DNA of 64,000 nucleotides, from assembly GCF_031179385.1 (NCBI RefSeq), contig NZ_JAPSHV010000001.1, positions 1 to 64,000 on the forward strand, in the 5' to 3' direction. The stretch is from Arthrobacter sp. Lineage in GTDB: Bacteria; Actinomycetota; Actinomycetes; Actinomycetales; Micrococcaceae. The notes below the pieces were generated by a model. The model did no database searches. It was not told where the DNA came from and saw nothing but the letters and a program-made list of their open reading frames with translations. A program made the translations under genes and the position numbers. This document shows positions 1-64,000 of the stretch, piece after piece (the stretch's first letter is position 1; the number at the start of each line of letters is the position of its first letter).

Positions 1-523
1 CCGGCAGTCCGGAAGCGAGGCGCGTGACCTTGATGCCGATGGTCTTCAGCATCCGCACGAGGTAGGTGGCCGTGGCTTCGCCCTCGAGGTTCGGATCGGT
101 GGCGATGATGATTTCCTGAACCTGGTCATCAGAGAGCCGGCTCAACAATTCCCGGATACGCAGTTGATCGGGACCGATCCCCGCGATTGGATTGATTGAG
201 CCGCCGAGCACGTGATACTTGCCTCGGAAGGACCGCGTCCGTTCGACGGCGATGACGTCCTTGGACTCTTCGACCACACAGATCGCGGACGGATCACGAC
301 GTGGGTCGCGACAGATGCCGCAGGTCTCCTGCTCGGCGACGTTCCCGCAGATGGTGCAGAACTTCACCCGCTCCTTGACGGTAACGATGGCGTTGACGAG
401 TCGCTTCATGTCCTCGCCGTCTGCCTCAAGAATGTGGAACGCGATGCGCTGTGCCGATTTGGGGCCCACGCCAGGTAGACGTCCCAGCTCGTCGATGAGC
501 TCCTGAACTGCGCCTTCGTACAC
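1..523 (-). CDS. recR: Recombination mediator RecR, 3' end cut by window edge
   Basis: RecR works with RecF and RecO to load RecA at single-strand gaps. Reading the minus strand from a GTG at 523 gives [20 protein letters not shown], the typical RecR N terminus with its helix-hairpin-helix, then a four-cysteine zinc site (CTIC...CGIC) and the start of the Toprim domain ([17 protein letters not shown]). AAGG lies 7 nt before the GTG. About 174 residues are present; a full RecR is about 200, so only the C-terminal end is missing. It lies downstream of dnaX on the same strand, the usual bacterial order. The ORF track does not list it because no stop codon is inside the window. Confidence 0.95.
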
Positions 524-581
524 GGATTTGCCTTAGCTGTAGGTGGTGACTCGACGGCCCGGCCGGGACCGGATGGCCTGG

Positions 582-3395
582 TTACTGGTCGAGGCTGCGT
601 TCCTCGATAAGCCGTCCGTTGAGGATACGTTCGATGGCCTGCCGGCCGACCAGTCCGGATTCCTCGATGGTTTCATCATCTGCGCTGGGTATGTCCTCGA
701 CGTACTTCAAGTCTACGGCGCCCGTTACAGGCTGCGGCTTGGGTTTGGCTGCCTCCGCCCGAGCGGCTTCATCGAGCAGCTGTTGGTAGCGGCTGGGGCG
801 GGACGGCGGTTCCTCATCGAACGAAGGTTCCTGAGGACCGGGGTCATCAGGGTCGCGGGGCGGTTCTGCCGGCGTGAAGGAAGGGACGTCATTGGGGTTG
901 CGCCGTCCGGCAGGGGGCTCGGGGGGTGCGGGCTGTGCAGCTGCTGTGTGGACGGGTGCCGGCGGAGTGGGTGGTTGCTGGGCAGGCGCCGGCTGGAGGG
1001 GCGCTTGTTGCGCGAGGGCATACGCGGTTACCTGCTGCGCGGAAACGTGCCGGAGGGTCTGCTCCGGGGGCATCTGCGATGCGTCTGCCTTCCGCACGGG
1101 TGCCTGCTCCGTGCGCGCGTTACCGGTTGGTTCGATGCCCGCGGGCGCCTGCTGCGTCTGGTTCTGCTGGATTGTGGCGGGCGCAGCCGGCCGGGCAGAT
1201 TCTCCCCAGCCAGGGCGGGCTCCGGTTGTGGCCGCTGGCAGCCCCCAGGAGTCTTCGCCCGGGGAAGGTGTGCCGGCGCCGCTCGATGCAGGGCTGTTGG
1301 CGCCGGGTTGCCCCTGCGCCTCTGCCGGCTGATTCCGGCTAGTAAGTGCTTTTGGGTCGGGTTCACCCGCTGCCGCGGCGCCGTCATGGATGGCTTCGAT
1401 GCTGCAGTTCAACCCAAGCACCTTGTTGATGGCCTGCTTCAGGTTGTCGCTGTGCTGACCGCGTTGGAACCCGAGCGCATTGCCCTGTGACGCAAACGCC
1501 AGGGTGAGCTGATTGTCGCTGAAGGAGCGCGGCTTTGCATCGGTGTTGACGTTCAACCACGTGCTGCGCTTGATCCGGGCGAGCTCGTCCATGATCTCCG
1601 GCCAGGCCCTGCGAATCATCTCTATCTGACCCGAACCCTGGGCCGGAGCGGATTGACCCGACGGACGCTGCGCGGCGGAGGCGGCCGAACGCTGCTCGGC
1701 GGGGGCGGCCGGACGCTGCTCAACCGGACGATGCTCAACCGGACGATGCTCCGACTGGGGCTGCTCAACCGGACGACGCTCCATCGGGGGCTGCTCCGAC
1801 TGGGGCTGCTCGGACTGAGGCTGCTCAGCCTTGGGCTGCTGGGCGCCTGGCGCTGCGGCTGAACGGGGTTCGGTGCTCTGCTGGTCCCACGGATCCGAAG
1901 GTTCGGGAGGCATGCCCCATCCGCCGCCCCAGTCGGCAGCACCGGGTTCCTGCGCAGGCTCCGTGGCGCGCTCGAGTTTCTCGGCCGGAGCCGGAGCCTG
2001 CTGTGGTTTTGAGTCGGCAGGAACCTGCGGGCCCGACGGCTGCATTTCCTGGGCGGCCGCTGCAGGGGTTGCAGATGCAGGGGCAGCAGCCTGTGTTTGA
2101 CGCTGTGCCGACGCAGGTACTTGTGCCTGTGCCGACGCAGGCACCTGTGCGGCAGCGGCCGGAGCGGAGGGCTGTGCGGTGCGCTCGGCAGTAGCTGGGG
2201 GAGCCCCGGTACCGGCCTCAGGTAGGCCATCGGCGTAGCTTAGGCGGCGTTCGATGCGGTCGACCCTGGCCAGGGTGCCCTGCTCCGACTGGTCCGCAGC
2301 GGGCAGCAGGATGCGAGCGCAGAGCAGCTCGAGGTGCAATCGCGGAGAGGTGGCGCCGGTCATCTCGGTGAGCGCAGTATTGGTGATGTCAGCGGCGCGC
2401 GAGAGCTCCGCGCGTCCCAGTTGTTGAGCCTGGGTCCGCATGCGGTTCAGCTGATCGTCAGGTGTACCGCGCAGGATGGACGCCGCCGCATCAGGAACTG
2501 CGTTGACAATGATCAGGTCGCGGAACCGCTCGAGAAGGTCCTCGACGAACCGCCGCGGATCATGGCCCGTCTGGATGACCCGGTCAACAGCACCGAAAAC
2601 GGTAGCGGAATCATCGGCGGCAATGGCATCGACCACGTCGTCGAGCAGCGAGGCATGCGTGTAGCCCAGCAGCGACACCGCGAGTTCGTAGTCAAGGCCG
2701 GAGGTTCCGGCACCGGCCATCAGCTGGTCCAGCACCGACAGGGAGTCGCGCACCGACCCGCCGCCTGCACGCACCACCAGGGACAGAACGCCGGGCGCCA
2801 CCGGGATGTTCTCCTGGTTGCACAGCAGCTCAAGGTAAGCCATCAGGGGTTCTGGGGGAACCAGCCGGAACGGGTAGTGGTGCGTGCGCGACCGGATGGT
2901 TCCGATCACCTTGTCCGGCTCCGTGGTCGCGAAGATGAACTTGATGTGTTCCGGGGGTTCTTCGACGATCTTCAGCAGCGCGTTGAAGCCGGCGCTGGTG
3001 ACCATGTGGGCCTCATCGATGATGAAGATCTTGTAGCGGTCACGGACCGGAGCGAAGGTGGCGCGCTCACGGAGATCACGGGCGTCATCGACGCCACCGT
3101 GGGATGCTGCGTCGATCTCGATGACATCCAGGCTGCCGGAGCCGTTCCGGGCCAGCTCAACACAGCTGTCGCAGGTGCCGCAGGGAACCGGTGTGGGGCC
3201 CTGCGCACAGTTGAGGCAGCGGGCCAGGATGCGGGCCGAGGTGGTCTTGCCGCAGCCGCGTGGACCGGAGAAAAGATAGGCGTGATTCACCCTGTTTTTG
3301 GAGATGGCCGTCATCAAAGGCTCGGTGACGTGCTCCTGGCCGATCACGTCGGAGAACGTCTCCGGACGGTACCGGCGGTAAAGGGCTGTACTCAC
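582..3395 (-). CDS. dnaX: DNA polymerase III subunit gamma/tau
   Basis: This is the clamp-loader ATPase of the replisome. The first ~370 residues carry the AAA+ module: Walker A GPRGCGKT (about 45-52), a four-Cys zinc module (CLNC...CGTC..C), Walker B IIDEAHM and the sensor region FIFATTEP. From about residue 390 the protein is a long Pro/Gln/Ala-rich region with short repeats (QPQSEQ, RPVEH/RPVEQ), broken by a folded segment (QIEMIRRAWPEIMDELARIKR...) that resembles the polymerase-binding part of tau. At 937 aa it is long for the family, mostly because of the low-complexity parts. The start is GTG; a TAGAGT -10 box sits 6 nt upstream, so the mRNA is probably leaderless and transcribed from inside the gluQ 3' end. 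Confidence 0.96.
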   Translation of the reverse strand: MSTALYRRYRPETFSDVIGQEHVTEPLMTAISKNRVNHAYLFSGPRGCGKTTSARILARCLNCAQGPTPVPCGTCDSCVELARNGSGSLDVIEIDAASHGGVDDARDLRERATFAPVRDRYKIFIIDEAHMVTSAGFNALLKIVEEPPEHIKFIFATTEPDKVIGTIRSRTHHYPFRLVPPEPLMAYLELLCNQENIPVAPGVLSLVVRAGGGSVRDSLSVLDQLMAGAGTSGLDYELAVSLLGYTHASLLDDVVDAIAADDSATVFGAVDRVIQTGHDPRRFVEDLLERFRDLIIVNAVPDAAASILRGTPDDQLNRMRTQAQQLGRAELSRAADITNTALTEMTGATSPRLHLELLCARILLPAADQSEQGTLARVDRIERRLSYADGLPEAGTGAPPATAERTAQPSAPAAAAQVPASAQAQVPASAQRQTQAAAPASATPAAAAQEMQPSGPQVPADSKPQQAPAPAEKLERATEPAQEPGAADWGGGWGMPPEPSDPWDQQSTEPRSAAAPGAQQPKAEQPQSEQPQSEQPPMERRPVEQPQSEHRPVEHRPVEQRPAAPAEQRSAASAAQRPSGQSAPAQGSGQIEMIRRAWPEIMDELARIKRSTWLNVNTDAKPRSFSDNQLTLAFASQGNALGFQRGQHSDNLKQAINKVLGLNCSIEAIHDGAAAAGEPDPKALTSRNQPAEAQGQPGANSPASSGAGTPSPGEDSWGLPAATTGARPGWGESARPAAPATIQQNQTQQAPAGIEPTGNARTEQAPVRKADASQMPPEQTLRHVSAQQVTAYALAQQAPLQPAPAQQPPTPPAPVHTAAAQPAPPEPPAGRRNPNDVPSFTPAEPPRDPDDPGPQEPSFDEEPPSRPSRYQQLLDEAARAEAAKPKPQPVTGAVDLKYVEDIPSADDETIEESGLVGRQAIERILNGRLIEERSLDQ
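1700..1835. repeat. Short tandem coding repeats in the dnaX linker
   Basis: Related 15-21 nt units (core GCTCAACCGGACGA) repeat here and encode PVEQ/PVEH/SEQP-type pentapeptides in the tau linker. They are exact enough to be prone to slippage. Confidence 0.7.
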
Positions 3396-3401
3396 AGAAG
3401 A

Positions 3402-3407
3402 ACTCTA
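3402..3407 (-). promoter_or_regulatory. -10 box (TAGAGT) of leaderless dnaX
   Basis: TAGAGT on the minus strand followed by exactly 6 nt and the dnaX GTG. No Shine-Dalgarno is present. It overlaps the last codons and stop of gluQ. Confidence 0.5.
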
Positions 3408-4325
3408 TCGGTTGGGTGGGACAGGAGCGGCATCGGTGGAGGAGAGGTGGGAGGGGTCGACAATCCACGGCTCGCGGGGCAGCAGGCGAGGATCGAATGC
3501 CCCCAGCGCAGCCTCCACTGAGCTATCCGGAAGACCGAGTGAACGCAGGATAAGCGCCCGGATTTCGGCTGCATCCCAACCCTTGGCGCCCAAGGCTTCG
3601 AGGGTGACTGCGCCGTCACGCTTGGCCAACCGTCGACCTTCCGGGTTCAGCGCCAAGGGCACGTGAGCATACTCAACAACGGGAAGCCCCAGCAGGGACC
3701 CGAGATAGGCCTGCCGCGGTGCGGAACTCAGCAGGTCATCGCCGCGTACCACCTGGTCGATGCCCTGTTCCGCATCATCGACGACGACGGCGAGGTTGTA
3801 GGCGGGCACCCCGTCATTGCGCACCACTACGAAGTCATCAACCAGCCCGGTGTAGGGACCGTGCAGGACGTCGCGAATTCCATAACGGTCGACGTCGGTG
3901 CGGAGCCGGAGCGCGGCCGGCCGGACGCGCCGCGCGGCTTCGCGCTCGAACTGGGACAGGTCCCGGCAGGTGCCGGGGTAGTGGCCGGGAAGGACATGCG
4001 GCGCCGAAGCCGCCTCCGCGATGTCTCGCCGGGTACAGAAGCACTCGAAGAGGCGCCCGTCGCGCAGCAGGCGGGCAACGGCGTCGTTGTAGAGGTTTTG
4101 GCGTTCGCTCTGGCGGGTGATGTCACCGTCCCAGGAGAGCCCGACGGCGCTCAGCTCGGCTAGCTGCACCGCTTCAGCGCCGGCACGGACCCGGTCGAGA
4201 TCCTCGACGCGCACCAGGAAACGGCGGCCGGTGGACCGGGCGAAGAGCCAGGCCAGGATCGCAGTGCGGAGGTTGCCCACGTGAAGTTCACCGGTGGGGC
4301 TCGGCGCGAAGCGACCTGCGTTCAC
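3405..4325 (-). CDS. gluQ: Glutamyl-Q tRNA(Asp) synthetase
   Basis: GluQ-RS is a GluRS paralogue without an anticodon-binding domain; it activates glutamate and attaches it to queuosine at position 34 of tRNA-Asp. The 306-aa product shows the class I start GRFAPSPTGELHVGN (HIGH-like), the CxC...Y...C zinc site (FECFCTRRD...GHYPGTC) and a KMSKS-like LAKRDGAVT. GTG at 4325 was chosen because GGAGG lies 6 nt upstream and the longer 344-aa ORF runs into the SRP RNA gene. The presence of this enzyme implies queuosine-modified tRNA; tgt and a precursor transporter occur further along the window. Confidence 0.93.
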   Translation of the reverse strand: MNAGRFAPSPTGELHVGNLRTAILAWLFARSTGRRFLVRVEDLDRVRAGAEAVQLAELSAVGLSWDGDITRQSERQNLYNDAVARLLRDGRLFECFCTRRDIAEAASAPHVLPGHYPGTCRDLSQFEREAARRVRPAALRLRTDVDRYGIRDVLHGPYTGLVDDFVVVRNDGVPAYNLAVVVDDAEQGIDQVVRGDDLLSSAPRQAYLGSLLGLPVVEYAHVPLALNPEGRRLAKRDGAVTLEALGAKGWDAAEIRALILRSLGLPDSSVEAALGAFDPRLLPREPWIVDPSHLSSTDAAPVPPNR

Positions 4326-4356
4326 GGATCCTCCAAACGCGGCTGGCAGGGAACGT

Positions 4357-4450
4357 AAAGACCCCTCATGCACCTGCCAGAGCCCGCCTACCCTTGCTAC
4401 CTTCCGGTCCTGGGGGAGTTCAACAGGATGACACCACATGAGGGGCCGCG
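4357..4450 (-). ncRNA. ffs: Signal recognition particle 4.5S-type RNA
   Basis: The minus strand contains the invariant SRP core CCAGGACCGGAAGGTAGCAA, with flanks GCCCCTCATG and CATGAGGGGTC that close the terminal helix. The short bacterial 4.5S form fits the length of about 95 nt. Ends are estimated from the helix. It sits between tRNA-Ser and gluQ/dnaX, a common actinobacterial arrangement. Confidence 0.9.
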
Positions 4451-4553
4451 AAATAGTCTACAGGAATCGGAGCAGGGGCTTCGCCGGTCGCCGGAGAGCA
4501 CCCGATTCGGCACATCAGGCATGTGCGGGTATTCTGGAACCTGCTCCAAACAA

Positions 4554-4638
4554 GGAGGATTCGCCTAGCGGCCTATGGCGCACGCCTGGAACGCGTGTTG
4601 GGTTAACGCCCTCGGGGGTTCAAATCCCCCATCCTCCG
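4554..4638 (+). tRNA. tRNA-Ser(GGA)
   Basis: Acceptor arms GGAGGAT and ATCCTCC pair, followed by discriminator G. The anticodon stem-loop is CACGC-CTGGAAC-GCGTG with anticodon GGA, there is a class II long variable arm, and the T arm is GGGGGTTCAAATCCCCC. CCA is not encoded. Confidence 0.95.
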
Positions 4639-4648
4639 CGCTTCACAC

Positions 4649-4682
4649 AGAACACCCCGGCTTTACAGCTGGGGTGTTCTGC
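4649..4682 (+). terminator. Rho-independent-like terminator after tRNA-Ser
   Basis: Perfect 10-bp stem AGAACACCCC/GGGGTGTTCT with a short loop, 11 nt after the tRNA. No strong U tract follows, as is common in actinobacteria. Confidence 0.75.
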
Positions 4683-4810
4683 ATTTCACTGGACTTTGAA
4701 GTGATCGTAAGCATGCTGAGTAAAGTGTATTGTGCAATGAGTCTTCCGAAGCATAAGTATGGAGTTCACACTGAATACAGCATCGGCTGTGTGGCCTGAT
4801 ACCTTCAGCC

Positions 4811-4855
4811 ATGTGCCCATCCTGTAAGGAGTTGCGATTGGACCTGCAGGCATGA
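4811..4855 (+). CDS. Putative 14-aa leader peptide with CPSC motif
   Basis: A 14-codon ORF (MCPSCKELRLDLQA) whose TGA overlaps the ATG of the ferredoxin reductase as ATGA. A TACCTT box lies 5 nt before its ATG, which fits a leaderless start. The reductase ATG has no well-spaced Shine-Dalgarno of its own: AAGGAG lies 20 nt upstream, inside this ORF. Translation of the leader could therefore feed the downstream gene. This is inference from geometry; coding has not been shown. Confidence 0.35.
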   Translation: MCPSCKELRLDLQA

Positions 4856-5913
4856 CCCGGCTACCGAAGCTGAGACACGCGTTCTCGGCACTGACCACAC
4901 CGCTCGCGCCGGAAGATTTTCTGTCGCTATTCAACCCGGTGTTTTCGTCACGCCAACTGCGCGGCATCGTCACGAAAGTGGTGCCGGAGACCGCAGACTC
5001 CGTGACGATCTACTTCCACCCCGGCAGGGGCTGGAAAGCACACCGCGCAGGGCAGTGGGCGCGCATCGGCGTGGAACTGGACGGAGTCCGCCACTGGCGC
5101 TCGTATTCCCTGAGCACAGCTGCCGGTCAGGATCCCGCCATCACCGTTACCGACATGGGTGCCGTGTCCGGCGTCCTTGTCCGTGAGACCAAACCCGGTG
5201 ACATTCTTTTCCTTGCCCCGCCTCAGGGCACCTTCGTACTCCCTGATCGGCCGCGGCCGCTTCTGATGCTGACAGCGGGGAGCGGCATCACCCCGGTGAT
5301 GTCCATGATCCGCACGCTTGTTCCCCGCCGGCCGGACGCGGATGTTGTGTTGATCCATTCCGCTCGCACGCCCAAGACAAGCCTCTTCGTCGAGGAGCTC
5401 CGCGAGCTCGCCGACCAGTTCCGACAGTTCAAGGTGAAGCTCTGGTTCACCGGTGAGCATGGCCGCATCGATTTCAACACTCCCGCCGTCCTTGACCGGT
5501 TGTGTTCCGATTGGCGTGAGCGCGCGGCCTACGCGTGCGGACCGGAGAAATTCCTGGAAAACGCAGAGTCGCTGTGGGAGCGCCAGGCGAAACTGCCGGC
5601 CGGGAGCCTCACCATCGAACGCTTCAGCACCGCTTTGGCGGAAGGCACCGGGAACGACGGCGGACTGGTCACCTTCGAAGCCTCCGACCGGGAGGTTGAG
5701 GCGGACGGCAACACCCCGCTGCTCGAGGTCGGGGAAGACGAAGGCCTCCTCATGCCCAGCGGCTGCCGCATGGGAATCTGCCACAGCTGCCTCATCCCGC
5801 TTCGGGCAGGACAAGTCCGGGACCTTCGCACCAACGAAGTACATGGAGAACCCGGGCAATTGATTCAGACGTGCGTTTCGGCAGCAGCCGGACCCGTAAA
5901 CCTCGACATATAA
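4852..5913 (+). CDS. Ferredoxin reductase with C-terminal 2Fe-2S domain (desaturase electron donor)
   Basis: This is a three-module flavoprotein reductase: an FAD-binding barrel with RSYSLST (about residue 83), an NAD(P)-binding part with LTAGSGITPVMSM, and a C-terminal plant-type 2Fe-2S domain with GCRMGICHSC and a distal Cys (IQTC). It should pass electrons from NAD(P)H to the acyl desaturase encoded 22 nt downstream; the pair matches the mycobacterial Rv3230c/DesA3 arrangement. The ATG is used by homology. An ATT codon (4837) placed 5 nt after AAGGAG is in frame and could be an alternative start, or the upstream leader peptide could couple translation. Confidence 0.9.
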   Translation: MTRLPKLRHAFSALTTPLAPEDFLSLFNPVFSSRQLRGIVTKVVPETADSVTIYFHPGRGWKAHRAGQWARIGVELDGVRHWRSYSLSTAAGQDPAITVTDMGAVSGVLVRETKPGDILFLAPPQGTFVLPDRPRPLLMLTAGSGITPVMSMIRTLVPRRPDADVVLIHSARTPKTSLFVEELRELADQFRQFKVKLWFTGEHGRIDFNTPAVLDRLCSDWRERAAYACGPEKFLENAESLWERQAKLPAGSLTIERFSTALAEGTGNDGGLVTFEASDREVEADGNTPLLEVGEDEGLLMPSGCRMGICHSCLIPLRAGQVRDLRTNEVHGEPGQLIQTCVSAAAGPVNLDI

Positions 5914-5935
5914 CTCGGATCGAAGGAGTGAGAAT

Positions 5936-7120
5936 ATGACGAACCTTGTAGATCAGGTGTCAGAGGACACTGCGGTTGAAAGACCCGCAACCCGACGACG
6001 GCCGGGAGCGCTCGCCGAGACCGGGCATCCGCTTGTCCGCCCGCCGGCAGCTGCGCATCTTTCCGATGAGCAGGTTGCCGAACTGGCCCGTGAACTCGAC
6101 GCCATCCGCGATGAGGTGCTCGGCCGACGGGGGAAGCCTGATGCCGCCTACATCCGCCGCGTCATCAAGGCTCAGCGCATCCTCGAGTTCGGTGGACGTG
6201 CAGCATTGCTTGTCGGACGGAACAAGGCAGCGTGGGTGGCAGGCACCACCATGCTGAGCTTCGCCAAGATCCTGGAGAATATGGAGCTCGGTCACAACAT
6301 CCTGCACGGCCAGTGGGACTGGATGCGGGATCCGGACATCCACTCCACAACCTGGGACTGGGACTTTGTCACGCCCACACGGTCCTGGCAGCATACCCAT
6401 AACGACCTGCACCACCGCTGGACCAACGTGGTGGGCAAGGACCGCGACGTCGGCTACAACCTCCTGCGCATGGACGACGACCAGCCCTGGCGGCCCTTCA
6501 ACCTGGGCAACCCGGTGTACAACGCCGTGCTCGCGCCGCTCTTCGAGTGGGGCATCGCGCTCTACGATCTTGAGTTGCCGGAATACAAGGACGGCACAAA
6601 ATCAAAAGAGGCCCTTCGTCGGGACCTGCAGGCACTTGGGCGCAAGGCCGCCAAGCAGTTCGGCAAGGATTACGTCGCTACGCCCGTCGTCGCAATGCTC
6701 ACCGGTTCGGGCAGGCAGGCCTTGACGGGAACCCTGACCGCGAACGCAGTCCGTAATGTCTGGGCCCACGCAGTGATCTTCTGCGGTCACTTCCCAGCCG
6801 GCACTGACACCTTCACCGAGGAAATGGTCGACGGCGAAACCCGTGGTGACTGGTATGTGCGGCAGATGATCGGCTCGGCGAACATCTCCGGCTCGAAGTT
6901 CATGCACCTGATGACCGGAAACCTCTCCCACCAGATCGAGCACCACCTGTTCCCTGACCTCCCGTCGAACAGGTACCACGAGATCGCCCCGAAGGTCCGC
7001 GACATCTGCAAGCGCTATGGACTGCCGTACACCACCGGGCCCCTGCTCAAGCAGGTCGGGTCCGCGTGGGCGAAGGTCTTCCGGCTGGCACTGCCGGACC
7101 GTAAGGCACCGGCCAGCTAG
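5936..7120 (+). CDS. Membrane fatty acid (acyl-CoA) desaturase
   Basis: Integral-membrane di-iron desaturase of the DesA3/stearoyl-CoA delta-9 type, 394 aa. The three histidine boxes are visible: GHNILHGQ, HTHNDLHHRW and HQIEHHLFPDLPSNRY. It inserts a cis double bond into acyl chains using O2 and electrons from the reductase encoded just upstream (same strand, 22-nt gap, GAAGGAG before the ATG). Box spacing and the NLSHQIEHHLFP ending are canonical. The substrate chain length cannot be read from the sequence. Confidence 0.92.
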   Translation: MTNLVDQVSEDTAVERPATRRRPGALAETGHPLVRPPAAAHLSDEQVAELARELDAIRDEVLGRRGKPDAAYIRRVIKAQRILEFGGRAALLVGRNKAAWVAGTTMLSFAKILENMELGHNILHGQWDWMRDPDIHSTTWDWDFVTPTRSWQHTHNDLHHRWTNVVGKDRDVGYNLLRMDDDQPWRPFNLGNPVYNAVLAPLFEWGIALYDLELPEYKDGTKSKEALRRDLQALGRKAAKQFGKDYVATPVVAMLTGSGRQALTGTLTANAVRNVWAHAVIFCGHFPAGTDTFTEEMVDGETRGDWYVRQMIGSANISGSKFMHLMTGNLSHQIEHHLFPDLPSNRYHEIAPKVRDICKRYGLPYTTGPLLKQVGSAWAKVFRLALPDRKAPAS

Positions 7121-7135
7121 TCTGGTCGCCAGCTG

Positions 7136-7176
7136 GCCCGGCGATCAGCTAGCCCGGCGATCAGCTAGTCGCCGGG
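7136..7176. repeat. 16-bp tandem duplication forming a convergent terminator hairpin
   Basis: GCCCGGCGATCAGCTA occurs twice head-to-tail (7136-7151 and 7152-7167). The second copy pairs with the following bases as CCCGGCGA-N8-TCGCCGGG, a perfect 8-bp stem. It lies between the convergent desaturase and MpaB-like genes and includes the latter's stop codon. Confidence 0.75.
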
Positions 7177-8087
7177 TCCGGCGGGTGCTGCCCCTGCACC
7201 CGCCGGATCCGCCGAAGCGCTGCTGCCTCACTCGGTCCCTGCCTGCCCAGACCGAGCTTGATGGCTCCCAGCACCAGCAGGACAGCCGGCTTGACCGGCA
7301 ACGGTAAGGGCCCGATGTGCGGCAACGACAGGCCGAGCAGTTCCCGGTGCCGAGGGGTGAGCGTGGCCACCGCCCCGGCAAAAAGGATCCGGTAGCCCAG
7401 ACGCTGGGACCGCGGAAGCGGGGGTCGCTTGATGTAGGCCAGCGCGTCCTGGACCTGGTGGCTGGAAGCGAGCTCGCCGTCGTATGCGGAGAGCTGATCA
7501 CGCAGTTCAGCGACGCTGCGCGGCGGGTCAGTGACGCCCATCAGTTCTCCCGCGATCGCCCACTCCTTCACGTACTCGTCCGGTCCGCCGGGAAACTTCA
7601 GCCCGTACTCCCGGTGCGCGCTGAGGAACGCGTCAGTGAACGCCAGATGCACCCACCGCAGCAGATGAGGGTCGTTGGCGGCATAGGAACGCTCGACGCC
7701 GGCGGCGTCCACGTACGTGCCGGTCACCTTCTCGTGCAGGCGGCGTACCCAGTTTGAAGCGCTCTGCGCGGCGTCGGTGGACCCGTACGTGACGGTGAAG
7801 ATCCAGCGGATGGTGTTCGCGAGCCTGCCCAGCGGGTCCTCGCGGAAGTCGGAATGGGCATACACCCCCGCCATGGCACCCGGATGCAGCGCCTGAAGCA
7901 GGAGTGCACGGATGCCGCCCACCGTCGGAGTCATGGAGCTGTGAACCGACCAGACGGCGGAACCGGGATCGAAGTAGCCGGCGTCGTTCCCTTCCGCGAG
8001 TTCCTCTGTCCAGGCGGGCGGTTCGGCACCGGTGCCGGTGAAGGTGTTCTTGAGTTCAACCCGCAGGCGGGAGAGGGGTGACGCCAT
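7161..8087 (-). CDS. MpaB/DUF2236-family (latex-clearing-protein-like) heme oxygenase homologue
   Basis: Conserved family features are LLLQALHPGAMAGVYAHS near the N terminus, RWIFTVTYGS, and HLAFTDAFLSAHREYG in the middle, where family members place heme-binding and catalytic His/Asp/Arg residues. The ATG at 8087 (308 aa) is preferred over the 335-aa ORF because TGGAG lies a few nt upstream and the extension has no homology-like composition. Family members act on mycophenolate side chains or rubber-like isoprenoids, but most are uncharacterised, so the substrate is unknown. It is convergent with the desaturase and divergent from gpx. Confidence 0.82.
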   Translation of the reverse strand: MASPLSRLRVELKNTFTGTGAEPPAWTEELAEGNDAGYFDPGSAVWSVHSSMTPTVGGIRALLLQALHPGAMAGVYAHSDFREDPLGRLANTIRWIFTVTYGSTDAAQSASNWVRRLHEKVTGTYVDAAGVERSYAANDPHLLRWVHLAFTDAFLSAHREYGLKFPGGPDEYVKEWAIAGELMGVTDPPRSVAELRDQLSAYDGELASSHQVQDALAYIKRPPLPRSQRLGYRILFAGAVATLTPRHRELLGLSLPHIGPLPLPVKPAVLLVLGAIKLGLGRQGPSEAAALRRIRRVQGQHPPDPATS

Positions 8088-8187
8088 CGCTCCAGTATGC
8101 AGGTTCCTCCTGAACGTCCCATCCGGATGAGGGGCGGTCGACGAACTGCAATCGAGTACCAAAGACAACGACAGCCAAGGAGCACGA

Positions 8188-8682
8188 GTGTCCGCGCAGA
8201 AACTTCATGACATCCCACTGACCATGATCGACGGCACCGAGCGGACCTTCGGCGACTTTCAGGGCAAGACCGTCCTGGTGGTGAACGTCGCCTCGCAATG
8301 TGGTTTCACACCCCAGTACGCGGCGCTTGAGGAGCTCTACCGGAGGTATGCGGACCGCGGCTTCGTGGTGTTGGGCGTGCCCAGCAATCAGTTCATGGGG
8401 CAGGAACCCGGAACCGACGAGGACATCCAGGCATTCTGCTCCAGCACCTTCGACGTCACGTTCCCACTGACCCGGAAGACCGATGTCCGCGGCCGGGACC
8501 AGCACCCGCTCTATGCCGAGCTCACCAAGTTCAGGAACGGAGTGCTTCCGGGCCTGGTGAAGTGGAACTTCGAGAAGTTCCTGGTGAACGACGCCGGTAC
8601 CGTGGTTGCGCGGTTTGCCCCCACTGTCGAGCCTGACTCCGACGAAGTTGTGTCTGCGATCGAGAAGACTCTGAACGGCTAG
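8188..8682 (+). CDS. Glutathione peroxidase family (thioredoxin-type peroxidase)
   Basis: The 164-aa protein starts at GTG after CAAGGAGCAC. It has the peroxidatic Cys in VNVASQCGFTPQY, the Gln and Trp positions of the catalytic tetrad (WNFEKFLV), and FPLTRKTDVRG. It is Cys-based, not selenocysteine. Actinobacteria lack glutathione, so members of this family usually take electrons from thioredoxin or mycoredoxin. Its TAG stop shares the tetranucleotide CTAG with the stop of the convergent HAD gene. Confidence 0.92.
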   Translation: MSAQKLHDIPLTMIDGTERTFGDFQGKTVLVVNVASQCGFTPQYAALEELYRRYADRGFVVLGVPSNQFMGQEPGTDEDIQAFCSSTFDVTFPLTRKTDVRGRDQHPLYAELTKFRNGVLPGLVKWNFEKFLVNDAGTVVARFAPTVEPDSDEVVSAIEKTLNG

Positions 8683-9689
8683 ACGGCGGAAACGGCAGCC
8701 TCGGCGCAGCGCAGCAGGAAAGCGGCGCCCGCGTCGTCGTGGATGAGGTCACCCTCGGTGAGGACGGGGTAGGGCTTCTCCGGAATGCCGTCGGCGGGCC
8801 GGACGTCCACATGGGCGACGCTGTAGCCGTGCTCGTGCAGGTAGTCCGCCATGGCGTAGTCGGTGCGTGAATCGCCCACGGTGCGCCAGACATGCGGAAC
8901 AGCGCCGTCGATCAGGGTGAGGGCGCGCTCCGCGCCGAGGTCCTTGCCGACGCGCACCGATTCAATGTCCGTGGAAATGATGGTGGGGTCCACCCGGTAG
9001 TCGACGCTGTCGTCGCTGTCCGGAAGGTGGTGCGCCAGGCGGCACACGCCCATGTCGAAGTGCTGCATGATCTCAAGGACCGCGGCGTCGAACGGTCCCT
9101 GACGGTCGAGGTAGTCCTCGTTCTCCACATCGAGGCGCTGCTCGATTGACACCATGGCGCGCTTGGTCTCGTCAAAGAACATGTGGTCAGCGAACTTCTG
9201 CTCCACCAGCGTCCGCACCTCGTTCCCGAACTCCTGGGGCAGGGCCAGAGTCTGGTCGACCTGGACGGGCGTGGGGCCGTCGGAGTCGAAACTGAACCAG
9301 GTGGCGCCCTTCTCACAGATGGCGTGGAACCTGACGCCCTCCGGGATGCCCGCAGCCAGCATCGGCTTCATGACCTCTTCGCGGATGAAGTCATCAGACC
9401 GGCCCGTGTTGAAGATGACCGGCCAGCCGGCTGCCGCGAGGCGGATGAGGGCGTCGATGATCTCGAACCGGACGCTGCGCGAGACGGGGCTCGCAACCGG
9501 CCCGTCGACGTCGAGCAGCAGGCCCATAGGCGTGGGCATGGACGCGGAAGGAGGCACCGAAGAAGTCACTGCCCCAGTATCCGCGGAACCGGGGAAGGCA
9601 GCGAAATCCATGACGGCGAAATCGCCGGAACTGCTCGAGCAGGGTTTCTCCAAGGTCCTGGTCGGAAGATTGAAGCCTGCAGCATCCAT
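8679..9689 (-). CDS. HAD-superfamily hydrolase
   Basis: HAD motif I is GLLLDVDGPVASP, motif II is in FNTGRSDDF, and the C-terminal motif is VGDSRTDYAMADYLHEHG. The layout resembles sucrose/trehalose-phosphatase-like (type IIB) HADs, but the substrate is not evident. The ORF is 336 aa from 9689; family-like sequence begins near MPTPMGLLLD (about residue 51), and none of the candidate starts has a clear Shine-Dalgarno, so the true N terminus may be 26-50 residues further in. It ends at a CTAG shared with gpx. Confidence 0.8.
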   Translation of the reverse strand: MDAAGFNLPTRTLEKPCSSSSGDFAVMDFAAFPGSADTGAVTSSVPPSASMPTPMGLLLDVDGPVASPVSRSVRFEIIDALIRLAAAGWPVIFNTGRSDDFIREEVMKPMLAAGIPEGVRFHAICEKGATWFSFDSDGPTPVQVDQTLALPQEFGNEVRTLVEQKFADHMFFDETKRAMVSIEQRLDVENEDYLDRQGPFDAAVLEIMQHFDMGVCRLAHHLPDSDDSVDYRVDPTIISTDIESVRVGKDLGAERALTLIDGAVPHVWRTVGDSRTDYAMADYLHEHGYSVAHVDVRPADGIPEKPYPVLTEGDLIHDDAGAAFLLRCAEAAVSAV

Positions 9690-9709
9690 GCACGTATTAA
9701 GGGCGAGTA

Positions 9710-10342
9710 ATGGCGATTGAAAAAATCGCGCTGGCCGAGCAGGGTGCGGCTGACCTGATGCCTGGGGAGGCAGCCGACTATCCCACCGGACTTACGCGGA
9801 GAGTTTTTGGCATTCTGATAGGCACCGGTGCTCTGGGCACCGCTGCGGGCTGGGGGATAGTCTCCGCCGCCGGTGGCACCGAGGAGGTTCCGACGTCGTT
9901 CGGGTCCGTCCGGATTGCAGCGGCTGAGCGGCAGGCACGGCTGGTAGGCGGGGTCGGAGGGCACGCAGCCGGTGGCCACTCCTCGAGCGGAGCCGCTCCG
10001 CCCGGCGCGGGGTCCCAACCGTTCAATCACACCTGGGGCGAACATCTCGCCGTCGAGCTGGACGTGCGCAACACCTCCGAGCGGAACGTCTTGTTCGCTC
10101 CCGGGCAGCTGCGCCTCGTGGTGACAAAGACGACGACGGTCACTAACCGGGCCGCCGACGTATCCAAGATCCTGCTGACTCCCGGTTCCCAACGCAGCCT
10201 GTGGATCAGCTTCCTGGTTCCAACCGGCGCCGCGGGTCTCGCAGCCCAGTTCACGGATCCCTGGGGCGGTCCGGCGCCGCTGGTGCTGGCCCTTCCCCGT
10301 ATTTCCCTTCGACCAGGCTCCCTGGAGGATCATCATGGCTGA
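9710..10342 (+). CDS. Small Tat-signal protein, first gene of the multicopper oxidase operon
   Basis: This 210-aa protein has an intact twin-arginine motif (TRRVFGILIGTG, residues 29-40) and a hydrophobic stretch, so it is either Tat-exported or Tat-anchored. A Gly/His linker (GGHAAGGHSSSG) follows. The rest (about 105-205) looks like one beta-sandwich (HLAVELDVRNTSERNVLFAPGQ...). I recognise no named family. It overlaps the next gene by 8 nt (GAG GAT CAT CAT GGC TGA), and the next gene's GGAGG is inside this ORF, so translation is coupled. A role as escort, assembly factor or third subunit of the downstream oxidases is inferred only from context. Confidence 0.75.
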   Translation: MAIEKIALAEQGAADLMPGEAADYPTGLTRRVFGILIGTGALGTAAGWGIVSAAGGTEEVPTSFGSVRIAAAERQARLVGGVGGHAAGGHSSSGAAPPGAGSQPFNHTWGEHLAVELDVRNTSERNVLFAPGQLRLVVTKTTTVTNRAADVSKILLTPGSQRSLWISFLVPTGAAGLAAQFTDPWGGPAPLVLALPRISLRPGSLEDHHG

Positions 10343-11723
10343 GCAGTTGCCTCCTGACATACTTGCCCGGGCGGACCTCCTCAAGCTCGGAGCAGCGGCC
10401 GGACTGGGCTTTGCAGCGCTGCCGCTGGTTCAGCCTGCCGCGCCCAGGCACCGAGTTGCCCGCACACCCGTCCCGCTGGCCCTAGCGCCGATCCCCGGCG
10501 TCCTGGACGTCTACATCAACGATGGCTATCTCAAGATGGTCGACGACACCCTCGTCTACCATCGCGGATTCGGCAGCCGGCCCACGGACATTGACGACGC
10601 GAGTCCCAGCCTCACCATGGACCCGACGATCATCACGGTGGGGGGCGATGTGATCCCCAGCCGTACCTACCCGTTGGAGAGGCCGCTCCCGCCGCGTGGC
10701 ACCCCGACTCCGGTGGGTCCGGACCCGGCCAACCCCGGGCAGTACTTCATCCGGCGGAACTACTGGGCGAGTTACTTCCCCCAACGCACCATCATCGCGG
10801 AGTTGGGAAGCACGGTTCGGATGCGGGTGCAGAACCGGCTGAACAAGCCGCACACCCTGACGGTCTTTGGAGCGGCACCCGGTGGTGCGGACTACACCAC
10901 CGGCGCTATCGGCCCCGATGCAGTGGCCATGATCGAATTCCCCTGTCCGCCCCCGGGTACGTACATCTTCGCTGATCCTACGAATGCGCCGGTCGAACGC
11001 GTGCTCGGACTCTTTGGGGTGCTTGTAGTGATGGACCCGGAGCACCAGTGGGACATCGCGGCGGACCGCGCAACCTTTGAGCGTCAGTGGCTGTGGATTT
11101 CCCACGCGGTGGAACCCCGCTGGGCGTCCATGGAGGCCGCGGGCCAGACCGTGAATGCCGCACAGACCAGGGCCGTACCGCGGTATTTCACCCTCAACGG
11201 GCGCAGCGGATTCGAGTCCCTCGGGATCACGTTCGACGAGGCCGTCAACCTTGCCACCGAGGAGGAAACCCTGATCTCCGGATATCCCCGACAGCTGGAC
11301 GTCCGTCAGTTCGGAGAGGGCACGGAAGCGGGCACGCTCAGAGGCGGACAACTGGTGCGGCTGGTCAATCCCGGAATCGTCTTCCACCAGATGCACTTCC
11401 ACGGCAACCACGTCTGGGTGGTCCGCCGAAACGGCGTGGACTGGCCGCGGCACGAGGGCTTCGTTGATGCAGACGGTCACGTGGTCCTGCAGCAGTGGGA
11501 GGACGTCGTCGAACTCGAACCCATGGACCGCAAAGACATCATTATCCCCATCAAGCGGCCGCCGGACGCCATTGATCCCGTGTGGTTCGCGCGTACCGGT
11601 GACTGGGTCTACCCCATGCACTGTCACGCCGAACCGTCCCAGACTGCTGCGGGCGGAATGTATCCGGGCGGTCTAGTTGCCCACTGGACCCTGAAGGGTC
11701 CCAACCCAGGAGGCAATCAGTGA
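10335..11723 (+). CDS. Multicopper oxidase-like protein A (copper motifs III/IV kept, I/II lost)
   Basis: The 462-aa protein has cupredoxin domains. The C-terminal copper motifs are present: HQMHFHGNH (351-359, motif III) and MHCHAEPSQTAAGGM (428-442, motif IV). The N-terminal counterparts are degenerate: where HWHG is expected it reads PHTLTVFG (172-179), and where YHSH is expected it reads GTYIFADP (208-215). In motif IV the usual second type-1 His after HCH is replaced (AEPS). The leader LARADLLKLGAAAGLG looks like a Tat signal that has lost its twin arginine. GGAGG-N6-ATG is inside the preceding gene. It probably works with the next protein. Confidence 0.85.
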   Translation: MAEQLPPDILARADLLKLGAAAGLGFAALPLVQPAAPRHRVARTPVPLALAPIPGVLDVYINDGYLKMVDDTLVYHRGFGSRPTDIDDASPSLTMDPTIITVGGDVIPSRTYPLERPLPPRGTPTPVGPDPANPGQYFIRRNYWASYFPQRTIIAELGSTVRMRVQNRLNKPHTLTVFGAAPGGADYTTGAIGPDAVAMIEFPCPPPGTYIFADPTNAPVERVLGLFGVLVVMDPEHQWDIAADRATFERQWLWISHAVEPRWASMEAAGQTVNAAQTRAVPRYFTLNGRSGFESLGITFDEAVNLATEEETLISGYPRQLDVRQFGEGTEAGTLRGGQLVRLVNPGIVFHQMHFHGNHVWVVRRNGVDWPRHEGFVDADGHVVLQQWEDVVELEPMDRKDIIIPIKRPPDAIDPVWFARTGDWVYPMHCHAEPSQTAAGGMYPGGLVAHWTLKGPNPGGNQ

Positions 11724-13219
11724 GTATCTTCAGCCGTAAGCGCTCGGTTCGCACGACCGAGAAACTGCAGAAGCTGGCCGAGCGCCGTCGTCGGGAGGAA
11801 GAACGACGGCGTCAGGAGGAGGCGCGCAAAGCCAAGCGGACGCGTAAACCGACAGCATCGCCCAAGCCGACAGCGACGGTGAAGCCCTCCGTGAAGCCGA
11901 GCGCGAGCGCCAAGCCTTCGGCATCTGCTTCAGCGAAGCCGACCGCGTCCGCAACAGCGACCGCAACCTCTACGGCGACCGCTACGGCGACCGAGACCGC
12001 GAGCGCTACTGCGACCGCTACAGCGACCGAAACCGCGACTGCCAGCGCTTCCGCGACTCCCTCGGCGACCGCTGTACCGACGGAGGCGCCTGACCCCGTC
12101 GTCGTACCGGAACCCCAACTGCACCACCGGTTCCAGAGCCAGGTGGACTTCAGCTCCGACCAGCTGGAGGTCTCCAACCCGGTGACGGAGTTCCTCCAGA
12201 CGGCTGCCGTCTCTGTTGACTTCGATTTTCACAGCCGCGACCTCGTCCTGGACGACGGCGCCGAATTCGAGATGTGGAGTTTCGAGGATGACCGGTTCGA
12301 GCGCGGGTTCCCCGGGCCTACGCTCAGGGTTCAGGAGGGGAAGATCTTCCACGCCACCGTCCATCCGAGCAAGGGCCCCCACACCATCCACTGGCATGGC
12401 ATGGAACCCGACCCCCGGAACGACGGCGTGGGCCACACCTCCTTCGAGGTCGACGGGCAATACACCTACCAGATGCAGCCGGAAGCAGGCCGTCCCGGTG
12501 ACCCCAACTATGGCGCCGCGGGGACGTACTTCTACCACTGCCACGTCAACACGCCGCTGCACGTCCAGATGGGCATGTTCGGCCCGCTGGTCATCGACCC
12601 CGTGGTCCACCCGGATTACCCCGTCAGTCCCGGCGCCCGCCGGGCGTTTGTGGACGGACCGGAGTACGACATTGATACAGAAGCGCTGTTCGCTCCCTAC
12701 TGCCTGGACCCGCGCTGGCATGAAATGAACCATGCTGACGGGCTCTCAGGCGAGGACGCAGGCCTCAACCGGTTCGAGCCGCGCCACTTCTACCTCCTGG
12801 GTGGTGAACTGGCCCGGCGCCCCGCAGGCAAGGAGATCGTCTGGAGTCTGTCCAGGCTTCGCGCCAACGTGGTGGGCGGTCCCAAGAAGCCGACTTTGTT
12901 GCGGACGGTGAACGCGAACTATCTGCCCAATCTGGTGACGTTTACCGACGCCGGAGGAGCGGAGGTGCCGATTGCCGAAATCATCTCGCATGACGGACGC
13001 CCCTTCCGGGACACCTCGGTGCCCAACGCGCCGGCTCCACCCTGCAGGGACGCAGAGTACCCGCTGACTACAAGCAGGCTCGCCTACGGGGCAGCTGAAC
13101 GCTATGACATGCTCCTTCTACCGCCCGCACCCGGCAGGTACTACCTGAACGTCCAGTGGGAAGACTGGATCACCGGCGCCGTGATCGCAAAACGAAGTGT
13201 GCCGATCGATGCGGCCTGA
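11720..13219 (+). CDS. Multicopper oxidase-like protein B (copper motifs I/II only)
   Basis: The start is GTG overlapping the previous stop (GTGA), with GGAGG-N6 upstream. Residues 1-45 are highly charged (ERRRREEERRRQEEARK), residues 44-120 are a Lys/Pro then Ala/Thr/Ser low-complexity linker, and the folded part begins near 135. Motif I HTIHWHG (221-227) and YFYHCHVNTPLHVQMGM (271-286) are intact; the latter has an HCH...H...M pattern as in two-domain oxidases with a type 1 site in domain 1. The C-terminal domain has no HxH-type motif. There is no recognisable signal peptide. Copper motifs are thus complementary to those of protein A. Confidence 0.85.
   Translation: MSIFSRKRSVRTTEKLQKLAERRRREEERRRQEEARKAKRTRKPTASPKPTATVKPSVKPSASAKPSASASAKPTASATATATSTATATATETASATATATATETATASASATPSATAVPTEAPDPVVVPEPQLHHRFQSQVDFSSDQLEVSNPVTEFLQTAAVSVDFDFHSRDLVLDDGAEFEMWSFEDDRFERGFPGPTLRVQEGKIFHATVHPSKGPHTIHWHGMEPDPRNDGVGHTSFEVDGQYTYQMQPEAGRPGDPNYGAAGTYFYHCHVNTPLHVQMGMFGPLVIDPVVHPDYPVSPGARRAFVDGPEYDIDTEALFAPYCLDPRWHEMNHADGLSGEDAGLNRFEPRHFYLLGGELARRPAGKEIVWSLSRLRANVVGGPKKPTLLRTVNANYLPNLVTFTDAGGAEVPIAEIISHDGRPFRDTSVPNAPAPPCRDAEYPLTTSRLAYGAAERYDMLLLPPAPGRYYLNVQWEDWITGAVIAKRSVPIDAA
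11850..12090. repeat. Low-complexity coding repeat (Ala/Thr/Ser/Pro linker)
   Basis: Short imperfect direct repeats (core GCGACCGCTACGGCGACCG) encode an A/T/S-rich linker of about 75 residues in multicopper oxidase B, likely a flexible wall- or surface-spanning segment. Confidence 0.6.
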
Positions 13220-13319
13220 TCGGGAACGGTTCCTCCAGCCGAGCGCTTGAAGCTATAACCATTTGGCGACGACGGCCGCGCCGCCGTGCCGTCACATTCC
13301 CTTGCGGCGATATCTTGCC

Positions 13320-13325
13320 TAGGCT
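13320..13325 (+). promoter_or_regulatory. -10 box (TAGGCT) of leaderless gene
   Basis: TAGGCT, then 6 nt, then GTG at 13332; no Shine-Dalgarno is present. Confidence 0.5.
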
Positions 13326-13331
13326 GTATTG

Positions 13332-13631
13332 GTGATCTTCAAAGCAGTGAGCGATGGACGCCCCTACCCCGACCATGGACACGTGACGCCCAAGGACTGG
13401 GCAAACGTGGCCCCACGCCAGGTTCGGCTGGACGAGCTCGTCACAACCAAGACCACCCTCGACCTTGAGGCGCTGCTGGCGGAAGACTCCACATTCTTCG
13501 GCGATCTGTTCCCGCACGTGGTGCAGTGGAACGACACGCTCTACCTTGAGGATGGCCTGCACCGCGCGGTTCGCACCGCGCTGCACCAGCGAACCATCCT
13601 GCACGCCCGCGTTCTGGTTATCGATGGCTAG
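13332..13631 (+). CDS. Conserved actinobacterial protein, ParB/sulfiredoxin-fold-like
   Basis: The 99-aa product begins MIFKAVSDGRPYPDHG. Its middle and end (VRLDELVTTKTTLDLEAL...YLEDGLHRAVRTALHQ) have the layout of the ParB/sulfiredoxin fold, in which VDGHHR-like segments bind nucleotide; here it reads LEDGLHR. I do not know its function. GTG is chosen over the TTG one codon upstream because a TAGGCT -10 lies 6 nt before it (leaderless start). Its stop overlaps the next ORF by 8 nt, so the two are coupled. Confidence 0.75.
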   Translation: MIFKAVSDGRPYPDHGHVTPKDWANVAPRQVRLDELVTTKTTLDLEALLAEDSTFFGDLFPHVVQWNDTLYLEDGLHRAVRTALHQRTILHARVLVIDG

Positions 13632-14298
13632 AACGCCCAAGCGGAAGCCCGTCCGGTCCAAGAGGAACCCGATCGAGTGGCACGGACACCGCATTGTTAC
13701 TGAAAACGACCTCGAAACGGTTTTCGCAGACGACGGCAACGTAGAGCGCCCGCACATCTACATGCGCAGGCTGCGCCACGGCATCGTTCTGGTGTTGCTC
13801 GTAGCGCTACTGGCCGCAGCAGTGTTCTTCGCGCTCGCCCTGGCGCGGGGAGACATCAAGCTCCCGGTGCCGGAGGCAACGCCCACCCCCGTCAGCGCCT
13901 GCCCCCTCGGGCCGTTCGACCTCGTCGATCCGGCGACGGTGACTGTGAACATCCTCAACAGCACCAGCATCGCCGGGCTCGCCGGTAATGCATCGGCGGC
14001 ACTGGAGGAACGCGGATTTGTCCTGGGCACCATCGGAAACCGCTCGGTCGCCCAGACCAACATGACCGCCATCATCGTGTCCGGGCCGGACGGGCACGCA
14101 CAGGCATTTACCCTGCAGCGCATCATCCCCGAGACGGTCTACGTCGAGGACGAACGCCCCGACGCTACGGTCGACGTCGTCCTTGGCTCTGAGTTCGAAT
14201 CGCTGGTGCCGGCGGAGGAAGTAAACGCGGAACCGGGTGGGCTCACGTGTGAGCTCGCCTCAACGGCCAGCGCCACGCCGTCGCCGTCCGCTCCCTGA
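13624..14298 (+). CDS. LytR C-terminal-domain membrane protein
   Basis: The 224-aa product has a basic cytosolic N terminus, one transmembrane helix (HGIVLVLLVALLAAAVFFALALA, about residues 49-71) and an extracellular LytR_C domain (TVTVNILNSTSIAGLAGNAS...). Stand-alone LytR_C proteins are common in actinobacteria; the domain also ends LytR-CpsA-Psr cell-wall ligases, so a cell-envelope role is likely, though no catalytic domain is present. The ATG at 13624 is inside the end of the preceding gene; the longer ORF in the track is a frame extension through that gene. Confidence 0.85.
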   Translation: MARTPKRKPVRSKRNPIEWHGHRIVTENDLETVFADDGNVERPHIYMRRLRHGIVLVLLVALLAAAVFFALALARGDIKLPVPEATPTPVSACPLGPFDLVDPATVTVNILNSTSIAGLAGNASAALEERGFVLGTIGNRSVAQTNMTAIIVSGPDGHAQAFTLQRIIPETVYVEDERPDATVDVVLGSEFESLVPAEEVNAEPGGLTCELASTASATPSPSAP

Positions 14299-14336
14299 CG
14301 AACGCAGGCAAAAGAACGACGACGGCGACGGGCCGG

Positions 14337-15032
14337 CTAACAGCCGTCCGGTCCGCAGGCCTCGCCGTCGGGGGTTGCCGACATGGGGATCAGCGGGTGG
14401 CTTTCCTGCCAGGCCTGATCCAGCGCCTGTCGGAATAGTTCGGCGGGTTGCGCTCCGGAGATGCCGTACTTCCGGTCGATCACGAAGAATGGGACGCCGC
14501 TGATGCCCAGTGTCCGAGCCTCGTTGATCTCGTGCCGCACGTCCTCCGCGAATCCGTCGCCGGCGATGGTTTCGCGCACCGACTGCTCATCGATCCCCAA
14601 TTCCTTGCCGAGCATCACGAGGACTTCCACGTCCGAGGTGTCGAGCCCCTGCTCGAAGTGCGCCGAAAGAATCACTTCCTTGGCGTCGTTGCCCTTCCCG
14701 AGCGACTTGGCGAGGTGCAGGAACCGGTGCGCAGTGAAGCTGTTGCCGACCACGACGGCGTCGAAATCAAAGTTCACGCCGACGTCGGCCGCTGATGAGG
14801 TGAGCTGGTTCCACATCTGACGGACCTGCTCGGGTGCGATGCCCTTGCGCTCGGACAGGTACTGCTGCTCGGTGCCCTCATAGTGCTCGGGGAGACTGGG
14901 GTCCAACTGAAAGCTCTTCCACGTCACGTCGACGCTGTCCCGGTGCGGGAAATCGGCCAGGGCCTTCTCGAAGCGGCGCTTGCCCACAAAGCACCAGGGG
15001 CATTTCACATCGGACCAGATTTCAATATGCAT
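14337..15032 (-). CDS. DsbA-family (FrnE-like) oxidoreductase
   Basis: The 231-aa product begins MHIEIWSDVKCPWCFVGKRR, with the thioredoxin-fold active site CPWC near residue 12, a helical insertion, and the cis-Pro region GISGVPFFVIDRKYGISGAQP. There is no signal peptide, so it is cytosolic, as in FrnE and 2-hydroxychromene isomerase-like relatives. FrnE proteins act as disulfide oxidoreductases in stress responses. It ends with a Cys-containing tail (CGPDGC). The start at 15032 is fixed by homology; the upstream extension to 15383 lacks support and no clear Shine-Dalgarno was seen. Confidence 0.87.
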   Translation of the reverse strand: MHIEIWSDVKCPWCFVGKRRFEKALADFPHRDSVDVTWKSFQLDPSLPEHYEGTEQQYLSERKGIAPEQVRQMWNQLTSSAADVGVNFDFDAVVVGNSFTAHRFLHLAKSLGKGNDAKEVILSAHFEQGLDTSDVEVLVMLGKELGIDEQSVRETIAGDGFAEDVRHEINEARTLGISGVPFFVIDRKYGISGAQPAELFRQALDQAWQESHPLIPMSATPDGEACGPDGC

Positions 15033-15174
15033 ACCGTGGGCAACGGAACGACGGCGGTGCGCATTCCCGCTCACCGCCGTCATTTGCCTCACGTGTCCCA
15101 GCCCGCTCCGAGTCGGCAGAACACTCCCCGTTTGCACCCTCTTGGGGGCCCGTCCTGCCAAGGGAACGTGAAGA

Positions 15175-16791
15175 TTACCGCTGCAGGGCCGGTGCCGGAG
15201 CCTGCCTCGCGCAGAGGTGCCGGGTGTAGGCGGGCAGGGTGAGGAACTCAGGGAAGTCGTCACCGAGAGCCACCTTCTCGAACAGCCGGCGGGCGTCGTC
15301 GAACCGGTCATCATCGAAGCGTGGGAGCCGCTCGAACTCCTCCTCCAGCAGCTGCGAAACCCACTCCAGGGTGACGATTTCACCGGTGTCGGTCACGGCC
15401 TGGGCATGTACCCACTGCCAGATCTGCGATCGGGAGATTTCCGCGGTGGCGGCATCCTCCATCAGGTTCTTCAGCGTCACAGCACCGTTCCCGCGCAGCC
15501 AGGCCTCGAGGTAGCGGACTCCGACCTCCAGATTGGTGCGGATACCCGCTTCCGTAATGAGCCCCTGGGTGCCGGTGAGGTCGATCAGTGCGCGGTCATC
15601 GGGCACGACGTCGGTGCGTTGCCGGTCGAGCTGGTGGGGCAACTCGCCGAGCACGACGTCAAAGACAGCGCGGGCAACCGGAACCAGGTCCGGATGGGCT
15701 ACCCATGAGCCGTCGAAACCGTCGCCGGCCTCACGCACCTTGTCCGTGTGGACCTTCTCGAGCGCGACGGCGTTGACCGCCTCATCGCGACGGCTCGGTA
15801 TAAATGCCGACATGCCTCCGATCGCATGCGCACCCCGTCGGTGACAGGTGCGTACCAACTGCTCGGTGTAGGCGCGCATGAACGGCGCGGTCATGGTGAC
15901 CATGGTGCGGTCCGGCAGGACAAACCGGGGGCCGCGCAGCCTGAAGTTCTTGATGATCGAGAAGATGTAGTCCCATCGGCCCGCGTTCAACCCCGAGGAG
16001 TGTTCGCGCAGTTCGTAGAGGATTTCGTCCATCTCGAATGCCGCCGTGATCGTCTCAATCAGGACGGTGGCGCGGATGGTCCCGCGGGGAATGCCGAGCA
16101 GTTGCTGGGCGCGGACGAACACGTCGTTCCACAACCGCGCTTCGAGGTGGTTTTCGAGCTTGGGGAGGTAGAAGTACGGCCCCCGGCCCTGATCAATGAG
16201 CGTCCGCGCGTTGTGGAAGAAATGCAGGCCGAAGTCCGCGATGCCGCCGGAGAGTGGTTCGCCCTCAATCAGGATGTGCTGCTCGGGCAGGTGCCACCCG
16301 CGAGGACGCACGACGACGGTGGGGAGCGTCTCTCCGAGCCGGTACTCCTTGCCCTCCTCGGTGGTGAAGTCGATTCTGCGCCGCAGGGCGTCGTGGAGGT
16401 TCAACTGGCCGTTGATGACATTGGGCCAGGTGGGAGTCAACGAATCCTCGAGATCCGCCAGCCAGACGTTCGCCCCGGAGTTCAGGGCGTTGACAGTCAT
16501 CTTGCGGTCCACAGGGCCGGTGATTTCCACCCGCCGGTCCTCCAGACCGGGAGCCGGCGGCGCGACCTTCCAGCCGTCGTCGTTCCTGATGTGTGCGGTG
16601 TGGGGAAGGAAGCGGGGATCCTCGCCCTGGGCAATGCGGCTGCGTGCTTCGCGGCGGCGCTGCAGCAGCTCCTGACGGCGCGGTTCTGCGAAGTCATGCA
16701 GTTCACGGAGGAAGTCCAGCGCTTCGGCGGTAAGGATTTCATCCTGGCGGGGGATCGGTGGGGCGGTCAGTGTGATGCCGGTGGTGTTCAT
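15175..16791 (-). CDS. aceB: Malate synthase A
   Basis: Condenses glyoxylate and acetyl-CoA to malate, the second step of the glyoxylate bypass. The 538-aa product matches the plant/E. coli-type MSA: NSGANVWLADLEDSLTPTW with the metal and catalytic Asp/Glu region, VVRPRGWHLPE, and the signature HSSGLNAGRWDYIFS. The ATG at 16791 follows AGGAG at 9 nt; the upstream 30 residues of the longer ORF are not family-like. It lies downstream of aceA on the same strand, with a long inverted repeat between them. Confidence 0.95.
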   Translation of the reverse strand: MNTTGITLTAPPIPRQDEILTAEALDFLRELHDFAEPRRQELLQRRREARSRIAQGEDPRFLPHTAHIRNDDGWKVAPPAPGLEDRRVEITGPVDRKMTVNALNSGANVWLADLEDSLTPTWPNVINGQLNLHDALRRRIDFTTEEGKEYRLGETLPTVVVRPRGWHLPEQHILIEGEPLSGGIADFGLHFFHNARTLIDQGRGPYFYLPKLENHLEARLWNDVFVRAQQLLGIPRGTIRATVLIETITAAFEMDEILYELREHSSGLNAGRWDYIFSIIKNFRLRGPRFVLPDRTMVTMTAPFMRAYTEQLVRTCHRRGAHAIGGMSAFIPSRRDEAVNAVALEKVHTDKVREAGDGFDGSWVAHPDLVPVARAVFDVVLGELPHQLDRQRTDVVPDDRALIDLTGTQGLITEAGIRTNLEVGVRYLEAWLRGNGAVTLKNLMEDAATAEISRSQIWQWVHAQAVTDTGEIVTLEWVSQLLEEEFERLPRFDDDRFDDARRLFEKVALGDDFPEFLTLPAYTRHLCARQAPAPALQR

Positions 16792-16817
16792 GGTGATGCT
16801 CCTGGCTGAATGTCCAG

Positions 16818-16877
16818 ATCGAGTGGGCAGAAATGACCGCAGCGGGGCGCCTGGCTGGTCCTCAGCGCCCACTCGAT
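16818..16877 (-). terminator. Inverted repeat between aceA and aceB
   Basis: ATCGAGTGGGC (16818-16828) and GCCCACTCGAT (16867-16877) form a perfect 11-bp stem around a 38-nt GC-rich loop. It may terminate aceA or process/attenuate the aceA-aceB transcript. Confidence 0.55.
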
Positions 16878-16905
16878 GCAAAGGGAAAGGGAGGGGGAGG
16901 AGGGT

Positions 16906-18258
16906 TCAGGAGAACTGCTGGGTCTCGGTGGAGCCGGCCAGGGCAAGGGTGCTGCCGGTCGGGTTGAGGGCGCCGGCTACCTGATCGAAGTAGCCGGTGC
17001 CGACCTCCCGCTGATGCTTGGTGGCCGTGTAGCCGCGTTCTTCGGCGTCGAACTCGCGTTGCTGGAGGTCCACATAGGCGCTCATGCCGTCGGTGGCATA
17101 ACCGTGCGCCAGATCGAACATCGAGTAGTTCAGGGCGTGGAACCCGGCGAGGGTGATGAACTGGAAGGTGAAGCCCATGGCGCCGAGCTCGCGCTGGAAC
17201 GTCGCGATGGTGGCGTCGTCGAGGTGCTTGCGCCAGTTGAACGACGGGGAGCAGTTGTACGCAAGCATCTGATCAGGGAACTCGGCCTTGACCGCTTCGG
17301 CGAAGCGCCGCGCCAGCTCCAGATCAGGCGTGCCGGTCTCCATCCAGATCAGGTCCGCGTACGGAGCATACGCATGAGCGCGGGCGATACACGGCTCAAT
17401 GCCGTTGCGGACCTCGTAGAAACCCTCGGGAGTCCGTACTGGTTCCGATCCGGCCCGGATCAGGAACGGGCGGTCGCGCTCATCGACGTCCGAGGTGATC
17501 AGTGTGGCCGCTTCGGCATCCGTACGGGCCACAATCACCGAAGGGACGCCGGCGACGTCGGCCGCCAGCCTGGCCGCGTTCAGCGTGCGGACATGCTGCT
17601 GGGTGGGAATGAGGACCTTACCGCCGAGGTGGCCGCACTTCTTCTCCGAAGCCAGCTGGTCTTCCCAATGCACCCCGGATGCTCCTGCGGCGATCATGGA
17701 CTTCATCAGCTCGAAGGCGTTCAGCGGCCCGCCGAAGCCGGCTTCGGCGTCGGCCACAATCGGCACCAGCCAGTCTGTGAATTCCTCGCGACCGCTCAAA
17801 ACGCCTTCAGCCCACTCGATCTGGTCCGCCCGCTGCAGCGCGTTGTTAATGCGCCGAACCACCTGCGGGACCGAGTTCGCCGGGTAAAGGGACTGGTCCG
17901 GGTAGGTCTGGCCGGACAGGTTGGCGTCCGCTGCCACCTGCCAGCCGGACAGATAGATAGCCCTCAGCCCGGCCTTCACCTGCTGTACGGCCTGGTTGCC
18001 GGTCAGTGCGCCCAGAGCATGGGTGTACTCGCCGGTCCGGGCCTGGTCAGTGAGCTGCTGCCAGAGTTTTTCTGCTCCCCGGCGGGCGAGCGTGTGCTCC
18101 TCCTGCACGCTGCCGCGAAGGCGTACGACGTCGGCAGCAGAGTAGTCGCGCTGGATTCCTTGCCAGCGCGGATCGGCTGCCCACTCGAGTTCGAGGTCGC
18201 GGACTGCTTCCGTGTAGGCGTTGGTGTTGTCACCTGGGTGTGCGGCTTCCTGCGTCAT
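16906..18258 (-). CDS. aceA: Isocitrate lyase
   Basis: Cleaves isocitrate to glyoxylate and succinate, the first step of the glyoxylate bypass for growth on acetate or fatty acids. The 450-aa length is normal. The active-site signature is [14 protein letters not shown]; substrate and Mg2+ segments are visible ([48 protein letters not shown]). GGAAGGAC lies before the ATG. It is divergent from the RamB-type regulator, which in Corynebacterium controls aceA and aceB. Confidence 0.96.
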
Positions 18259-18313
18259 TGCAACTGTCCTTCCGGGAGGCGTAATGCCTGTGCGGTTGTG
18301 CTGGTGAAGTCAA

Positions 18314-18375
18314 CGATTCTGCATCCTGTAACGGGCATCTAGATGAAAGCTCTGGAAAGAAATGCGATTCTTCGC
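18314..18375. promoter_or_regulatory. Candidate operator region between aceA and the RamB-type gene
   Basis: The nonamer CGATTCT(G/T)C occurs twice in the same orientation (18314-18322 and 18365-18373); the second lies in the inverted repeat GCGA-TTCT-TCGC (18364-18375), directly before the regulator's -10. Binding is not shown. Confidence 0.35.
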
Positions 18376-18376
18376 G

Positions 18377-18382
18377 TATGGT
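18377..18382 (+). promoter_or_regulatory. -10 box (TATGGT) of leaderless ramB-type gene
   Basis: TATGGT, 6 nt, then ATG at 18389. It argues for the shorter start over the ATG at 18362, which would lie upstream of the box. Confidence 0.5.
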
Positions 18383-18388
18383 CAAGAA

Positions 18389-19870
18389 ATGACGACTTCC
18401 AGTTGGAATCGCACCCGTCTGCCCGACGCCGAGCCTGCCCCTGACGGGGGGGATGCCATCAGCCTGGGCCGCCGTCTCCGCCACCTCCGCAAGAGCCGTC
18501 GCATGACGCTCGAGGAGTTGGGCGCCGTCGTCGGAACTGCCCCCTCCCAGCTGTCCCTCCTGGAGAACGGAAAGCGTGAGCCCCGGCTGGGCATGCTGCA
18601 GTCCCTCGCGAAGGCGCTGGAGGTGAGCGTCGACCAACTGCTGGGCGCGGAACCACCGAGCAGGCGCGCCGCACTGGAAATCGCGCTGGAGCGGGCGCAG
18701 CGGGGACCGCTGTACGAGTCCCTGGGGCTGCCGAAGGTCCGCACCTCTGCACGCCTGCCCATGGAGGCGCTGGAGGCGCTCGTCGGGTTGCAGGCTGAAC
18801 TGGAGCGGCGGATGAACGAGCAGGTGGCCACCCCTGAAGAGGCCCGGCGCGCCAACGCTGAACTTCGGGGAGTCATGCGCCGGCAGAACAACTACTTCCC
18901 GGATATCGAGGGGGAGGCGCAGAAGGTTCTGGAGTCCGTGGGGCATACGCGGGGGCCTCTTTCGCAGCATCTCATCGCGGACATTGCGGCGCACCTCGGG
19001 TTCACGCTGCACCATGTCAGTGACCTGCCGCATTCCACCCGGTCCGTAACGGACCTGAAGAACCGGCGAATCTACCTGACCCAGTCACAGCGGACCGACC
19101 ATGACCCGCGGTCCGTGCTCCTCCAGGCCCTGGGCCACTACGTGCTGCAGCACAAGACGCCGGAGAACTACCACGAGTTCCTGCGGCAACGGGTTGCCAC
19201 CAACTACTTCGCGGCTGCCCTCCTCCTGCCCGAGGAGGCCACGGTCGAGTTTCTCCAGGCTGCCAAAGCCGCGAAGGAGATCGCCGTCGAGGACATCCGG
19301 GACGCTTTTGCCGTCTCCTACGAAACCGCTGCCCACCGGTTCACCAACCTCGCCACCGAGCATCTCGGTATCCCGACGCACTTCCAGAAGACACACCAGA
19401 GCGGCATCATTTACAAGGCCTACGAGAACGACGGCGTGACCTTCCCCCAGGACCATACCGGCGCCATTGAGGGGCAGCCCTCGTGCAGGAAGTGGACGTC
19501 CCGGATGGTGTTCGACGTGCCTGACCGGTTCTCCGCCTACAGCCAGTACACCGACACCCCGAGCGGTACTTTCTGGTGCACGGCCCGAACGGAGCACGCC
19601 CCCAGCGGAGAGTTCTCGGTGAGCGTCGGCGTGCCCTACGCGCACGTGAAGTGGTTCCGGGGACGGGAGACCACCGTGCGGGGTGAGTCCCGCTGTCCGG
19701 AGGAATCGTGCTGCAAGCTGCCGCCGTCGTCGTTGGCGCAGGAGTGGTCCGGCTACGCGTGGCCCAGCGCGCGGGCGCACTCCCATCTGTTGGCGGCCAT
19801 GCCGCCGGGGGCCTTCCCCGGCGTGGATGAGACGGAGGTTTACTCCTTCCTCCAGGCGCATTCGGACTAG
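18389..19870 (+). CDS. RamB-type XRE/IrrE-like transcriptional regulator
   Basis: The product (493 aa) has an XRE helix-turn-helix (MTLEELGAVVGTAPSQLSLLENGKREP, about 40-66), a middle IrrE/M78-like domain and a C-terminal ScfR/DUF2083-type domain ending in a Cys cluster (RCPEESCCK). The M78 zinc motif HExxH is replaced by LGHYVLQH, so peptidase activity is unlikely and the domain is probably a sensor. Corynebacterium RamB has this layout and represses acetate-use genes including aceA/aceB; the divergent position next to aceA supports the same job here. A leaderless start at 18389 is chosen from the -10 box. Confidence 0.85.
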   Translation: MTTSSWNRTRLPDAEPAPDGGDAISLGRRLRHLRKSRRMTLEELGAVVGTAPSQLSLLENGKREPRLGMLQSLAKALEVSVDQLLGAEPPSRRAALEIALERAQRGPLYESLGLPKVRTSARLPMEALEALVGLQAELERRMNEQVATPEEARRANAELRGVMRRQNNYFPDIEGEAQKVLESVGHTRGPLSQHLIADIAAHLGFTLHHVSDLPHSTRSVTDLKNRRIYLTQSQRTDHDPRSVLLQALGHYVLQHKTPENYHEFLRQRVATNYFAAALLLPEEATVEFLQAAKAAKEIAVEDIRDAFAVSYETAAHRFTNLATEHLGIPTHFQKTHQSGIIYKAYENDGVTFPQDHTGAIEGQPSCRKWTSRMVFDVPDRFSAYSQYTDTPSGTFWCTARTEHAPSGEFSVSVGVPYAHVKWFRGRETTVRGESRCPEESCCKLPPSSLAQEWSGYAWPSARAHSHLLAAMPPGAFPGVDETEVYSFLQAHSD

Positions 19871-19907
19871 CGTCGTACAGTGAATGCCCACTCGAACGGG
19901 GAGCTCC

Positions 19908-20453
19908 ATGCTTTTTGCCAATGACACTGAAGAGGGTCTGCGGAGTGCCGCCGCCCTGGTCAATACCGAGGACGGTGAACAACTTTCCGACGTCGGTGCT
20001 CTCGCGCAGTTTGCCCGCGACTGGAACTGGACCGGCAACCTCGCCCTCGATGATGACGAGCTCGAGGCAGTCCGAACGCTGCGCCCCAGGCTTCGGTCGC
20101 TGTGGAGTGGCGACGAAGACCAGGTTGTGGAGCTGGTGAACGGCCTGCTGCGCGAGTTCAATGCCCTTCCGCAGCTTGTCCGCCACGATTCCTGGGACTA
20201 TCACATTCATGCCACGCCGCGCGAGGCCCCGCTGTCGGCTCGGATGGCGGTCGAGGCGGCGATGGCGTTCGTTGACCTCGTGCGCAGCAAGGAGCTGAGC
20301 CGGTTGAGGGTATGCGCATCGCCGGACTGCGACAATGTGCTCGTGGACCTGTCAAAGAACCGTTCCCGGCGGTTCTGCGAGTCGGGCTGCGGGAACCGGG
20401 CAGCTGTCGCGGCCTACCGGGCGCGGCTGGCCGAACGGGCGCAGACGGCCTGA
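19908..20453 (+). CDS. CGNR zinc-finger (ABATE domain) regulator
   Basis: The 181-aa protein has an N-terminal ABATE-like helical domain and a C-terminal CGNR zinc finger: CASPDCDNVLVD...FCESGCGNRAAVAAYRAR. Such proteins are predicted stress- or metabolism-linked transcription regulators. GGGGAG lies 5 nt before the ATG at 19908, so the upstream ATG at 19884 is not used here. A TACAGT -10-like box lies just upstream, giving a short leader. It is convergent with the subtilase. Confidence 0.87.
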   Translation: MLFANDTEEGLRSAAALVNTEDGEQLSDVGALAQFARDWNWTGNLALDDDELEAVRTLRPRLRSLWSGDEDQVVELVNGLLREFNALPQLVRHDSWDYHIHATPREAPLSARMAVEAAMAFVDLVRSKELSRLRVCASPDCDNVLVDLSKNRSRRFCESGCGNRAAVAAYRARLAERAQTA

Positions 20454-20485
20454 ACGTCCACCTGTCCGCAGGGACGGAAACAGGA

Positions 20486-20515
20486 GGAAGCCCCCGGCTT
20501 ACGCCGAGGGCTTCC
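20486..20515. terminator. Bidirectional terminator hairpin
   Basis: GGAAGCCC and GGGCTTCC, plus inner CGGC/GCCG pairs, form a strong stem between the convergent CGNR and subtilase genes. Confidence 0.75.
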
Positions 20516-20540
20516 GATAGTGCTCACCTACCAGTGAAGG

Positions 20541-23500
20541 TTACGGAACCATCCAGGTGAAGCCGCCCCAGCCCTGTCCGTTCTGGACCTTGCCGGCGAA
20601 GCCGCCAGTGCCGTTTCCGGAGTAGAGGAAGAGCCGTCCGGCGGAGTCACGCGCCAGCAGGTCGGCGTTGCCGTCTCCGCTGAAGTCGCCCGGAGCCACC
20701 AGGGTGAAGCCGTTCCATCCTGAGCCGGGCTGCGTGCGGGCGCCGAAGCCGCCTGATCCATTGCCCGGGTAGAGGAAGAGCCTACCGGCGGAGTCGCGCG
20801 CCAGCAGGTCGGCGTTGCCGTCGCCGCTGAAGTCACCCGGCCCGACAATGGTGTAGCCGTTCCAGCCTGAGCCGATCTGCGCCGGCGTGAGGAACCCGCC
20901 TGTCCCGTTGCCCGGGTAAAGACGCAGCGCGCCGTTCCCGGCACGGGCAATCAGGTCCACGGTGCCATCACCGTCGAAATCACCTGGAGTGACGATGGCC
21001 AGGCCGCTCCAGCCGCTTCCGATCTGCTTGCCCCGGGTGAGCGTACCGGTGCCGGTTCCTGCGTAGAGCCAGAGCCGCCCGGCGCTATCCCGCGCCACGA
21101 CGTCGGCATTGCCGTCGCCGCTGAAGTCGCCGGGAACCAGGATGGCATTCATTGAATTCCAGCCTGTGCCGATCACCCGGCTCTTCAGGAAGCCGCCCTT
21201 GCCGTTGCCGGGGTAGAGCAGCAACTGCCCTGCGGAGTTGCGGACAAGAACGTCCGGGATGTTGTCGCCGTCGAGATCCTTGGTAGCCTCCTGCTCACCT
21301 GCCACCGCAATCGGCACGATCTCGTCCTTCTTCCCCGTCGCGTTGTGGTGGTGAAGGAAGAGTGCCTTGGCGTCGGTGACGTTTTCCTGGCGGTTGACGT
21401 TGAGGGTGACGCCGTCAGCGGAGACGAACGATGCCGCATCGGGCACGCCGCCCTCGAACCACAGGGCGGGCTCGGTGACGTTGAAGCTGATCCAGTCCGT
21501 GGTATCCACTGGAGCTCCGCTGACACCGTTCTCATCGACATTCAGCACGTTGGACGTTGCAACGCGGTACTGGATGGGCGCTGAAGCACTCAAGGCAGCA
21601 GCGTCCATTCCCAGTTCCGCGACGGGAACCGGGAACGTCACCACATTGGTGTCGAAGGTGTTTGTGTCCACGCTTCCGTCGACCCCGTTGGCGAAGTACA
21701 GGTCAGTGTCGAAGATCGGCGCTCCCGCGTCGTCGATCGTTATGACCTCGAAGAGGATCATGTCGAGCGTCGGCGCCGCGGGCCCAAGGTCCCCGGCACG
21801 CAGGGTGCTGACCACGTAATCGACCGTGCTGTCGCCGTCCGTATCGATTTCGATGGAGACACCGTTATTGCCGCCGAGCTGTGCCCAGTTCTGCCAGGTG
21901 CTGACGCCGAAGTTCAGGACCCCTGCCGTCCGGTCCCCGGCCGCGTCGATCAGCGCCGGAACCGTTGAGGCTGCGCCGACTGCTTTCAGGTCGAACGAGT
22001 ACAGGGACTCCAGCGGGCGATTCTCGGCCCGAGGGCTTTCGACACCCAGTACAAGCGGCGACACGATCGACTGGTAGGCCGATTGACCCGGTACACCCTG
22101 GGCAAGGCCACGACCGGACAGGGTCACGGTGCTTTCCAGGTCCGCGGGCCCGTCGAAGGCGGCCTCCGCGCCGGCCGAGATGGCCGACGTCGGCTTCGGA
22201 GCCGAGTAGACCGGAACGCGGAGTTTCTGCCCGTCCGTGCTGGTCAGTTCGACCCGGCCGGACACATCGGCGAGGTACTGGCGAGGAAGGCCCGCCTGCA
22301 CTGCTTCCGCTGCTGGGTCGATCGTCTTGGCGAGCGCGGCCGGATCAGGAATCGCCAGCGTGACGGTCAGCGCGGCCGTGTTATTGGCCGGCACCGTGAT
22401 CGCCGCCGGGGAAACCGTCACCGTGACGCCGGGCATGGTCGATGCCTCGAGGTATTCTGCGTTATACGTGATGGGAGCATTGGACCGGTTCTCGACGGTG
22501 ACCTGCCTGGTCACTGACAGGGCCTCGGTGCCGAGTTCCAGCACGCCGAAGTTCACCGAGGTGAGGGCGGGCTGGTCGGTCGCGTAGGCGAATACCGGTG
22601 TGTCCAGGGCTTGGATGGCGTCAACACGTCCTGATCCGACGCGGTTCGGTGCGTAGGCAACACCGTCGGCCGTGAGCAGGTCATGTGTAGCCGTATTCAT
22701 GATGACGCTCTTGGCCTGGTACGGGTTGTACTCATGTGCCGAGAGCACCAGGGCCGCGATACCTGCCGTATGGGGTGCCGCCATGGAGGTGCCGCTCTTC
22801 ACCGAAGCGCCGTTGCCGGTTCCCACCTGTACCGAACCGATGAGGACTCCCGGTGCCGCGACGTCGGGCTTAACGACGCCGTTGGAACCGTGGACGCCCC
22901 GCGAGGAGAAGTCCGCGAGGTTGTCCTGCGCGTTGGAGGGACCGGTAGCAGTGGCCTGGAAGGTGGGGTCGAGCTGAAGGACCAGGGTTCCTGCTTCCGC
23001 AGCCGGCATCAGCCTGGTGGTGTCACCGGCCGAGAGCTGGATACCCGGTATCGTGGCGTTTCCGCCGATCCCCGCTGGGAAGATGTCAAGTGTCGTGCCG
23101 ATGACGACGCCGGCGTAGCCTGCAGCAGCTGCGTTGTTCCAGCGAACGGTGGATCCGCATTCGCGGGTCGCGTCGTTGTCGTCCCAGAAGAGCCAGACCC
23201 ACTTTCCTTCATTCACGCCTGCGGCAGGCAAGGCGGCGCAGCCGTCATTGTTCGCGCCGGCTGGAGCCATCACCACCTCACCGCGAAGGGTGTCGGGAGT
23301 AACACCCGCTGCAGCGTAGTCGAAGTTCACGGTGTACTGCCCGGCGGCCTGACCGGCGACATCCGCCGGAGCCAGCACATCAGCGCGGTCCATGGTGATC
23401 TGCGATCCGACGCTCGCTGCGACAGTCAAAGCTGACTCAGCACTTCCCGGGGAGCCGCCGATGTCGTACACGTCGCCGTCGTTCCCTGAGGACACCACGG

Positions 23501-24638
23501 ACAGAATGCCCTGTGCGGTCAGCGAGTTCACGATGTCATTTTCGGGATCGTCGTACGCGGGGAAGGCCGAGCCCAACGACATGTTGACGACCTGAGCGCG
23601 GTCGTCGAAGTTGCCGTCACCATTTGGGTCGAGGACGAAGTCCAGCGCCTGCCCCACAACGAGGCTTGATCCGGTGCAGCCAAAAACGCGCAAGGCCACC
23701 AGGCCGGCGTCGGGAGCCGAACCCGGACCGATGCGCATCTGGTTGACAGCCTCCGGGGTGAGATCACTGTAGTCGCCGTCGAATGTGGTGCCGTCCGCAT
23801 TGACGCCATAACCGGCGGCGGTGCCGGCGACGTGCGATCCATGGCTTTCGCAATCCAGCGGGTTCAGGTCGGGTACCGGCTCATCGTTCTCGGGGTCGTC
23901 AGCGTTGTACGCATCGCCCACGAGGTCGTAGCCGCCCTTGAACTTGTCCGGATCAAAAAGTGCCGGATCGGGCTCTGCATCCGCCTGGGCCTGCTCGTAC
24001 GCCTCAATGGTTCCAGGGCCGCCGAAGCCGGCGTGGGTGTAGTCCAGACCGGTGTCCAGCACTGCGATGGTGATTCCCTCGCCGGTGATGTCGCGCGCCG
24101 TCCATGCCTCGAGAGCACGGGTGTCGATGTCTGCGCCCTTGTTCTCGACGGTCTTGGGGACGATCGCGGTGATCTTGACGACGTCAGGTCGCGCAGCGAG
24201 CGCTTTGATCGCGTCGGCGTCACCCTTGATCGCCACACCGGGCAGGGTGTTGGTGGTGGTGTAGAGCTGGGAAGCGCTCGCTTCCGCTGCGACCTCGTTT
24301 GCCTTCGCTTGGATGCCCGTGCGGATCTCCTTGACGCGGTCCGCCCGGGGGACCGGTGCGGTGAATCCGTTGCTTCGTACCTCTGCGGGCTGAGTCTGTT
24401 CGAAGGCACCCTTGCCCGAGAACTGGACGTACGCCGCCGTCGGGCCTGTCCTGGCCGCGAGTTCGCGGCTGACCTTGGCCTCGAACGCCGGCTGAAGCGC
24501 GATCCCCTCGGCCGTGGGCCCGCCGGAATCCGGTGCCTCGAGTGCCGATGCCGGTGCCCACATGCTGGAGGCCAGGGCGAGGCCGGTCAGCGACGCCAGC
24601 ACAGCCCTTCCTGATCTCCGGCGGTATGACTTGCTCAT
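20541..24638 (-). CDS. Secreted subtilisin-like (S8) protease with PA domain and FG-GAP repeats
   Basis: A 1365-aa multidomain exoprotease. It has a Sec signal peptide (basic start, hydrophobic core, APASALEA end, about 1-34), an I9-like propeptide (about 55-165), and a catalytic triad Asp195 (IAVLDTGLDY), His266 (ESHGSHVAGT) and Ser near 616 (SGTSMAAPH). A PA-type insertion lies before the Ser; Fn3/beta-sandwich domains follow. The last ~250 residues are five FG-GAP/VCBS units (PGDFSGDGNADLLARDSAGR) with DxDxDGxxD calcium motifs. No sortase or anchor signal is seen. AAGGAG precedes the ATG. The FG-GAP tail probably aids adhesion or substrate binding. Confidence 0.93.
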   Translation of the reverse strand: MSKSYRRRSGRAVLASLTGLALASSMWAPASALEAPDSGGPTAEGIALQPAFEAKVSRELAARTGPTAAYVQFSGKGAFEQTQPAEVRSNGFTAPVPRADRVKEIRTGIQAKANEVAAEASASQLYTTTNTLPGVAIKGDADAIKALAARPDVVKITAIVPKTVENKGADIDTRALEAWTARDITGEGITIAVLDTGLDYTHAGFGGPGTIEAYEQAQADAEPDPALFDPDKFKGGYDLVGDAYNADDPENDEPVPDLNPLDCESHGSHVAGTAAGYGVNADGTTFDGDYSDLTPEAVNQMRIGPGSAPDAGLVALRVFGCTGSSLVVGQALDFVLDPNGDGNFDDRAQVVNMSLGSAFPAYDDPENDIVNSLTAQGILSVVSSGNDGDVYDIGGSPGSAESALTVAASVGSQITMDRADVLAPADVAGQAAGQYTVNFDYAAAGVTPDTLRGEVVMAPAGANNDGCAALPAAGVNEGKWVWLFWDDNDATRECGSTVRWNNAAAAGYAGVVIGTTLDIFPAGIGGNATIPGIQLSAGDTTRLMPAAEAGTLVLQLDPTFQATATGPSNAQDNLADFSSRGVHGSNGVVKPDVAAPGVLIGSVQVGTGNGASVKSGTSMAAPHTAGIAALVLSAHEYNPYQAKSVIMNTATHDLLTADGVAYAPNRVGSGRVDAIQALDTPVFAYATDQPALTSVNFGVLELGTEALSVTRQVTVENRSNAPITYNAEYLEASTMPGVTVTVSPAAITVPANNTAALTVTLAIPDPAALAKTIDPAAEAVQAGLPRQYLADVSGRVELTSTDGQKLRVPVYSAPKPTSAISAGAEAAFDGPADLESTVTLSGRGLAQGVPGQSAYQSIVSPLVLGVESPRAENRPLESLYSFDLKAVGAASTVPALIDAAGDRTAGVLNFGVSTWQNWAQLGGNNGVSIEIDTDGDSTVDYVVSTLRAGDLGPAAPTLDMILFEVITIDDAGAPIFDTDLYFANGVDGSVDTNTFDTNVVTFPVPVAELGMDAAALSASAPIQYRVATSNVLNVDENGVSGAPVDTTDWISFNVTEPALWFEGGVPDAASFVSADGVTLNVNRQENVTDAKALFLHHHNATGKKDEIVPIAVAGEQEATKDLDGDNIPDVLVRNSAGQLLLYPGNGKGGFLKSRVIGTGWNSMNAILVPGDFSGDGNADVVARDSAGRLWLYAGTGTGTLTRGKQIGSGWSGLAIVTPGDFDGDGTVDLIARAGNGALRLYPGNGTGGFLTPAQIGSGWNGYTIVGPGDFSGDGNADLLARDSAGRLFLYPGNGSGGFGARTQPGSGWNGFTLVAPGDFSGDGNADLLARDSAGRLFLYSGNGTGGFAGKVQNGQGWGGFTWMVP
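20560..21300. repeat. Five FG-GAP coding repeats
   Basis: Five units of about 150 nt encode PGDFSGDGNADLLARDSAGRLFLYPGNGTGG-type repeats. Two adjacent units are nearly identical at DNA level, suggesting recent duplication. Confidence 0.75.
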
Positions 24639-24891
24639 GCTGCTCCTTAGGAAGGAAGAGTCAAGGCCATACCGCTTGAGTCCGTTCCGAGCCCCCGCAG
24701 CACTGCTGGCTCAGCCTAAGACTGGTGTGAGTGAGAATCCCTGTGGTGCGATGGGTGCCAGCAGAACGGTGAGCCCCCGCGGACTCCCCGACTACAGCTT
24801 CATGTGTGAAGGGTCACAAGTCAACGAATGTTGGTGTCCCGACCGGATAAATCGTCCTGAGGAATGACGCGGTCAGTCCGGGCGACGGGAA

Positions 24892-25722
24892 TCACCCTGC
24901 GGGCTGCTCCTGAAGGTCTCCCGCGCCGCCCTGCCAGACGGCGTCGAACGGTGCGTTCGAGGACACCCGGTTCTTGATCCCTTCGGTGACAAATGCCTTG
25001 GCGGTGCGCGCCGCTTCCAGCGGTGTGGCACCCTTGGCGAGTTCCGCGGCGACTGCTGCGGCAAGGGTGCACCCTGCACCACTGACTGCGACATCACCCA
25101 CCTTGGGGGCACTGAGGACTTCCAGGGTTTCGCCGTCGTAATAGACGTCGACGGCGTCGCTGCCTTCCAACCGCACGCCGCCCTTCGCGAGCACGACGGC
25201 GCCACTCGCCGCATGGATGAGCCGCGCCGCTTCCTTGAGATCCTCCACGGATCGGATCTCGATCCCCGAGAGTGACTCCGCCTCGAAGTGGTTCGGGGTG
25301 ACAAAGGTTGCAAGCGGCAGGATGTTGGCCTTGAGCGCCTGGTCCGTGTCCAGTGCGGCGCCGGGCTCCTGGCCCTTGCAGATCAGAACCGGGTCCAGCA
25401 CAACGTTCTGCCAGTCCTGTGTAGCCAGAGCGGTTGCGACCGTGTCGATGGTTGTCGGCGTACCGAGCATTCCGATCTTGACGGTATCGATCGTGTAGCA
25501 GGACTGAATCGCCTCAAGCTGATCGGCGATGACCTGCGCTTCAACCGGGACAAACCGGTGATTCCAGCTGTCCTTCGGGTCGAAGGAGACGATGCAGGTG
25601 AGCGCGGCAATCCCGTAGGTACCGAGTTCCTGGAACGTCTTCAAATCGACCTGCGCGCCGGCGCCTCCGGTGGCCTCAGAGCCGGCGATGGTCAGGGTGA
25701 TTGCGGGTGCGTCAGTAGCCAT
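24892..25722 (-). CDS. pdxK: Pyridoxine/pyridoxal kinase of the ThiD-like PdxK type
   Basis: This is a ribokinase-fold kinase of the ThiD subfamily. The start ITLTIAGSEATGGAGAQVDL is the substrate/lid region, ICKGQE and VTPNHFEAESLSG follow, and the anion hole and catalytic base read GAGCTLAAAVAAELAKG. DPKDSWNHRFVPVEAQ and the GAGC (not GTGC) motif are closer to Bacillus PdxK than to classical ThiD, so pyridoxal/pyridoxine phosphorylation is favoured; HMP kinase activity remains possible. No Shine-Dalgarno; CACACT lies 6 nt before the ATG, so it may be leaderless. Confidence 0.8.
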   Translation of the reverse strand: MATDAPAITLTIAGSEATGGAGAQVDLKTFQELGTYGIAALTCIVSFDPKDSWNHRFVPVEAQVIADQLEAIQSCYTIDTVKIGMLGTPTTIDTVATALATQDWQNVVLDPVLICKGQEPGAALDTDQALKANILPLATFVTPNHFEAESLSGIEIRSVEDLKEAARLIHAASGAVVLAKGGVRLEGSDAVDVYYDGETLEVLSAPKVGDVAVSGAGCTLAAAVAAELAKGATPLEAARTAKAFVTEGIKNRVSSNAPFDAVWQGGAGDLQEQPAG

Positions 25723-25762
25723 TGCATCAGTGTGCCCGACGGTTCGGGGCTAGCGCCAACGG

Positions 25763-26212
25763 CTAGCGTGCCCTGCCCTCGGCCAGCAGGCTGATGGACT
25801 TGTTGATCCGGGCGGAGCGGGTCTCCGGTTTCTTTGCGCCTGCGATCTGCAGCGCGTGCCAGCTCTTGTTGCTGTAGGAGAGCGTGTCCCAGAACGCTTT
25901 CGCCGCCGGATTCTGGTGGAGTGCGGTCACAAAATCCGCGGGTACATCGACTTCCCTCGGGGCGGTATCCAGCTCAACGTCGACATCGTGAACTTCGCCG
26001 GCCTGAATGCCGGCTTCCATGCGCCGGTCAGCGCTCACTCCAAACACGTAACGCCCACCCATGGATGCGATGGATGTGCGGAAGGCGAAGCCGTTGACGG
26101 TCGCCACGATCTTCGGATGCTTGCCGCCGCCCAGGGCCTCCACGACCGATTCCGGGACTTCGAAGCCCGCCGTGGTCTTGCCGGTCGATTCGAGTTCAGC
26201 GCGAAACTTCAT
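25763..26212 (-). CDS. DUF1905/YdeI-like (OmpD-associated) protein
   Basis: The 149-aa protein has an N-terminal DUF1905 beta-barrel (MKFRAELESTGKTTAGFEVPE...) followed by the short helical bacteriocin-protection/YdeI-type tail (DVDVPADFVTALHQNPAAKAFWDTLSYSNKSWH...I..AKKPETRSARI). Function is unknown; members occur in many soil actinobacteria. It stands alone between pdxK and the cache-domain gene. A second YdeI-type protein is encoded at 39.9 kb. Confidence 0.85.
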   Translation of the reverse strand: MKFRAELESTGKTTAGFEVPESVVEALGGGKHPKIVATVNGFAFRTSIASMGGRYVFGVSADRRMEAGIQAGEVHDVDVELDTAPREVDVPADFVTALHQNPAAKAFWDTLSYSNKSWHALQIAGAKKPETRSARINKSISLLAEGRAR

Positions 26213-26290
26213 GGGTGCCTCCAGAGTCGTGAACGGAATGATCGGCAGTGCTGCGAGTGAATTATTCCTTGAACGGTCTGACGGTCTCGA

Positions 26291-27118
26291 TCAACTCACT
26301 GCACTGCGATCCGCCGCGATTGGGTGAACGACAGCCAACGGCAACCGGTCGCAGCGGAGCACGGACAGTTCCGAACCTGCGTACCAGTCTCCACGGGGCT
26401 GCACTGTGCGAGGAGTATCAGTATCCACCGAGAGCTCAGCCTGGTTCCCTCCTCCATCAGAAGGCGGGAACGTCGAGAAGGCATCGGGGGCGAGTAATGT
26501 TCCAGCAGCGACCTGTGGGTCAGCTGAGATCACAACCCTCCCGACATGATTGATGAGGGCCGCTGCAGGATCCAACTCCCGGAGGACAGGGAGCAGCAGT
26601 GGTTCGAGAGACTCGACGAATACATCCGCGCCGGCCACGCCCACACTGCGGCCTCTGACCGTAACTGGGACCGTCATGGTCATGGTGTACTCATCCGTGC
26701 AGAGGAAATCGACGTAGGGCCCGGTGACGTGTGGTTCCCCTTTCTCCATCGGAGTAGTGAACCATTCCCGGCGCACGTACGCGTCGGTGGCAGCGGCCAC
26801 CGACGGCAACACCAGTGGTTCCAATGCCTCGCCCTGCCACCAGGCCATGTGCCAGACGGTGTCCGCAATCGCGGAGTTCGCGGCAACGAATCCGGCGCCA
26901 ACTACCGGCCACCGGTGGCCGTTGACCAGTTCCGCCACCAGGGGCAGGGTCGCTGCATTGACAGCCTTCGCCCGCGGGGGTCTTCCCTGGTCCTCGAACA
27001 GGCTGGCCAGTTCCGGAACCCACCCGGAAACTTCAGCGAGAATGCCCCTGAAAAATCCGGACACCTGCTGGAGCGCTTCCGCCTGCGCCGCAACGGTCCC
27101 CGTGGATTCGAAGCTCAT
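26291..27118 (-). CDS. Cache-domain protein without membrane anchor
   Basis: The 275-aa product looks like a single double-Cache sensory domain: an N-terminal helix, WHMAWWQGE...REWFTTPMEKGEPHVTGPYVDFLCTDEYTMTMTVPVTVRGRSVGVAGADVFVE. This is the ligand-pocket fold normally found outside the cell in receptors, yet there is no signal peptide and no transmembrane helix. Its ATG overlaps the stop of the FCD regulator gene (ATGA), so the two are translated together. It may be a soluble small-molecule sensor or chaperone for that regulator; this is inference. Confidence 0.75.
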   Translation of the reverse strand: MSFESTGTVAAQAEALQQVSGFFRGILAEVSGWVPELASLFEDQGRPPRAKAVNAATLPLVAELVNGHRWPVVGAGFVAANSAIADTVWHMAWWQGEALEPLVLPSVAAATDAYVRREWFTTPMEKGEPHVTGPYVDFLCTDEYTMTMTVPVTVRGRSVGVAGADVFVESLEPLLLPVLRELDPAAALINHVGRVVISADPQVAAGTLLAPDAFSTFPPSDGGGNQAELSVDTDTPRTVQPRGDWYAGSELSVLRCDRLPLAVVHPIAADRSAVS

Positions 27119-27891
27119 CCCGTCCTCCTCTGAGGTCTCTCTCGTTCCGACCCGGCCGGCGGCTCTGCCAACCGGGAATGTTCATCGATAAGTGCAACCA
27201 GCCCGGTGCGTATCTGGGCGATGACAGCCTCGCGAGCGGCCGCAGCATCCGCGGCTGCTATGGCATCGGCAATGCGCTCACATAACTTCACCATTGCCGT
27301 GTCGAAGTCCTTGTCCTCGTGCAATAAAGACATCAACGGGCCGAAGTCCTTGTGGAGGCGTCCGAACTCCCTGGTGAGGCGAGCCGACTGGCTCAGGGCA
27401 GCCAGTTCGAGAAGGAATTCACCGACGAGCGCGCCACCGCGGCCGGAACCGATCAGTGTGCGCCGCAGGACCTCGACGTCGTCCGGCCCTGCGGAATCGG
27501 CTGCAAGTTCAGCGGCCGTTGCCGCGATAGCACGGTAGTGGATGGCCAGGTCCCGGAGTTCGACCCGGCTCATCCGCCGCAACCGGTTGCGCACCAGTTC
27601 AGCGCGTCGTCCGGCTGGAGCGGTGATGAAGGTGCCGCCCTCCCGGCCGCGGCGGGTGGCAACCAGCCCGCGGGAGCGAAGAGCAACGAGGGCCTCGCGT
27701 GCTGTCACAGTGGCTACGCCCATCGCTGAAGCCAGTTCGGCCTCGCTGGGTAGGCGGTCGCCGTCGATGAGTACACCGGCCGCAATTCCTTCGACTATCC
27801 GGTCCTCCACCCGCTGAGCCTTGCCGACCTCACCTAACGGGGCGAAGACAGTCGCCAGCATGCGCTGACGCGGCGAGGAGTTCGGAGGCAT
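27115..27891 (-). CDS. GntR/FadR-family (FCD) transcriptional regulator
   Basis: The 258-aa product has an N-terminal GntR winged helix (RIVEGIAAGVLIDGDRLPSEAELASAMGVATVTAREAL) and an all-helical FCD-type ligand domain. The usual metal-binding His residues of FCD proteins are absent: the FH position reads EFLLEL and the later HxxI reads CERI, so it probably binds an organic ligand without metal. It is divergent from the polyamine-type ABC operon, which is its likely target, and is translationally coupled to the cache-domain gene. Confidence 0.85.
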   Translation of the reverse strand: MPPNSSPRQRMLATVFAPLGEVGKAQRVEDRIVEGIAAGVLIDGDRLPSEAELASAMGVATVTAREALVALRSRGLVATRRGREGGTFITAPAGRRAELVRNRLRRMSRVELRDLAIHYRAIAATAAELAADSAGPDDVEVLRRTLIGSGRGGALVGEFLLELAALSQSARLTREFGRLHKDFGPLMSLLHEDKDFDTAMVKLCERIADAIAAADAAAAREAVIAQIRTGLVALIDEHSRLAEPPAGSERERPQRRTG

Positions 27892-27984
27892 GCATCCAAT
27901 CCTTCCAGACTCGCTTGCCCGGGTTGCCCGTTCGGGTGAGGAATTCGTAACCGCGAATTTACCGCGTGTGATCCACTTTACATC

Positions 27985-28020
27985 TAACGTCTGGTTTCAT
28001 ATGTTTAACGCCGACGTAGC
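27985..28020. promoter_or_regulatory. Candidate FCD-regulator operator with direct repeats
   Basis: In the 163-bp divergent region, CTAACGTC and TTAACGCC stand about two helical turns apart in an AT-richer segment (ACATCTAACGTCTGG...ATGTTTAACGCC). A plausible operator/promoter area; unproven. Confidence 0.25.
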
Positions 28021-28054
28021 GCACATCACATCCTGCTTCCGAAAGGACCCCGCC

Positions 28055-29122
28055 GTGCAAGCCACAGCACCCTCCGCCGACATTGTCCAGGACCGCACGG
28101 GCACAGCGGATACCCCCGCGATCGCAATGCGGGACGTCGTCAAGACGTTCGGCGACTTCACAGCGGTGAAGGGGCTGGACCTGGACATCAGGCAAGGCGA
28201 GTTTTTCTCATTGCTCGGCCCGTCCGGCTCCGGCAAGACCACGGTCCTGCGTATGATCGCCGGTTTCGAGCTACCCACGTCGGGTGCCGTCAGGCTCGCA
28301 GGACATGACGTCACGCGCAAAGCGCCATTCGAGCGCAATGTGAACACCGTCTTTCAGGACTACGCGCTCTTTCCGCACCTGACCGTTGCCCAGAACGTGG
28401 AGTACGGTCTGAAGCTTCGCAAGACCCCACGGGCCGAGCGGCGGAGGCTGGTCACCGAGGCGCTTGAAATGATCCGGCTGCCCCAGGTGGCGGACAGGCT
28501 GCCCTCTCAGCTGTCGGGAGGGCAGCGTCAGCGGGTGGCTCTGGCTCGGGCGCTTGTCCTTCGTCCACAGGTGTTGTTGCTGGATGAACCGCTCGGTGCG
28601 CTCGACAAACAACTCCGTGAACAGATGCAGGTTGAGTTGAAGCAGATCCAGCGAAGCGTTGGCATCACCTTCGTCTTTGTCACCCACGACCAAGAAGAAG
28701 CGCTTACGCTGTCCGATCGGGTCGCCGTCTTCAATGACGGCATCGTCGAGCAGGTTGGATCCCCTGAAGACCTCTACGAACGGCCACGCAGCCGCTTTGT
28801 TGCATCCTTCCTGGGAAGCACCAACCTCGTCGAGGGTGAACTTGCCCGTCAGCTCACAGGGTCTCCAGCACTACTGAGCATCAGGCCCGAGCACATCCAT
28901 ATCCGACCTCTCGATGGCGCGCCAGTCGGGGACGACGTCTCCACTGTCGAAGCGGTGATCGAGGAGATCGTCTACACCGGACCCACCACACGATTTGTTG
29001 CACGGACCGACGCAGGGCAGACCCTCATTGTTCAGGAGCAGAACGATTCCCGCGCTTCGGGCGTCCACCGTGGAGACCGGGTCCGTCTTCAGTGGTCGTC
29101 CCGCTTCAACTACGCCGTCTAG
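28055..29122 (+). CDS. Polyamine-type ABC transporter ATP-binding protein (PotA/YdcT-like)
   Basis: The 355-aa ATPase has Walker A GPSGSGKTT, Q-loop TVFQDYALFP, signature LSGGQRQRVALARAL, Walker B VLLLDEPLGALD and the switch His in FVTHDQEEALTL, then a TOBE_2 C-terminal domain (LSIRPEHIHI). GTG at 28055 was chosen for GAAAGGA 8 nt upstream; the ORF-track start 55 codons earlier lies in the regulatory region. First gene of a four-gene operon with a binding protein and two permeases. Confidence 0.92.
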   Translation: MQATAPSADIVQDRTGTADTPAIAMRDVVKTFGDFTAVKGLDLDIRQGEFFSLLGPSGSGKTTVLRMIAGFELPTSGAVRLAGHDVTRKAPFERNVNTVFQDYALFPHLTVAQNVEYGLKLRKTPRAERRRLVTEALEMIRLPQVADRLPSQLSGGQRQRVALARALVLRPQVLLLDEPLGALDKQLREQMQVELKQIQRSVGITFVFVTHDQEEALTLSDRVAVFNDGIVEQVGSPEDLYERPRSRFVASFLGSTNLVEGELARQLTGSPALLSIRPEHIHIRPLDGAPVGDDVSTVEAVIEEIVYTGPTTRFVARTDAGQTLIVQEQNDSRASGVHRGDRVRLQWSSRFNYAV

Positions 29123-29174
29123 ACCTACACACAATCCGCAGTAACCCCGGTATCACCAAGGAAGGTACACCCCC

Positions 29175-30374
29175 ATGAGAATTACCAAAGCCTTGCCCCT
29201 TGCGGCACTTGCCTCTCTCTCGCTGGTCCTCGCCGGTTGCGGCGGTTCAGCCCCTGCAACCTCGAGCGGGGGCGGCATCCAGGTCCCCGATATTCCAGCG
29301 GCGACTGAGGTGGGGGAGTCCGAGGGGGAGGTCAACATCGTCGCCTGGGCGGGTTTCGTTGAAGACGGCTCCACCAACCCCGACGCTGACTGGGTCACCG
29401 AGTTCGAGGAGCAGACGGGCTGCACGGTCAACCGCAAGGTCGGCGCCACCAGTGATGAGATGGTGCAACTGATGCGTACAGGCGAATACGACCTCGTCTC
29501 CGCTTCGGGCGATGCCTCCCTGCGGTTGATTGCAGGTGGCGATGTTGCCCCCATCAACACCGATCTGATCCCCAACTTCGGGAATATCGTTGATGGACTG
29601 AAGGGCCAGATTTACGACACGCTCAACGGCAAGAGCTATGGGGTCCCGATCGGGCGCGGCGCAAACGTCTTGATGTACAACACGGAAGCTGTGCCGGAGG
29701 CACCGGATTCGTGGGAAGCGACCTGGGACCCGAACAGCGAATACGCAGGTGAGGTGATGGCGTACGACTCCCCGATTTTCATCGCCGACGCGGCCGTCTA
29801 CCTGATGGCTACACAGCCCGAGCTGGGAATCGAGAACCCCTACGCATTGGACCAGGACCAGTTGGCCGCAGCGGTCGAACTGCTGAAGGAGCAGAACGGA
29901 ATCGCCGGCGAGTACTGGAATGACGCATTGAAGGCGGCCTCGTCCATTTCCTCCGGCACAGCTTCGCTGGGCACCGGATGGCAGGTGGTTGTGAACATCG
30001 CGCAGGCCGACGGCGGGAACGTCGAATCAGTGCTGCCGAAGGAAGGTGCCACAGGCTGGTCGGACACCTGGATGCTGTCCGCGAAGTCGAAGAACCCGAA
30101 TTGCGCCTATCAGTGGATGGACTGGGCTTCCAGCGCCGAGGTGAACGCCAAGATCGCCCAGAACTTCGGCATGGCTCCAGCCAACGCTCTGGCGTGCGAG
30201 GGTTCCAAGGAAAACGAGGAGCACTGCGCTACGTTCCACGCCACTGACGAGGATTACTACAAGCAGGTCTGGATGTGGACCACTCCCGTAGAGCAGTGCG
30301 TCGACGGCCGCACCGACGTCACCTGCACCAATTACCAGGAATGGACCAAGGCGTGGACTGAGGTCAAGGGCTAA
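29175..30374 (+). CDS. ABC transporter substrate-binding lipoprotein (PotD/YdcS-like)
   Basis: A 399-aa binding protein with a lipoprotein signal (LVLAGC lipobox, Cys about 22) followed by a Gly/Ser linker and the type II periplasmic-binding fold: VNIVAWAGFVEDGS, GQIYDTLNGKSYGVPIGRGANVLMYNTEAV, SGTASLGTGWQ. The family imports spermidine/putrescine or related amines; the exact ligand is not evident. Four Cys near the C terminus could form disulfides outside the cell. 52 nt after the ATPase gene. Confidence 0.9.
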   Translation: MRITKALPLAALASLSLVLAGCGGSAPATSSGGGIQVPDIPAATEVGESEGEVNIVAWAGFVEDGSTNPDADWVTEFEEQTGCTVNRKVGATSDEMVQLMRTGEYDLVSASGDASLRLIAGGDVAPINTDLIPNFGNIVDGLKGQIYDTLNGKSYGVPIGRGANVLMYNTEAVPEAPDSWEATWDPNSEYAGEVMAYDSPIFIADAAVYLMATQPELGIENPYALDQDQLAAAVELLKEQNGIAGEYWNDALKAASSISSGTASLGTGWQVVVNIAQADGGNVESVLPKEGATGWSDTWMLSAKSKNPNCAYQWMDWASSAEVNAKIAQNFGMAPANALACEGSKENEEHCATFHATDEDYYKQVWMWTTPVEQCVDGRTDVTCTNYQEWTKAWTEVKG

Positions 30375-30408
30375 GGCCTCAAGCCCACTGCCTGTGTTCC
30401 ACCAGGGA

Positions 30409-30445
30409 GGGGTACGGCGCGCGGCGGCTGCCGCCGTCGTACCCC
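30409..30445 (+). terminator. Intra-operon hairpin after the binding-protein gene
   Basis: GGGGTACG/CGTACCCC outer stem with GGCGGC/GCCGCC inner stem. Its place between the binding protein and permease genes suggests partial termination or mRNA stabilisation that favours binding-protein expression. Confidence 0.6.
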
Positions 30446-30556
30446 TGCCGTGGAGGCACTGCAGCTCGACGCGGCAATCGCCAGCGTCATTCACCGCTTC
30501 GAACAAGCTCAGCACCCCTGAAGGAGGAACGACGGGCACGCCCGCCGGACATCGCC

Positions 30557-31486
30557 ATGGCAGTACCAACCCTTGAGCCGGAAACCATACCCGGCAGCGG
30601 CCCTGAACCCGGCGGAAAACCCAGCGGGCGAGGTGATGGGATCTCCCGGCTCCTTCACGCCCGGCCCAAACTCAGGCTTACTGCGTTCCTTGCCCTGCCT
30701 CTCGCGTGGCTCGGCGTGCTCTATATCGGATCGTTGATCCTCCTGTTCATCACCGCCTTTTGGACCACCGACACATTCACATCGAAAGTGATTCCGGCTT
30801 TCACGCTCGAGAACTTCGTTGAGATTGTCACGGTGCCGGCGTACCAGTTGACTGCGCTGAGGACCGTCGGGATTGCACTCGCCGTAACCGTGCTTTGCGC
30901 CCTGCTGGCGCTGCCGCTTGGTCTCTACATGGCGAAAGTGGCATCACCGAGGATGCGCGCTGTCCTGGCAATCGGCATCACCTTGCCGCTCTGGGCGGGC
31001 TACCTGGTGAAAGTGTTCTCGTGGCGCATCACCTTCATGAACGGCGGTCCGCTCGACTGGGTATTGGCCCCCGTTGGCATCACGGGACCGGGATACGGTA
31101 CTGCTGCTCTGGTGGTGACTCTGGCCTACCTCTGGTTCCCCTACATGGCCGTACCGGTTTATTCAGCATTCCGTCAGATCCCGGACAACCTGTTCGACGC
31201 TTCGTCCGACCTGGGCGCAAAAGGATGGGCGACTGTGCGAACGGTAGCCATCCCGCTTCTGAAGCCCGCGTTCATCGCAGGCTCTATCTTCACGTTCTCG
31301 CTGAGCCTGGGTGACTATATCGCCGCCCAGTTCGTCGGTGGAAAGACCCAGGTGATCGGCACTGTCATTGCGTCCAACATCAACCTGAACCCGCCGCTCG
31401 CTGCCGCGTTCGGCACAGTACCCATTGTGGTGGTTGTCCTGTACCTCTTCCTGGCCCGCAAGTCCGGCGCCCTCAAGCAGCTCTAG
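30557..31486 (+). CDS. ABC transporter permease (PotB/YdcU-like)
   Basis: The 309-aa product has about six transmembrane helices and the cytosolic EAA-like loop DASSDLGAKGWATVRTVAIPLLKPAF that contacts the ATPase. The N terminus is a Pro/Gly-rich cytosolic stretch; a downstream start near the first helix is possible, as no Shine-Dalgarno lies close to this ATG. The next gene follows after 10 nt. Confidence 0.88.
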   Translation: MAVPTLEPETIPGSGPEPGGKPSGRGDGISRLLHARPKLRLTAFLALPLAWLGVLYIGSLILLFITAFWTTDTFTSKVIPAFTLENFVEIVTVPAYQLTALRTVGIALAVTVLCALLALPLGLYMAKVASPRMRAVLAIGITLPLWAGYLVKVFSWRITFMNGGPLDWVLAPVGITGPGYGTAALVVTLAYLWFPYMAVPVYSAFRQIPDNLFDASSDLGAKGWATVRTVAIPLLKPAFIAGSIFTFSLSLGDYIAAQFVGGKTQVIGTVIASNINLNPPLAAAFGTVPIVVVVLYLFLARKSGALKQL

Positions 31487-31496
31487 GAGCCGATTC

Positions 31497-32300
31497 ATGA
31501 GACTCTCATCCTCCGCCAAGGTCACCTTGCGGATCTTCGCCGGTCTGGTCATGGCTGCCATTTACCTGCCCCTGATGCTGGTGGTCCTCAACTCTTTCAA
31601 CGCAACCACCTCCGGAGCTTTCCCCATCACGGAGTTCACCACCGACTGGTGGAGTGCCGCCTTCCAGAATGAGGGCGTGCGTGAAGCTCTCTGGACCTCC
31701 CTGCGGGTAGCAGCAGCGGCAACGGTGATCGCGCTGGTATTGGGAACGATGATTGCCTTTGCGCTTTCCCGCTACGAGTTCTTCGGCAAGAACACCGTCA
31801 ACCTGCTGGTGGTCCTGCCGATTGCACTGCCCGGCATCGTCACGGGCGTGGCGTTGAACAACACCTTCAAGACAGTGCTGGAACCGCTCGGGATAGGTCT
31901 TGGCCTGTTTTCCGTCATTGTGGGTCACGCGACGTTCTGCATCGTGATGGTGTTCAATAACGTGCAGGCACGGCTCGGCCGGATCAACAGGGGCCTCGAA
32001 GAAGCCGCCATGGATATGGGTGCCAACACCGTCAAGACCTTCTTCAGCGTGACCTTCCCCAGCTTCCGTTCGGCCTTTGTGGCGGGAGGCCTGCTCGCCT
32101 TCGCGCTCAGCTTCGATGAGATCGTCGTGACGACTTTCACTGCACCGCCGGGTACAGAGACGCTACCTATCTGGATCTTCAACAACATGGCCCGCCCGAA
32201 TCAGGCTCCCGTAGTCAACGTGATCGCGGCCGTGTTGATCCTTGTCTCAATGATTCCGGTGTACCTCAGCCAGCGCCTGACCGGCGACGACAAGAAATAG
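31497..32300 (+). CDS. ABC transporter permease (PotC/YdcV-like)
   Basis: The 267-aa product has six predicted helices and the EAA loop EAAMDMGANTVKTFFSVTFPSFRSAF. The ATG at 31497 has AGGAG 7 nt upstream; the track's longer ORF is a readthrough of the preceding gene's frame. It pairs with the previous permease to form the membrane channel. Confidence 0.9.
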   Translation: MRLSSSAKVTLRIFAGLVMAAIYLPLMLVVLNSFNATTSGAFPITEFTTDWWSAAFQNEGVREALWTSLRVAAAATVIALVLGTMIAFALSRYEFFGKNTVNLLVVLPIALPGIVTGVALNNTFKTVLEPLGIGLGLFSVIVGHATFCIVMVFNNVQARLGRINRGLEEAAMDMGANTVKTFFSVTFPSFRSAFVAGGLLAFALSFDEIVVTTFTAPPGTETLPIWIFNNMARPNQAPVVNVIAAVLILVSMIPVYLSQRLTGDDKK

Positions 32301-32381
32301 GCGTCGGGCTGAACGTACCCCAGTGAGTGTCGCCGGTGCCGCTGGGGCGCGCAGCCGGCCGCGCGCCGTCGTCGTGCTGGT

Positions 32382-33041
32382 TTACTGTTTTGTGTTCTTG
32401 ATGAGCTGCACTACGTCGTCGACAATCTTCCGCACAACCGGCAAGCGGGACAGGATGACGAGCTTGGCGATCAACGGGGCGGCGTTGTCGATCAGACGGC
32501 GTGTGCGACGTTGGCCGGGGGAGCGGTCGTAGACCCAGAAAAGGGTGACGCCCATATAGACGAGCCAGAGGAGTTCGGGCAGGTCCGCGCGGATGGCAAG
32601 CGGAGGCTGCGGCCGGGCGGTATTGACCGCCTGGTTGAAGAGGGCAATGGACTTGGCCCGGGCTACGGAGGAATCGTCGCTGAAGGGACCCAGGTTCGAC
32701 GACGGCTGGATGGCCACGCCGATGAAGTTGAACCCGAAGTCGTGGTACGGACCCATGACGTCGATTCCGCTCTGCAGGATGGCGCGCAGGTGCTCGCCCA
32801 GGTTTTGCCCATCCCGCAGGAGCGGCAGGGACCTGGCACGATGCTCGTCCTGCAGGGAATGGTACAGAGCCTGCACCAGGTCGTTCTTGGATGAGAAGTA
32901 GTAGTAGGCGTTACCCGTCGAGACGCCCGCTTCCGCGGCGATCGCACGCATGGTGGTTCTGTCATAGCCCTGCTCCCTGAAGAGCCGCAACGCGGTGGCG
33001 ACGAGCCGCTCCCTCGTGGCTTCGCTTTTCTTCTGCTGCAC
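32382..33041 (-). CDS. TetR-family transcriptional regulator
   Basis: The 219-aa product has an N-terminal TetR HTH (ATALRLFREQGYDRTTMRAIAAEAGVSTGNAYYYFSSKNDLV) and a helical ligand domain of no clear subtype. GTG start with AAGGAGAC upstream. Two 14-bp palindromes lie in its own promoter region, one just after a TAGACT -10, so it should repress itself. The divergent queuosine-precursor transporter may share the control region, but the main targets could be elsewhere. Confidence 0.87.
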   Translation of the reverse strand: MQQKKSEATRERLVATALRLFREQGYDRTTMRAIAAEAGVSTGNAYYYFSSKNDLVQALYHSLQDEHRARSLPLLRDGQNLGEHLRAILQSGIDVMGPYHDFGFNFIGVAIQPSSNLGPFSDDSSVARAKSIALFNQAVNTARPQPPLAIRADLPELLWLVYMGVTLFWVYDRSPGQRRTRRLIDNAAPLIAKLVILSRLPVVRKIVDDVVQLIKNTKQ

Positions 33042-33052
33042 GGGTCTCCTTC

Positions 33053-33066
33053 TTGAACACGTTCAA
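33053..33066. promoter_or_regulatory. TetR operator 1, TTGAACACGTTCAA
   Basis: Near-perfect 14-bp palindrome between the TetR gene's -10 (TAGACT, minus strand 33071-33076) and its Shine-Dalgarno. Confidence 0.65.
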
Positions 33067-33081
33067 AAGAGTCTAATCGAA

Positions 33082-33095
33082 TTGAACGCGTTCAA
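33082..33095. promoter_or_regulatory. TetR operator 2, TTGAACGCGTTCAA
   Basis: Perfect palindrome centred 29 bp from operator 1, upstream of the TetR -10. On the plus strand TTGAAC could also serve as a -35 for the transporter gene. Confidence 0.65.
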
Positions 33096-33229
33096 TTTCC
33101 GGCCCTTGTATCTGTAGTTCAGGGAGCCGGGGAGCATGGGACAATTGATGGCGCCCCGGGGCAGCCGGGTGACAGTGCTAATACAGCGGGCCGTTCAGGC
33201 TGCGCGAACCACTTCCAGAATGCGAACCC

Positions 33230-33934
33230 ATGACTCAACTGCAGCAACATGCCCGCGCTCGTTACGCGACCCCAGGCAGCCCCATTTTCTCGATCATGCT
33301 GGCGGTGCTATCCGTCATCGTCATCCTTTCCAACATCGGCGCCTCGAAGGGCGTGGTGATCGGGCCGGTCGCCGGCGACTTCAGCATCATCACGGACGGC
33401 GGATTCTTCCTCTTCCCGCTCGCTTACATCCTCGGCGACGTCATCAGCGAGGTGTACGGCTTCAAGGCTGCGCGCCTCGGGATCATTGTCACGTTCGTAC
33501 TGTCGGCGTTCGCTTCCCTTGCCTATGCGGTCATCATCGCGCTCCCGGGATTCGACGACGACTTCGGTCTGGCGAAACAGGAGGCGCTGGAGCTTGCACT
33601 CGGCCCGGTTCCGTTGATTGTGCTCGCGTCGCTGCTGGGCTTCCTGGTGGGGCAGACCCTGAACTCGTGGGTGCTGGTGCGCATGAAAGCCCGCTTCGGG
33701 GAACGCAGCGTGGTGGCGCGACTGCTGGCGTCGACGGGCGTCGGTGAGTTTGCCGACACACTTATCTTCTGCGCCATCGCCGCCTCGGTCATCGGCATCA
33801 CGGACCTCCCGACGTTCCTGAATTACCTCTTTTTCGGCTTCCTCTACAAAACGCTGGTGGAGGTACTCCTGCTACCCGTGACCACTGCGGCGATTCGCTG
33901 GGTGAAGCGCCGGGAGCCGAGTTACGCCGCCTAA
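33230..33934 (+). CDS. Queuosine precursor transporter (YhhQ/VUT family)
   Basis: The 234-aa membrane protein has about six helices and family motifs SNIGASKGVVIGP, GGFFLFPLAYILGDVISEVYGFKAAR and a final SVIGITDLPTFLNYLFFGFLYKTLVEVLLLP. YhhQ proteins import queuine, preQ0 or preQ1 for tRNA modification. The link is strengthened by tgt about 1.2 kb away and gluQ at the left end of the window. The leader (about 130 nt) has stem-forming GC blocks but I could not match it to a known preQ1 riboswitch. Confidence 0.88.
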   Translation: MTQLQQHARARYATPGSPIFSIMLAVLSVIVILSNIGASKGVVIGPVAGDFSIITDGGFFLFPLAYILGDVISEVYGFKAARLGIIVTFVLSAFASLAYAVIIALPGFDDDFGLAKQEALELALGPVPLIVLASLLGFLVGQTLNSWVLVRMKARFGERSVVARLLASTGVGEFADTLIFCAIAASVIGITDLPTFLNYLFFGFLYKTLVEVLLLPVTTAAIRWVKRREPSYAA

Positions 33935-33940
33935 CATTCG

Positions 33941-34008
33941 CAGAAGTGCCGATCCCGCGCAGGATCGTGGGACCTTTCCTACGATCCTGTGCTTAAGCGG
34001 CACTTCTG
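33941..34008. repeat. Two-tier hairpin repeat, left copy (GCAGAAGTGCCG family)
   Basis: The outer stem CAGAAGTGCCG/CGGCACTTCTG is a perfect 11 bp; the inner stem GCGCAGGATCGT/ACGATCCTGTGC is 12 bp with one G-U, separated by 5x5 internal loops and capped by a 12-nt loop. Its right arm encodes the last residues and stop of the AbiEi-like gene. A related copy lies at 35012-35078. Confidence 0.75.
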
Positions 34009-34931
34009 GTGCGCTTCCACCACACCTTCCGGATGTGCGCGCGGGTTGCCTCGGTGAAGAGATCGGACCATTCCAACCGGATGAAGATCCAGCCTTCCTC
34101 CATCAGGGCCTTCTCCCGACGGCGTTCCTGAAACAGCACGTCGGGAGTAGGAGCGTAATCGAAGTACTTGGTTTTGCCGTCAAACTCAAGGGCGATCTTT
34201 TGTTCGAGCCACGCAAAATCGAGCCTGTGCTCACCTACCCGGGTGCGCACTACCACTTGCTGCTCCGGCATGGGTAAGGGCATCCCGGCAAGCAGATGGC
34301 AGGTGAGAGTCTCACCCGGGGACTCTGATAGCGGGCTACCGTTCTCTATAACCTTTCGGGCAACCTGCACGCCTTTGAAGCCCTTCTGGCGCTGCGCAAC
34401 GTCATGCAGATCGGCTCGCTTCACACCGAGGCGAAGTGCATGGTCTGTGATGATGAGCCCCTGCCGGTAGGAGAGAGTCCGGGCACAATCCACAACCGTA
34501 CGCGCGAGTGAAGTGACACGCAGTCCGTCCACCATGTCGAGGTCCCGGGGTAACAGGGGCGCTCGGTGTCGGACCACATCGCCAATGTGCTCACGGGATG
34601 AGCCGGCAAAAGGTCGGGTGATATGGACTTGCACGTCCGCACGCCACAGGCTGAGACCGTGAATCCGCGCTGCAGAGGTGTGGCTGTAGGTGGCTGGTCG
34701 TAAAGTGCGACTTGCATGATCATGCGCCGTGATCCTGAAGCGCGCTTTCTGTGTTTCGCTCAGCGAGTTCCAGTACCTGGCCGCAACGAAAGCGTTGACC
34801 TGGATGCGGGTGAGAACGCCGTCTTCTATGAGTTTCGGGATGCGCCGACGGGAAACGCCCATCTCCTCCAGTTCACCGGTACGCCAGCAATTCGTGGACG
34901 CTTGCAGCCATGAGTAGGCGTCTACTGTCAT
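33993..34931 (-). CDS. AbiEi-type antitoxin/DUF559-like (Vsr-fold) protein
   Basis: The 312-aa protein has an N-terminal AbiEi-like winged helix (ELEEMGVSRRRIPKLIEDGVLTRIQVNAF), the middle region typical of actinobacterial AbiEi relatives (THTSAARIHGLSLW...VDGLRVTSLARTVVDCARTL), and a C-terminal PD-(D/E)xK-like domain (SESPGE..., LDFAWLEQKIALEFDGKTKYF..., GWIFIRLEWSDLF). No AbiEii nucleotidyltransferase toxin is encoded next to it, so it is an orphan. ATG at 34931 is chosen because the upstream extension is GC-skewed filler. Related hairpin repeats flank the gene, one of them inside its 3' end. Confidence 0.75.
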   Translation of the reverse strand: MTVDAYSWLQASTNCWRTGELEEMGVSRRRIPKLIEDGVLTRIQVNAFVAARYWNSLSETQKARFRITAHDHASRTLRPATYSHTSAARIHGLSLWRADVQVHITRPFAGSSREHIGDVVRHRAPLLPRDLDMVDGLRVTSLARTVVDCARTLSYRQGLIITDHALRLGVKRADLHDVAQRQKGFKGVQVARKVIENGSPLSESPGETLTCHLLAGMPLPMPEQQVVVRTRVGEHRLDFAWLEQKIALEFDGKTKYFDYAPTPDVLFQERRREKALMEEGWIFIRLEWSDLFTEATRAHIRKVWWKRTRSAA

Positions 34932-35011
34932 GGCAACAGCCTGACGGCTGACGGCGAGAGGCGGGGGCGGCGTCGTCGTTATGTGGAAAAACTGGCGCTC
35001 CCTGGAGACAA

Positions 35012-35078
35012 AGGCGCCGGTTACGTGCAGGATCGCACGAACTTCACCGCCTCCGTGCACAAAACCGGCACTTCTGCG
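35012..35078. repeat. Hairpin repeat, right copy (degenerate)
   Basis: Shares with the left copy the arm CGGCACTTCTGCG, the core GCAGGATCG and the partner arm GCCGGTT, in the same order and orientation, but pairing is imperfect. Confidence 0.6.
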
Positions 35079-35104
35079 AGGGGGCGAGGGGGAGGGGGGC
35101 CGGC

Positions 35105-36367
<1,263 letters not shown>

Positions 36368-36439
36368 TCAGCAATCGGTGGGGAGCTCCCGACGGATAGT
36401 CTGGAGTGCGGAGCAGGCGACCGAAAGGAACAAAAGTTC

Positions 36440-37444
36440 GTGCATGCGGTGACCGCATACTTCCGGGTGGGACCGGCCCAGAACGACCACCTCCCGGCCC
36501 TCCGGGTAGCCCTCGGTGTTGCTGTTCCGCTCGTCGTTCTCCTCCTGATCGACCGCATCGACCTTGCCGCTTTTGCCGTCTTTGGCGCATTCACCGGGAT
36601 CTTCGGCCGCGGAGATCCTCACGGCATCAGGCTTCAGCACCAGAGCGGCGCCGGCGTGCTCCTCCTCACCGCGATCACTGCAGGCGTCCTGGTCGCAAAG
36701 TACGACGCCGGTCCCTGGGCTGTGGTTATTGGTTCAGTCCTGGTGGGAGGACTGGGTTCTTTGGCGGCGGACCGGTGGGTGCTGCGGCCTCCCGGTCCCT
36801 TCTTCCCGGTCTTTGCCTTCGCCGGCTCAGCGTCCATCCCGAGCACCGCAACGATCCCCGAAGCGGTTGTCACTGCCGTCCTGAGCATCCTGTTGTCGTT
36901 GGCGATCGGCACCGCCGGTTGGCTCCTGCCCGGCGGCAGATCCGGATGGCCGGGACGCCGTTTCCGCCCGCGGTCGCCGTCCGGGCACCTGAGCGCCAAC
37001 GCCGTCCGGTACGCTCTCGCCGCCGGTGTCGCCGGAGGCATAGCCACCCTGCTCGGCATCGGCCACAACTACTGGGCGATCCTGTCCGCCATTGTGCCGC
37101 TTGCCGCAGCGACCCGATCCACCCGTCTTCGGCGCGCGTTTGACCGGGTCTCGGGGACGGTGGGCGGCCTCGGTGTGACGGCTGTTCTACTCGCCGTGCC
37201 GCTCGTGCCGTGGCAACTGGTGCTTGTGCTGATCGTGCTGCAGTTCCTGACCGAGATGTTCGTGATCCGCCACTACAGCCTTGCGCTGGTCTTCATCACA
37301 CCCTTGGCGCTGCTCATGAGTGAACTCGCTGCGCCGGTGGGTGACACGGGAAGTCTCCTCGCCGACCGGCTTGTGGAAACCGTGATCGGCGCGGCGGTGG
37401 GCGTGGTCGTCGTTCTGGTGATTCGCGATCCGCAGAAGGTCTAG
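36440..37444 (+). CDS. FUSC-family membrane protein (aromatic acid exporter-like)
   Basis: The 334-aa product has two clusters of transmembrane helices (ALRVALGVAVPLVVLLLI... and ANAVRYALAAGVAGGIATLLGIGHNYWAILSAIVPL), the repeat typical of half-size FUSC proteins, with the HNYWA motif. FUSC relatives export aromatic acids or other weak acids. GTG at 36440 follows GAAAGGA at about 12 nt; the track ORF extends through the tgt antisense. The stop shares CTAG with the convergent SRPBCC-like gene. Confidence 0.82.
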   Translation: MHAVTAYFRVGPAQNDHLPALRVALGVAVPLVVLLLIDRIDLAAFAVFGAFTGIFGRGDPHGIRLQHQSGAGVLLLTAITAGVLVAKYDAGPWAVVIGSVLVGGLGSLAADRWVLRPPGPFFPVFAFAGSASIPSTATIPEAVVTAVLSILLSLAIGTAGWLLPGGRSGWPGRRFRPRSPSGHLSANAVRYALAAGVAGGIATLLGIGHNYWAILSAIVPLAAATRSTRLRRAFDRVSGTVGGLGVTAVLLAVPLVPWQLVLVLIVLQFLTEMFVIRHYSLALVFITPLALLMSELAAPVGDTGSLLADRLVETVIGAAVGVVVVLVIRDPQKV

Positions 37445-38229
37445 TCCACCTTCGAGGTCTCCAGCGGGCCGGAGGACGGGTAGTGCTGCTGACGGAAGGA
37501 ATCCCAGCTCTCCCAGGCCGAGTGCAGCGCGTGGGCTCCGAGGCCGTAAGTGGAAATCACGGCGAGACTGGATCGGCGTTCCAGCGACGGAGCGTCGGCC
37601 ACGATCACCAGACCCTCGCCGTGATCCGCGTAGCCGGACACGGTCAGCCCGAGCTGATGATCGGTACGGAACCAGACCGAACCGGTCAGCTCGTGGCTGT
37701 TGGGGAGGTTGAGGGAATAGGAGTCGCCGGGTTGCTGCAGCTGCTCTGCGTTCAACTTCTCGATGATCGACTCACCGTCAGCAGGTTCGCCCGAGAAGAA
37801 GGCGGTGCGTCGGGTGCCCGAGGGGTGGCGTTCCAGGGCGAACCGCAGTTGCTGCAGGAACGTGATCCAGCCCTCGGTGATCTCGTCGGGTTCGGCCTCG
37901 ACCCGTTCAATCGTGACCTCGACGCCGTCGCGCGCGGGTTTGATCCGGAAGGTGTCACCGCCGTCGACCGTCAGGGAAGTATGGTCCGGCCCCTCGACCA
38001 CCGACGGCGCAAAGTAGATGGATCGGATTTCCTCATCCAGGGTATCGGCGTCCCACCCGTGCCATTGGCGCAGGAGCCGCGGCTCGCGGAGCATGAGCCA
38101 GACCTGACGGCCGTCCGCATTGATGTGCACGCTGAGCGGGTTAGCCCCCGCCGCCGGGGCGCCGCTGCCCGGATGCTGTTCGGTGCTGGACTGGGTGAGG
38201 GAGCCTGCCGAGTCGCTCATGCGCGACAC
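37441..38229 (-). CDS. SRPBCC/AHSA1-like protein
   Basis: The 262-aa product starts with a disordered Ser/Gly/Pro stretch. The folded part resembles a START/SRPBCC domain (LSVHINADGRQVWLMLREPRLLRQWHGWDADTLDEEIRSIYF), and the C-terminal half reads like a second, divergent copy. Binding of a hydrophobic ligand is the usual role, but none can be named. GTG at 38229 has GGGAG 4 nt upstream; the ATG three codons later is an alternative. It ends within a CTAG shared with the FUSC gene. Confidence 0.7.
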   Translation of the reverse strand: MSRMSDSAGSLTQSSTEQHPGSGAPAAGANPLSVHINADGRQVWLMLREPRLLRQWHGWDADTLDEEIRSIYFAPSVVEGPDHTSLTVDGGDTFRIKPARDGVEVTIERVEAEPDEITEGWITFLQQLRFALERHPSGTRRTAFFSGEPADGESIIEKLNAEQLQQPGDSYSLNLPNSHELTGSVWFRTDHQLGLTVSGYADHGEGLVIVADAPSLERRSSLAVISTYGLGAHALHSAWESWDSFRQQHYPSSGPLETSKVD

Positions 38230-38261
38230 TCTACTCCCGCAGCATCACCCTCACCAGCGGT

Positions 38262-39110
38262 TCACAGCTTGGCGGCGAGGGCCCTGATCGAGAGCAGTTC
38301 GTGGGCGATGCGCCGGTCCAGCGCCTCAGCGCTCAACGTCTCAGATCCGCCGTGCGCCCGGAGGTACAGCAGCACCGATAGCCGCAGGCCTCGCCAGTCT
38401 TTCTCGGCCGCCGGATCATTCGCCGACCGCGCGATCTCCCGGTCGTACAGGTTCGGCTCGTTGAGCTGCCGCTGCCGCACCGCCGCCGCGAGCTTTGCCT
38501 TCAGCGGGTCGGTCTCTGCGTCGTCGGCGGTACGCAGTGCGGTGGAGTAGCCGGCGGCGCGGGAGGCATCGCCGTCGTTCTGGGTGAGGTGCGCTGCGAG
38601 CGCGAGGCAGCCTTCGATCAGGTTCCAGCGGCCGAAGTTGCCGTCGAACGGCTGGTCCGTCAGCACGTCGCAAACCTTCAGCGCGCTCACAGGATCCGAC
38701 AGGTCTACGTAGAGGGTCATCGCGAGGTCGCGGATGTCCTGCAGGTTGCTGCCGGATTTGAAGTTGACTCCGCGTGTCAGCCGTTCAGCGAGTTCCTGGA
38801 CACGCGGGCTCTCGGCATGGATCGCAGCAACATGGGCGACCAGTGCCTCCGGCGACCCCTCGTCCGTGACGATCTGCGCGAGTTCCTCGGGCGCCTCAAC
38901 CTGCACTGTGGAGCCCGTGGCTATCCGCACCTTCTCCCCGGATTCGAGGATGGCCACCACCACTGCCGGGACACCGAAATCATCAAGCTCGACGGCGGTG
39001 TCCACCACTTCGCTGGTGCGCTCGCCTCCCGGCAGCAGGAGCTTGCGGCCGGCGGTCACTGCCTCGGCGGCAAGCGGCTGAATCCGCGCGTCCACGTCGC
39101 TGTCGATCAT
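38262..39110 (-). CDS. Hypothetical protein, possibly DUF6707-type helical repeat
   Basis: The 282-aa product is soluble and mostly helical after residue 80 (VQELAERLTRGVNFKSGSNLQDIRDLAMTLYVDLSDPVSALKVCDVLTDQPFDGNFGRWNLIEGCLALAAHL), with a TPR-like feel. The N-terminal part has beta segments with ESGEKVRIATGS. It recalls proteins annotated as DUF6707 in related genera, but I cannot confirm that. The ATG at 39110 is chosen since the longer ORF's start is low-complexity; no strong Shine-Dalgarno is seen. Confidence 0.6.
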   Translation of the reverse strand: MIDSDVDARIQPLAAEAVTAGRKLLLPGGERTSEVVDTAVELDDFGVPAVVVAILESGEKVRIATGSTVQVEAPEELAQIVTDEGSPEALVAHVAAIHAESPRVQELAERLTRGVNFKSGSNLQDIRDLAMTLYVDLSDPVSALKVCDVLTDQPFDGNFGRWNLIEGCLALAAHLTQNDGDASRAAGYSTALRTADDAETDPLKAKLAAAVRQRQLNEPNLYDREIARSANDPAAEKDWRGLRLSVLLYLRAHGGSETLSAEALDRRIAHELLSIRALAAKL

Positions 39111-39183
39111 CGGAAGGTCCCACCTCGCTGCACCTGTTGCTCCCGACCCCGAAAGGAGCCGGTCTCTAAAGAACGGTAACGCC

Positions 39184-39723
39184 TTAGCGGCCCCAACCGG
39201 CGTAGGCGAGCGCCTGACGCAGCAGGCTGTCGCGGCCACCGGAGAATTCCGCGCTCACCGTAGGGCTCAGAGCTTCTTCGGGTGTAAGCCAGGTGAGTTC
39301 GAGGGCGTCCTGCCGCGGGTTGCACTCCCCGGTGACGGGGATCAGATAGGCCAGCGCGACGGCGTGCTGGCGGTCATCGGTCAGGCCGGTTTCGGAGGGC
39401 GAGGGGAAGTACTCGGCAATGGTGAAGGGCACGGGACACGGGGGCAGCTGGGGCAGGGCGAAGGGCCCCAAGTCCTTCTCGAGGTGCCGGAGGAGGGCTG
39501 CCCGGATGGTCTCGCGGTACATCACGCGGCCGGAGACGAACGTGCGCACCATCTCGCCCTGCGCGCTGCCCTGGAGCAGCAGCCCCACCTCTGTGACGTA
39601 TCCGAGCGCATCGCACCGCACCGGGATGGCCTCGACATAGACCATCGGCAGTCGGCGGCGTGCCTCGTAGAGGTCGTCCTCGTTGAGCCAGCCGGGGTTA
39701 GGGTCTGGTGTGCGCAGGTTCAT
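39184..39723 (-). CDS. NUDIX/DUF4916-family protein with degenerate Nudix box
   Basis: The 179-aa product opens NLRTPDPNPGWLNEDDLYEARRRLPMVYVEAIPVR and contains SGRVMYRETIRAALLRHLEKDLG where the Nudix helix is expected. The REUXEEXGU core reads RHLEKDLG, so the first catalytic Glu is replaced by His and hydrolase activity is doubtful. The ending LELTWLTPEEALS is Nudix-like. DUF4916 members are restricted to actinobacteria. AGAAGG lies directly before the ATG. Confidence 0.8.
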   Translation of the reverse strand: MNLRTPDPNPGWLNEDDLYEARRRLPMVYVEAIPVRCDALGYVTEVGLLLQGSAQGEMVRTFVSGRVMYRETIRAALLRHLEKDLGPFALPQLPPCPVPFTIAEYFPSPSETGLTDDRQHAVALAYLIPVTGECNPRQDALELTWLTPEEALSPTVSAEFSGGRDSLLRQALAYAGWGR

Positions 39724-39838
39724 ACCTTCTGTTTTATAGCAGACCTGGCGCTTCTCGACCCTGACTCGCTGCACTTCGGCCATTGGCTGAATCAGGATTT
39801 CACTGTTCAGGGGGACTTTTCCGACCTGCACGCTCCAG

Positions 39839-39844
39839 TACCCT
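39839..39844 (+). promoter_or_regulatory. -10 box (TACCCT) of leaderless ydeI-like gene
   Basis: TACCCT, 6 nt, ATG at 39851; no Shine-Dalgarno. Confidence 0.5.
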
Positions 39845-39850
39845 GAACGC

Positions 39851-40441
39851 ATGGCCGCCGAACTGCCCGAACTCCTGCTGTCCGACCCGCAACAGTGGCG
39901 GGACTGGCTGGAAGAAAACCACGCGTCGTCGCCTGGGGTTTGGCTTGTCCTCCACAAGAAGGGCGGAAGTGTGACCACCCTGACCTGGGCCACCGCACTG
40001 GATGAGGCGCTGTGCTTCGGGTGGATTGACGGACAGGCCAAAAAGCGGGACGACGAGAGCAGCCTCCAGCGCTTCACCCCCCGCGGCCCGCGCAGCATGT
40101 GGTCACTTCGCAATGTGGGACACATCGAGCGGCTGGAAACAGAGGGCAAGATGCGCGACGCCGGTCGTGCCGCCGTCGAGAGCGCCAAGGCGGACGGGCG
40201 GTGGGAGCGGGCCTATGCCGGCCCGGCGACCGCCGTCGTGCCGGATGACCTTGCAGCGGCGATAGCTGCGGACCCGGATGCGCAGGCAATGTTCGACGTG
40301 CTCACGTCACAGAACCGGTTCGCGCTCATTTTCCGGCTTGGACAGCTCAAGACCGTCGCCGGGCGGGAGCGAAGGATCGCTGCGTTCGTCGAGATGCTGG
40401 CGAGGCATGAGGCACCCTATCCGCAGAAGCGGAAGCCCTGA
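39851..40441 (+). CDS. YdeI/OmpD-associated family protein
   Basis: The 196-aa product has WLEENHASSPGVWLVLHKKGG, the family signature ALDEALCFGWIDGQAKKRDDESSLQRFTPRGPRSMWS, and the C-terminal helical segment with RERRIAAFVEMLARHEAPYPQ. Annotated in other genomes as YdeI or bacteriocin-protection protein; the biochemical role is unknown. Leaderless start inferred from a TACCCT box 6 nt upstream. Confidence 0.88.
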   Translation: MAAELPELLLSDPQQWRDWLEENHASSPGVWLVLHKKGGSVTTLTWATALDEALCFGWIDGQAKKRDDESSLQRFTPRGPRSMWSLRNVGHIERLETEGKMRDAGRAAVESAKADGRWERAYAGPATAVVPDDLAAAIAADPDAQAMFDVLTSQNRFALIFRLGQLKTVAGRERRIAAFVEMLARHEAPYPQKRKP

Positions 40442-40488
40442 CTCAGGGGGCGGTCCTCCCGGCAGGGACGGGGTCCAGATCCTACTTC

Positions 40489-40728
40489 TCAGACCGCGCG
40501 CAGCAGCCGTGGACGCTTGCCCGCGATCGCGCTGCTGGCGCGCCGGTTCAATTCCTGAGCGAGTTCTTCCTTCCGGAATTCGGTCTCCATCTCGGGAAAC
40601 CCCTGTGCGTACTCGGCGTCCAACTCGCGATGGACCTTGCTGTTGAGTACGTGGAGTGCGCAGTCGTCCAGCAGTCGCAGGTCTTCCGGGAACGGTTCAG
40701 TGGGATCGATTTTGCTGTTGTAGCTCAT
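40489..40728 (-). CDS. Small hypothetical protein, 79 aa
   Basis: The product MSYNSKIDPTEPFPEDLRLLDDCALHVLNSKVHREL... is acidic/charged, helical and soluble, with a basic end (GKRPRLLRAV). It has reasonable codon use and a GGACAAGAG sequence before the ATG. I recognise no family. It is convergent with the ydeI-like gene. Confidence 0.5.
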   Translation of the reverse strand: MSYNSKIDPTEPFPEDLRLLDDCALHVLNSKVHRELDAEYAQGFPEMETEFRKEELAQELNRRASSAIAGKRPRLLRAV

Positions 40729-41189
40729 GGCTCTTGTCCTAAACGATTGTCCGGACGTCCATAGCCTGTTTTCTTGACGGGACGTCTCTTGTGTCCGTGT
40801 GGGGTCACCAATAAGCCGCTGACAGGCGGGAGGTGACGCTGGAGCTTGATAGGGCGCACCTGGAAGTGCGCAGTAACTGGTCCCTGCGGGGGATAACGCG
40901 ATCGCGTGGCAGTGGACCCTGCTGGCTGAAGATCCGCTGGAGGTATCTAATCTGGACCGGCACGAGGCCTAAGAGCTGGCTCGTTGAACGGTCAAACAGT
41001 AGTGCTGATAACGCCGTACTGAGGAGTAACTGGTACCCCTCTCTGCTCACCGTACCGTAAAGGTGCCGAATTGGAACATCCCAGGGTGACGGTGCACGGG
41101 CTTCGGGGACTCTCGCGGGGCTGGATGCCGCGGGCCTGGGGCGCGTCGATGGGCTGGTCGGTCAGGACCCACCCGACTGAAGCCGGGCC
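40729..41189. other. Gene-poor stretch with mirrored short repeats
   Basis: No ORF here looks coding; the two in the track (40805-41050 minus, 40833-41060 plus) overlap each other and have atypical composition. AGTAACTGGT occurs at 40872-40881 and 41025-41034, and GATAACGC at 40892-40899 and 41007-41014, in mirrored order with near-equal spacing (10 and 10 nt apart within each pair). Base composition is less GC-rich than the surroundings. Confidence 0.5.
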
Positions 41190-41906
41190 TTAGTCCCGTG
41201 CGGGCAGCACGCACAGCTCGTTGCCCGACGGGTCGGCGTAGATGCGCCACGGCAGATCTCCCCAGTCCGGGTGAAGCTCACGGCCGCCGCGCTCCGCGAT
41301 GCCTGCTGCTACTTCGTCGGGGTCTTCTCCGGCCTCGAGGCGAATGTCGAGATGCAACCGGTTCTTCAGTTCGCCTTTCGGCGCCGGCTCGGGGCACAGC
41401 TCGAGCACAGGGCCTCGCAGCGAAGGGTGGCGGAGGGAGGGGTAAGCCCCGGCCACAGGGATCCATCCGGTCAACCAGGACCAGAATCCGGCGTCGCGCT
41501 CCGGGTCGGCTGAGTCCAGGGGCAGCGCAGCGATCGGCCCGCTGTTGGCGTACGCCGCCCGCTGCTCCATCACGCAGCAGGGGTTGCCCTCTGGATCGGA
41601 TAGGACCACCCAGGGCACGTCACCTTGCCCGACATCGAGTGGATCGGCGCCCAATCGGAGCAACCGGTCCACCACCTCGGCCTGATGGGCGCCGCCCTCA
41701 AGGTCGAGATGGAGCCGGGGTTGGCGCGCTGGGGGTTCGGGAACTCGTGGGAAACAAAGGTCGAGTACGGGCCCGCCTGCGAGGGCAAGGCGGGTTTCAA
41801 AGATGTCGTCCTCGTCCGTTAGGCGCTCTCCACCGACCGCCGCCTCCCAGAATCGACCCAGCCGCTGCGGTTCAACTGCGTCGATGACGAGGTTTTCCAG
41901 ATACAT
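41190..41906 (-). CDS. VOC-family protein with two glyoxalase-like domains
   Basis: The 238-aa product has two vicinal-oxygen-chelate halves with the same pattern: MYLENLVIDAVEPQRLGRFW...VVLSDPEGNPCCV and LPLDSADPERDAGFWSWLTGW...IYADPSGNELCVL. Both end in the DPxGNxxC motif of the PF18029-type glyoxalase-like subfamily. The substrate is unknown. A TAGGGT box lies 7 nt before the ATG, so it is probably leaderless. Confidence 0.87.
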   Translation of the reverse strand: MYLENLVIDAVEPQRLGRFWEAAVGGERLTDEDDIFETRLALAGGPVLDLCFPRVPEPPARQPRLHLDLEGGAHQAEVVDRLLRLGADPLDVGQGDVPWVVLSDPEGNPCCVMEQRAAYANSGPIAALPLDSADPERDAGFWSWLTGWIPVAGAYPSLRHPSLRGPVLELCPEPAPKGELKNRLHLDIRLEAGEDPDEVAAGIAERGGRELHPDWGDLPWRIYADPSGNELCVLPARD

Positions 41907-41913
41907 GGCTCAC

Positions 41914-41919
41914 ACCCTA
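41914..41919 (-). promoter_or_regulatory. -10 box (TAGGGT) of leaderless VOC gene
   Basis: Minus-strand TAGGGT with 7 nt to the ATG; no Shine-Dalgarno. Confidence 0.45.
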
Positions 41920-41958
41920 GGCCAGTCCGGCCGAGTGTGCCCACGGATCCGGGTGTAT

Positions 41959-42261
41959 TCAGCTCTCGCAGTCGGCGCAGAACTTGGCGCCGTTATCTTC
42001 TCTTGCAAGCTGGCTGCGGTGCCGTACCAGGAAACAAGACATGCAGGTGAATTCGTCCGCCTGTGCGGGAACAACGTGGATCTGTAGTTCCTCGTCGAGC
42101 ATTGCGCCGGGCAGGTCGAAACCTTCTGCGGTATCGGCTTCATCGACGTCGATGACGGCTGTCTTTGCAGCTGAGCTACGCTCGGCTTTCAGCGCCTCGA
42201 GCGACTCGTTCGCCGGTTGATCTTCCTCGCGGACGCGGGGGGCGTCGTAGTCAGTAGCCAT
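41959..42261 (-). CDS. DUF4193-family protein
   Basis: The 100-aa acidic protein begins MATDYDAPRVREEDQ and ends with a C-terminal four-Cys knuckle (EFTCMSCFLVRHRSQLA...FCADC), the hallmark of the actinobacterial DUF4193 family (homologous to mycobacterial small zinc-ribbon proteins). Its function is unknown. The ATG at 42261 matches the conserved MATDYDAPR start; AAGGAGGAG lies about 13 nt upstream. The track's longer ORF adds an unsupported N terminus. Confidence 0.92.
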   Translation of the reverse strand: MATDYDAPRVREEDQPANESLEALKAERSSAAKTAVIDVDEADTAEGFDLPGAMLDEELQIHVVPAQADEFTCMSCFLVRHRSQLAREDNGAKFCADCES

Positions 42262-42351
42262 GTGGGGTGCTGCTCCTCCTTGTTGATGTGCTGAAACATC
42301 GTACAGGTCAGGGGCCCGCAGCGCATTGTCGCCTCTGATGAAGTTGCTCAC

Positions 42352-43011
42352 TCACCTTTTGCGGATGAAGTACTCGGCCACCGCCAGGTTGATGGCCCAG
42401 GCGCCTCCCATCAGGACTGCCCGGGTAGTCACATCGGGCGGGCTCGAGAGGACTTCCGGCACGATGAGGATGAGTGCCTGGGTTCCCGCGCCGAGCGCGA
42501 TCGCGTAGGCGCGGGTCATCCACGCCCCGTGCCCCGCGAAGTCGCGCCGTATGACCGCGCGGATGCCAAGGACAATGCTCGCCGTCATGGCAATTCCGAA
42601 GATGAGGCGTAAAACCAGCAGGAGCAGTCCGTCGCTGGGCGGCAGAGCGTAGAAGAGCGCCATCCACAGGCCGGAAAGCGCACTGAGCAGACCTGCAGGG
42701 ATGAGGATCCGCCCGGCGATCCTGTGCCACTGTCGCCTGCCCCTCCGAAGGGAGGGGGCGAACTGGAATGCGCCGAGGAGCGAATAGACCACGACGGCGA
42801 CGATGTGGATGACCACGGGAACGGGGGAATCGAAAAAGCGGGCGTTGCGGTCCGTGATCGGTGCGCCTCCCGTCAGTTCGCCAAGACGGACTGCTCCGGC
42901 GAGTACGGGAATCAGGCTCAAAAGGATCAATCCGGCGGGCACGAGCCACTCCCGTCTCCGCCTTGCCGCAGGGCGGATTGCCGGGTGTACACCTTCGCTG
43001 ACCGTTGCCAT
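42352..43011 (-). CDS. DUF2306-family membrane protein
   Basis: The 219-aa product has six or seven transmembrane helices with the conserved His-containing segments of DUF2306 (SPVPVVIHIVAVVVYSLLGAFQF..., RRQWHRIAGRI, AGHGAWMTRAYAIA). The spaced His residues suggest heme or metal binding, as in cytochrome-b561-like helical bundles; this is inference. ATG at 43011 follows AAGGAC. It is divergent from a TetR gene with two palindromic operators between them, so it is probably that regulator's target. Confidence 0.85.
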   Translation of the reverse strand: MATVSEGVHPAIRPAARRRREWLVPAGLILLSLIPVLAGAVRLGELTGGAPITDRNARFFDSPVPVVIHIVAVVVYSLLGAFQFAPSLRRGRRQWHRIAGRILIPAGLLSALSGLWMALFYALPPSDGLLLLVLRLIFGIAMTASIVLGIRAVIRRDFAGHGAWMTRAYAIALGAGTQALILIVPEVLSSPPDVTTRAVLMGGAWAINLAVAEYFIRKR

Positions 43012-43045
43012 AGTTTGTCCTTCGGAGATGATGTAATCCGATAAA

Positions 43046-43062
43046 GGTGTATTGCGTACACC
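43046..43062. promoter_or_regulatory. TetR operator A, GGTGTA-N5-TACACC
   Basis: Perfect 6-bp arms with a 5-nt spacer in the DUF2306/TetR divergent region, on the DUF2306 side. Confidence 0.6.
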
Positions 43063-43072
43063 CGAGATCCCC

Positions 43073-43103
43073 TTGACTGTAGGTGTACGCCGTACACTAG
43101 TCA
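43073..43103 (+). promoter_or_regulatory. tetR promoter with operator B, GTGTACGCCGTACAC
   Basis: TTGACT (43073-43078) is a good -35; TACACT (43093-43098) or TAGTCA (43098-43103) may be the -10. Operator B (43083-43097), a 6-bp-arm palindrome, lies inside the promoter, which fits autorepression. Confidence 0.55.
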
Positions 43104-43131
43104 ATAGGCGTCCTGAGAGAGCGGAGAAACG

Positions 43132-43854
43132 ATGAGCGGGGAGAAATCGCAGCCCTCGCGGCTGCGGCTCAATCGTGAACGCGTTCTCCGGTCCGCAGTC
43201 GGGCTCGCTGACTCGTCCGGTGTGGAGTCACTGAGCATGCGGAAGCTGGCTGCTGAACTTTGCGTCGTGCCCATGGCCCTCTACAAGCACGTTGCCAACA
43301 AAGAAGAACTCCTCGATGGCATGGTGGACATCCTCATCGGCGAGATAGACCCGCCGCTCATCGGAGCGGAATGGAAAGACGCCGTTCGCCACCGCATTCT
43401 CTCGGCCAGGCGGATGCTTCAACGGCATCAATGGGCGCGTCGGGTGTTCGAAACCCGTACCACCAAGACACCGGGCGTCCTCGCCTACATGGATTCCTTC
43501 ATCGGCATCTTCATCAGCGCCGGTTTCACGGTGGACCTCACCCACCACGTAATGCACGCGATCGGAAGCCGTATGTGGGGGTTCACCCAGGAACTATTCG
43601 AAGAACCCCCCGGCCATCCGGAGGAAGCCCCCGGAGAGATGGGCGAGGCGGAGTTGGCGATGCTCCAGGAGATGGCAAGGCGCTATCCCAACATCATGCG
43701 TGTCGCTACAGCTTCAGCTCACGAGCAGGACTCAGTGGTCGGAACCGGTTGTGATGACCAGTTTGAATTCGAGTTCGCTCTTGATCTGCTGTTGGACGGT
43801 ATCGAAAGGCTGCATGCCCGGGGCTGGTCATCGCGTCCGGCGGCCCCGCGCTGA
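43132..43854 (+). CDS. TetR-family regulator with TetR_C_1-type ligand domain
   Basis: The 240-aa product has the HTH RVLRSAVGLADSSGVESLSMRKLAAELCVVPMALYKHVANKEELLDGM, matching the TetR(tetracycline-repressor-like) subclass with its MALYKHV recognition helix, and a helical C domain. Drug- or solvent-responsive control of the divergent DUF2306 membrane protein is likely. GGAG lies before the ATG at 43132. Confidence 0.88.
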   Translation: MSGEKSQPSRLRLNRERVLRSAVGLADSSGVESLSMRKLAAELCVVPMALYKHVANKEELLDGMVDILIGEIDPPLIGAEWKDAVRHRILSARRMLQRHQWARRVFETRTTKTPGVLAYMDSFIGIFISAGFTVDLTHHVMHAIGSRMWGFTQELFEEPPGHPEEAPGEMGEAELAMLQEMARRYPNIMRVATASAHEQDSVVGTGCDDQFEFEFALDLLLDGIERLHARGWSSRPAAPR

Positions 43855-43873
43855 GCCGGGCGGAGGAGGACGG

Positions 43874-44215
43874 TCAGCTGGCGGGGTCGTACTGGAACGC
43901 TCGAACCTCCTGCGCGCAACGGCAGGCAACCGCAATCTTCGCGGCCCATTCCAGCGCTTCCTCCCGGGTCGGCACTTCCAGCACGGTGTACCCGCCTTCG
44001 AGATGCTTCGTCTCTGGGTAGGTAGCCTCAATCACGGTCCCCGTGCCGTCCACCATCACAGGCGGCACGCTCTCATCGATGCCGCCGCCAAAAACCCAGA
44101 CGCCGGCATCTTTGGCCTCCTGCACGACGGCGTGCGCCGCGTCCGAAACGGACTGCAGGTCCTCTTGAGGAAATCTCATGGCGCTGCTCGGGAACGAGAT
44201 CAGATACTTTGTCAC
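43874..44215 (-). CDS. YCII/DGPF-domain protein
   Basis: The 113-aa product (TKYLISFPSSAMRFPQEDL...GGGIDE...TVIEATYPETKHLEGGYTVLEVPTREEALEWAAKIAVACRCAQEVRAFQ) is a ferredoxin-like-fold YCII protein. Relatives are often encoded with ECF sigma factors, but none is present here. GTG at 44215 has GGAG 5 nt upstream; the track extends the ORF to 44479 without support. Confidence 0.87.
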   Translation of the reverse strand: MTKYLISFPSSAMRFPQEDLQSVSDAAHAVVQEAKDAGVWVFGGGIDESVPPVMVDGTGTVIEATYPETKHLEGGYTVLEVPTREEALEWAAKIAVACRCAQEVRAFQYDPAS

Positions 44216-44332
44216 GTCTACTCCTTTGTCGTCATACCGGGACCGACTGTAGCCCTGCAGACCCAGGCCCGCCAGAGATTCGAAACGCTGATTCCGGCAC
44301 AGCCGTCCATGACGACGGGTTGTCAGTCGCCA

Positions 44333-44338
44333 TATACT
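44333..44338 (+). promoter_or_regulatory. -10 box (TATACT) of leaderless leader ORF
   Basis: TATACT, 6 nt, ATG at 44345. This is the best -10 match seen in the window. Confidence 0.55.
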
Positions 44339-44344
44339 CCGAAC

Positions 44345-44419
44345 ATGCCAATCAAGTACCTTGACCGAAGCGTTCACGCCGAGCAACCCGTTCCCGAGCA
44401 CGCCGGGAGCGACCAGTGA
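44345..44419 (+). CDS. Putative 24-aa leader peptide upstream of DUF808 gene
   Basis: ORF MPIKYLDRSVHAEQPVPEHAGSDQ starts exactly 6 nt after a TATACT -10 and ends in GTGA shared with the DUF808 start. Translation of the DUF808 gene is thus likely coupled to it, although that gene also has its own GGGAG. The peptide may instead be a short functional protein; no homologue is recognised. Confidence 0.45.
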   Translation: MPIKYLDRSVHAEQPVPEHAGSDQ

Positions 44420-45432
44420 GCGGCGGTCTCGTCGCCCTGCTGGACGACGTTGCAGCCCTGGCACGCATAGCGGCCGCATCGGTCGACGACGTCGCTGCCG
44501 GAGCAGCGAGGGCCGGGGTCAAGGCCGCCGGCGTCGTGATCGACGATGCCGCCGTGACTCCGCAGTACGTATCCGGCGCGGACCCGTCCCGTGAACTACC
44601 GATGATCAAGAGGATCTTCTGGGGCTCGCTGCGAAACAAACTGTTGGTCATCCTGCCGGCACTGCTGCTCATCAGCGCCTTTATCCCATGGATAATCCCC
44701 TTCATCCTCATGCTGGGCGGCACCTATCTCTGTTACGAAGGCGCCGAGAAGGTCTGGCACAAGCTGCGCGGCCACCACGACGACGAAAAGGCGCCGGCCG
44801 TCGAACGGGGGCCGGACGCCGAGGCCAAGGTCATCAAGGGTGCCATCACCACCGACTTCATCCTGTCCTGCGAAATCATGGTCATTTCGATGAACGAGGT
44901 GGCCGCTGAGTCGATCTGGTCCCGGGCGCTCATCCTTGTCGTCGTCGCCGTTGCCATCACCGTCCTCGTGTACGGAGCTGTTGGCCTCATTGTGAAGATG
45001 GACGACATCGGCCTGCACCTGACCACCAAGGACTCCGCGGGCTCCAAGCGCTTCGGCGAGTTGCTGGTGAAGGGGATGCCGGGTGTGCTGGCCGCGATCA
45101 CCTTCGTGGGAACGATCGCCATGCTCTGGGTTGGCGGACACATCATGGTGCAGGGTGCTCATGACCTGGGCTGGCACCTGCCGTATGACCTGATCCATGG
45201 CCTCGAGGAGCCGTTCGCCGGGATCGCCGTGGTGGGCGGCTTGCTGGCCTGGCTCGTCAACACGCTGTGCTCAGCCATCGTCGGACTCGCCTGGGGTCTC
45301 CTGGTCATGGCGATCGTGCATCCGCTGCTCAAAGCGTTGCCGTTCGGGAAGAAGAAGGGCGGGCACACGGAGGGCGACGTCCGCGCCGCAATCGCCGGCC
45401 ACCGGTCAAAACATCACGAAGAGAAAAGTTAA
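44416..45432 (+). CDS. DUF808 (YedI-like) membrane protein
   Basis: The 338-aa product starts SGGLVALLDDVAALARIAAASVDDVAAGAARAGVKAAGVVIDDAAVTPQYV, the DUF808 signature, and contains about seven hydrophobic segments with the conserved KVIKGAITTDFILSCEIMVI. The family is widespread, and its function is unknown. The GTG start overlaps the stop of a 24-codon leader ORF; GGGAG lies 7 nt upstream. The C terminus is basic and His-rich (AGHRSKHHEEKS). Confidence 0.93.
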   Translation: MSGGLVALLDDVAALARIAAASVDDVAAGAARAGVKAAGVVIDDAAVTPQYVSGADPSRELPMIKRIFWGSLRNKLLVILPALLLISAFIPWIIPFILMLGGTYLCYEGAEKVWHKLRGHHDDEKAPAVERGPDAEAKVIKGAITTDFILSCEIMVISMNEVAAESIWSRALILVVVAVAITVLVYGAVGLIVKMDDIGLHLTTKDSAGSKRFGELLVKGMPGVLAAITFVGTIAMLWVGGHIMVQGAHDLGWHLPYDLIHGLEEPFAGIAVVGGLLAWLVNTLCSAIVGLAWGLLVMAIVHPLLKALPFGKKKGGHTEGDVRAAIAGHRSKHHEEKS

Positions 45433-45495
45433 CACCCCCCAAGTCCGGGCCCGCAACTGCTCGCGGTGATGCCCCTCTTCGCTGCACAATTAAAC

Positions 45496-45801
45496 ATGGC
45501 AGTCAGGGGGACCCGGACGACGGGCAAATGGATTGGCCGCATGGCCCTGATTCTGCTTGTGATCAACGCTCTCGCTACGTCGGCCGTCTTCTTTCTGGTC
45601 GAAGACGGCGTCGATACCGGGTTTGGGGTCCTCTTCTTCGTCCTCTACGTCACACTTCCCCTGGCTGCAGTGTCACTCATCCTCAGCGTGCTGGGAGTCT
45701 TCCGCCAGAGCGGCTTGGTGCCCTCGGTGATCACCATGGGTCTGATCGCCGCGGGGCTGGCCTTCGGCGTGTACGGATTCGTCGGCACCCAGCTCTTCTG
45801 A
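45496..45801 (+). CDS. Small integral membrane protein
   Basis: The 101-aa product has a basic N terminus (AVRGTRTTGKWIGR) and three hydrophobic helices (MALILLVINALATSAVFFLV; VLFFVLYVTLPLAAVSLILSVLGVF; VITMGLIAAGLAFGVYGFVG). No family is recognised. The ATG at 45496 is preferred to the GTG at 45466 because CACAAT stands 5 nt before it (possible leaderless start). Confidence 0.65.
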   Translation: MAVRGTRTTGKWIGRMALILLVINALATSAVFFLVEDGVDTGFGVLFFVLYVTLPLAAVSLILSVLGVFRQSGLVPSVITMGLIAAGLAFGVYGFVGTQLF

Positions 45802-45833
45802 GCTGCGGGAAAAAGAACCTTAGCTGCGGGAAA
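45801..45833. repeat. Direct repeat AGCTGCGGGAAA
   Basis: Two copies 21 bp apart (45801-45812 and 45822-45833) in the short convergent gap between the membrane protein and crtEb. Confidence 0.5.
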
Positions 45834-45846
45834 GGAACGCGGAACC

Positions 45847-46710
45847 TCAGCGAATCGCGGCGTACCAGATCAGCAGCATCGTCACCAAGAACCCTGTCAC
45901 GTAGTTGAGCCAGAGAAACCGTTCCCACCCGCGGTGGGCGAGTTCGGCGTCGTCGTCATCCAGGGACGCAAACGGAACAATGTTGATCACGTACGGCAGC
46001 ACCAGGAACGAGGCGAGCGGTCCCGGCCACGGGGTGAAGAGCATGAGCGCCCCTCCCACCAGATAGGCGGCAATCGCGAACCTGACGGTCGCGCGCCCTC
46101 CGGTGACGGTGGCAATCGAAGCGATGCCGCCGGCGCGATCCGCGACGACATCCTGCACGGCACCAAACGCCTGACTGGCGACGCCCCAGAGGAAGAACGA
46201 GCCGATCAGCGCCCACAAGGCAGGCGTGAATTCTGCCTGCGCCAGGACCAGTCCGTATACCGCCGGGCTGACGAAGTGCGTGCTCGACGTGATGGAGTCA
46301 AGGAACGGGCGTTCCTTGAAGCGGAGCCCGGGCGCGCTGTAGGCGATGACCGCGAAGACGCTGACGGCAAGCACCAGCCAGGACAAGGGTCCGCCGAGCA
46401 GCACGAGGATCGCGAGGAACGGGACGTTGGTGGCGATCGCTGCGCGGAGCGTGATGGTGTGCATGGTCCTGTCAAGGACAGCACCCTCGACGCCCCCCTT
46501 GCGCGGGTTCCGCAGGTCCGACTCGTAGTCGAACACATCGTTGATTCCATACATCGCCAGGTTGTACGGGATCAGGAAGTACACGGTGCCGATGATCCAG
46601 GCGAGGTCGATCTGCCCGGCGGTGAGCAGGTATGCCGCCGCGAACGGGAATGCGGTGTTCACCCAGGACAGCGGGCGCGAGGACACCAGGAGGGTTTTGA
46701 TGGTCTTCAC
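45847..46710 (-). CDS. crtEb: Lycopene elongase/prenyltransferase (UbiA family)
   Basis: Adds C5 units from DMAPP to lycopene to make C45/C50 intermediates. The 287-aa membrane protein has the first Asp motif NDVFDYESD and the second (DVVADRAGG), with about nine helices. GTG at 46710 overlaps the crtYf stop (GTGA). Last gene of the crt operon; together with crtYe/Yf it points to decaprenoxanthin or a close C50 carotenoid. The track extends it to 47088 without cause. Confidence 0.93.
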   Translation of the reverse strand: MKTIKTLLVSSRPLSWVNTAFPFAAAYLLTAGQIDLAWIIGTVYFLIPYNLAMYGINDVFDYESDLRNPRKGGVEGAVLDRTMHTITLRAAIATNVPFLAILVLLGGPLSWLVLAVSVFAVIAYSAPGLRFKERPFLDSITSSTHFVSPAVYGLVLAQAEFTPALWALIGSFFLWGVASQAFGAVQDVVADRAGGIASIATVTGGRATVRFAIAAYLVGGALMLFTPWPGPLASFLVLPYVINIVPFASLDDDDAELAHRGWERFLWLNYVTGFLVTMLLIWYAAIR

Positions 46711-47030
46711 AGCTGCCGTTTCCGTTTGCGCTCGCCAAGAATTGTCCACAGCGCGGGGAGGAGAAGGACCGCCGCCACGGGGTAGGCGAAGTCCTCCAGC
46801 GGGGCCAACCCGATGAAGACCCCCGAGATCAGCTCCGGCGCGTAGCTGAAGAGCCCCACCGCTATCATCAGGCTGTCGAAAACAGCGGTCAGGACAAGAA
46901 CGACGACGGCGGCGCCGCCCGCCGCTGCCAGCGCTACCGTACGACGGCGTCCCTTGAGCAGGAGAGCGCCGGCGGCTCCGACCATGAAGGCGGGGAGGAG
47001 GAAGACTGCGTTGAGTGTCCAGTACGTCAT
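46707..47030 (-). CDS. crtYf: C50 carotenoid epsilon-cyclase subunit
   Basis: The 107-aa protein has three transmembrane helices and the lycopene-cyclase-domain motif PLEDFAYPVAAVLLLPALW. It acts as a heterodimer with CrtYe to cyclise flavuxanthin. Start overlaps the crtYe stop (ATGA). Ye/Yf identity follows from order in Corynebacterium-type clusters. Confidence 0.88.
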   Translation of the reverse strand: MTYWTLNAVFLLPAFMVGAAGALLLKGRRRTVALAAAGGAAVVVLVLTAVFDSLMIAVGLFSYAPELISGVFIGLAPLEDFAYPVAAVLLLPALWTILGERKRKRQL

Positions 47031-47392
47031 GGACGTCCCCCCGCATCGCCGGTGCGCTCGCTGAGGCCACGACGCCGGATGACCTCATCGAGGGCGCGGC
47101 GGAACATGAGGAAGAGGTTCATCACGAGGTAACTGAGGAAGGTGAGGAACACGACCTCCTCGAGCGGCAGCTCCGGGGCCAGGTTGACGCCCAGCATCAC
47201 CTCGGTCTGGCCCCGGTAGAAGATGCCCAGTCCGATTCCTGCGAGGTCCCAGGCCAGGAAGAAGAGCACACCGGCGGCAAGCACGGCGGCGGCGCGGCCG
47301 GCGTCGTGCCAGAAAAACAGACGCAGGCGCTGGTCGAGAAGCATCATGCAGCCCAGTGAGGCCAGGAGGAAGAGCAGGTAGACCGCCCCCAT
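47027..47392 (-). CDS. crtYe: C50 carotenoid epsilon-cyclase subunit
   Basis: The 121-aa product has three helices and the cyclase motif APELPLEEVVFLTFLSYLVMNLF. ATG at 47392 shares one base with the crtI stop (TGATG); the GTG one codon upstream would give a GTGA overlap. Partner of CrtYf. The track's longer ORF runs into crtI. Confidence 0.88.
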   Translation of the reverse strand: MGAVYLLFLLASLGCMMLLDQRLRLFFWHDAGRAAAVLAAGVLFFLAWDLAGIGLGIFYRGQTEVMLGVNLAPELPLEEVVFLTFLSYLVMNLFLMFRRALDEVIRRRGLSERTGDAGGRP

Positions 47393-48996
47393 CACGCGAC
47401 CGTGTTCTCGCGGACCAGGCGGGGACGGAGGGGCACGGGCAGGGGGCCGGTGCTCACGTCCCTGCGCAGGCGCTTGATCACGAGTTCGGCACTGATCAAG
47501 CACATCGGGATCCCGATGCCCGGAATGGTTGAACCGCCCGCATAGTACAGGCCCTGAACCTTGCGGCTGATGTTGCCGGCGCGGAAGAACGCGCTCTGCT
47601 GCAACGTATGCGCCGGTCCCAGCGAGGTGCCCTTCCACGAGTGGTAATCACGTTGGAAGTCCGCGGGCCCGTAGCTGCGCCGCAGGACAATGCGTTCGGC
47701 AAGGTCGGGAATTCCGGCCCATTGGCTGAGCTGGGTGATGACGGCGTCCGCGACGCGTTCCATACGCTCGCTGCCGCTGCCTCCAAGGCCCGGATCAGCA
47801 GGGATCGGCACGAGCACGAATACGTTCTCATGGCCCTCGGGCGCCACGTCAGGATCCGTGGCGCTGGGCTTGCACACGTACATCGACGCCGGCGAGGGCA
47901 CAAATGGGGTCCGGCCGAAAATAGCCCGGAAGTTCTCCTCCCAGTCCGCGGTGAAAAGCAGCGTGTGGTGCTCCAGTTGCGGCAGTTCGCCGCGAACACC
48001 CAAGTACAGCAGGAGCGCGCTCGGCCCGGCAGTGCTGCGGGACCAGTAGCGTTCGGGGTAGGTCTGCAGGTGCCTGGGCAACAGTGCGGTTTCGGTGTGG
48101 TGCAGGTCCGCAGCGGAGACGACGACGTCGGCCGCCGCAGTGGACTCGCTCCCATTGGACCGGTAGCGGACACCGCGTACCGCAGCCGGGCGTTTCCGTG
48201 ATCCTGTCGGTGCGGTTTCGATGCCCAGGACCTCGGCCCCCGTGCGGATGATGACGCCTGCATCCTGCGCAAGGCGCTCGATAGCGTCTACCAGCCGGGC
48301 GAATCCACCCATCGGGTAGAGCACACCGTCGTCGAGGTCCAGGTGGCTCATCAGGTGGTACATACTCGGCGCCGTGAAGGGCGAGGTCCCGAGGAACACC
48401 GCCGGGTACTCCAGAATCTGCTGCAGCCGCGGGTCCGAGACGTAGCGGCTGGCGTAGCGGTGCAGGGGCTCGAGGAGCAGTCGACCGAGGCGCGGCAGGC
48501 GGCCGAGGACATCGGGGGTCAGCAGAGATGTGAACGACTCGAACGTGGCGTAGAGGAACCGTCGGGTGGCCATCGTGTAAGTGTCAGCCGCGGAGTCGAG
48601 GTACTGCTCCAGCTTTGCACCGGCTCCGGGCTCAAGCTTCTCGAACAGCTCCACCACACGGCACCGCTCGGCGGGAACATCGACCGGATCACTGAAGCCT
48701 TCGGACAGAAGGCGGTACCCCGGGTCGAGTTTCACCAGGTCCAACTGCTCATCCGCCGACGTACCCAGCAACCGGAAGTAGTGGTCGATGACTTCAGGCA
48801 TCAGGTACCAGGAGGGACCGGCGTCGAACCGGAATCCGTCCTCGCTGAAGGAGTGGGCACGCCCGCCTACGGCGTCCTGCTTCTCGAGCACCGTCACGGA
48901 GTGGCCCTCGGTGGCCAGGAGCGCCGCGGTTGCCAGGCCGCTGATGCCGCCCCCGATGATGACGACGGTCCGTCCTGAGGGAATGCGTGCTTTCAC
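47392..48996 (-). CDS. crtI: Phytoene desaturase
   Basis: Converts phytoene to lycopene by four desaturations. The 534-aa flavoprotein has the N-terminal FAD motif VVIIGGGISGLATAALLATEGH...VGGRAHSF...DAGPSWY and the C-terminal signature YYAGGSTIPGIGIPMCLISAELV. It overlaps crtB by ATGA. Length and motifs are normal. Confidence 0.95.
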   Translation of the reverse strand: MKARIPSGRTVVIIGGGISGLATAALLATEGHSVTVLEKQDAVGGRAHSFSEDGFRFDAGPSWYLMPEVIDHYFRLLGTSADEQLDLVKLDPGYRLLSEGFSDPVDVPAERCRVVELFEKLEPGAGAKLEQYLDSAADTYTMATRRFLYATFESFTSLLTPDVLGRLPRLGRLLLEPLHRYASRYVSDPRLQQILEYPAVFLGTSPFTAPSMYHLMSHLDLDDGVLYPMGGFARLVDAIERLAQDAGVIIRTGAEVLGIETAPTGSRKRPAAVRGVRYRSNGSESTAAADVVVSAADLHHTETALLPRHLQTYPERYWSRSTAGPSALLLYLGVRGELPQLEHHTLLFTADWEENFRAIFGRTPFVPSPASMYVCKPSATDPDVAPEGHENVFVLVPIPADPGLGGSGSERMERVADAVITQLSQWAGIPDLAERIVLRRSYGPADFQRDYHSWKGTSLGPAHTLQQSAFFRAGNISRKVQGLYYAGGSTIPGIGIPMCLISAELVIKRLRRDVSTGPLPVPLRPRLVRENTVA

Positions 48997-49907
48997 TGCG
49001 CCTCGACTCGGTTCTGGTGAGTGCCCGTCGGTTCCAGGCCGCGCCGGCCGGCAAGCACGCCGGCCGCGATCCGCAGCTTCACCGTGTTGGGAACGCTGAT
49101 GCGCGTACGGATCAGTTCCGAAGCGGGCGTCGCACGGATCCTGTCTGCCAGTTCGGCGAACAGTTCCTGGGCCAGCGCAACGGCCCTGCGGCTCGAAGGT
49201 GGGAGCCCCCGCAGCACTACCCGGGATTCGTGCAGGTCGTTCTCGATGTCCTTGAGCAGCCGCAGCTTGGTGGCCTCGTCGAAGCTGGCGGGAGAGACCT
49301 CCGGAAAGTAGCTGCGGCCCAGGGATGAGAAGTCCTCGGCAAGGTCTCGAAGGAAGTTGACCTTCTGGAATGCTGCCCCCAGGTGACGGGCGCCGCGTTC
49401 CAGCCGCGCTGTTTCAGCGGCACTCACGGGGTGACCGTGGAGGAAGCACTTCAGGCACATGAGTCCCACGACTTCGGCCGAACCGTAGACATACTCCGTG
49501 AAGGACTGCGGCGTGTGTTCCGTCCGGTCGAGGTCGGCACGCATGGAGGAAAAGAACGGCCGGGTCAGGTCGGTGCCGATCCCGGTGCGCCGGGCCGTGT
49601 CCGCGAAGGCATGGATCACGAGGTTGGTGCTGTACCCGCTGACTAGGGCACGCTCGGTTTCCCGCTCGAACTCGTCGAGCTGCCGCCGGGACTCGACAGG
49701 TTCAAGTCCTGCGGCGGAGGTGACGCCGTCGACGATTTCATCGGCCACCCGCACCAGCGCATAGACGGACTCGACCTGCCGGCGGACCCCCGGCTCGAAC
49801 AACCGTGAGGCGAGCCCGAAGGACGTGGAGTAGGAGCGCAGCACCACCGCAGACGCTTTCAGAGCCGCATCGGTGTAGTCAGCCAGCGCGTCGCGATCCC
49901 GGCTCAT
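48993..49907 (-). CDS. crtB: Phytoene synthase
   Basis: Head-to-head condensation of two GGPP to phytoene. The 304-aa protein has SYSTSFGLASRLF, the first Asp-rich motif VRVADEIVDG (DxxxD) and the second region FQKVNFLRDLAEDFSSLGRSYFP. ATG at 49907 overlaps the crtE stop (ATGA); upstream residues in the track are antisense-like filler from crtE. Confidence 0.95.
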   Translation of the reverse strand: MSRDRDALADYTDAALKASAVVLRSYSTSFGLASRLFEPGVRRQVESVYALVRVADEIVDGVTSAAGLEPVESRRQLDEFERETERALVSGYSTNLVIHAFADTARRTGIGTDLTRPFFSSMRADLDRTEHTPQSFTEYVYGSAEVVGLMCLKCFLHGHPVSAAETARLERGARHLGAAFQKVNFLRDLAEDFSSLGRSYFPEVSPASFDEATKLRLLKDIENDLHESRVVLRGLPPSSRRAVALAQELFAELADRIRATPASELIRTRISVPNTVKLRIAAGVLAGRRGLEPTGTHQNRVEAQ

Positions 49908-50974
49908 ACGCGCACCCGATCGATGACGACGTCGGACAGGGGCGCCAGACCGTTCCGGAGCCCTTCCGGCACCGAGGGGTCCAGGAGTGCCTGCAGCGCG
50001 CGGTCGGTGAGGTCGGCAGCCAGCTGCATGGACCGGTCCCGGGCGCCGGACTCGATCAGCAGTTCCCGGGCTTCCGCTGCCCCTGCGGCAGAGAGATCCG
50101 GGGTGGACAGGAGGACGGCAATCCGCGGCCACTGCGGCTGCTCGGCGGCGTAGGAGGTCAGCGCTGTGCGCTTGCCTTCCCTCAGGTCGCCCCAGCCCAC
50201 CTTCCCGGTGCGGGTCTCATCACCGAAGACCCCGATCAGGTCATCTGCCACCTGGTAGGCCGTGCCGAGGCAGCGCCCGAACTCCCCGAGCGTGTTCACC
50301 AGCCGGTCCTCTGCGCCCGCGAGCACGGCGCCCGCCTGCAGCGGCGCTTCGAAGGAGTAGACCGCCGTTTTCAGCCGTGCCATGTCGAGCACTTCATCGA
50401 CGGGTTGCGGCGTGGGGTCGAGGGGAGCGAGCACATCGAGTAGTTCGCCGGCAGCGGACGCAAAGATTGCTTCGTCGAGAAGATCGCCCAACTTCCGCCG
50501 GGTGACAGGGTCGGTGTCGACCTCGCCCAGGAGACGGTAGGCGTTGCACAGGGCCAGGTCGCCGGCGATGACGCCGACCGAGAGCCCCGCGTGTTCAGCT
50601 CTCGCCGGCGGGTTTCCCTGCGCGGCGGCACGGTTGCGGTACGCACCCGATACGTTCGGAACGCCGCGGCGGGCGAAATCCCGGTCCACGACGTCGTCGT
50701 GCACGATCAGCGCGGTGTGAAGGAGTTCGAACGAGGCGGCGACCGTTGCCGCCGTCGTCAGGTCGGTGCCGCCGAGCAGGCTGTAAACGGCCAGAACCAG
50801 GCGGGGGCGGAACCGCTTCCCGCCCGTGGTGCCGGCTTCGAGGTGCTCCCACATCGTGCGGTAATCGGGGTGCATGCCTTCCGCCCGGTTCTTCGCCCGG
50901 TCGAAGAAGGCCGCCAGGACATCGTTCACCAGCTGGCTGTCGACAGAACCAGCCAGTGTGGTCTCCTTGTCCAT
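49904..50974 (-). CDS. crtE: Geranylgeranyl diphosphate synthase (polyprenyl synthetase)
   Basis: Makes GGPP from IPP and allylic diphosphates. The 356-aa protein has the GGKRFRP substrate motif, the first Asp-rich motif HDDVVDRDFARRG and the second DDLIGVFGD (DDxxG). ATG at 50974 starts MDKETTL; a TACTTT box close upstream suggests a leaderless or very short leader. First gene of the crt operon and divergent from idi with 35 nt between start codons. Confidence 0.92.
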   Translation of the reverse strand: MDKETTLAGSVDSQLVNDVLAAFFDRAKNRAEGMHPDYRTMWEHLEAGTTGGKRFRPRLVLAVYSLLGGTDLTTAATVAASFELLHTALIVHDDVVDRDFARRGVPNVSGAYRNRAAAQGNPPARAEHAGLSVGVIAGDLALCNAYRLLGEVDTDPVTRRKLGDLLDEAIFASAAGELLDVLAPLDPTPQPVDEVLDMARLKTAVYSFEAPLQAGAVLAGAEDRLVNTLGEFGRCLGTAYQVADDLIGVFGDETRTGKVGWGDLREGKRTALTSYAAEQPQWPRIAVLLSTPDLSAAGAAEARELLIESGARDRSMQLAADLTDRALQALLDPSVPEGLRNGLAPLSDVVIDRVRV

Positions 50975-51009
50975 AGGTAAAGTAAACACGCGCGAACACT
51001 TGGAGGGAA

Positions 51010-51555
51010 ATGAACCGCACGGAAGAGCTTGTGGTCCTGGCGGACGACGACGGAACCCCCGTCGGCACCGAGGACAAGGCAACGGTTCATACCACCGCAA
51101 CCCCGCTTCATCTCGCGTTTTCAACGCACGTCTACGACGACGACGGCCGCATCCTCATCACCCGTAGGGCCCTCAGCAAGCGGACCTGGCCGGGTGTCTG
51201 GACCAACTCGTTCTGCGGACATCCAGGGCCGGATGAAGCCACCGAGGACGCCGTGGTGCGGCGCGCCGAGCACGAGCTGGGCCTTCGACTGGACTCCGTG
51301 GAACTCCGTTTGCCTGACTTCCGCTACCGGGCGGTCGACGCATCCGGCGTGGTCGAGAACGAGATCTGCCCGGTCTACACCGCCCGCGCGGTGTCCCCGG
51401 TGAATCCCCGCGAAGACGAGGTCATGGAGTGGCAGTGGGCCGACCCCCTGCAGCTCACCACCGCCGTCGCCGCCGCACCCTGGGCGTTCAGTCCGTGGCT
51501 GACCCTGCAGCTGCCGCTGCTCTACCCCGAACGGTTCTCCTCACCCGCCGAGTGA
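51010..51555 (+). CDS. idi: Isopentenyl-diphosphate delta-isomerase, type 1
   Basis: Interconverts IPP and DMAPP, supplying both the crtE primer and the DMAPP used by CrtEb. The 181-aa Nudix-fold product has the catalytic Cys in TNSFCGHP, the metal-binding His/Glu set (TPLHLAFSTHVYD, EATEDAVVRRAEHELG) and catalytic Glu in VENEICPVY. GGAGG lies 4 nt before the ATG. Its 3' end overlaps the convergent GT2 gene by 15 nt. Confidence 0.95.
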   Translation: MNRTEELVVLADDDGTPVGTEDKATVHTTATPLHLAFSTHVYDDDGRILITRRALSKRTWPGVWTNSFCGHPGPDEATEDAVVRRAEHELGLRLDSVELRLPDFRYRAVDASGVVENEICPVYTARAVSPVNPREDEVMEWQWADPLQLTTAVAAAPWAFSPWLTLQLPLLYPERFSSPAE

Positions 51556-52302
51556 CGCCCGACGACGGCGCTCCCAGGCCTCGCCCAGAGTCCAGCGCCA
51601 GCGGTCCCACGGCGGGGCCGTGCGCCAATGCAGGGCCAGAGTGTGCACGGCGCGCGTGAAACGCAGCCAGCCCTTCCGGCCGCCGGCGAGCGCACGCGCG
51701 GAAATTCCCACCTGCAGCGACCTGTCGTACACCGTGCGCCGGCCGGGTTCGAGTGCGAAGCCGAAGTCGACGTCGTCGTGCACGTTCGGATCGTGCCGGT
51801 GGACGCGCTCGCGGACCGATAGCCAGTCGGAGCGGCGGAAAGCGCAATTGGAACCGAAGGGCGGCCAATGGCCGATGGCCAGCCCCATCGACACGAAGTA
51901 GCCCTGCATGTAGGCGACGGCGGCAACGCGTGCGCGGAGCGGGCTGGTGTCGTAGAAGACCCCCGGGCCGGTGAGGACCGCGAGATCCGGTTCGGCGTCG
52001 AAGCGAGCGGAGATACGTTGCAGCCAGTCCGCCGGCGGGATGGTATCCGCGTCGCAGCGCACGATGACGTCACCGGAGGCGGCGTCGTACCCGGTGGAGG
52101 CAGCTGCGGCGATCCCAGGAATGGACTCATGCACAACGGCGGCACCATGGCCAGCGGCCACAACTGCGCTGGTGTCTGTGGAGTTGTTGTCCACCACGAT
52201 CACCTCGAGCGGCGCCAGTGTCTGCCCGGCGAGGGCTTCGAGGCAACGGGCCAGCGGTCCGGCGTCGTCTTTGCACGGGATGACCACTGACAGGGACGGC
52301 AT
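51541..52302 (-). CDS. Glycosyltransferase family 2
   Basis: The 253-aa soluble GT-A protein has LSVVIPCKDDAGPLARCLEAL, VVDNNSTD, the metal-binding CDADT (DxD) and a likely catalytic region HDDVDFGF. The acceptor is unknown; glucosylation of decaprenoxanthin is a possibility because of the neighbouring crt cluster, but this is only context. A TAGGAT box 7 nt before the ATG suggests a leaderless start, back to back with the next gene's promoter. Confidence 0.85.
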   Translation of the reverse strand: MPSLSVVIPCKDDAGPLARCLEALAGQTLAPLEVIVVDNNSTDTSAVVAAGHGAAVVHESIPGIAAAASTGYDAASGDVIVRCDADTIPPADWLQRISARFDAEPDLAVLTGPGVFYDTSPLRARVAAVAYMQGYFVSMGLAIGHWPPFGSNCAFRRSDWLSVRERVHRHDPNVHDDVDFGFALEPGRRTVYDRSLQVGISARALAGGRKGWLRFTRAVHTLALHWRTAPPWDRWRWTLGEAWERRRRASLGG

Positions 52303-52309
52303 GACCCCG

Positions 52310-52331
52310 ATCCTAGCCGTGCACGTAGGCT
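52310..52331. promoter_or_regulatory. Back-to-back leaderless promoters (TAGGAT minus, TAGGCT plus)
   Basis: The minus -10 TAGGAT (52310-52315) is 7 nt from the GT2 ATG and the plus -10 TAGGCT (52326-52331) is 6 nt from the next ATG. Start codons are only 35 nt apart, so each promoter's upstream elements overlap the other gene's promoter. Confidence 0.5.
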
Positions 52332-52337
52332 GGAATC

Positions 52338-52925
52338 ATGATCGCCGACCTGATCCGCCGGCCGGCCACGCACGCCGAAGTGGCAGCGGACGGCGTACGG
52401 GCCGTAGCCGTGCTCAGCACTATTGCCATGGTCTTCTGGTGGGGTCCGGTGGACTTCTGGGTCTTCTTCCTCGCGCTTGGCGGTCTCACGCTGTCGCGTT
52501 ATGCCCGTCCGCACCCGGTGTTTGACGCCGTCTACGGGTGCGCACTGATTTTCGCCTGCTGGAGCAGCGTCCTGAACCTCTACGAGGTGATCTCCTGGTG
52601 GGACCTGTTGGTGCACTGCGTCTGCACCGGTCCCGTCGCCGGAATGGCCTATGTACTCGCCACGCACATCGGGCTGCTGCCGGCCGCCGGTAACTCTCGA
52701 CGCGACCGCGCCGGCGTCGTTCTTCAGGTGGTGTTGCTCGGTATGGCGCTCAGCGTGCTGTGGGAGTTCGCGGAATGGACCGGCGACGCGTGGGTGACTG
52801 ATGGTATTCACGTCACCTATCCGGACACCATGGGCGACCTCGCCGTTGCCACCCTCGGCTCGTTGGCCGCCGGGCTCCTCCTCGCTCGGCTGAAGAAGAA
52901 GGCGCCGAAGGACTCTTACGTCTGA
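52338..52925 (+). CDS. DUF2238/YjdF-like membrane protein
   Basis: The 195-aa product has five or six helices with the conserved polar pattern WWDLLVHC..., VLWEFAEWTGD and DTMGDLAVATLGS, as in the YjdF/DUF2238 group. Function is unknown. Leaderless start from TAGGCT 6 nt upstream. Confidence 0.78.
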   Translation: MIADLIRRPATHAEVAADGVRAVAVLSTIAMVFWWGPVDFWVFFLALGGLTLSRYARPHPVFDAVYGCALIFACWSSVLNLYEVISWWDLLVHCVCTGPVAGMAYVLATHIGLLPAAGNSRRDRAGVVLQVVLLGMALSVLWEFAEWTGDAWVTDGIHVTYPDTMGDLAVATLGSLAAGLLLARLKKKAPKDSYV

Positions 52926-52928
52926 GGT

Positions 52929-54032
52929 TCAGAGCGAAGGCCCATCCGCATCGGGGTTCCCGATGTCCGCCACCCGGCAGGCAGCCTCGAAGATCATCCA
53001 CGCCTGCAGCTGCGTCGACAGTTCCACCGTTCCTGCGCCGGCGGATTCGCCCGGTCCAGCAGGAAAAACCCAAACAGTACGACGGCGCTGCCCGCCGGCT
53101 TCCCGCTCGCCGCGTCCCTCCCACAGGGCGCGCGCCGTCGTCGTGATGACGGTTCTCGCGAGCGTGCGCGTGAACTCCGGCAGCGCGGGTGATTCCGCCG
53201 CGAGGCCGAGGTAGCGGATGAGGATTCCGGTGAAGAGGCCGCCGTCGCCGCCGCCGTGGGTGCGCAGGGCGCCCGTCGGCAGCACGAGGTGCTTCGCTAC
53301 AGCCAGAACGAGGTCGGATGCCCGCTGCAGGCTTGTGGGGTCTCCGAGCGCCAGAAGTGCGCCGAGGACCGGCCCCTGATTGTAGGTGTAGACGTCGGCC
53401 ACCATGCGTTCGCCGGGCATGCGGATCCCGTCGAGGAGCAGACCGGTCGAGGGGTCCTGGAGCCGCGCGAAAAGCCAGTCGACCAGGCGCTCCGCCTCCT
53501 TCGTCCGCCCGACCCTGGCGAAATGCAGGGCCGCGGGGGCAGTGGCCGGCGTGTTCTTGAAGTCGCGGGACGTGTTCCAGAAGAGGCCGCCGCCAAGGTC
53601 CGGAGTATGGGCGGACGCCAAAACGGGGGTCAGGACGCGGAGCGGGCGCGTGCCTGCGATGTCAGCCGAGCGCCAGGCTGCGAGGGCCAGCCAAGCCATG
53701 TCGTCGTAGTAGCGATTGGTCCAGCGACCGCCGTTGCGCAGTCGGATGGTGCGCAGAAGGCGCCGCGCGCGCAAGCGGTGGGCGGCGCCGTCGTCGGTGT
53801 TCCCGGTTGCGCCTCCGGACCGCGCCTCGCGTTCCGCGGCATCGAGCAGGCAGTCGAGGTAGTGCGCCTGCCACCAGTAGTGCCACGGCGCCCTCGGCCG
53901 GGCGGGAAGGGCGACCCGCGCGAGGTGCGTGCCGGGCAGGCCGTACAGCCTGTGGCCGAAGGCTGCGGGTATCGAGGAGGAGGCGGCGGCTGCGGCCTCG
54001 CCGAAGGTGCTGGAGGGCTTACGGGTGGGCAT
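52929..54032 (-). CDS. Glycoside hydrolase family 76-like protein, no signal peptide
   Basis: The 367-aa (alpha/alpha)6-barrel protein has the GH76 catalytic pair in NRYYDDMAWLALA, plus GGLFWNT and TYNQGPVLGALLAL. GH76 enzymes are endo-alpha-1,6-mannanases, normally secreted; here no signal peptide is seen, so a cytosolic role or unusual export must be assumed. A TAGGGT box lies 6 nt before the ATG (leaderless). It is convergent with the DUF2238 gene. Confidence 0.83.
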   Translation of the reverse strand: MPTRKPSSTFGEAAAAASSSIPAAFGHRLYGLPGTHLARVALPARPRAPWHYWWQAHYLDCLLDAAEREARSGGATGNTDDGAAHRLRARRLLRTIRLRNGGRWTNRYYDDMAWLALAAWRSADIAGTRPLRVLTPVLASAHTPDLGGGLFWNTSRDFKNTPATAPAALHFARVGRTKEAERLVDWLFARLQDPSTGLLLDGIRMPGERMVADVYTYNQGPVLGALLALGDPTSLQRASDLVLAVAKHLVLPTGALRTHGGGDGGLFTGILIRYLGLAAESPALPEFTRTLARTVITTTARALWEGRGEREAGGQRRRTVWVFPAGPGESAGAGTVELSTQLQAWMIFEAACRVADIGNPDADGPSL

Positions 54033-54038
54033 AGAGAC

Positions 54039-54044
54039 ACCCTA
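54039..54044 (-). promoter_or_regulatory. -10 box (TAGGGT) of leaderless GH76 gene
   Basis: Minus-strand TAGGGT, 6 nt, ATG at 54032; no Shine-Dalgarno. Confidence 0.5.
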
Positions 54045-54177
54045 GACCGCGCCGTCGTGCCCGTCTTTGAGCACTATGCACAGTGGCGGACACGGCGGAT
54101 GAATCAGTGCGCTGCATCACAGTAGGCTCGGGAGAAAGCGGTTTGGCCTCGCTCACTCACGACGCAAAGGAGATGTC

Positions 54178-54954
54178 ATGGACTGTGCAGGAACGGTGGC
54201 GCTGGTGACCGGGGGTGCGTCCGGGCTCGGCCGTGCAACCGCGCAGCGACTGCACGACGACGGCGCGGCGGTCGTGATTCTCGATCTGCCGCATTCGGAC
54301 GGAGCCGGCTTCGCGGAGTCGCTGGGGGAGCGTGCCCGCTTCGTGCCGGCGGACGTGACGAGCGAGGAGGAGGTCCAGGCCGCTGTCGACGCGGCGTCAG
54401 AGCTCGGGCCGCTGCGCATCGTCGTGAACTGCGCGGGGGTGGCTACTCCCGGAAAGGTGCTGGGCAGGGAGGGTGTGTTGCCGCTCGAGCAGTTCAGCAA
54501 GGTCATCAACATCAACCTCATCGGTACCTTCAACGTGCTGCGGCTGGCAGCGGCGGCCATGGCGGCCACCGATCCGGTTCAGACTGAGACGGGGACCAGC
54601 GAGCGCGGGGTCATCATCAACACGGCCTCTGTCGCTGCCTTCGACGGGCAGATCGGGCAACCCGCGTACTCCGCATCGAAGGGGGCAGTGGCGGCCATGA
54701 CCCTGCCGATCGCGCGGGAACTGGCGCGTTCCTTCATCCGCGTCATGACCATCGCTCCGGGCATCTTCGAGACGCCCATGATGGCCGGGCTGCCGCAGGA
54801 AGCCCAGGAATCCCTCGGGAAGCAGGTTCCGCACCCGTCCAGGCTCGGCAAGGCCACCGAATACGCTGCGCTGGTTGCACACATCGTGGAGAACCAGATG
54901 CTCAACGGTGAAACCATCCGGCTCGACGGTGCCATCCGCATGGCACCCAAATAG
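54178..54954 (+). CDS. SDR oxidoreductase, 3-hydroxyacyl-CoA dehydrogenase type II-like
   Basis: The 258-aa Rossmann enzyme has [20 protein letters not shown], the Ser in [24 protein letters not shown] with the YxxxK catalytic pair, and [13 protein letters not shown]. The closest pattern is HSD17B10-type 3-hydroxy-(2-methyl)acyl-CoA dehydrogenase. GGAG precedes the ATG. It is followed by an acyl-CoA dehydrogenase 39 nt downstream, so fatty-acid or branched-chain beta-oxidation is likely. Confidence 0.9.
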
Positions 54955-54993
54955 ACCATCCCTTCGACTGCTATGCCCCGAAAGGACAGCTCA

Positions 54994-56187
54994 ATGGAGA
55001 GCGGCCTCCCCAGCGCAGACTTCTACGGCTTCGAGTCCCTGCTCAGCGATGTCGAACGGGCGAAGCTCCGGGACGTCCGCGACTTCCTGGCCAAAGAGGT
55101 TGCCCCGTACGCAACCGACTGGTGGAACAGGGCCGAGTTCCCGCTGGAGGTGCTCCCGAAACTCGCCTCCCTCAACCTGAGCACCCCGGTGCAGCAGGGG
55201 TACAGCTACCTCTTCAGCGGTATGGTCATTGCCGAGCTGACCCGCGCCGATACCTCGCTGGCAACGTTCTTCATGGTGCACCACGACCTCTTTGTGGAGG
55301 CGCTGCACGAATTCGGCACGGAGGAGCAGAAATCCCGGCTGCTGGATGACGCCATGGATCTCACGATCACGGGCGCGTTCGCGCTCACGGAGCCCCTTCA
55401 CGGTTCCGATGTGGCCGGCGGCATGGCCACCACGGCCACCCGTGACGGTGACACCTGGATCCTGAACGGTGCAAAGCGCTGGATCGGCAACGGCACTTTC
55501 TGCGACTACATGCTGCTGTGGGCCCGCGATACTGCGGACGGAGCCGTGCGGGGCTTCATTCTGGATGCGACCCTTCCCGGGGTGACACGGACGGCGATCG
55601 AGAACAAGATCGCGCTGCGCACCGTACAGAACGCCGACATCCTCCTGGACAACGTGCGGGTGTCCGAAACTGACCGTTTCGCGGGGATCAACAGTTTCAC
55701 CGATACCAAACACCTGCTGCGCGGTTCGAGGATACTGGTGGGCTGGCAAGCGGTGGGGCAGCAGTTGGCGGCGTTCGACGCAGCCCGGGCGTACGCCGTC
55801 GAGCGCCAGCAGTTCGGGCGTCCACTGGCAGGCTTCCAGCTCATCCAGCAGCAGCTGGTGCGAATGCTCGGGAACACCACGGCGAGCCTTGGCATGATGG
55901 CGCGCGTGGCGCAGCTGCAGCAGGACGAGCATCTGGGACCGCAGGGGCTTCCGCACAGCGGAGCCGACATGGCGCAGGCTGCGCTCGCCAAGTCCTACAC
56001 CTCCTCGTTGATGCGGGAGACAGTGGCCCTGGGCCGATCGATCTTCGGCGGCAACGGGATCGTGACTGACTTCGGGATGGCGAAGATTTTCGCCGACGCC
56101 GAAGCCATTTTCACCTACGAAGGTTCCTTTGAAATCAACACACTGATTGTCGGGCGGGCGGTCACGGGAGTCTCGGCCATTCTTTGA
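54994..56187 (+). CDS. Acyl-CoA dehydrogenase
   Basis: The 397-aa FAD enzyme has ITGAFALTEPLHGSDVAGGMATTA (substrate/FAD binding), WILNGAKRWIGNGTFCDYML and the C-terminal YEGSFEINTLIVGRAVTG with catalytic Glu in the YEGS position, resembling glutaryl-CoA/group IV-type enzymes. ATG at 54994 has AAAGGAC upstream and is preferred to 54973. It directly precedes the P450 gene. Confidence 0.92.
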   Translation: MESGLPSADFYGFESLLSDVERAKLRDVRDFLAKEVAPYATDWWNRAEFPLEVLPKLASLNLSTPVQQGYSYLFSGMVIAELTRADTSLATFFMVHHDLFVEALHEFGTEEQKSRLLDDAMDLTITGAFALTEPLHGSDVAGGMATTATRDGDTWILNGAKRWIGNGTFCDYMLLWARDTADGAVRGFILDATLPGVTRTAIENKIALRTVQNADILLDNVRVSETDRFAGINSFTDTKHLLRGSRILVGWQAVGQQLAAFDAARAYAVERQQFGRPLAGFQLIQQQLVRMLGNTTASLGMMARVAQLQQDEHLGPQGLPHSGADMAQAALAKSYTSSLMRETVALGRSIFGGNGIVTDFGMAKIFADAEAIFTYEGSFEINTLIVGRAVTGVSAIL

Positions 56188-56237
56188 ATGCCTGGGTTGC
56201 GGTTGCCGCGGCGGACCATTTCACACCACAGTGGAGT

Positions 56238-57578
56238 ATGAGTACCGATGCATCCCTCCCGATGCTTACTGTGCGGGAGACCGCGGCGGTCCTGACGAAC
56301 GTCTTCGCGCCGAATATTGCAAAAGGCCCGATCATCAGGCGGCCGAAGGTGGTCGCGCTCAGCGAAAAGCTGCGGCTGGATGAACGGGCTGTTGCCACGG
56401 TGAAAGCGCTGTCTGAGAAATACCCGCAGTCCCCAGTGCTCCTCCGGTTGCCGCTGCGTCGCCAGGCGATTGTGCTCGAGCCGCGGGACGTCCACCGTAT
56501 CCTGGCCGAGAGCCCTGACCCGTTCGCCACTGACAGCAGCGAAAAGAAGGCTGCCCTGGCACACTTTCAGCCGCGGAACTCACTTGTCTCCCATGGGGCG
56601 GAGCGAAGTGTGCGACGGGCCCTGCAGGACCAGGTGCTCGACAGCGCCAGCCCAGTCCACCACCTTGCGGAACCATTCCTTCGAGTCGTGGCCGAAGAGG
56701 CCGAAGACCTACTGGCCGCATCGAGGGCGACAGGGGTTCTGGCCTGGGACGAGTTCATCCGCAGCTGGTACCGAATGGTGAGGCGGATCGTCTTCGGCGA
56801 CGCCGCGGCCGACGATCACGAGTTGACGGATATGCTCCAGCAGCTGCGCGCCGACGCCAACTGGGCGTTCCTCAAGCCCCGAAGGAGGAAGCTTCGCGCT
56901 GAGTTTCTTGCCGCCGTCGAACGCCGGATGCAGTCGGCACCTCCGGGCAGCCTCGCCGCAGTGACGGCGGGAGCGAACCCGCCGGACGACGCCGCTCCCC
57001 GCGAACAGATTCCGCAGTGGCTGTTCGCCTTCGACCCGGCAGGGATGGCAACGTTCCGCAGCCTTGCTGCAATAACAGCTCACCCCGGGGTGCTCTCACG
57101 GGTGGCCGAGGAGGTTGCTGAGGCCCACGGCCAACGCAGTTACCTTCCATGGCTTCGCGCATGTGTCCTGGAGTCGCTGAGGCTGTGGCCCACCACGCCG
57201 ATGGTTCTCCGGCAGACCACCGCCGACGTCGAGTGGGAGACAGGCACCATCCCTGCGCACTGTGGTGTGCTCATCTACGCTCCCTTCTTCCACCGGGATG
57301 AGCGCACGGTTCCAAACCCGCATGCGTACACTCCGGAACGGTGGCTGAATGACGACGACGGCGACTGGGCACTCATTCCCTTCAGCGACGGCCCTGCGGC
57401 ATGCCCGGGACGCCACCTGGTGTTGATGCTCACCAGCGCCTTCCTGTCGCACCTTCTCGGCGGATCGGCGTTGAAGCTCGAGTCTCCCGGGCGGCTCAAG
57501 GTGGGCGGACGGCTGCCTGGAACGCTGGACAATTATTCCTTGCGCTTCGTGGTCGAGGCGAACGCTCCCCAGATGTGA
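56238..57578 (+). CDS. Cytochrome P450 with atypical I-helix
   Basis: The 446-aa P450 has the ExxR pair in LESLRLWPTTP, and the heme-Cys loop FSDGPAACPGRHL. The I-helix, normally (A/G)GxDT or ExT, reads AFDPAGMATF, so the acid before Thr is Ala. This can shift oxygen activation or favour peroxide use. The start is uncertain: TTG at 56184 overlaps the upstream stop, whereas ATG at 56238 (MSTDASLPML) gives a usual length. Likely co-transcribed with the SDR and acyl-CoA dehydrogenase. Confidence 0.85.
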   Translation: MSTDASLPMLTVRETAAVLTNVFAPNIAKGPIIRRPKVVALSEKLRLDERAVATVKALSEKYPQSPVLLRLPLRRQAIVLEPRDVHRILAESPDPFATDSSEKKAALAHFQPRNSLVSHGAERSVRRALQDQVLDSASPVHHLAEPFLRVVAEEAEDLLAASRATGVLAWDEFIRSWYRMVRRIVFGDAAADDHELTDMLQQLRADANWAFLKPRRRKLRAEFLAAVERRMQSAPPGSLAAVTAGANPPDDAAPREQIPQWLFAFDPAGMATFRSLAAITAHPGVLSRVAEEVAEAHGQRSYLPWLRACVLESLRLWPTTPMVLRQTTADVEWETGTIPAHCGVLIYAPFFHRDERTVPNPHAYTPERWLNDDDGDWALIPFSDGPAACPGRHLVLMLTSAFLSHLLGGSALKLESPGRLKVGGRLPGTLDNYSLRFVVEANAPQM

Positions 57579-57663
57579 CGAGGTCCTCGCCGTTCCACGG
57601 AATGCTGGGGAGGGTCCGCACGGTTCTTCTGGGGGAAGCAGAACCGATGGAAGGAAATCCCCA

Positions 57664-58587
57664 GTGAAGGCAGTGTTCTATTCGAAGTACGGCGACCCCG
57701 GCGTCCTTGAGTACGGTGAGCAGCCGGAGCCGAAGGTGGGCCCGGACACGGTCCTCGTCGAAATCAAGGCAACCTCAGTCAATCCCGTCGACTGGAAGGT
57801 GATGGGCGGCTACCTTGACGGCGCACTCACGGCGCACTTCCCGGTCATTCCCGGATGGGACGTTTCCGGCGTCGTCATTCAGCCAGGGCCCGCCGTCCCC
57901 GAGTTTGCTGCCGGCGACGAGGTCTTCGGCTACGTCCGGATGGACACCGTCGGCCAGGGGACCTTCGCGGAACGGGTGTCCGCCCCGGTCCGCACCCTCG
58001 CTCGCAAGCCCTCGAACCTCTCCTGGGCGGAGGCGGCCACGATTCCACTCACCGGACTCACAGCCCTGCAGACACTGGATGCACTGGACGTGTCGGACGG
58101 TGACACGGTGCTCGTCCACAACGGCGCCGGCGGCGTGGGCACGCTCGGCATCCAGATCGCTCGGTCGCGCGGCGCCAGGGTCATTGCCTCCGCGTCGGAG
58201 CGCAACCACGACTTCCTCCGCGAACTGGGTGCTGAGCCCCTAGTTTACGGGGATGGGATCGCTGACCGGGTCCGGAAGATTGCCCCGGACGGCGTGAGCG
58301 CCGTCGTCGATTTCGTTGGCGGTGCCGATTGGCAGGCATCCCTCGACGTCCTCAACCAGCCGGGACGGGTGGCATCCATCGCCGACGCGAAGGTGAAGGA
58401 ACACGGCGGACGGTATGTGTTTGTGCGTCCGGACGCACAGGGTTTGTCTACGCTCGCGGACCTCATCGAGGCAGGCCACGTGAAACCTGTGCTCGCCGCC
58501 ACCTACCCTTTGGAGCAGGCCGCGGAGGCGTTTACCGCGAATATGGCGGGCCATACGCGCGGGAAGATCGCGCTCACGGTCGGCTGA
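57664..58587 (+). CDS. Zinc-independent NADPH:quinone reductase-like MDR enzyme
   Basis: The 307-aa medium-chain dehydrogenase/reductase has VSVNPVDWKVMGGY, a Rossmann motif NGAGGVGTLGIQIARSRGA and the QOR-type end LEQAAEAFTANMAGHTRGKIALTV. The Cys/His zinc ligands of alcohol dehydrogenases are missing. It reduces quinones or enones. ATG replaces the GTG-like reading; GGAAATCCC lies upstream. A strong hairpin follows the gene. Confidence 0.88.
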   Translation: MKAVFYSKYGDPGVLEYGEQPEPKVGPDTVLVEIKATSVNPVDWKVMGGYLDGALTAHFPVIPGWDVSGVVIQPGPAVPEFAAGDEVFGYVRMDTVGQGTFAERVSAPVRTLARKPSNLSWAEAATIPLTGLTALQTLDALDVSDGDTVLVHNGAGGVGTLGIQIARSRGARVIASASERNHDFLRELGAEPLVYGDGIADRVRKIAPDGVSAVVDFVGGADWQASLDVLNQPGRVASIADAKVKEHGGRYVFVRPDAQGLSTLADLIEAGHVKPVLAATYPLEQAAEAFTANMAGHTRGKIALTVG

Positions 58588-58606
58588 TGCGTCCGGGATG
58601 AGTCAG

Positions 58607-58646
58607 CGGGAACGGCTGGTCGGCGCACATGCGCCAGCCGTTCCCG
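58607..58646. terminator. Bidirectional terminator hairpin
   Basis: CGGGAACGGCTGG (58607-58619) and CCAGCCGTTCCCG (58634-58646) form a perfect 13-bp stem between convergent genes. Confidence 0.8.
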
Positions 58647-58650
58647 AGGC

Positions 58651-60036
58651 TCAGCGCCGGTCGTCGGGGCGGCCGAACCGTCCGGGGTACTCGTCGTAAA
58701 AGTCATCGTCGTCGTCCTCGTCATCCAGGTTGAGCGGCGGAAGGTTCGCAGTCTGACGACGGCGAAGGGCCCGCCGGTAGGAATGATCCACGCGGTGGCG
58801 GCGCGAGCCTGACGTGATGAGGAGCAGGAATGCCGCGAGTGCCGCGGTGCCCGCTATGAGCAGGGACTGTGGTTGCCCGATGATGCGTTCCACCACGATC
58901 CAGCCGATGCCCCAAACCACGGCGAGAGCGACGGCGATGCGCCCGCGGTCCGTGGAGCACACGACGCTTCCAATGACGACGACGATCCCCAGCCCCACAA
59001 GCGCCCACCGGAAGTCGTCATCCCACAGCCACGAAAAGCCGTTCAGGGAGAGCACCGCAGCACAGTGGCTCAGCGCCGTGAACCCGGTCCAGCCAAGGAA
59101 AAGCCCAAGCGGTACATCGACGAGTGAGCCCTCCGTCGAGGTGGCGGCCGGCCAGCGGTTAAGCCACCGCAGGGAGAACAGCAGCAGGACAAGCAGGACG
59201 CCATGCAGGATCAGGCTTTCGAGGTACAGTCCGGCCGAAATCATGAGGGCCAAGCCGAAGTTCAGCAGTACCGCGGCCATCACAACCCAGCCCAGCCTGC
59301 GGTGCCGCGGACTGTTTGATTCGCCGGGCAGCCATTGGTGCACCACATACCCCACCAGGCCGAGCCCGATCAGCGCCCAGATAGCCAAGGCGTAGCGGTG
59401 GGGCGAGAGGAGCGAAAGATCGGGCCGGAAGAGATCGACCGTCCAGATCTCGGTTCCGCCGAACAACCCCGCCGCCCAGGCGGTGCCTGCCAACGATCCG
59501 AGGACCACGACAGTGACCAGAATGCGCCGGACCACGTCCAGCGGCCAGGAGCGAACGTTCGCAGCGGCTGACCGGGAAGCCGACGCCGTCCACTGTGCAG
59601 TACGCTTCCCGGATTGAGCTGCCCACGCCGAGGCAGCGCTGGAAGCAGTCCTGAGTTTCTCTGCGCGAGCCGCCTTCAGCTCTTCTTCTCGTGTCTTTGA
59701 TGGTGTTGCGTCGGCGCCCTGGTCCTGACGTTCCTGGCCCGGCCGTTCCTGGCCCGGCCGCCCGGTGGGGCCCGAGTCCGACGTGCCGCCGGCGGGAGGA
59801 CTGGAAGGGGTGGGCGCCGTGACCGGCGCGTCCGAGGGTGCGGCGACCGTCGCCGTCGTGCTGGTGGCGTCGCGATCGTCCGAAGGAACGGGCGTCTTCG
59901 GACGTGCTGCCTTCAGCCTCTCAATGACGCTGGTCGTCTCGCTCAGTGGGGGTGGAGGAACCGCTTCGGGTGTCTTCCGGGGCGGGACGGGCGGGGGTTG
60001 GGGCAGCCGGTGGTTGGACGGAGTCGGCATGCTCAT
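58651..60036 (-). CDS. Membrane protein with disordered Pro-rich N terminus
   Basis: The 461-aa product begins with about 115 residues rich in Pro/Ala/Thr (PPPVPPRKTPEAVPPPP), a coiled, charged stretch (REEELKAARAEKLR), then about nine transmembrane helices (RYALAIWALIGLGLVGYVVHQWLP...) and ends with an acidic tail (DDEDDDDDFYDEYPGRFG). The helical part resembles TspO/MBR-like proteins (IWxLI...), but only weakly. Its first 116 nt overlap the dedA 3' end in another frame. GGGAGG lies about 13 nt before the ATG. Confidence 0.68.
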   Translation of the reverse strand: MSMPTPSNHRLPQPPPVPPRKTPEAVPPPPLSETTSVIERLKAARPKTPVPSDDRDATSTTATVAAPSDAPVTAPTPSSPPAGGTSDSGPTGRPGQERPGQERQDQGADATPSKTREEELKAARAEKLRTASSAASAWAAQSGKRTAQWTASASRSAAANVRSWPLDVVRRILVTVVVLGSLAGTAWAAGLFGGTEIWTVDLFRPDLSLLSPHRYALAIWALIGLGLVGYVVHQWLPGESNSPRHRRLGWVVMAAVLLNFGLALMISAGLYLESLILHGVLLVLLLFSLRWLNRWPAATSTEGSLVDVPLGLFLGWTGFTALSHCAAVLSLNGFSWLWDDDFRWALVGLGIVVVIGSVVCSTDRGRIAVALAVVWGIGWIVVERIIGQPQSLLIAGTAALAAFLLLITSGSRRHRVDHSYRRALRRRQTANLPPLNLDDEDDDDDFYDEYPGRFGRPDDRR

Positions 60037-60634
60037 GTGTCTTTCGGACCTCCCGGCGTTGCTTCAGCGCGAAGAACGCTGCAATGATCAGTCCCACCAG
60101 AGTACCCACCCCCATTCCCAGAAGTGCGCTAGCCCACATGGGGAAGCCCGTTGTGGCATCGGAGATGTAGCCCAGGCCGACCAGCCAGACGGACCACAGG
60201 ATTCCGCCGAGTGCAGCGAATCCCAGGAACGGACGGAGGGGGAGTTCAGCTATCCCGGCGGCTGCAATCCCTGCGGTCCGCCCGCCGGGGAGGAAGCGGA
60301 GCGCAACCAGGCCGGCGTAGGTGGGGGACTTTCCGGCTTTCTCGACTGCGCCTCGGATCCCGCGGTGGACGGCCCGGCCCCAGCGGAAGCGGTCCAGCCA
60401 GTGTGTCAGCTTTCTTCGGAAGAGCAGGTAGAGCGCGAGGTCGCCCAGCAGGCTACCGGTAGCGGCTGTCAGGAGGGACACGGGCAGCAGCACGGACCCC
60501 TCAGAGGCCAGCGATCCGGACGCGATGACCAGGAATTCGGACGGCATAATGGGCGCGAAGACGTCGGCCACAACTACGAGCAGTGTGACCGGATGAATCA
60601 TCAGGGACCACTCTGCGAGCGTCGACAGGTCCAC
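59921..60634 (-). CDS. DedA-family membrane protein
   Basis: The 237-aa protein has the VTT/SNARE-associated motif ALRFLPGGRTAGIAAAGIAELPLRPFL, characteristic of DedA, and a membrane re-entrant segment EFLVIASGSLAS. DedA proteins help recycle undecaprenyl phosphate and lipids across the membrane. GTG at 60634 is chosen: a TAAATT -10 lies 7 nt upstream (leaderless). The Pro/Thr-rich tail (VQPPAAPTPARPAPEDTRS) overlaps the next gene by 116 nt. Confidence 0.88.
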   Translation of the reverse strand: MDLSTLAEWSLMIHPVTLLVVVADVFAPIMPSEFLVIASGSLASEGSVLLPVSLLTAATGSLLGDLALYLLFRRKLTHWLDRFRWGRAVHRGIRGAVEKAGKSPTYAGLVALRFLPGGRTAGIAAAGIAELPLRPFLGFAALGGILWSVWLVGLGYISDATTGFPMWASALLGMGVGTLVGLIIAAFFALKQRREVRKTHEHADSVQPPAAPTPARPAPEDTRSGSSTPTERDDQRH

Positions 60635-60641
60635 CTGTACC

Positions 60642-60647
60642 AATTTA
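60642..60647 (-). promoter_or_regulatory. -10 box (TAAATT) of leaderless dedA gene
   Basis: Minus-strand TAAATT, 7 nt, GTG at 60634. Confidence 0.45.
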
Positions 60648-60727
60648 CAGGGCGCTGTTCGCACACGACCCTTCGGTACGCAGTTTGGTCTGCGTCAGGA
60701 TTTGGTCTGCGTCAGGCGAGTGCCGCC

Positions 60728-61639
60728 TCAGGCGAGTGCGGAGAGTTCCAGGCCGCTGGTGAACGACGTCGGCCGGAAGGAGAGCGGGTCGACGAACTCG
60801 ATGTGCCGGGCGAGGAGCTGGAGCGGCTTCGAATAGTCATCGTCCTGCTGGGGGAGCAGCACCGGGTAGAACGGGTCGTTCAGAATCCCGAGACCCAGCC
60901 CGGCCATGTGCAGCCGGAGCTGGTGGGTCTTGCCCGTGTGCGGCTGCAGCCGGTACCGGCCCATACCGTTGCGTTCCTCGAGGAGCTGGACGCGGGTTTC
61001 GGCATTCGGCTCGCCGGGAACCTCCTGAGCGAGGAGGTAGTCCCGTGACTTCACGATGCGGCTGTGAACAGTGCGCGGGCGGATGTCGAGTTGCAGCGAC
61101 GGATCGATGGGTGCGGCGGCCTCATACTCCTTGCGGATCCGCCGATTCTCGAACAGGAGCTGGTACGCACCGCGGGTGGCGGGGTTCGTCGAGAACATGA
61201 GGATTCCCGCCGTCATACGGTCGAGGCGGTGCATCGGAATCAGGTCCGGCAGGTCGAGTTGGACCCGCAGCCTCACGAGCGCCGATTCAGCGACATACAT
61301 GCCGCCGGGTGTGGTGGGGAGGAAATGCGGTTTGTCCACCACCAACAGGTTCTCGTCCTGGTGCAGGATGCTCAATTCCACCGGGAGTCGCTTCTCAACC
61401 GGCAGTTCCCGGTAGTACCAGATGAAGGTGTGCTCGGTGAGGGGCGTGTGGCGCGTCAGGCGCTCGCCGCCGAGCGCAACCACCTCGCCGCGGTCGAAGC
61501 GCTCGGCAATGCCATCCGGATCCACGTGGTTCCAGCGGTCGAGGATGTACTCAAGGGCCGTGCTCCACGGGCCTTCCGAGGGGAGGCGCAGCCGCGTGGC
61601 GTTGACGCCGTTGCGGACCGGGAGCGGAGATTGCATCAC
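60728..61639 (-). CDS. RluA-family 23S rRNA pseudouridine synthase
   Basis: The 303-aa product has catalytic Asp in MHRLDRMTAGILMFS, the QPHTGKTHQLRLHMAGLGLGILNDPFY motif and an N-terminal extension in place of the usual S4 domain. The exact target uridine is unknown. GTG at 61639 lies 6 nt after TACCCT (leaderless), one codon before an ATG. Confidence 0.92.
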   Translation of the reverse strand: MMQSPLPVRNGVNATRLRLPSEGPWSTALEYILDRWNHVDPDGIAERFDRGEVVALGGERLTRHTPLTEHTFIWYYRELPVEKRLPVELSILHQDENLLVVDKPHFLPTTPGGMYVAESALVRLRVQLDLPDLIPMHRLDRMTAGILMFSTNPATRGAYQLLFENRRIRKEYEAAAPIDPSLQLDIRPRTVHSRIVKSRDYLLAQEVPGEPNAETRVQLLEERNGMGRYRLQPHTGKTHQLRLHMAGLGLGILNDPFYPVLLPQQDDDYSKPLQLLARHIEFVDPLSFRPTSFTSGLELSALA

Positions 61640-61645
61640 CTATCA

Positions 61646-61651
61646 AGGGTA
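61646..61651 (-). promoter_or_regulatory. -10 box (TACCCT) of leaderless rluA-type gene
   Basis: Minus-strand TACCCT, 6 nt, GTG at 61639; no Shine-Dalgarno. Confidence 0.5.
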
Positions 61652-61681
61652 GCTAACCCTTCCGCGCTCGATATAAACCGG

Positions 61682-63610
61682 TCAGCACCCGGTGACGCGG
61701 TAGAGCGCTGCTGTTCCCTCACTGTCCACGCGCTCAAACCCGTTTTCCCGGGTGAGGTCCTCCAAGCCCGCTGCCCTTTCGGTCTCGCCCGGGTGCACGG
61801 AGCTGATGCCGAAGTCGAGGACGTAGCGCACTCCCGTTTCTTCGACCGCGGGGCAAACCTCCGGGTTGGTGGACATCTCGTCCAGGGCGGCGAAGACAAC
61901 CTTGCCGGCAGCCGATGATGGGAGGACCCCGTACGGAAGCAGGGTGGGGATGCCCGTGTAGGAGTAGGACAGGGAGGCTCCCGTCAGCGGCACCCCGACA
62001 ATGACCGCGCCCTCCTCAACCTTCTCGGGCAACCGCTGGATGAGCGCCAGTTCCTGGCTGGTCAGCAGCTGCGAATTCTCCGTAAAGCGGTACTTTGCGG
62101 CCGCTTCCGTGACCCCTCGCTGAACCGCACCCAGCGGCGCCAGCGCCACTCCGACGAGCAGCAGTACGACGACGACGGCGGCCGCACGCTTCCTGCTTCC
62201 ACCCTGCCCACGCAGGAAGGAACGCACCGCCGGTCGTCGGGCAGCGACGTCGATGAGTGCGACAGCTCCAAGCGACGCGAGGATGATCCCGGCCACCGGC
62301 AGCATGGCGCTGATCCTGAAGAAGTCGTTGTACCAGACGCCGGCTACGATCCACCGCAGGTCCGGCACTTCCTTCCAGTTCGCGACAACGAACAGCATCG
62401 CCGCCAGCGCGTACAGGGCCAGTGTCCAGCGGTGGCGCCTGCGACGAAGAACGACGACGGCTCCGGCAAGAGTCAGGGCGGCGGCAAGATACGCGGGGGG
62501 CCGGTAGAGCGGCGAATGCAGGACCACCTCGACGAGGGCCTGGCCCGCGTTGCCGAGTTCGTCCCAATTGTCTGAACTGCTCCGTGCCGGGCGCAGGTTC
62601 ATCCAGGCGACCGCAAGCACCGCCAGGAATGCGCCGGTCGGCAGCAGCGTCTTCCACGGAGCCTTGTTGTCCCTGCGCAGGCGGCTGTAGGCGGCGGCGA
62701 GGACCATCGGCAGGCTGAGGCCCAGAGCGCCGACGAGCGATGACGGATGGGCGAGGGCCAGCCCGGGGAGAACGCCCAACAGCAGCAGGAGGTTGCCGGC
62801 CGTCGTGGTACGCAGGGGTGAACCGACGCGCATCAGCTGCACCACGAGCCCGAGTACCGCCGGCAGCAAGGCGAGAGACAGCATGAAGGGGTAAACCACG
62901 CCGAACTCGTACAGCAGGTAGGGGAAGCTGCTGTAGGCGCCGGACAATACGGCCGCACTCAGCAGGGCCGCGCGGCGCTCGCCGGTGACCCGCGTGACGA
63001 GGAAGAGGCAGCCGAAGGACCAGACCGTCAGGACAATGGCAAGGTTCACCACGTTGATGGCCGCCGGGATGGACAGGCCAGATGACATCAGCACCACCGC
63101 GACCAGCGCATGCCAGCCCGCGGGATAGAAGGTGGGTGCCCGCGTTCCGAGGTACCCAAGGTTCGGTGAGGACGCGTTGCCGCTTTCCGCAATGTAACGA
63201 ATGGCGTTGAGGTGGAAGATGTTGTCGTGCGACTGTGCGATGTTCTCCGGGTTACCGAAGATCCACAGTGTGATCAGACCGACGGGTAAAGCTGCAACAC
63301 CCCACGCAATCAGGGTCCGGCGCAGCGGTCCGCCGGGGTCCATTGCGAGGGCATCCCGAAACCGCCGGCGGATCAGCCACAACACCAGGGCAACGCCGGC
63401 GGAGACGCCGAAGAGAGGCCCCAGCGACCAGCGCACGCCGGCCAGGGAGGCAACTTCCGACGCGACGACGACGGCGGTCACACTCAGAGGGCCGGCGAGG
63501 GCCAGCAGGGTGAGGCGCCGCAGGCCGAGGATCGCACCCCAAAGCAAGCCCGGACCAAGGAGAACCACTAGCGCCACGAGGAAGCCGGGGAGCGCGCTGA
63601 ACCAGCTCAT
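61682..63610 (-). CDS. DUF6541-type polytopic membrane protein
   Basis: The 642-aa protein has about 13 helices, a conserved periplasmic loop with FGNPENIAQSHDNIFHLNAIRYI...PTFYPAGWHALVA, and an extracytoplasmic C-terminal domain (EVCPAVEETGVRYVLDFG). The layout resembles GT-C glycosyltransferases and actinobacterial DUF6541 proteins, so a role in cell-envelope glycan assembly is likely but unproven. ATG at 63610 has GGGAG upstream; the track's 45 extra residues are not membrane-like. Confidence 0.82.
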   Translation of the reverse strand: MSWFSALPGFLVALVVLLGPGLLWGAILGLRRLTLLALAGPLSVTAVVVASEVASLAGVRWSLGPLFGVSAGVALVLWLIRRRFRDALAMDPGGPLRRTLIAWGVAALPVGLITLWIFGNPENIAQSHDNIFHLNAIRYIAESGNASSPNLGYLGTRAPTFYPAGWHALVAVVLMSSGLSIPAAINVVNLAIVLTVWSFGCLFLVTRVTGERRAALLSAAVLSGAYSSFPYLLYEFGVVYPFMLSLALLPAVLGLVVQLMRVGSPLRTTTAGNLLLLLGVLPGLALAHPSSLVGALGLSLPMVLAAAYSRLRRDNKAPWKTLLPTGAFLAVLAVAWMNLRPARSSSDNWDELGNAGQALVEVVLHSPLYRPPAYLAAALTLAGAVVVLRRRRHRWTLALYALAAMLFVVANWKEVPDLRWIVAGVWYNDFFRISAMLPVAGIILASLGAVALIDVAARRPAVRSFLRGQGGSRKRAAAVVVVLLLVGVALAPLGAVQRGVTEAAAKYRFTENSQLLTSQELALIQRLPEKVEEGAVIVGVPLTGASLSYSYTGIPTLLPYGVLPSSAAGKVVFAALDEMSTNPEVCPAVEETGVRYVLDFGISSVHPGETERAAGLEDLTRENGFERVDSEGTAALYRVTGC

Positions 63611-63665
63611 GGTCTCCCTCGGTAGGCGGTACGGATGGTCAAACGGGTGCCGGTGAGTGTCAGCG

Positions 63666-64000
63666 TTACGCTGAAACCCGTGCCGGTTGGCAGTGGGGGC
63701 AGTGGTAGAGCACGCGTTGTTCGAGCTCGTTGTCCCCGAGTTCACTGCGGACCACCCGAGTTCCGCACCGAAGGCATCCCCGGTCGGTCCGCCCGTATAC
63801 CCACAGCGGATCGCGAAGCATTGATCCCGTGGTGACGCGGGTTGACCGCTCCTTGTTCACGTCAAGCAGACGATGCGCCAGCTCCACCATCCGCGGCAGG
63901 TTCTTCACCTCACCCACCGGTGTGAGCGGATGCTCGCCGGCAAGAAAGCACAACTCGCACCGGTACACGTTACCGATTCCTGCGAGATTCCGCTGGTCGA
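63666..64000 (-). CDS. Fpg/Nei-family DNA glycosylase, N-terminal part outside window
   Basis: The C-terminal 111 residues are present: DQRNLAGIGNVYRCELCFLAGEHPLTPVG (helix-two-turn-helix) and a terminal zinc finger CLRCGTRVVRSEL...YHCPHCQPARVS. The frame continues past 64000. The finger and YRCE loop fit the actinobacterial Nei-type (endonuclease VIII) group, which removes oxidised bases. The N-terminal catalytic Pro cannot be seen. Confidence 0.9.
   Translation of the reverse strand, partial: DQRNLAGIGNVYRCELCFLAGEHPLTPVGEVKNLPRMVELAHRLLDVNKERSTRVTTGSMLRDPLWVYGRTDRGCLRCGTRVVRSELGDNELEQRVLYHCPHCQPARVSA

Follow-up and report, generated by a model that had tools for sequence, protein, structure and literature searches.

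Descriptions of multicopper oxidases (MCOs) distinguish homotrimers built from two-domain subunits and monomers with three or six domains; in the two-domain enzymes (2dMCOs) the trinuclear copper cluster (TNC) is common to neighbouring protomers (PMC13151041). In known type-C enzymes, for instance the metagenomic two-domain laccase 2zwn and the Nitrosomonas blue copper oxidase 3g5w, one gene encodes a homotrimer in which each subunit holds both halves of the TNC; the first cupredoxin domain (D1) carries the T1 copper site with the motifs HTIHWHG and HCH...H...M, and the second (D2) the signature H..H.HG...H.H...GG.(H/Y)PGG. Within a 64,000-nucleotide stretch of Arthrobacter sp. DNA (the window), three open reading frames, C, A and B, lie exactly where an initial annotation had placed them (Table 1), and the two halves are divided between A, which has a D2 of the type-C kind, and B, whose D1 has the type-C motifs. 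Furthermore, natural four-domain fusions occur for A and B, unlike the known type-C enzymes. We regard it as highly probable that A and B are different subunits of a single MCO, with its TNC between A-D2 and B-D1; this enzyme is probably exported together with C by the Tat system. No heteromeric MCO of this kind was found described in the literature searched, nor any experiment on a member of the A/B family.

Table 1. Coordinates of the genes and motifs of the C-A-B locus, numbered from the first nucleotide of the window.
Feature	Position	Strand	Remarks
Gene C	9710..10342	+	ATG start; Tat-signal protein with His-containing linker and Ig-like DUF4352-type domain; proposed Tat pilot/copper helper
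C, twin-arginine motif TRRVFG	9794..9811	+	(S/T/N)RR in all 37 C homologue copies compared
Gene A	10335..11723	+	ATG start; two-cupredoxin MCO homologue, D1 dead, D2 with half of the TNC ligands
A, Tat-like signal region (ARADLLKLGAAAGLG...)	10362..10430	+	One Arg, twin-Arg lost; N-termini compared
A-D1, degenerate motif I, PHTLTVFG	10848..10871	+	Aligns with HTIHWHG of B-D1
A-D1, degenerate motif II/IV, GTYIFADP	10956..10979	+	Aligns with GTYFYHCHVN of B-D1
A-D2, live motif H351-QM-H354-F-H356-GN-H359	11385..11411	+	TNC ligands H354, H356
A-D2, live motif H429-C430-H431	11619..11627	+	TNC ligands; invariant; downstream T1 His missing (AEPSQT)
Gene B	11720..13219	+	GTG start; two-cupredoxin MCO homologue, D1 holding T1 and one half of the TNC, D2 dead
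B-D1, motif H221-TI-H224-W-H226-G	12380..12400	+	His invariant; aligns with HTIHWHG of 2zwn and 3g5w
B-D1, motif H273-C274-H275...H281...M286	12536..12577	+	T1 site and TNC ligands; aligns with YHCHVNVNEHV..GM of 2zwn
B, inter-domain region (DPRWHEMNHADGLSGEDAGLNRFEPRHF)	12719..12787	+	Invariant H334, H338, H356; H334 and H338 also in Indioceanicola

Both A and B belong to the MCO superfamily by their cupredoxin domains. In A, the Pfam families Cu-oxidase_3 (D1) and Cu-oxidase_2 (D2) score above their gathering thresholds; in B the same two families do so but both match D1 only. The motifs that had been reported for A and B are present as quoted. A retains the four TNC histidines of D2 and has lost the D1 set, its dead 'PHTLTV' matching the live 'HTIHWHG' of B-D1 position for position, as 'GTYIFADPTNAPVERVLGLFG' does 'GTYFYHCHVNTPLHVQMGMFG'. 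The motif spanning H351 to H359 is invariant in Micrococcaceae, Herbiconiux and Indioceanicola and has its type-C analogue in 'IHAMHSHGH' of 2zwn D2, and 'HCHAEPSQTAAGGMYPGG' of A is similar to 'HDHVDTHVTAGGKHPGG' of 2zwn. The T1 site of A-D2 is without its second His; since the Cys of HCH is nevertheless retained, the domain may hold something else as well.

B-D1 has its nearest match in the D1 of 3g5w and 2zwn. It combines a full T1 site (H221, C274, H281, M286) with four TNC histidines; H273, C274, H275 and H281 are invariant among homologues. The complete T1 copper site thus sits wholly in B and not in A, which refines the initial annotation. The D2 motifs of B are lost, 'GRYYLNVQWE' standing where 2zwn has 'GRFIFHDHVD'. 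The earlier statement that the C-terminal half of B has no His motif holds for MCO motifs, and needs amending for three invariant histidines (H334, H338, H356). As had been argued, neither protein is complete alone, A having four TNC histidines without the T1 His, B the T1 site with the other four; a full T1 site together with eight TNC histidines is found only in A plus B, or in a single polypeptide in fused homologues. Judged on the A+B pair, the T1 site lies in an N-terminal domain and none in a C-terminal one, as in type-C enzymes, whereas the type-C rule that each homotrimer subunit contains both TNC halves does not hold here. Copper nitrite reductases (NirK) are defined by T1 in domain 1, a mononuclear T2 and no TNC pairs; we rejected membership in this class, as B retains both the HWH and the HCH pair, and the match to TIGR02376 scored 34.8 against a cut-off of 296.3.

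The kept ligand residues do not vary among 37 homologues of A and 37 of B, which argues against chance as the origin of the motif pattern, and chance motif loss was rejected on this ground. The complementary arrangement of live and dead motifs holds in two phyla, including a distant A-B pair that is present twice in the alphaproteobacterium Indioceanicola, so that the split arrangement extends to a second phylum. A search for co-occurring partners, suggested at the outset, gave a clear answer: strong A and strong B matches fall in the identical 25 of 200 family genomes (Fisher p about 2e-32, uncorrected for kinship). In an order-wide sample (n=297) strong matches to A or B came from the same two genomes only, a phylum-wide sample (n=397) yielded no further genome beyond G000 and G009, and no relatives were found in the viral contigs searched. 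B lies directly downstream of A on the same strand in 39 of 44 A copies; where a neighbouring partner is missing (five copies of A, one of B), the genome in every case also contains a full pair. Some of these solo A copies adjoin a copper-ATPase-like gene. The coupling by GGAGG-N6-start overlaps that had been noted is present at both starts, with GGAGG at 10324-10328 before the ATG of A (10335) and at 11709-11713 before the GTG of B (11720), each separated from the start codon by six nucleotides. The stop/start overlaps amount to 8 nt between C and A and 4 nt (GTGA) between A and B, and such overlapping, Shine-Dalgarno (SD)-coupled genes would yield A and B in matched amounts.

In 16 of the 39 adjacent pairs one continuous frame of about 740-890 codons covers both A and B; this fusion is also found in Herbiconiux (L047). 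With about 800 aa, the fused forms comprise four domains, the third of which carries T1. In the B tree the intact fused copies fall outside the main split clade (support 99), which suggests that fusion or fission is rare and that the A-B pairing is old; frameshifts interrupt some fused copies (L024, L049, G106:C270). Fusion in relatives, perfect co-occurrence, adjacency with A first and motif complementarity in two phyla are what the earlier proposal of a cluster between two different proteins would predict; the fusions, the location of T1 and the probable function of the 9710 protein as Tat pilot had not been foreseen. AlphaFold models were of low confidence, both for the fused Herbiconiux protein (mean pLDDT 47; shallow alignment of 15 rows) and for A alone (mean pLDDT 52; 18 rows), where A-D2 came out worst and was not resolved. 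Foldseek matched both of these low-confidence models mainly to cupredoxin folds; the top match of the fused model, the Mn oxidase MnxG (9bxa), was discounted as a structural match given its TM of 0.24 and the poor model.

From the motif pattern, invariance, co-occurrence, adjacency, fusion and signal distribution, all read from sequence and its comparison among genomes, we infer an A/B interface and an enzyme activity. A and B would have descended from a type-C 2dMCO by duplication followed by complementary loss, A keeping the D2 ligands and B the D1 ligands, so that a complete TNC would be possible only where A-D2 meets B-D1. The predicted cluster would be formed by H354, H356, H429 and H431 of A and H224, H226, H273 and H275 of B; electrons would be taken up by the T1 copper of B and pass via C274 to the TNC, where O2 would be reduced. 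Nramp (mntH-like) genes lie near four loci, a genomic hint only toward Mn(II) oxidation.

Alternatively, A and B could be copper proteins that act separately although encoded in one operon, B being a T1-type electron-transfer protein or NirK-like oligomer and A a copper-binding one, with no common TNC. NirK-like proteins do function with T1 and fewer ligands, the nearest relative of A-D1 is NirK domain 1, and A also exists in solo copies, some of them by the copper-ATPase-like gene; however, this reading is unlikely in view of the single-chain fusion, the perfect co-occurrence and the exactly complementary sets of four plus four histidines, and a T1-only or NirK-like protein would have no need of the two TNC pairs that B retains. 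Less probable still is that the A/B complex is non-catalytic and acts at the cell surface as a sink or chaperone for copper: although the copper-handling surroundings of solo A copies and the conserved His-containing linker of C would fit such a role, the whole electron path from T1 to TNC is retained with invariant His and Cys, none of which a sink requires. That A and B are decaying MCO copies, or pieces of one broken gene, is hardly credible and largely refuted by conservation; frameshifted fused copies do occur, but in the split form A and B each begin at a start codon with its own SD, the stops overlap, the frames are full-length, and the ligands are invariant across dozens of species, the split arrangement recurring in another phylum.

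Under the two-subunit reading, export would probably depend on C. Immediately upstream of A, nearly every split locus and the majority of fused loci carry a C homologue; a recognisable C is absent beside four examined fused loci (L086, L087, L095 and, in L096, the fused copy, which is cut by the end of the region analysed), so C is not universal. Its match to DUF4352 (E=6.7e-5) is just under the curated Pfam cut-off. N-termini of split-form A have a single Arg before a K/R-x-G hydrophobic stretch and never RR, which is present in alphaproteobacterial A; a hydrophobic signal is lacking in B and in fused AB, the N-terminal arm of B being charged and Pro-Thr-rich without a signal peptide, and TatC is encoded in the genome. 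With RR on C, a single R in A and no signal in B or fused AB, the pattern is that of Tat hitchhiking, and C is probably the pilot. We infer an export route in which A and B would fold and associate in the cytoplasm before leaving as a complex on the signal of C, which may additionally deliver copper. This would make a three-part Tat hitchhiker of a copper enzyme, like PaoABC, a proven three-part case, and [NiFe] hydrogenase 2 in carrying the twin-arginine signal on one partner only (PMC4273604). These are different enzymes, however, and the proposed pilot C is not itself a catalytic homologue. As a copper oxidase with a small partner, the system also resembles the Streptomyces tyrosinase MelC2 with its 'caddie' MelC1, a helper that bears a Tat signal and supplies copper; any relatedness of C to MelC1 is only hypothetical, and A/B is an MCO whereas MelC2 is a tyrosinase.

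An enzyme from two genes, its oxygen-reducing copper cluster divided between them and its natural fusions having four domains, would add a heteromeric class to the MCOs and, if so, provide a test case for homomers turning into obligate heteromers; such proteins may be passed over in annotation as incomplete oxidases. We tentatively suggest that this class has been overlooked, and that in Actinomycetota, Alphaproteobacteria and Burkholderiaceae A/B pairs, whether homologous or parallel, might each build one TNC between different gene products, with export in Actinomycetota by a separate Tat pilot, as living intermediates between homotrimeric two-domain and single-chain six-domain enzymes. The candidate Burkholderiaceae pairs come with a third, giant partner gene. 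Among known systems, six-domain bacterial MCOs such as the Mn oxidase MnxG have one TNC between domains 2 and 3 of a chain (PMC3600357; structure 9bxa), and the TNC predicted for fused A-B would likewise lie between domains 2 and 3. In these enzymes, however, a single chain comprises six domains and domain 2 carries T1, whereas fused A-B is a four-domain protein with its T1 in domain 3; membership in the MnxG type was rejected on these grounds.

The initial annotation had placed three overlapping open reading frames, here C, A and B, and the window sequence matches these coordinates exactly; GGAGG-N6 precedes the starts of A and B alike, as had also been described, and the overlap with the preceding stop is 8 nt at the A start and 4 nt at the B start. 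Pfam assigns both A and B to the multicopper oxidase (MCO) superfamily and detects a DUF4352-like Ig domain in C, at a score slightly under the family cut-off. This Micrococcaceae genome, close to Arthrobacter, encodes one A, one B, TatC and one further Cu-oxidase_2 protein. The surrounding chromosomal neighbourhood (7161-18258), with glutathione peroxidase, malate synthase and isocitrate lyase-like genes, is common to several Arthrobacter genomes.

Genes of the C-A-B operon in the window
Gene	Position	Strand	Feature
C	9710-10342	+	ORF
A	10335-11723	+	ORF
B	11720-13219	+	ORF

That A is degenerate in its first cupredoxin domain (D1) and B devoid of MCO motifs in its second (D2), as first read from the sequence, was borne out for A by a profile alignment and for B by alignment with 2zwn, a solved type-C two-domain MCO. 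Of motif I, only H173 is left in A-D1 and the HCH/HSH motif is wholly gone, PHTLTV...GTYIFADPTNAPVERVLGLFG lying opposite HTIHWHG...GTYFYHCHVNTPLHVQMGMFG of B-D1 in the profile alignment; in B-D2 both motifs are lost, GRYYLNVQWE aligning opposite GRFIFHDHVD of 2zwn. A-D2 carries H351-QM-H354-F-H356-GN-H359 and H429-C430-H431, with T437 occupying the position of the absent second His of the type 1 copper (T1) site, and B-D1 carries H221-TI-H224-W-H226 and H273-C274-H275...H281...M286, a full T1 site plus four His of the trinuclear cluster (TNC). None of these His and Cys ligands varies among 37 A and 37 B homologues, and the same holds for H334, H338 and H356 of B. This His trio (12719-12787; DPRWH...H...RFEP.HF) lies between the domains of B, is partly retained in Indioceanicola, and possibly forms an extra metal or substrate site.

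A and B are associated by sequence pattern and by genetics. The anticipated co-occurrence of the partners was found in one set of 200 family genomes queried with both proteins, where strong A and strong B matches fell in the identical 25 genomes and four further genomes gave weak A matches only (E 1e-4 to 1e-6), and in 297 order-wide genomes, where the same two were the only strong ones for either. B lies immediately 3' of A on the same strand in 39 of 44 A copies; every genome holding one of the five A copies that lack B (G123 has two; G178, G165 and G063 one each) or the single B without A (G035) also possesses a full pair. Solo A copies with intact ligands, lacking B and C, adjoin copper-ATPase-like and Lgt-like genes (L042:5641-7224, L097:8985-10562, L098:9226-10809), and plasmid pTC1 (L050:2417-2752 and about 2987-3272) has a C-A pair without B, several kb from degraded A and B remnants, with mntH between. 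As to the substrate, Nramp-type genes close to four loci and the copper-ATPase-like gene by solo A are no more than hints of metal oxidation or copper handling.

In 16 of the 39 adjacent pairs, A and B form a single open frame of 741-887 codons whose halves are joined by a short linker (e.g. L020, L022, L025), an arrangement also present in a different family, in Herbiconiux (L047). Rooted on Indioceanicola, the B tree contains one clade (support 99) of 28 split-form copies with the intact fused copies outside; two differently arranged copies, L021 and the frameshifted L049, group with the fused ones. Since the proteobacterial pair is split, separate genes are favoured as the older state, albeit not decisively. 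Some fused or adjacent copies are broken by frameshifts or stops (L024, L049:7998-10345, G106:C270, G035:C94), which points to turnover of surplus copies or else to errors in sequencing.

That proteobacterium, Indioceanicola profundi, has A followed by adjacent B on each of two plasmids (L048, L051), with 27% (A) and 35-39% (B) identity; the A-D2 signature is invariant and the B-D1 signature retained in both copies. Also among the distant relatives, an operon on Paraburkholderia plasmids (L107:4287-12930), its three products annotated as hypothetical, encodes a B-like protein (HTVHFHG; HCHITPPEHLQMGM), an A-like protein (HPFHEHGNH; WHSHNE, HSH replacing HCH) and a giant third protein, about 2700 aa long and bearing cadherin/Ig repeats. 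In a single comparison the A-like protein gave E 1e-12 against Indioceanicola A; its match to window A is weak (E 2e-5), and it has a homologue with 79% identity in Cupriavidus metallidurans (NC_007974 near 1343419). Within domain 1, window B is matched by the B-like protein at E 5e-10. This operon is possibly a second heteromeric MCO, derived either from the same lineage as A and B or from a parallel split.

All 37 C homologues, including those 5' of fused A-B genes, carry (S/T/N)RR with a hydrophobic stretch after it. Split-form A N-termini are Tat-like with a single Arg (RADLLKLGAAAGLG, RWDFLRYGAAAGLG, ...) and none has RR; B N-termini lack a hydrophobic stretch, their arms being charged or Pro/Thr-rich, and fused forms start almost directly with the first domain. 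In Indioceanicola, RR is on A itself and B has no signal. The simple reading is that A and B would be exported as hitchhikers, the Tat signal residing on C in actinobacteria and on A in the proteobacterium. No C was detectable near the fused loci L086, L087 and L095, and a nearby C is thus not a feature of every fused locus; the fused copy in L096 extends to the edge of the fetched region, which limits the search for an adjacent C. A His conserved in 29/31 within the Gly/His-containing linker of C may bind copper. One lineage (L013/L041/L014) has a long acidic Glu/Thr-rich arm on the A N-terminus and a long basic Lys/Arg/Glu/Ala arm on that of B, opposite charges that could help the two to pair.

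The proposed export resembles that of PaoABC, a proven three-part Tat hitchhiker (PMC4273604). As for the enzyme, known two-domain MCOs hold a TNC common to two protomers, and in type C the T1 site is in the N-terminal domain (PMC13151041). B-D1 is closest to 3g5w and 2zwn, both of type C, and D2 of the Paraburkholderia A-like protein aligns with that of 2zwn. A and B are therefore best read as a type-C enzyme built from two kinds of subunit that have lost opposite halves. These losses would leave a single productive interface, A-D2/B-D1, at which the partners would be expected to make contact; the pair is likewise predicted to load copper and act as an oxidase.
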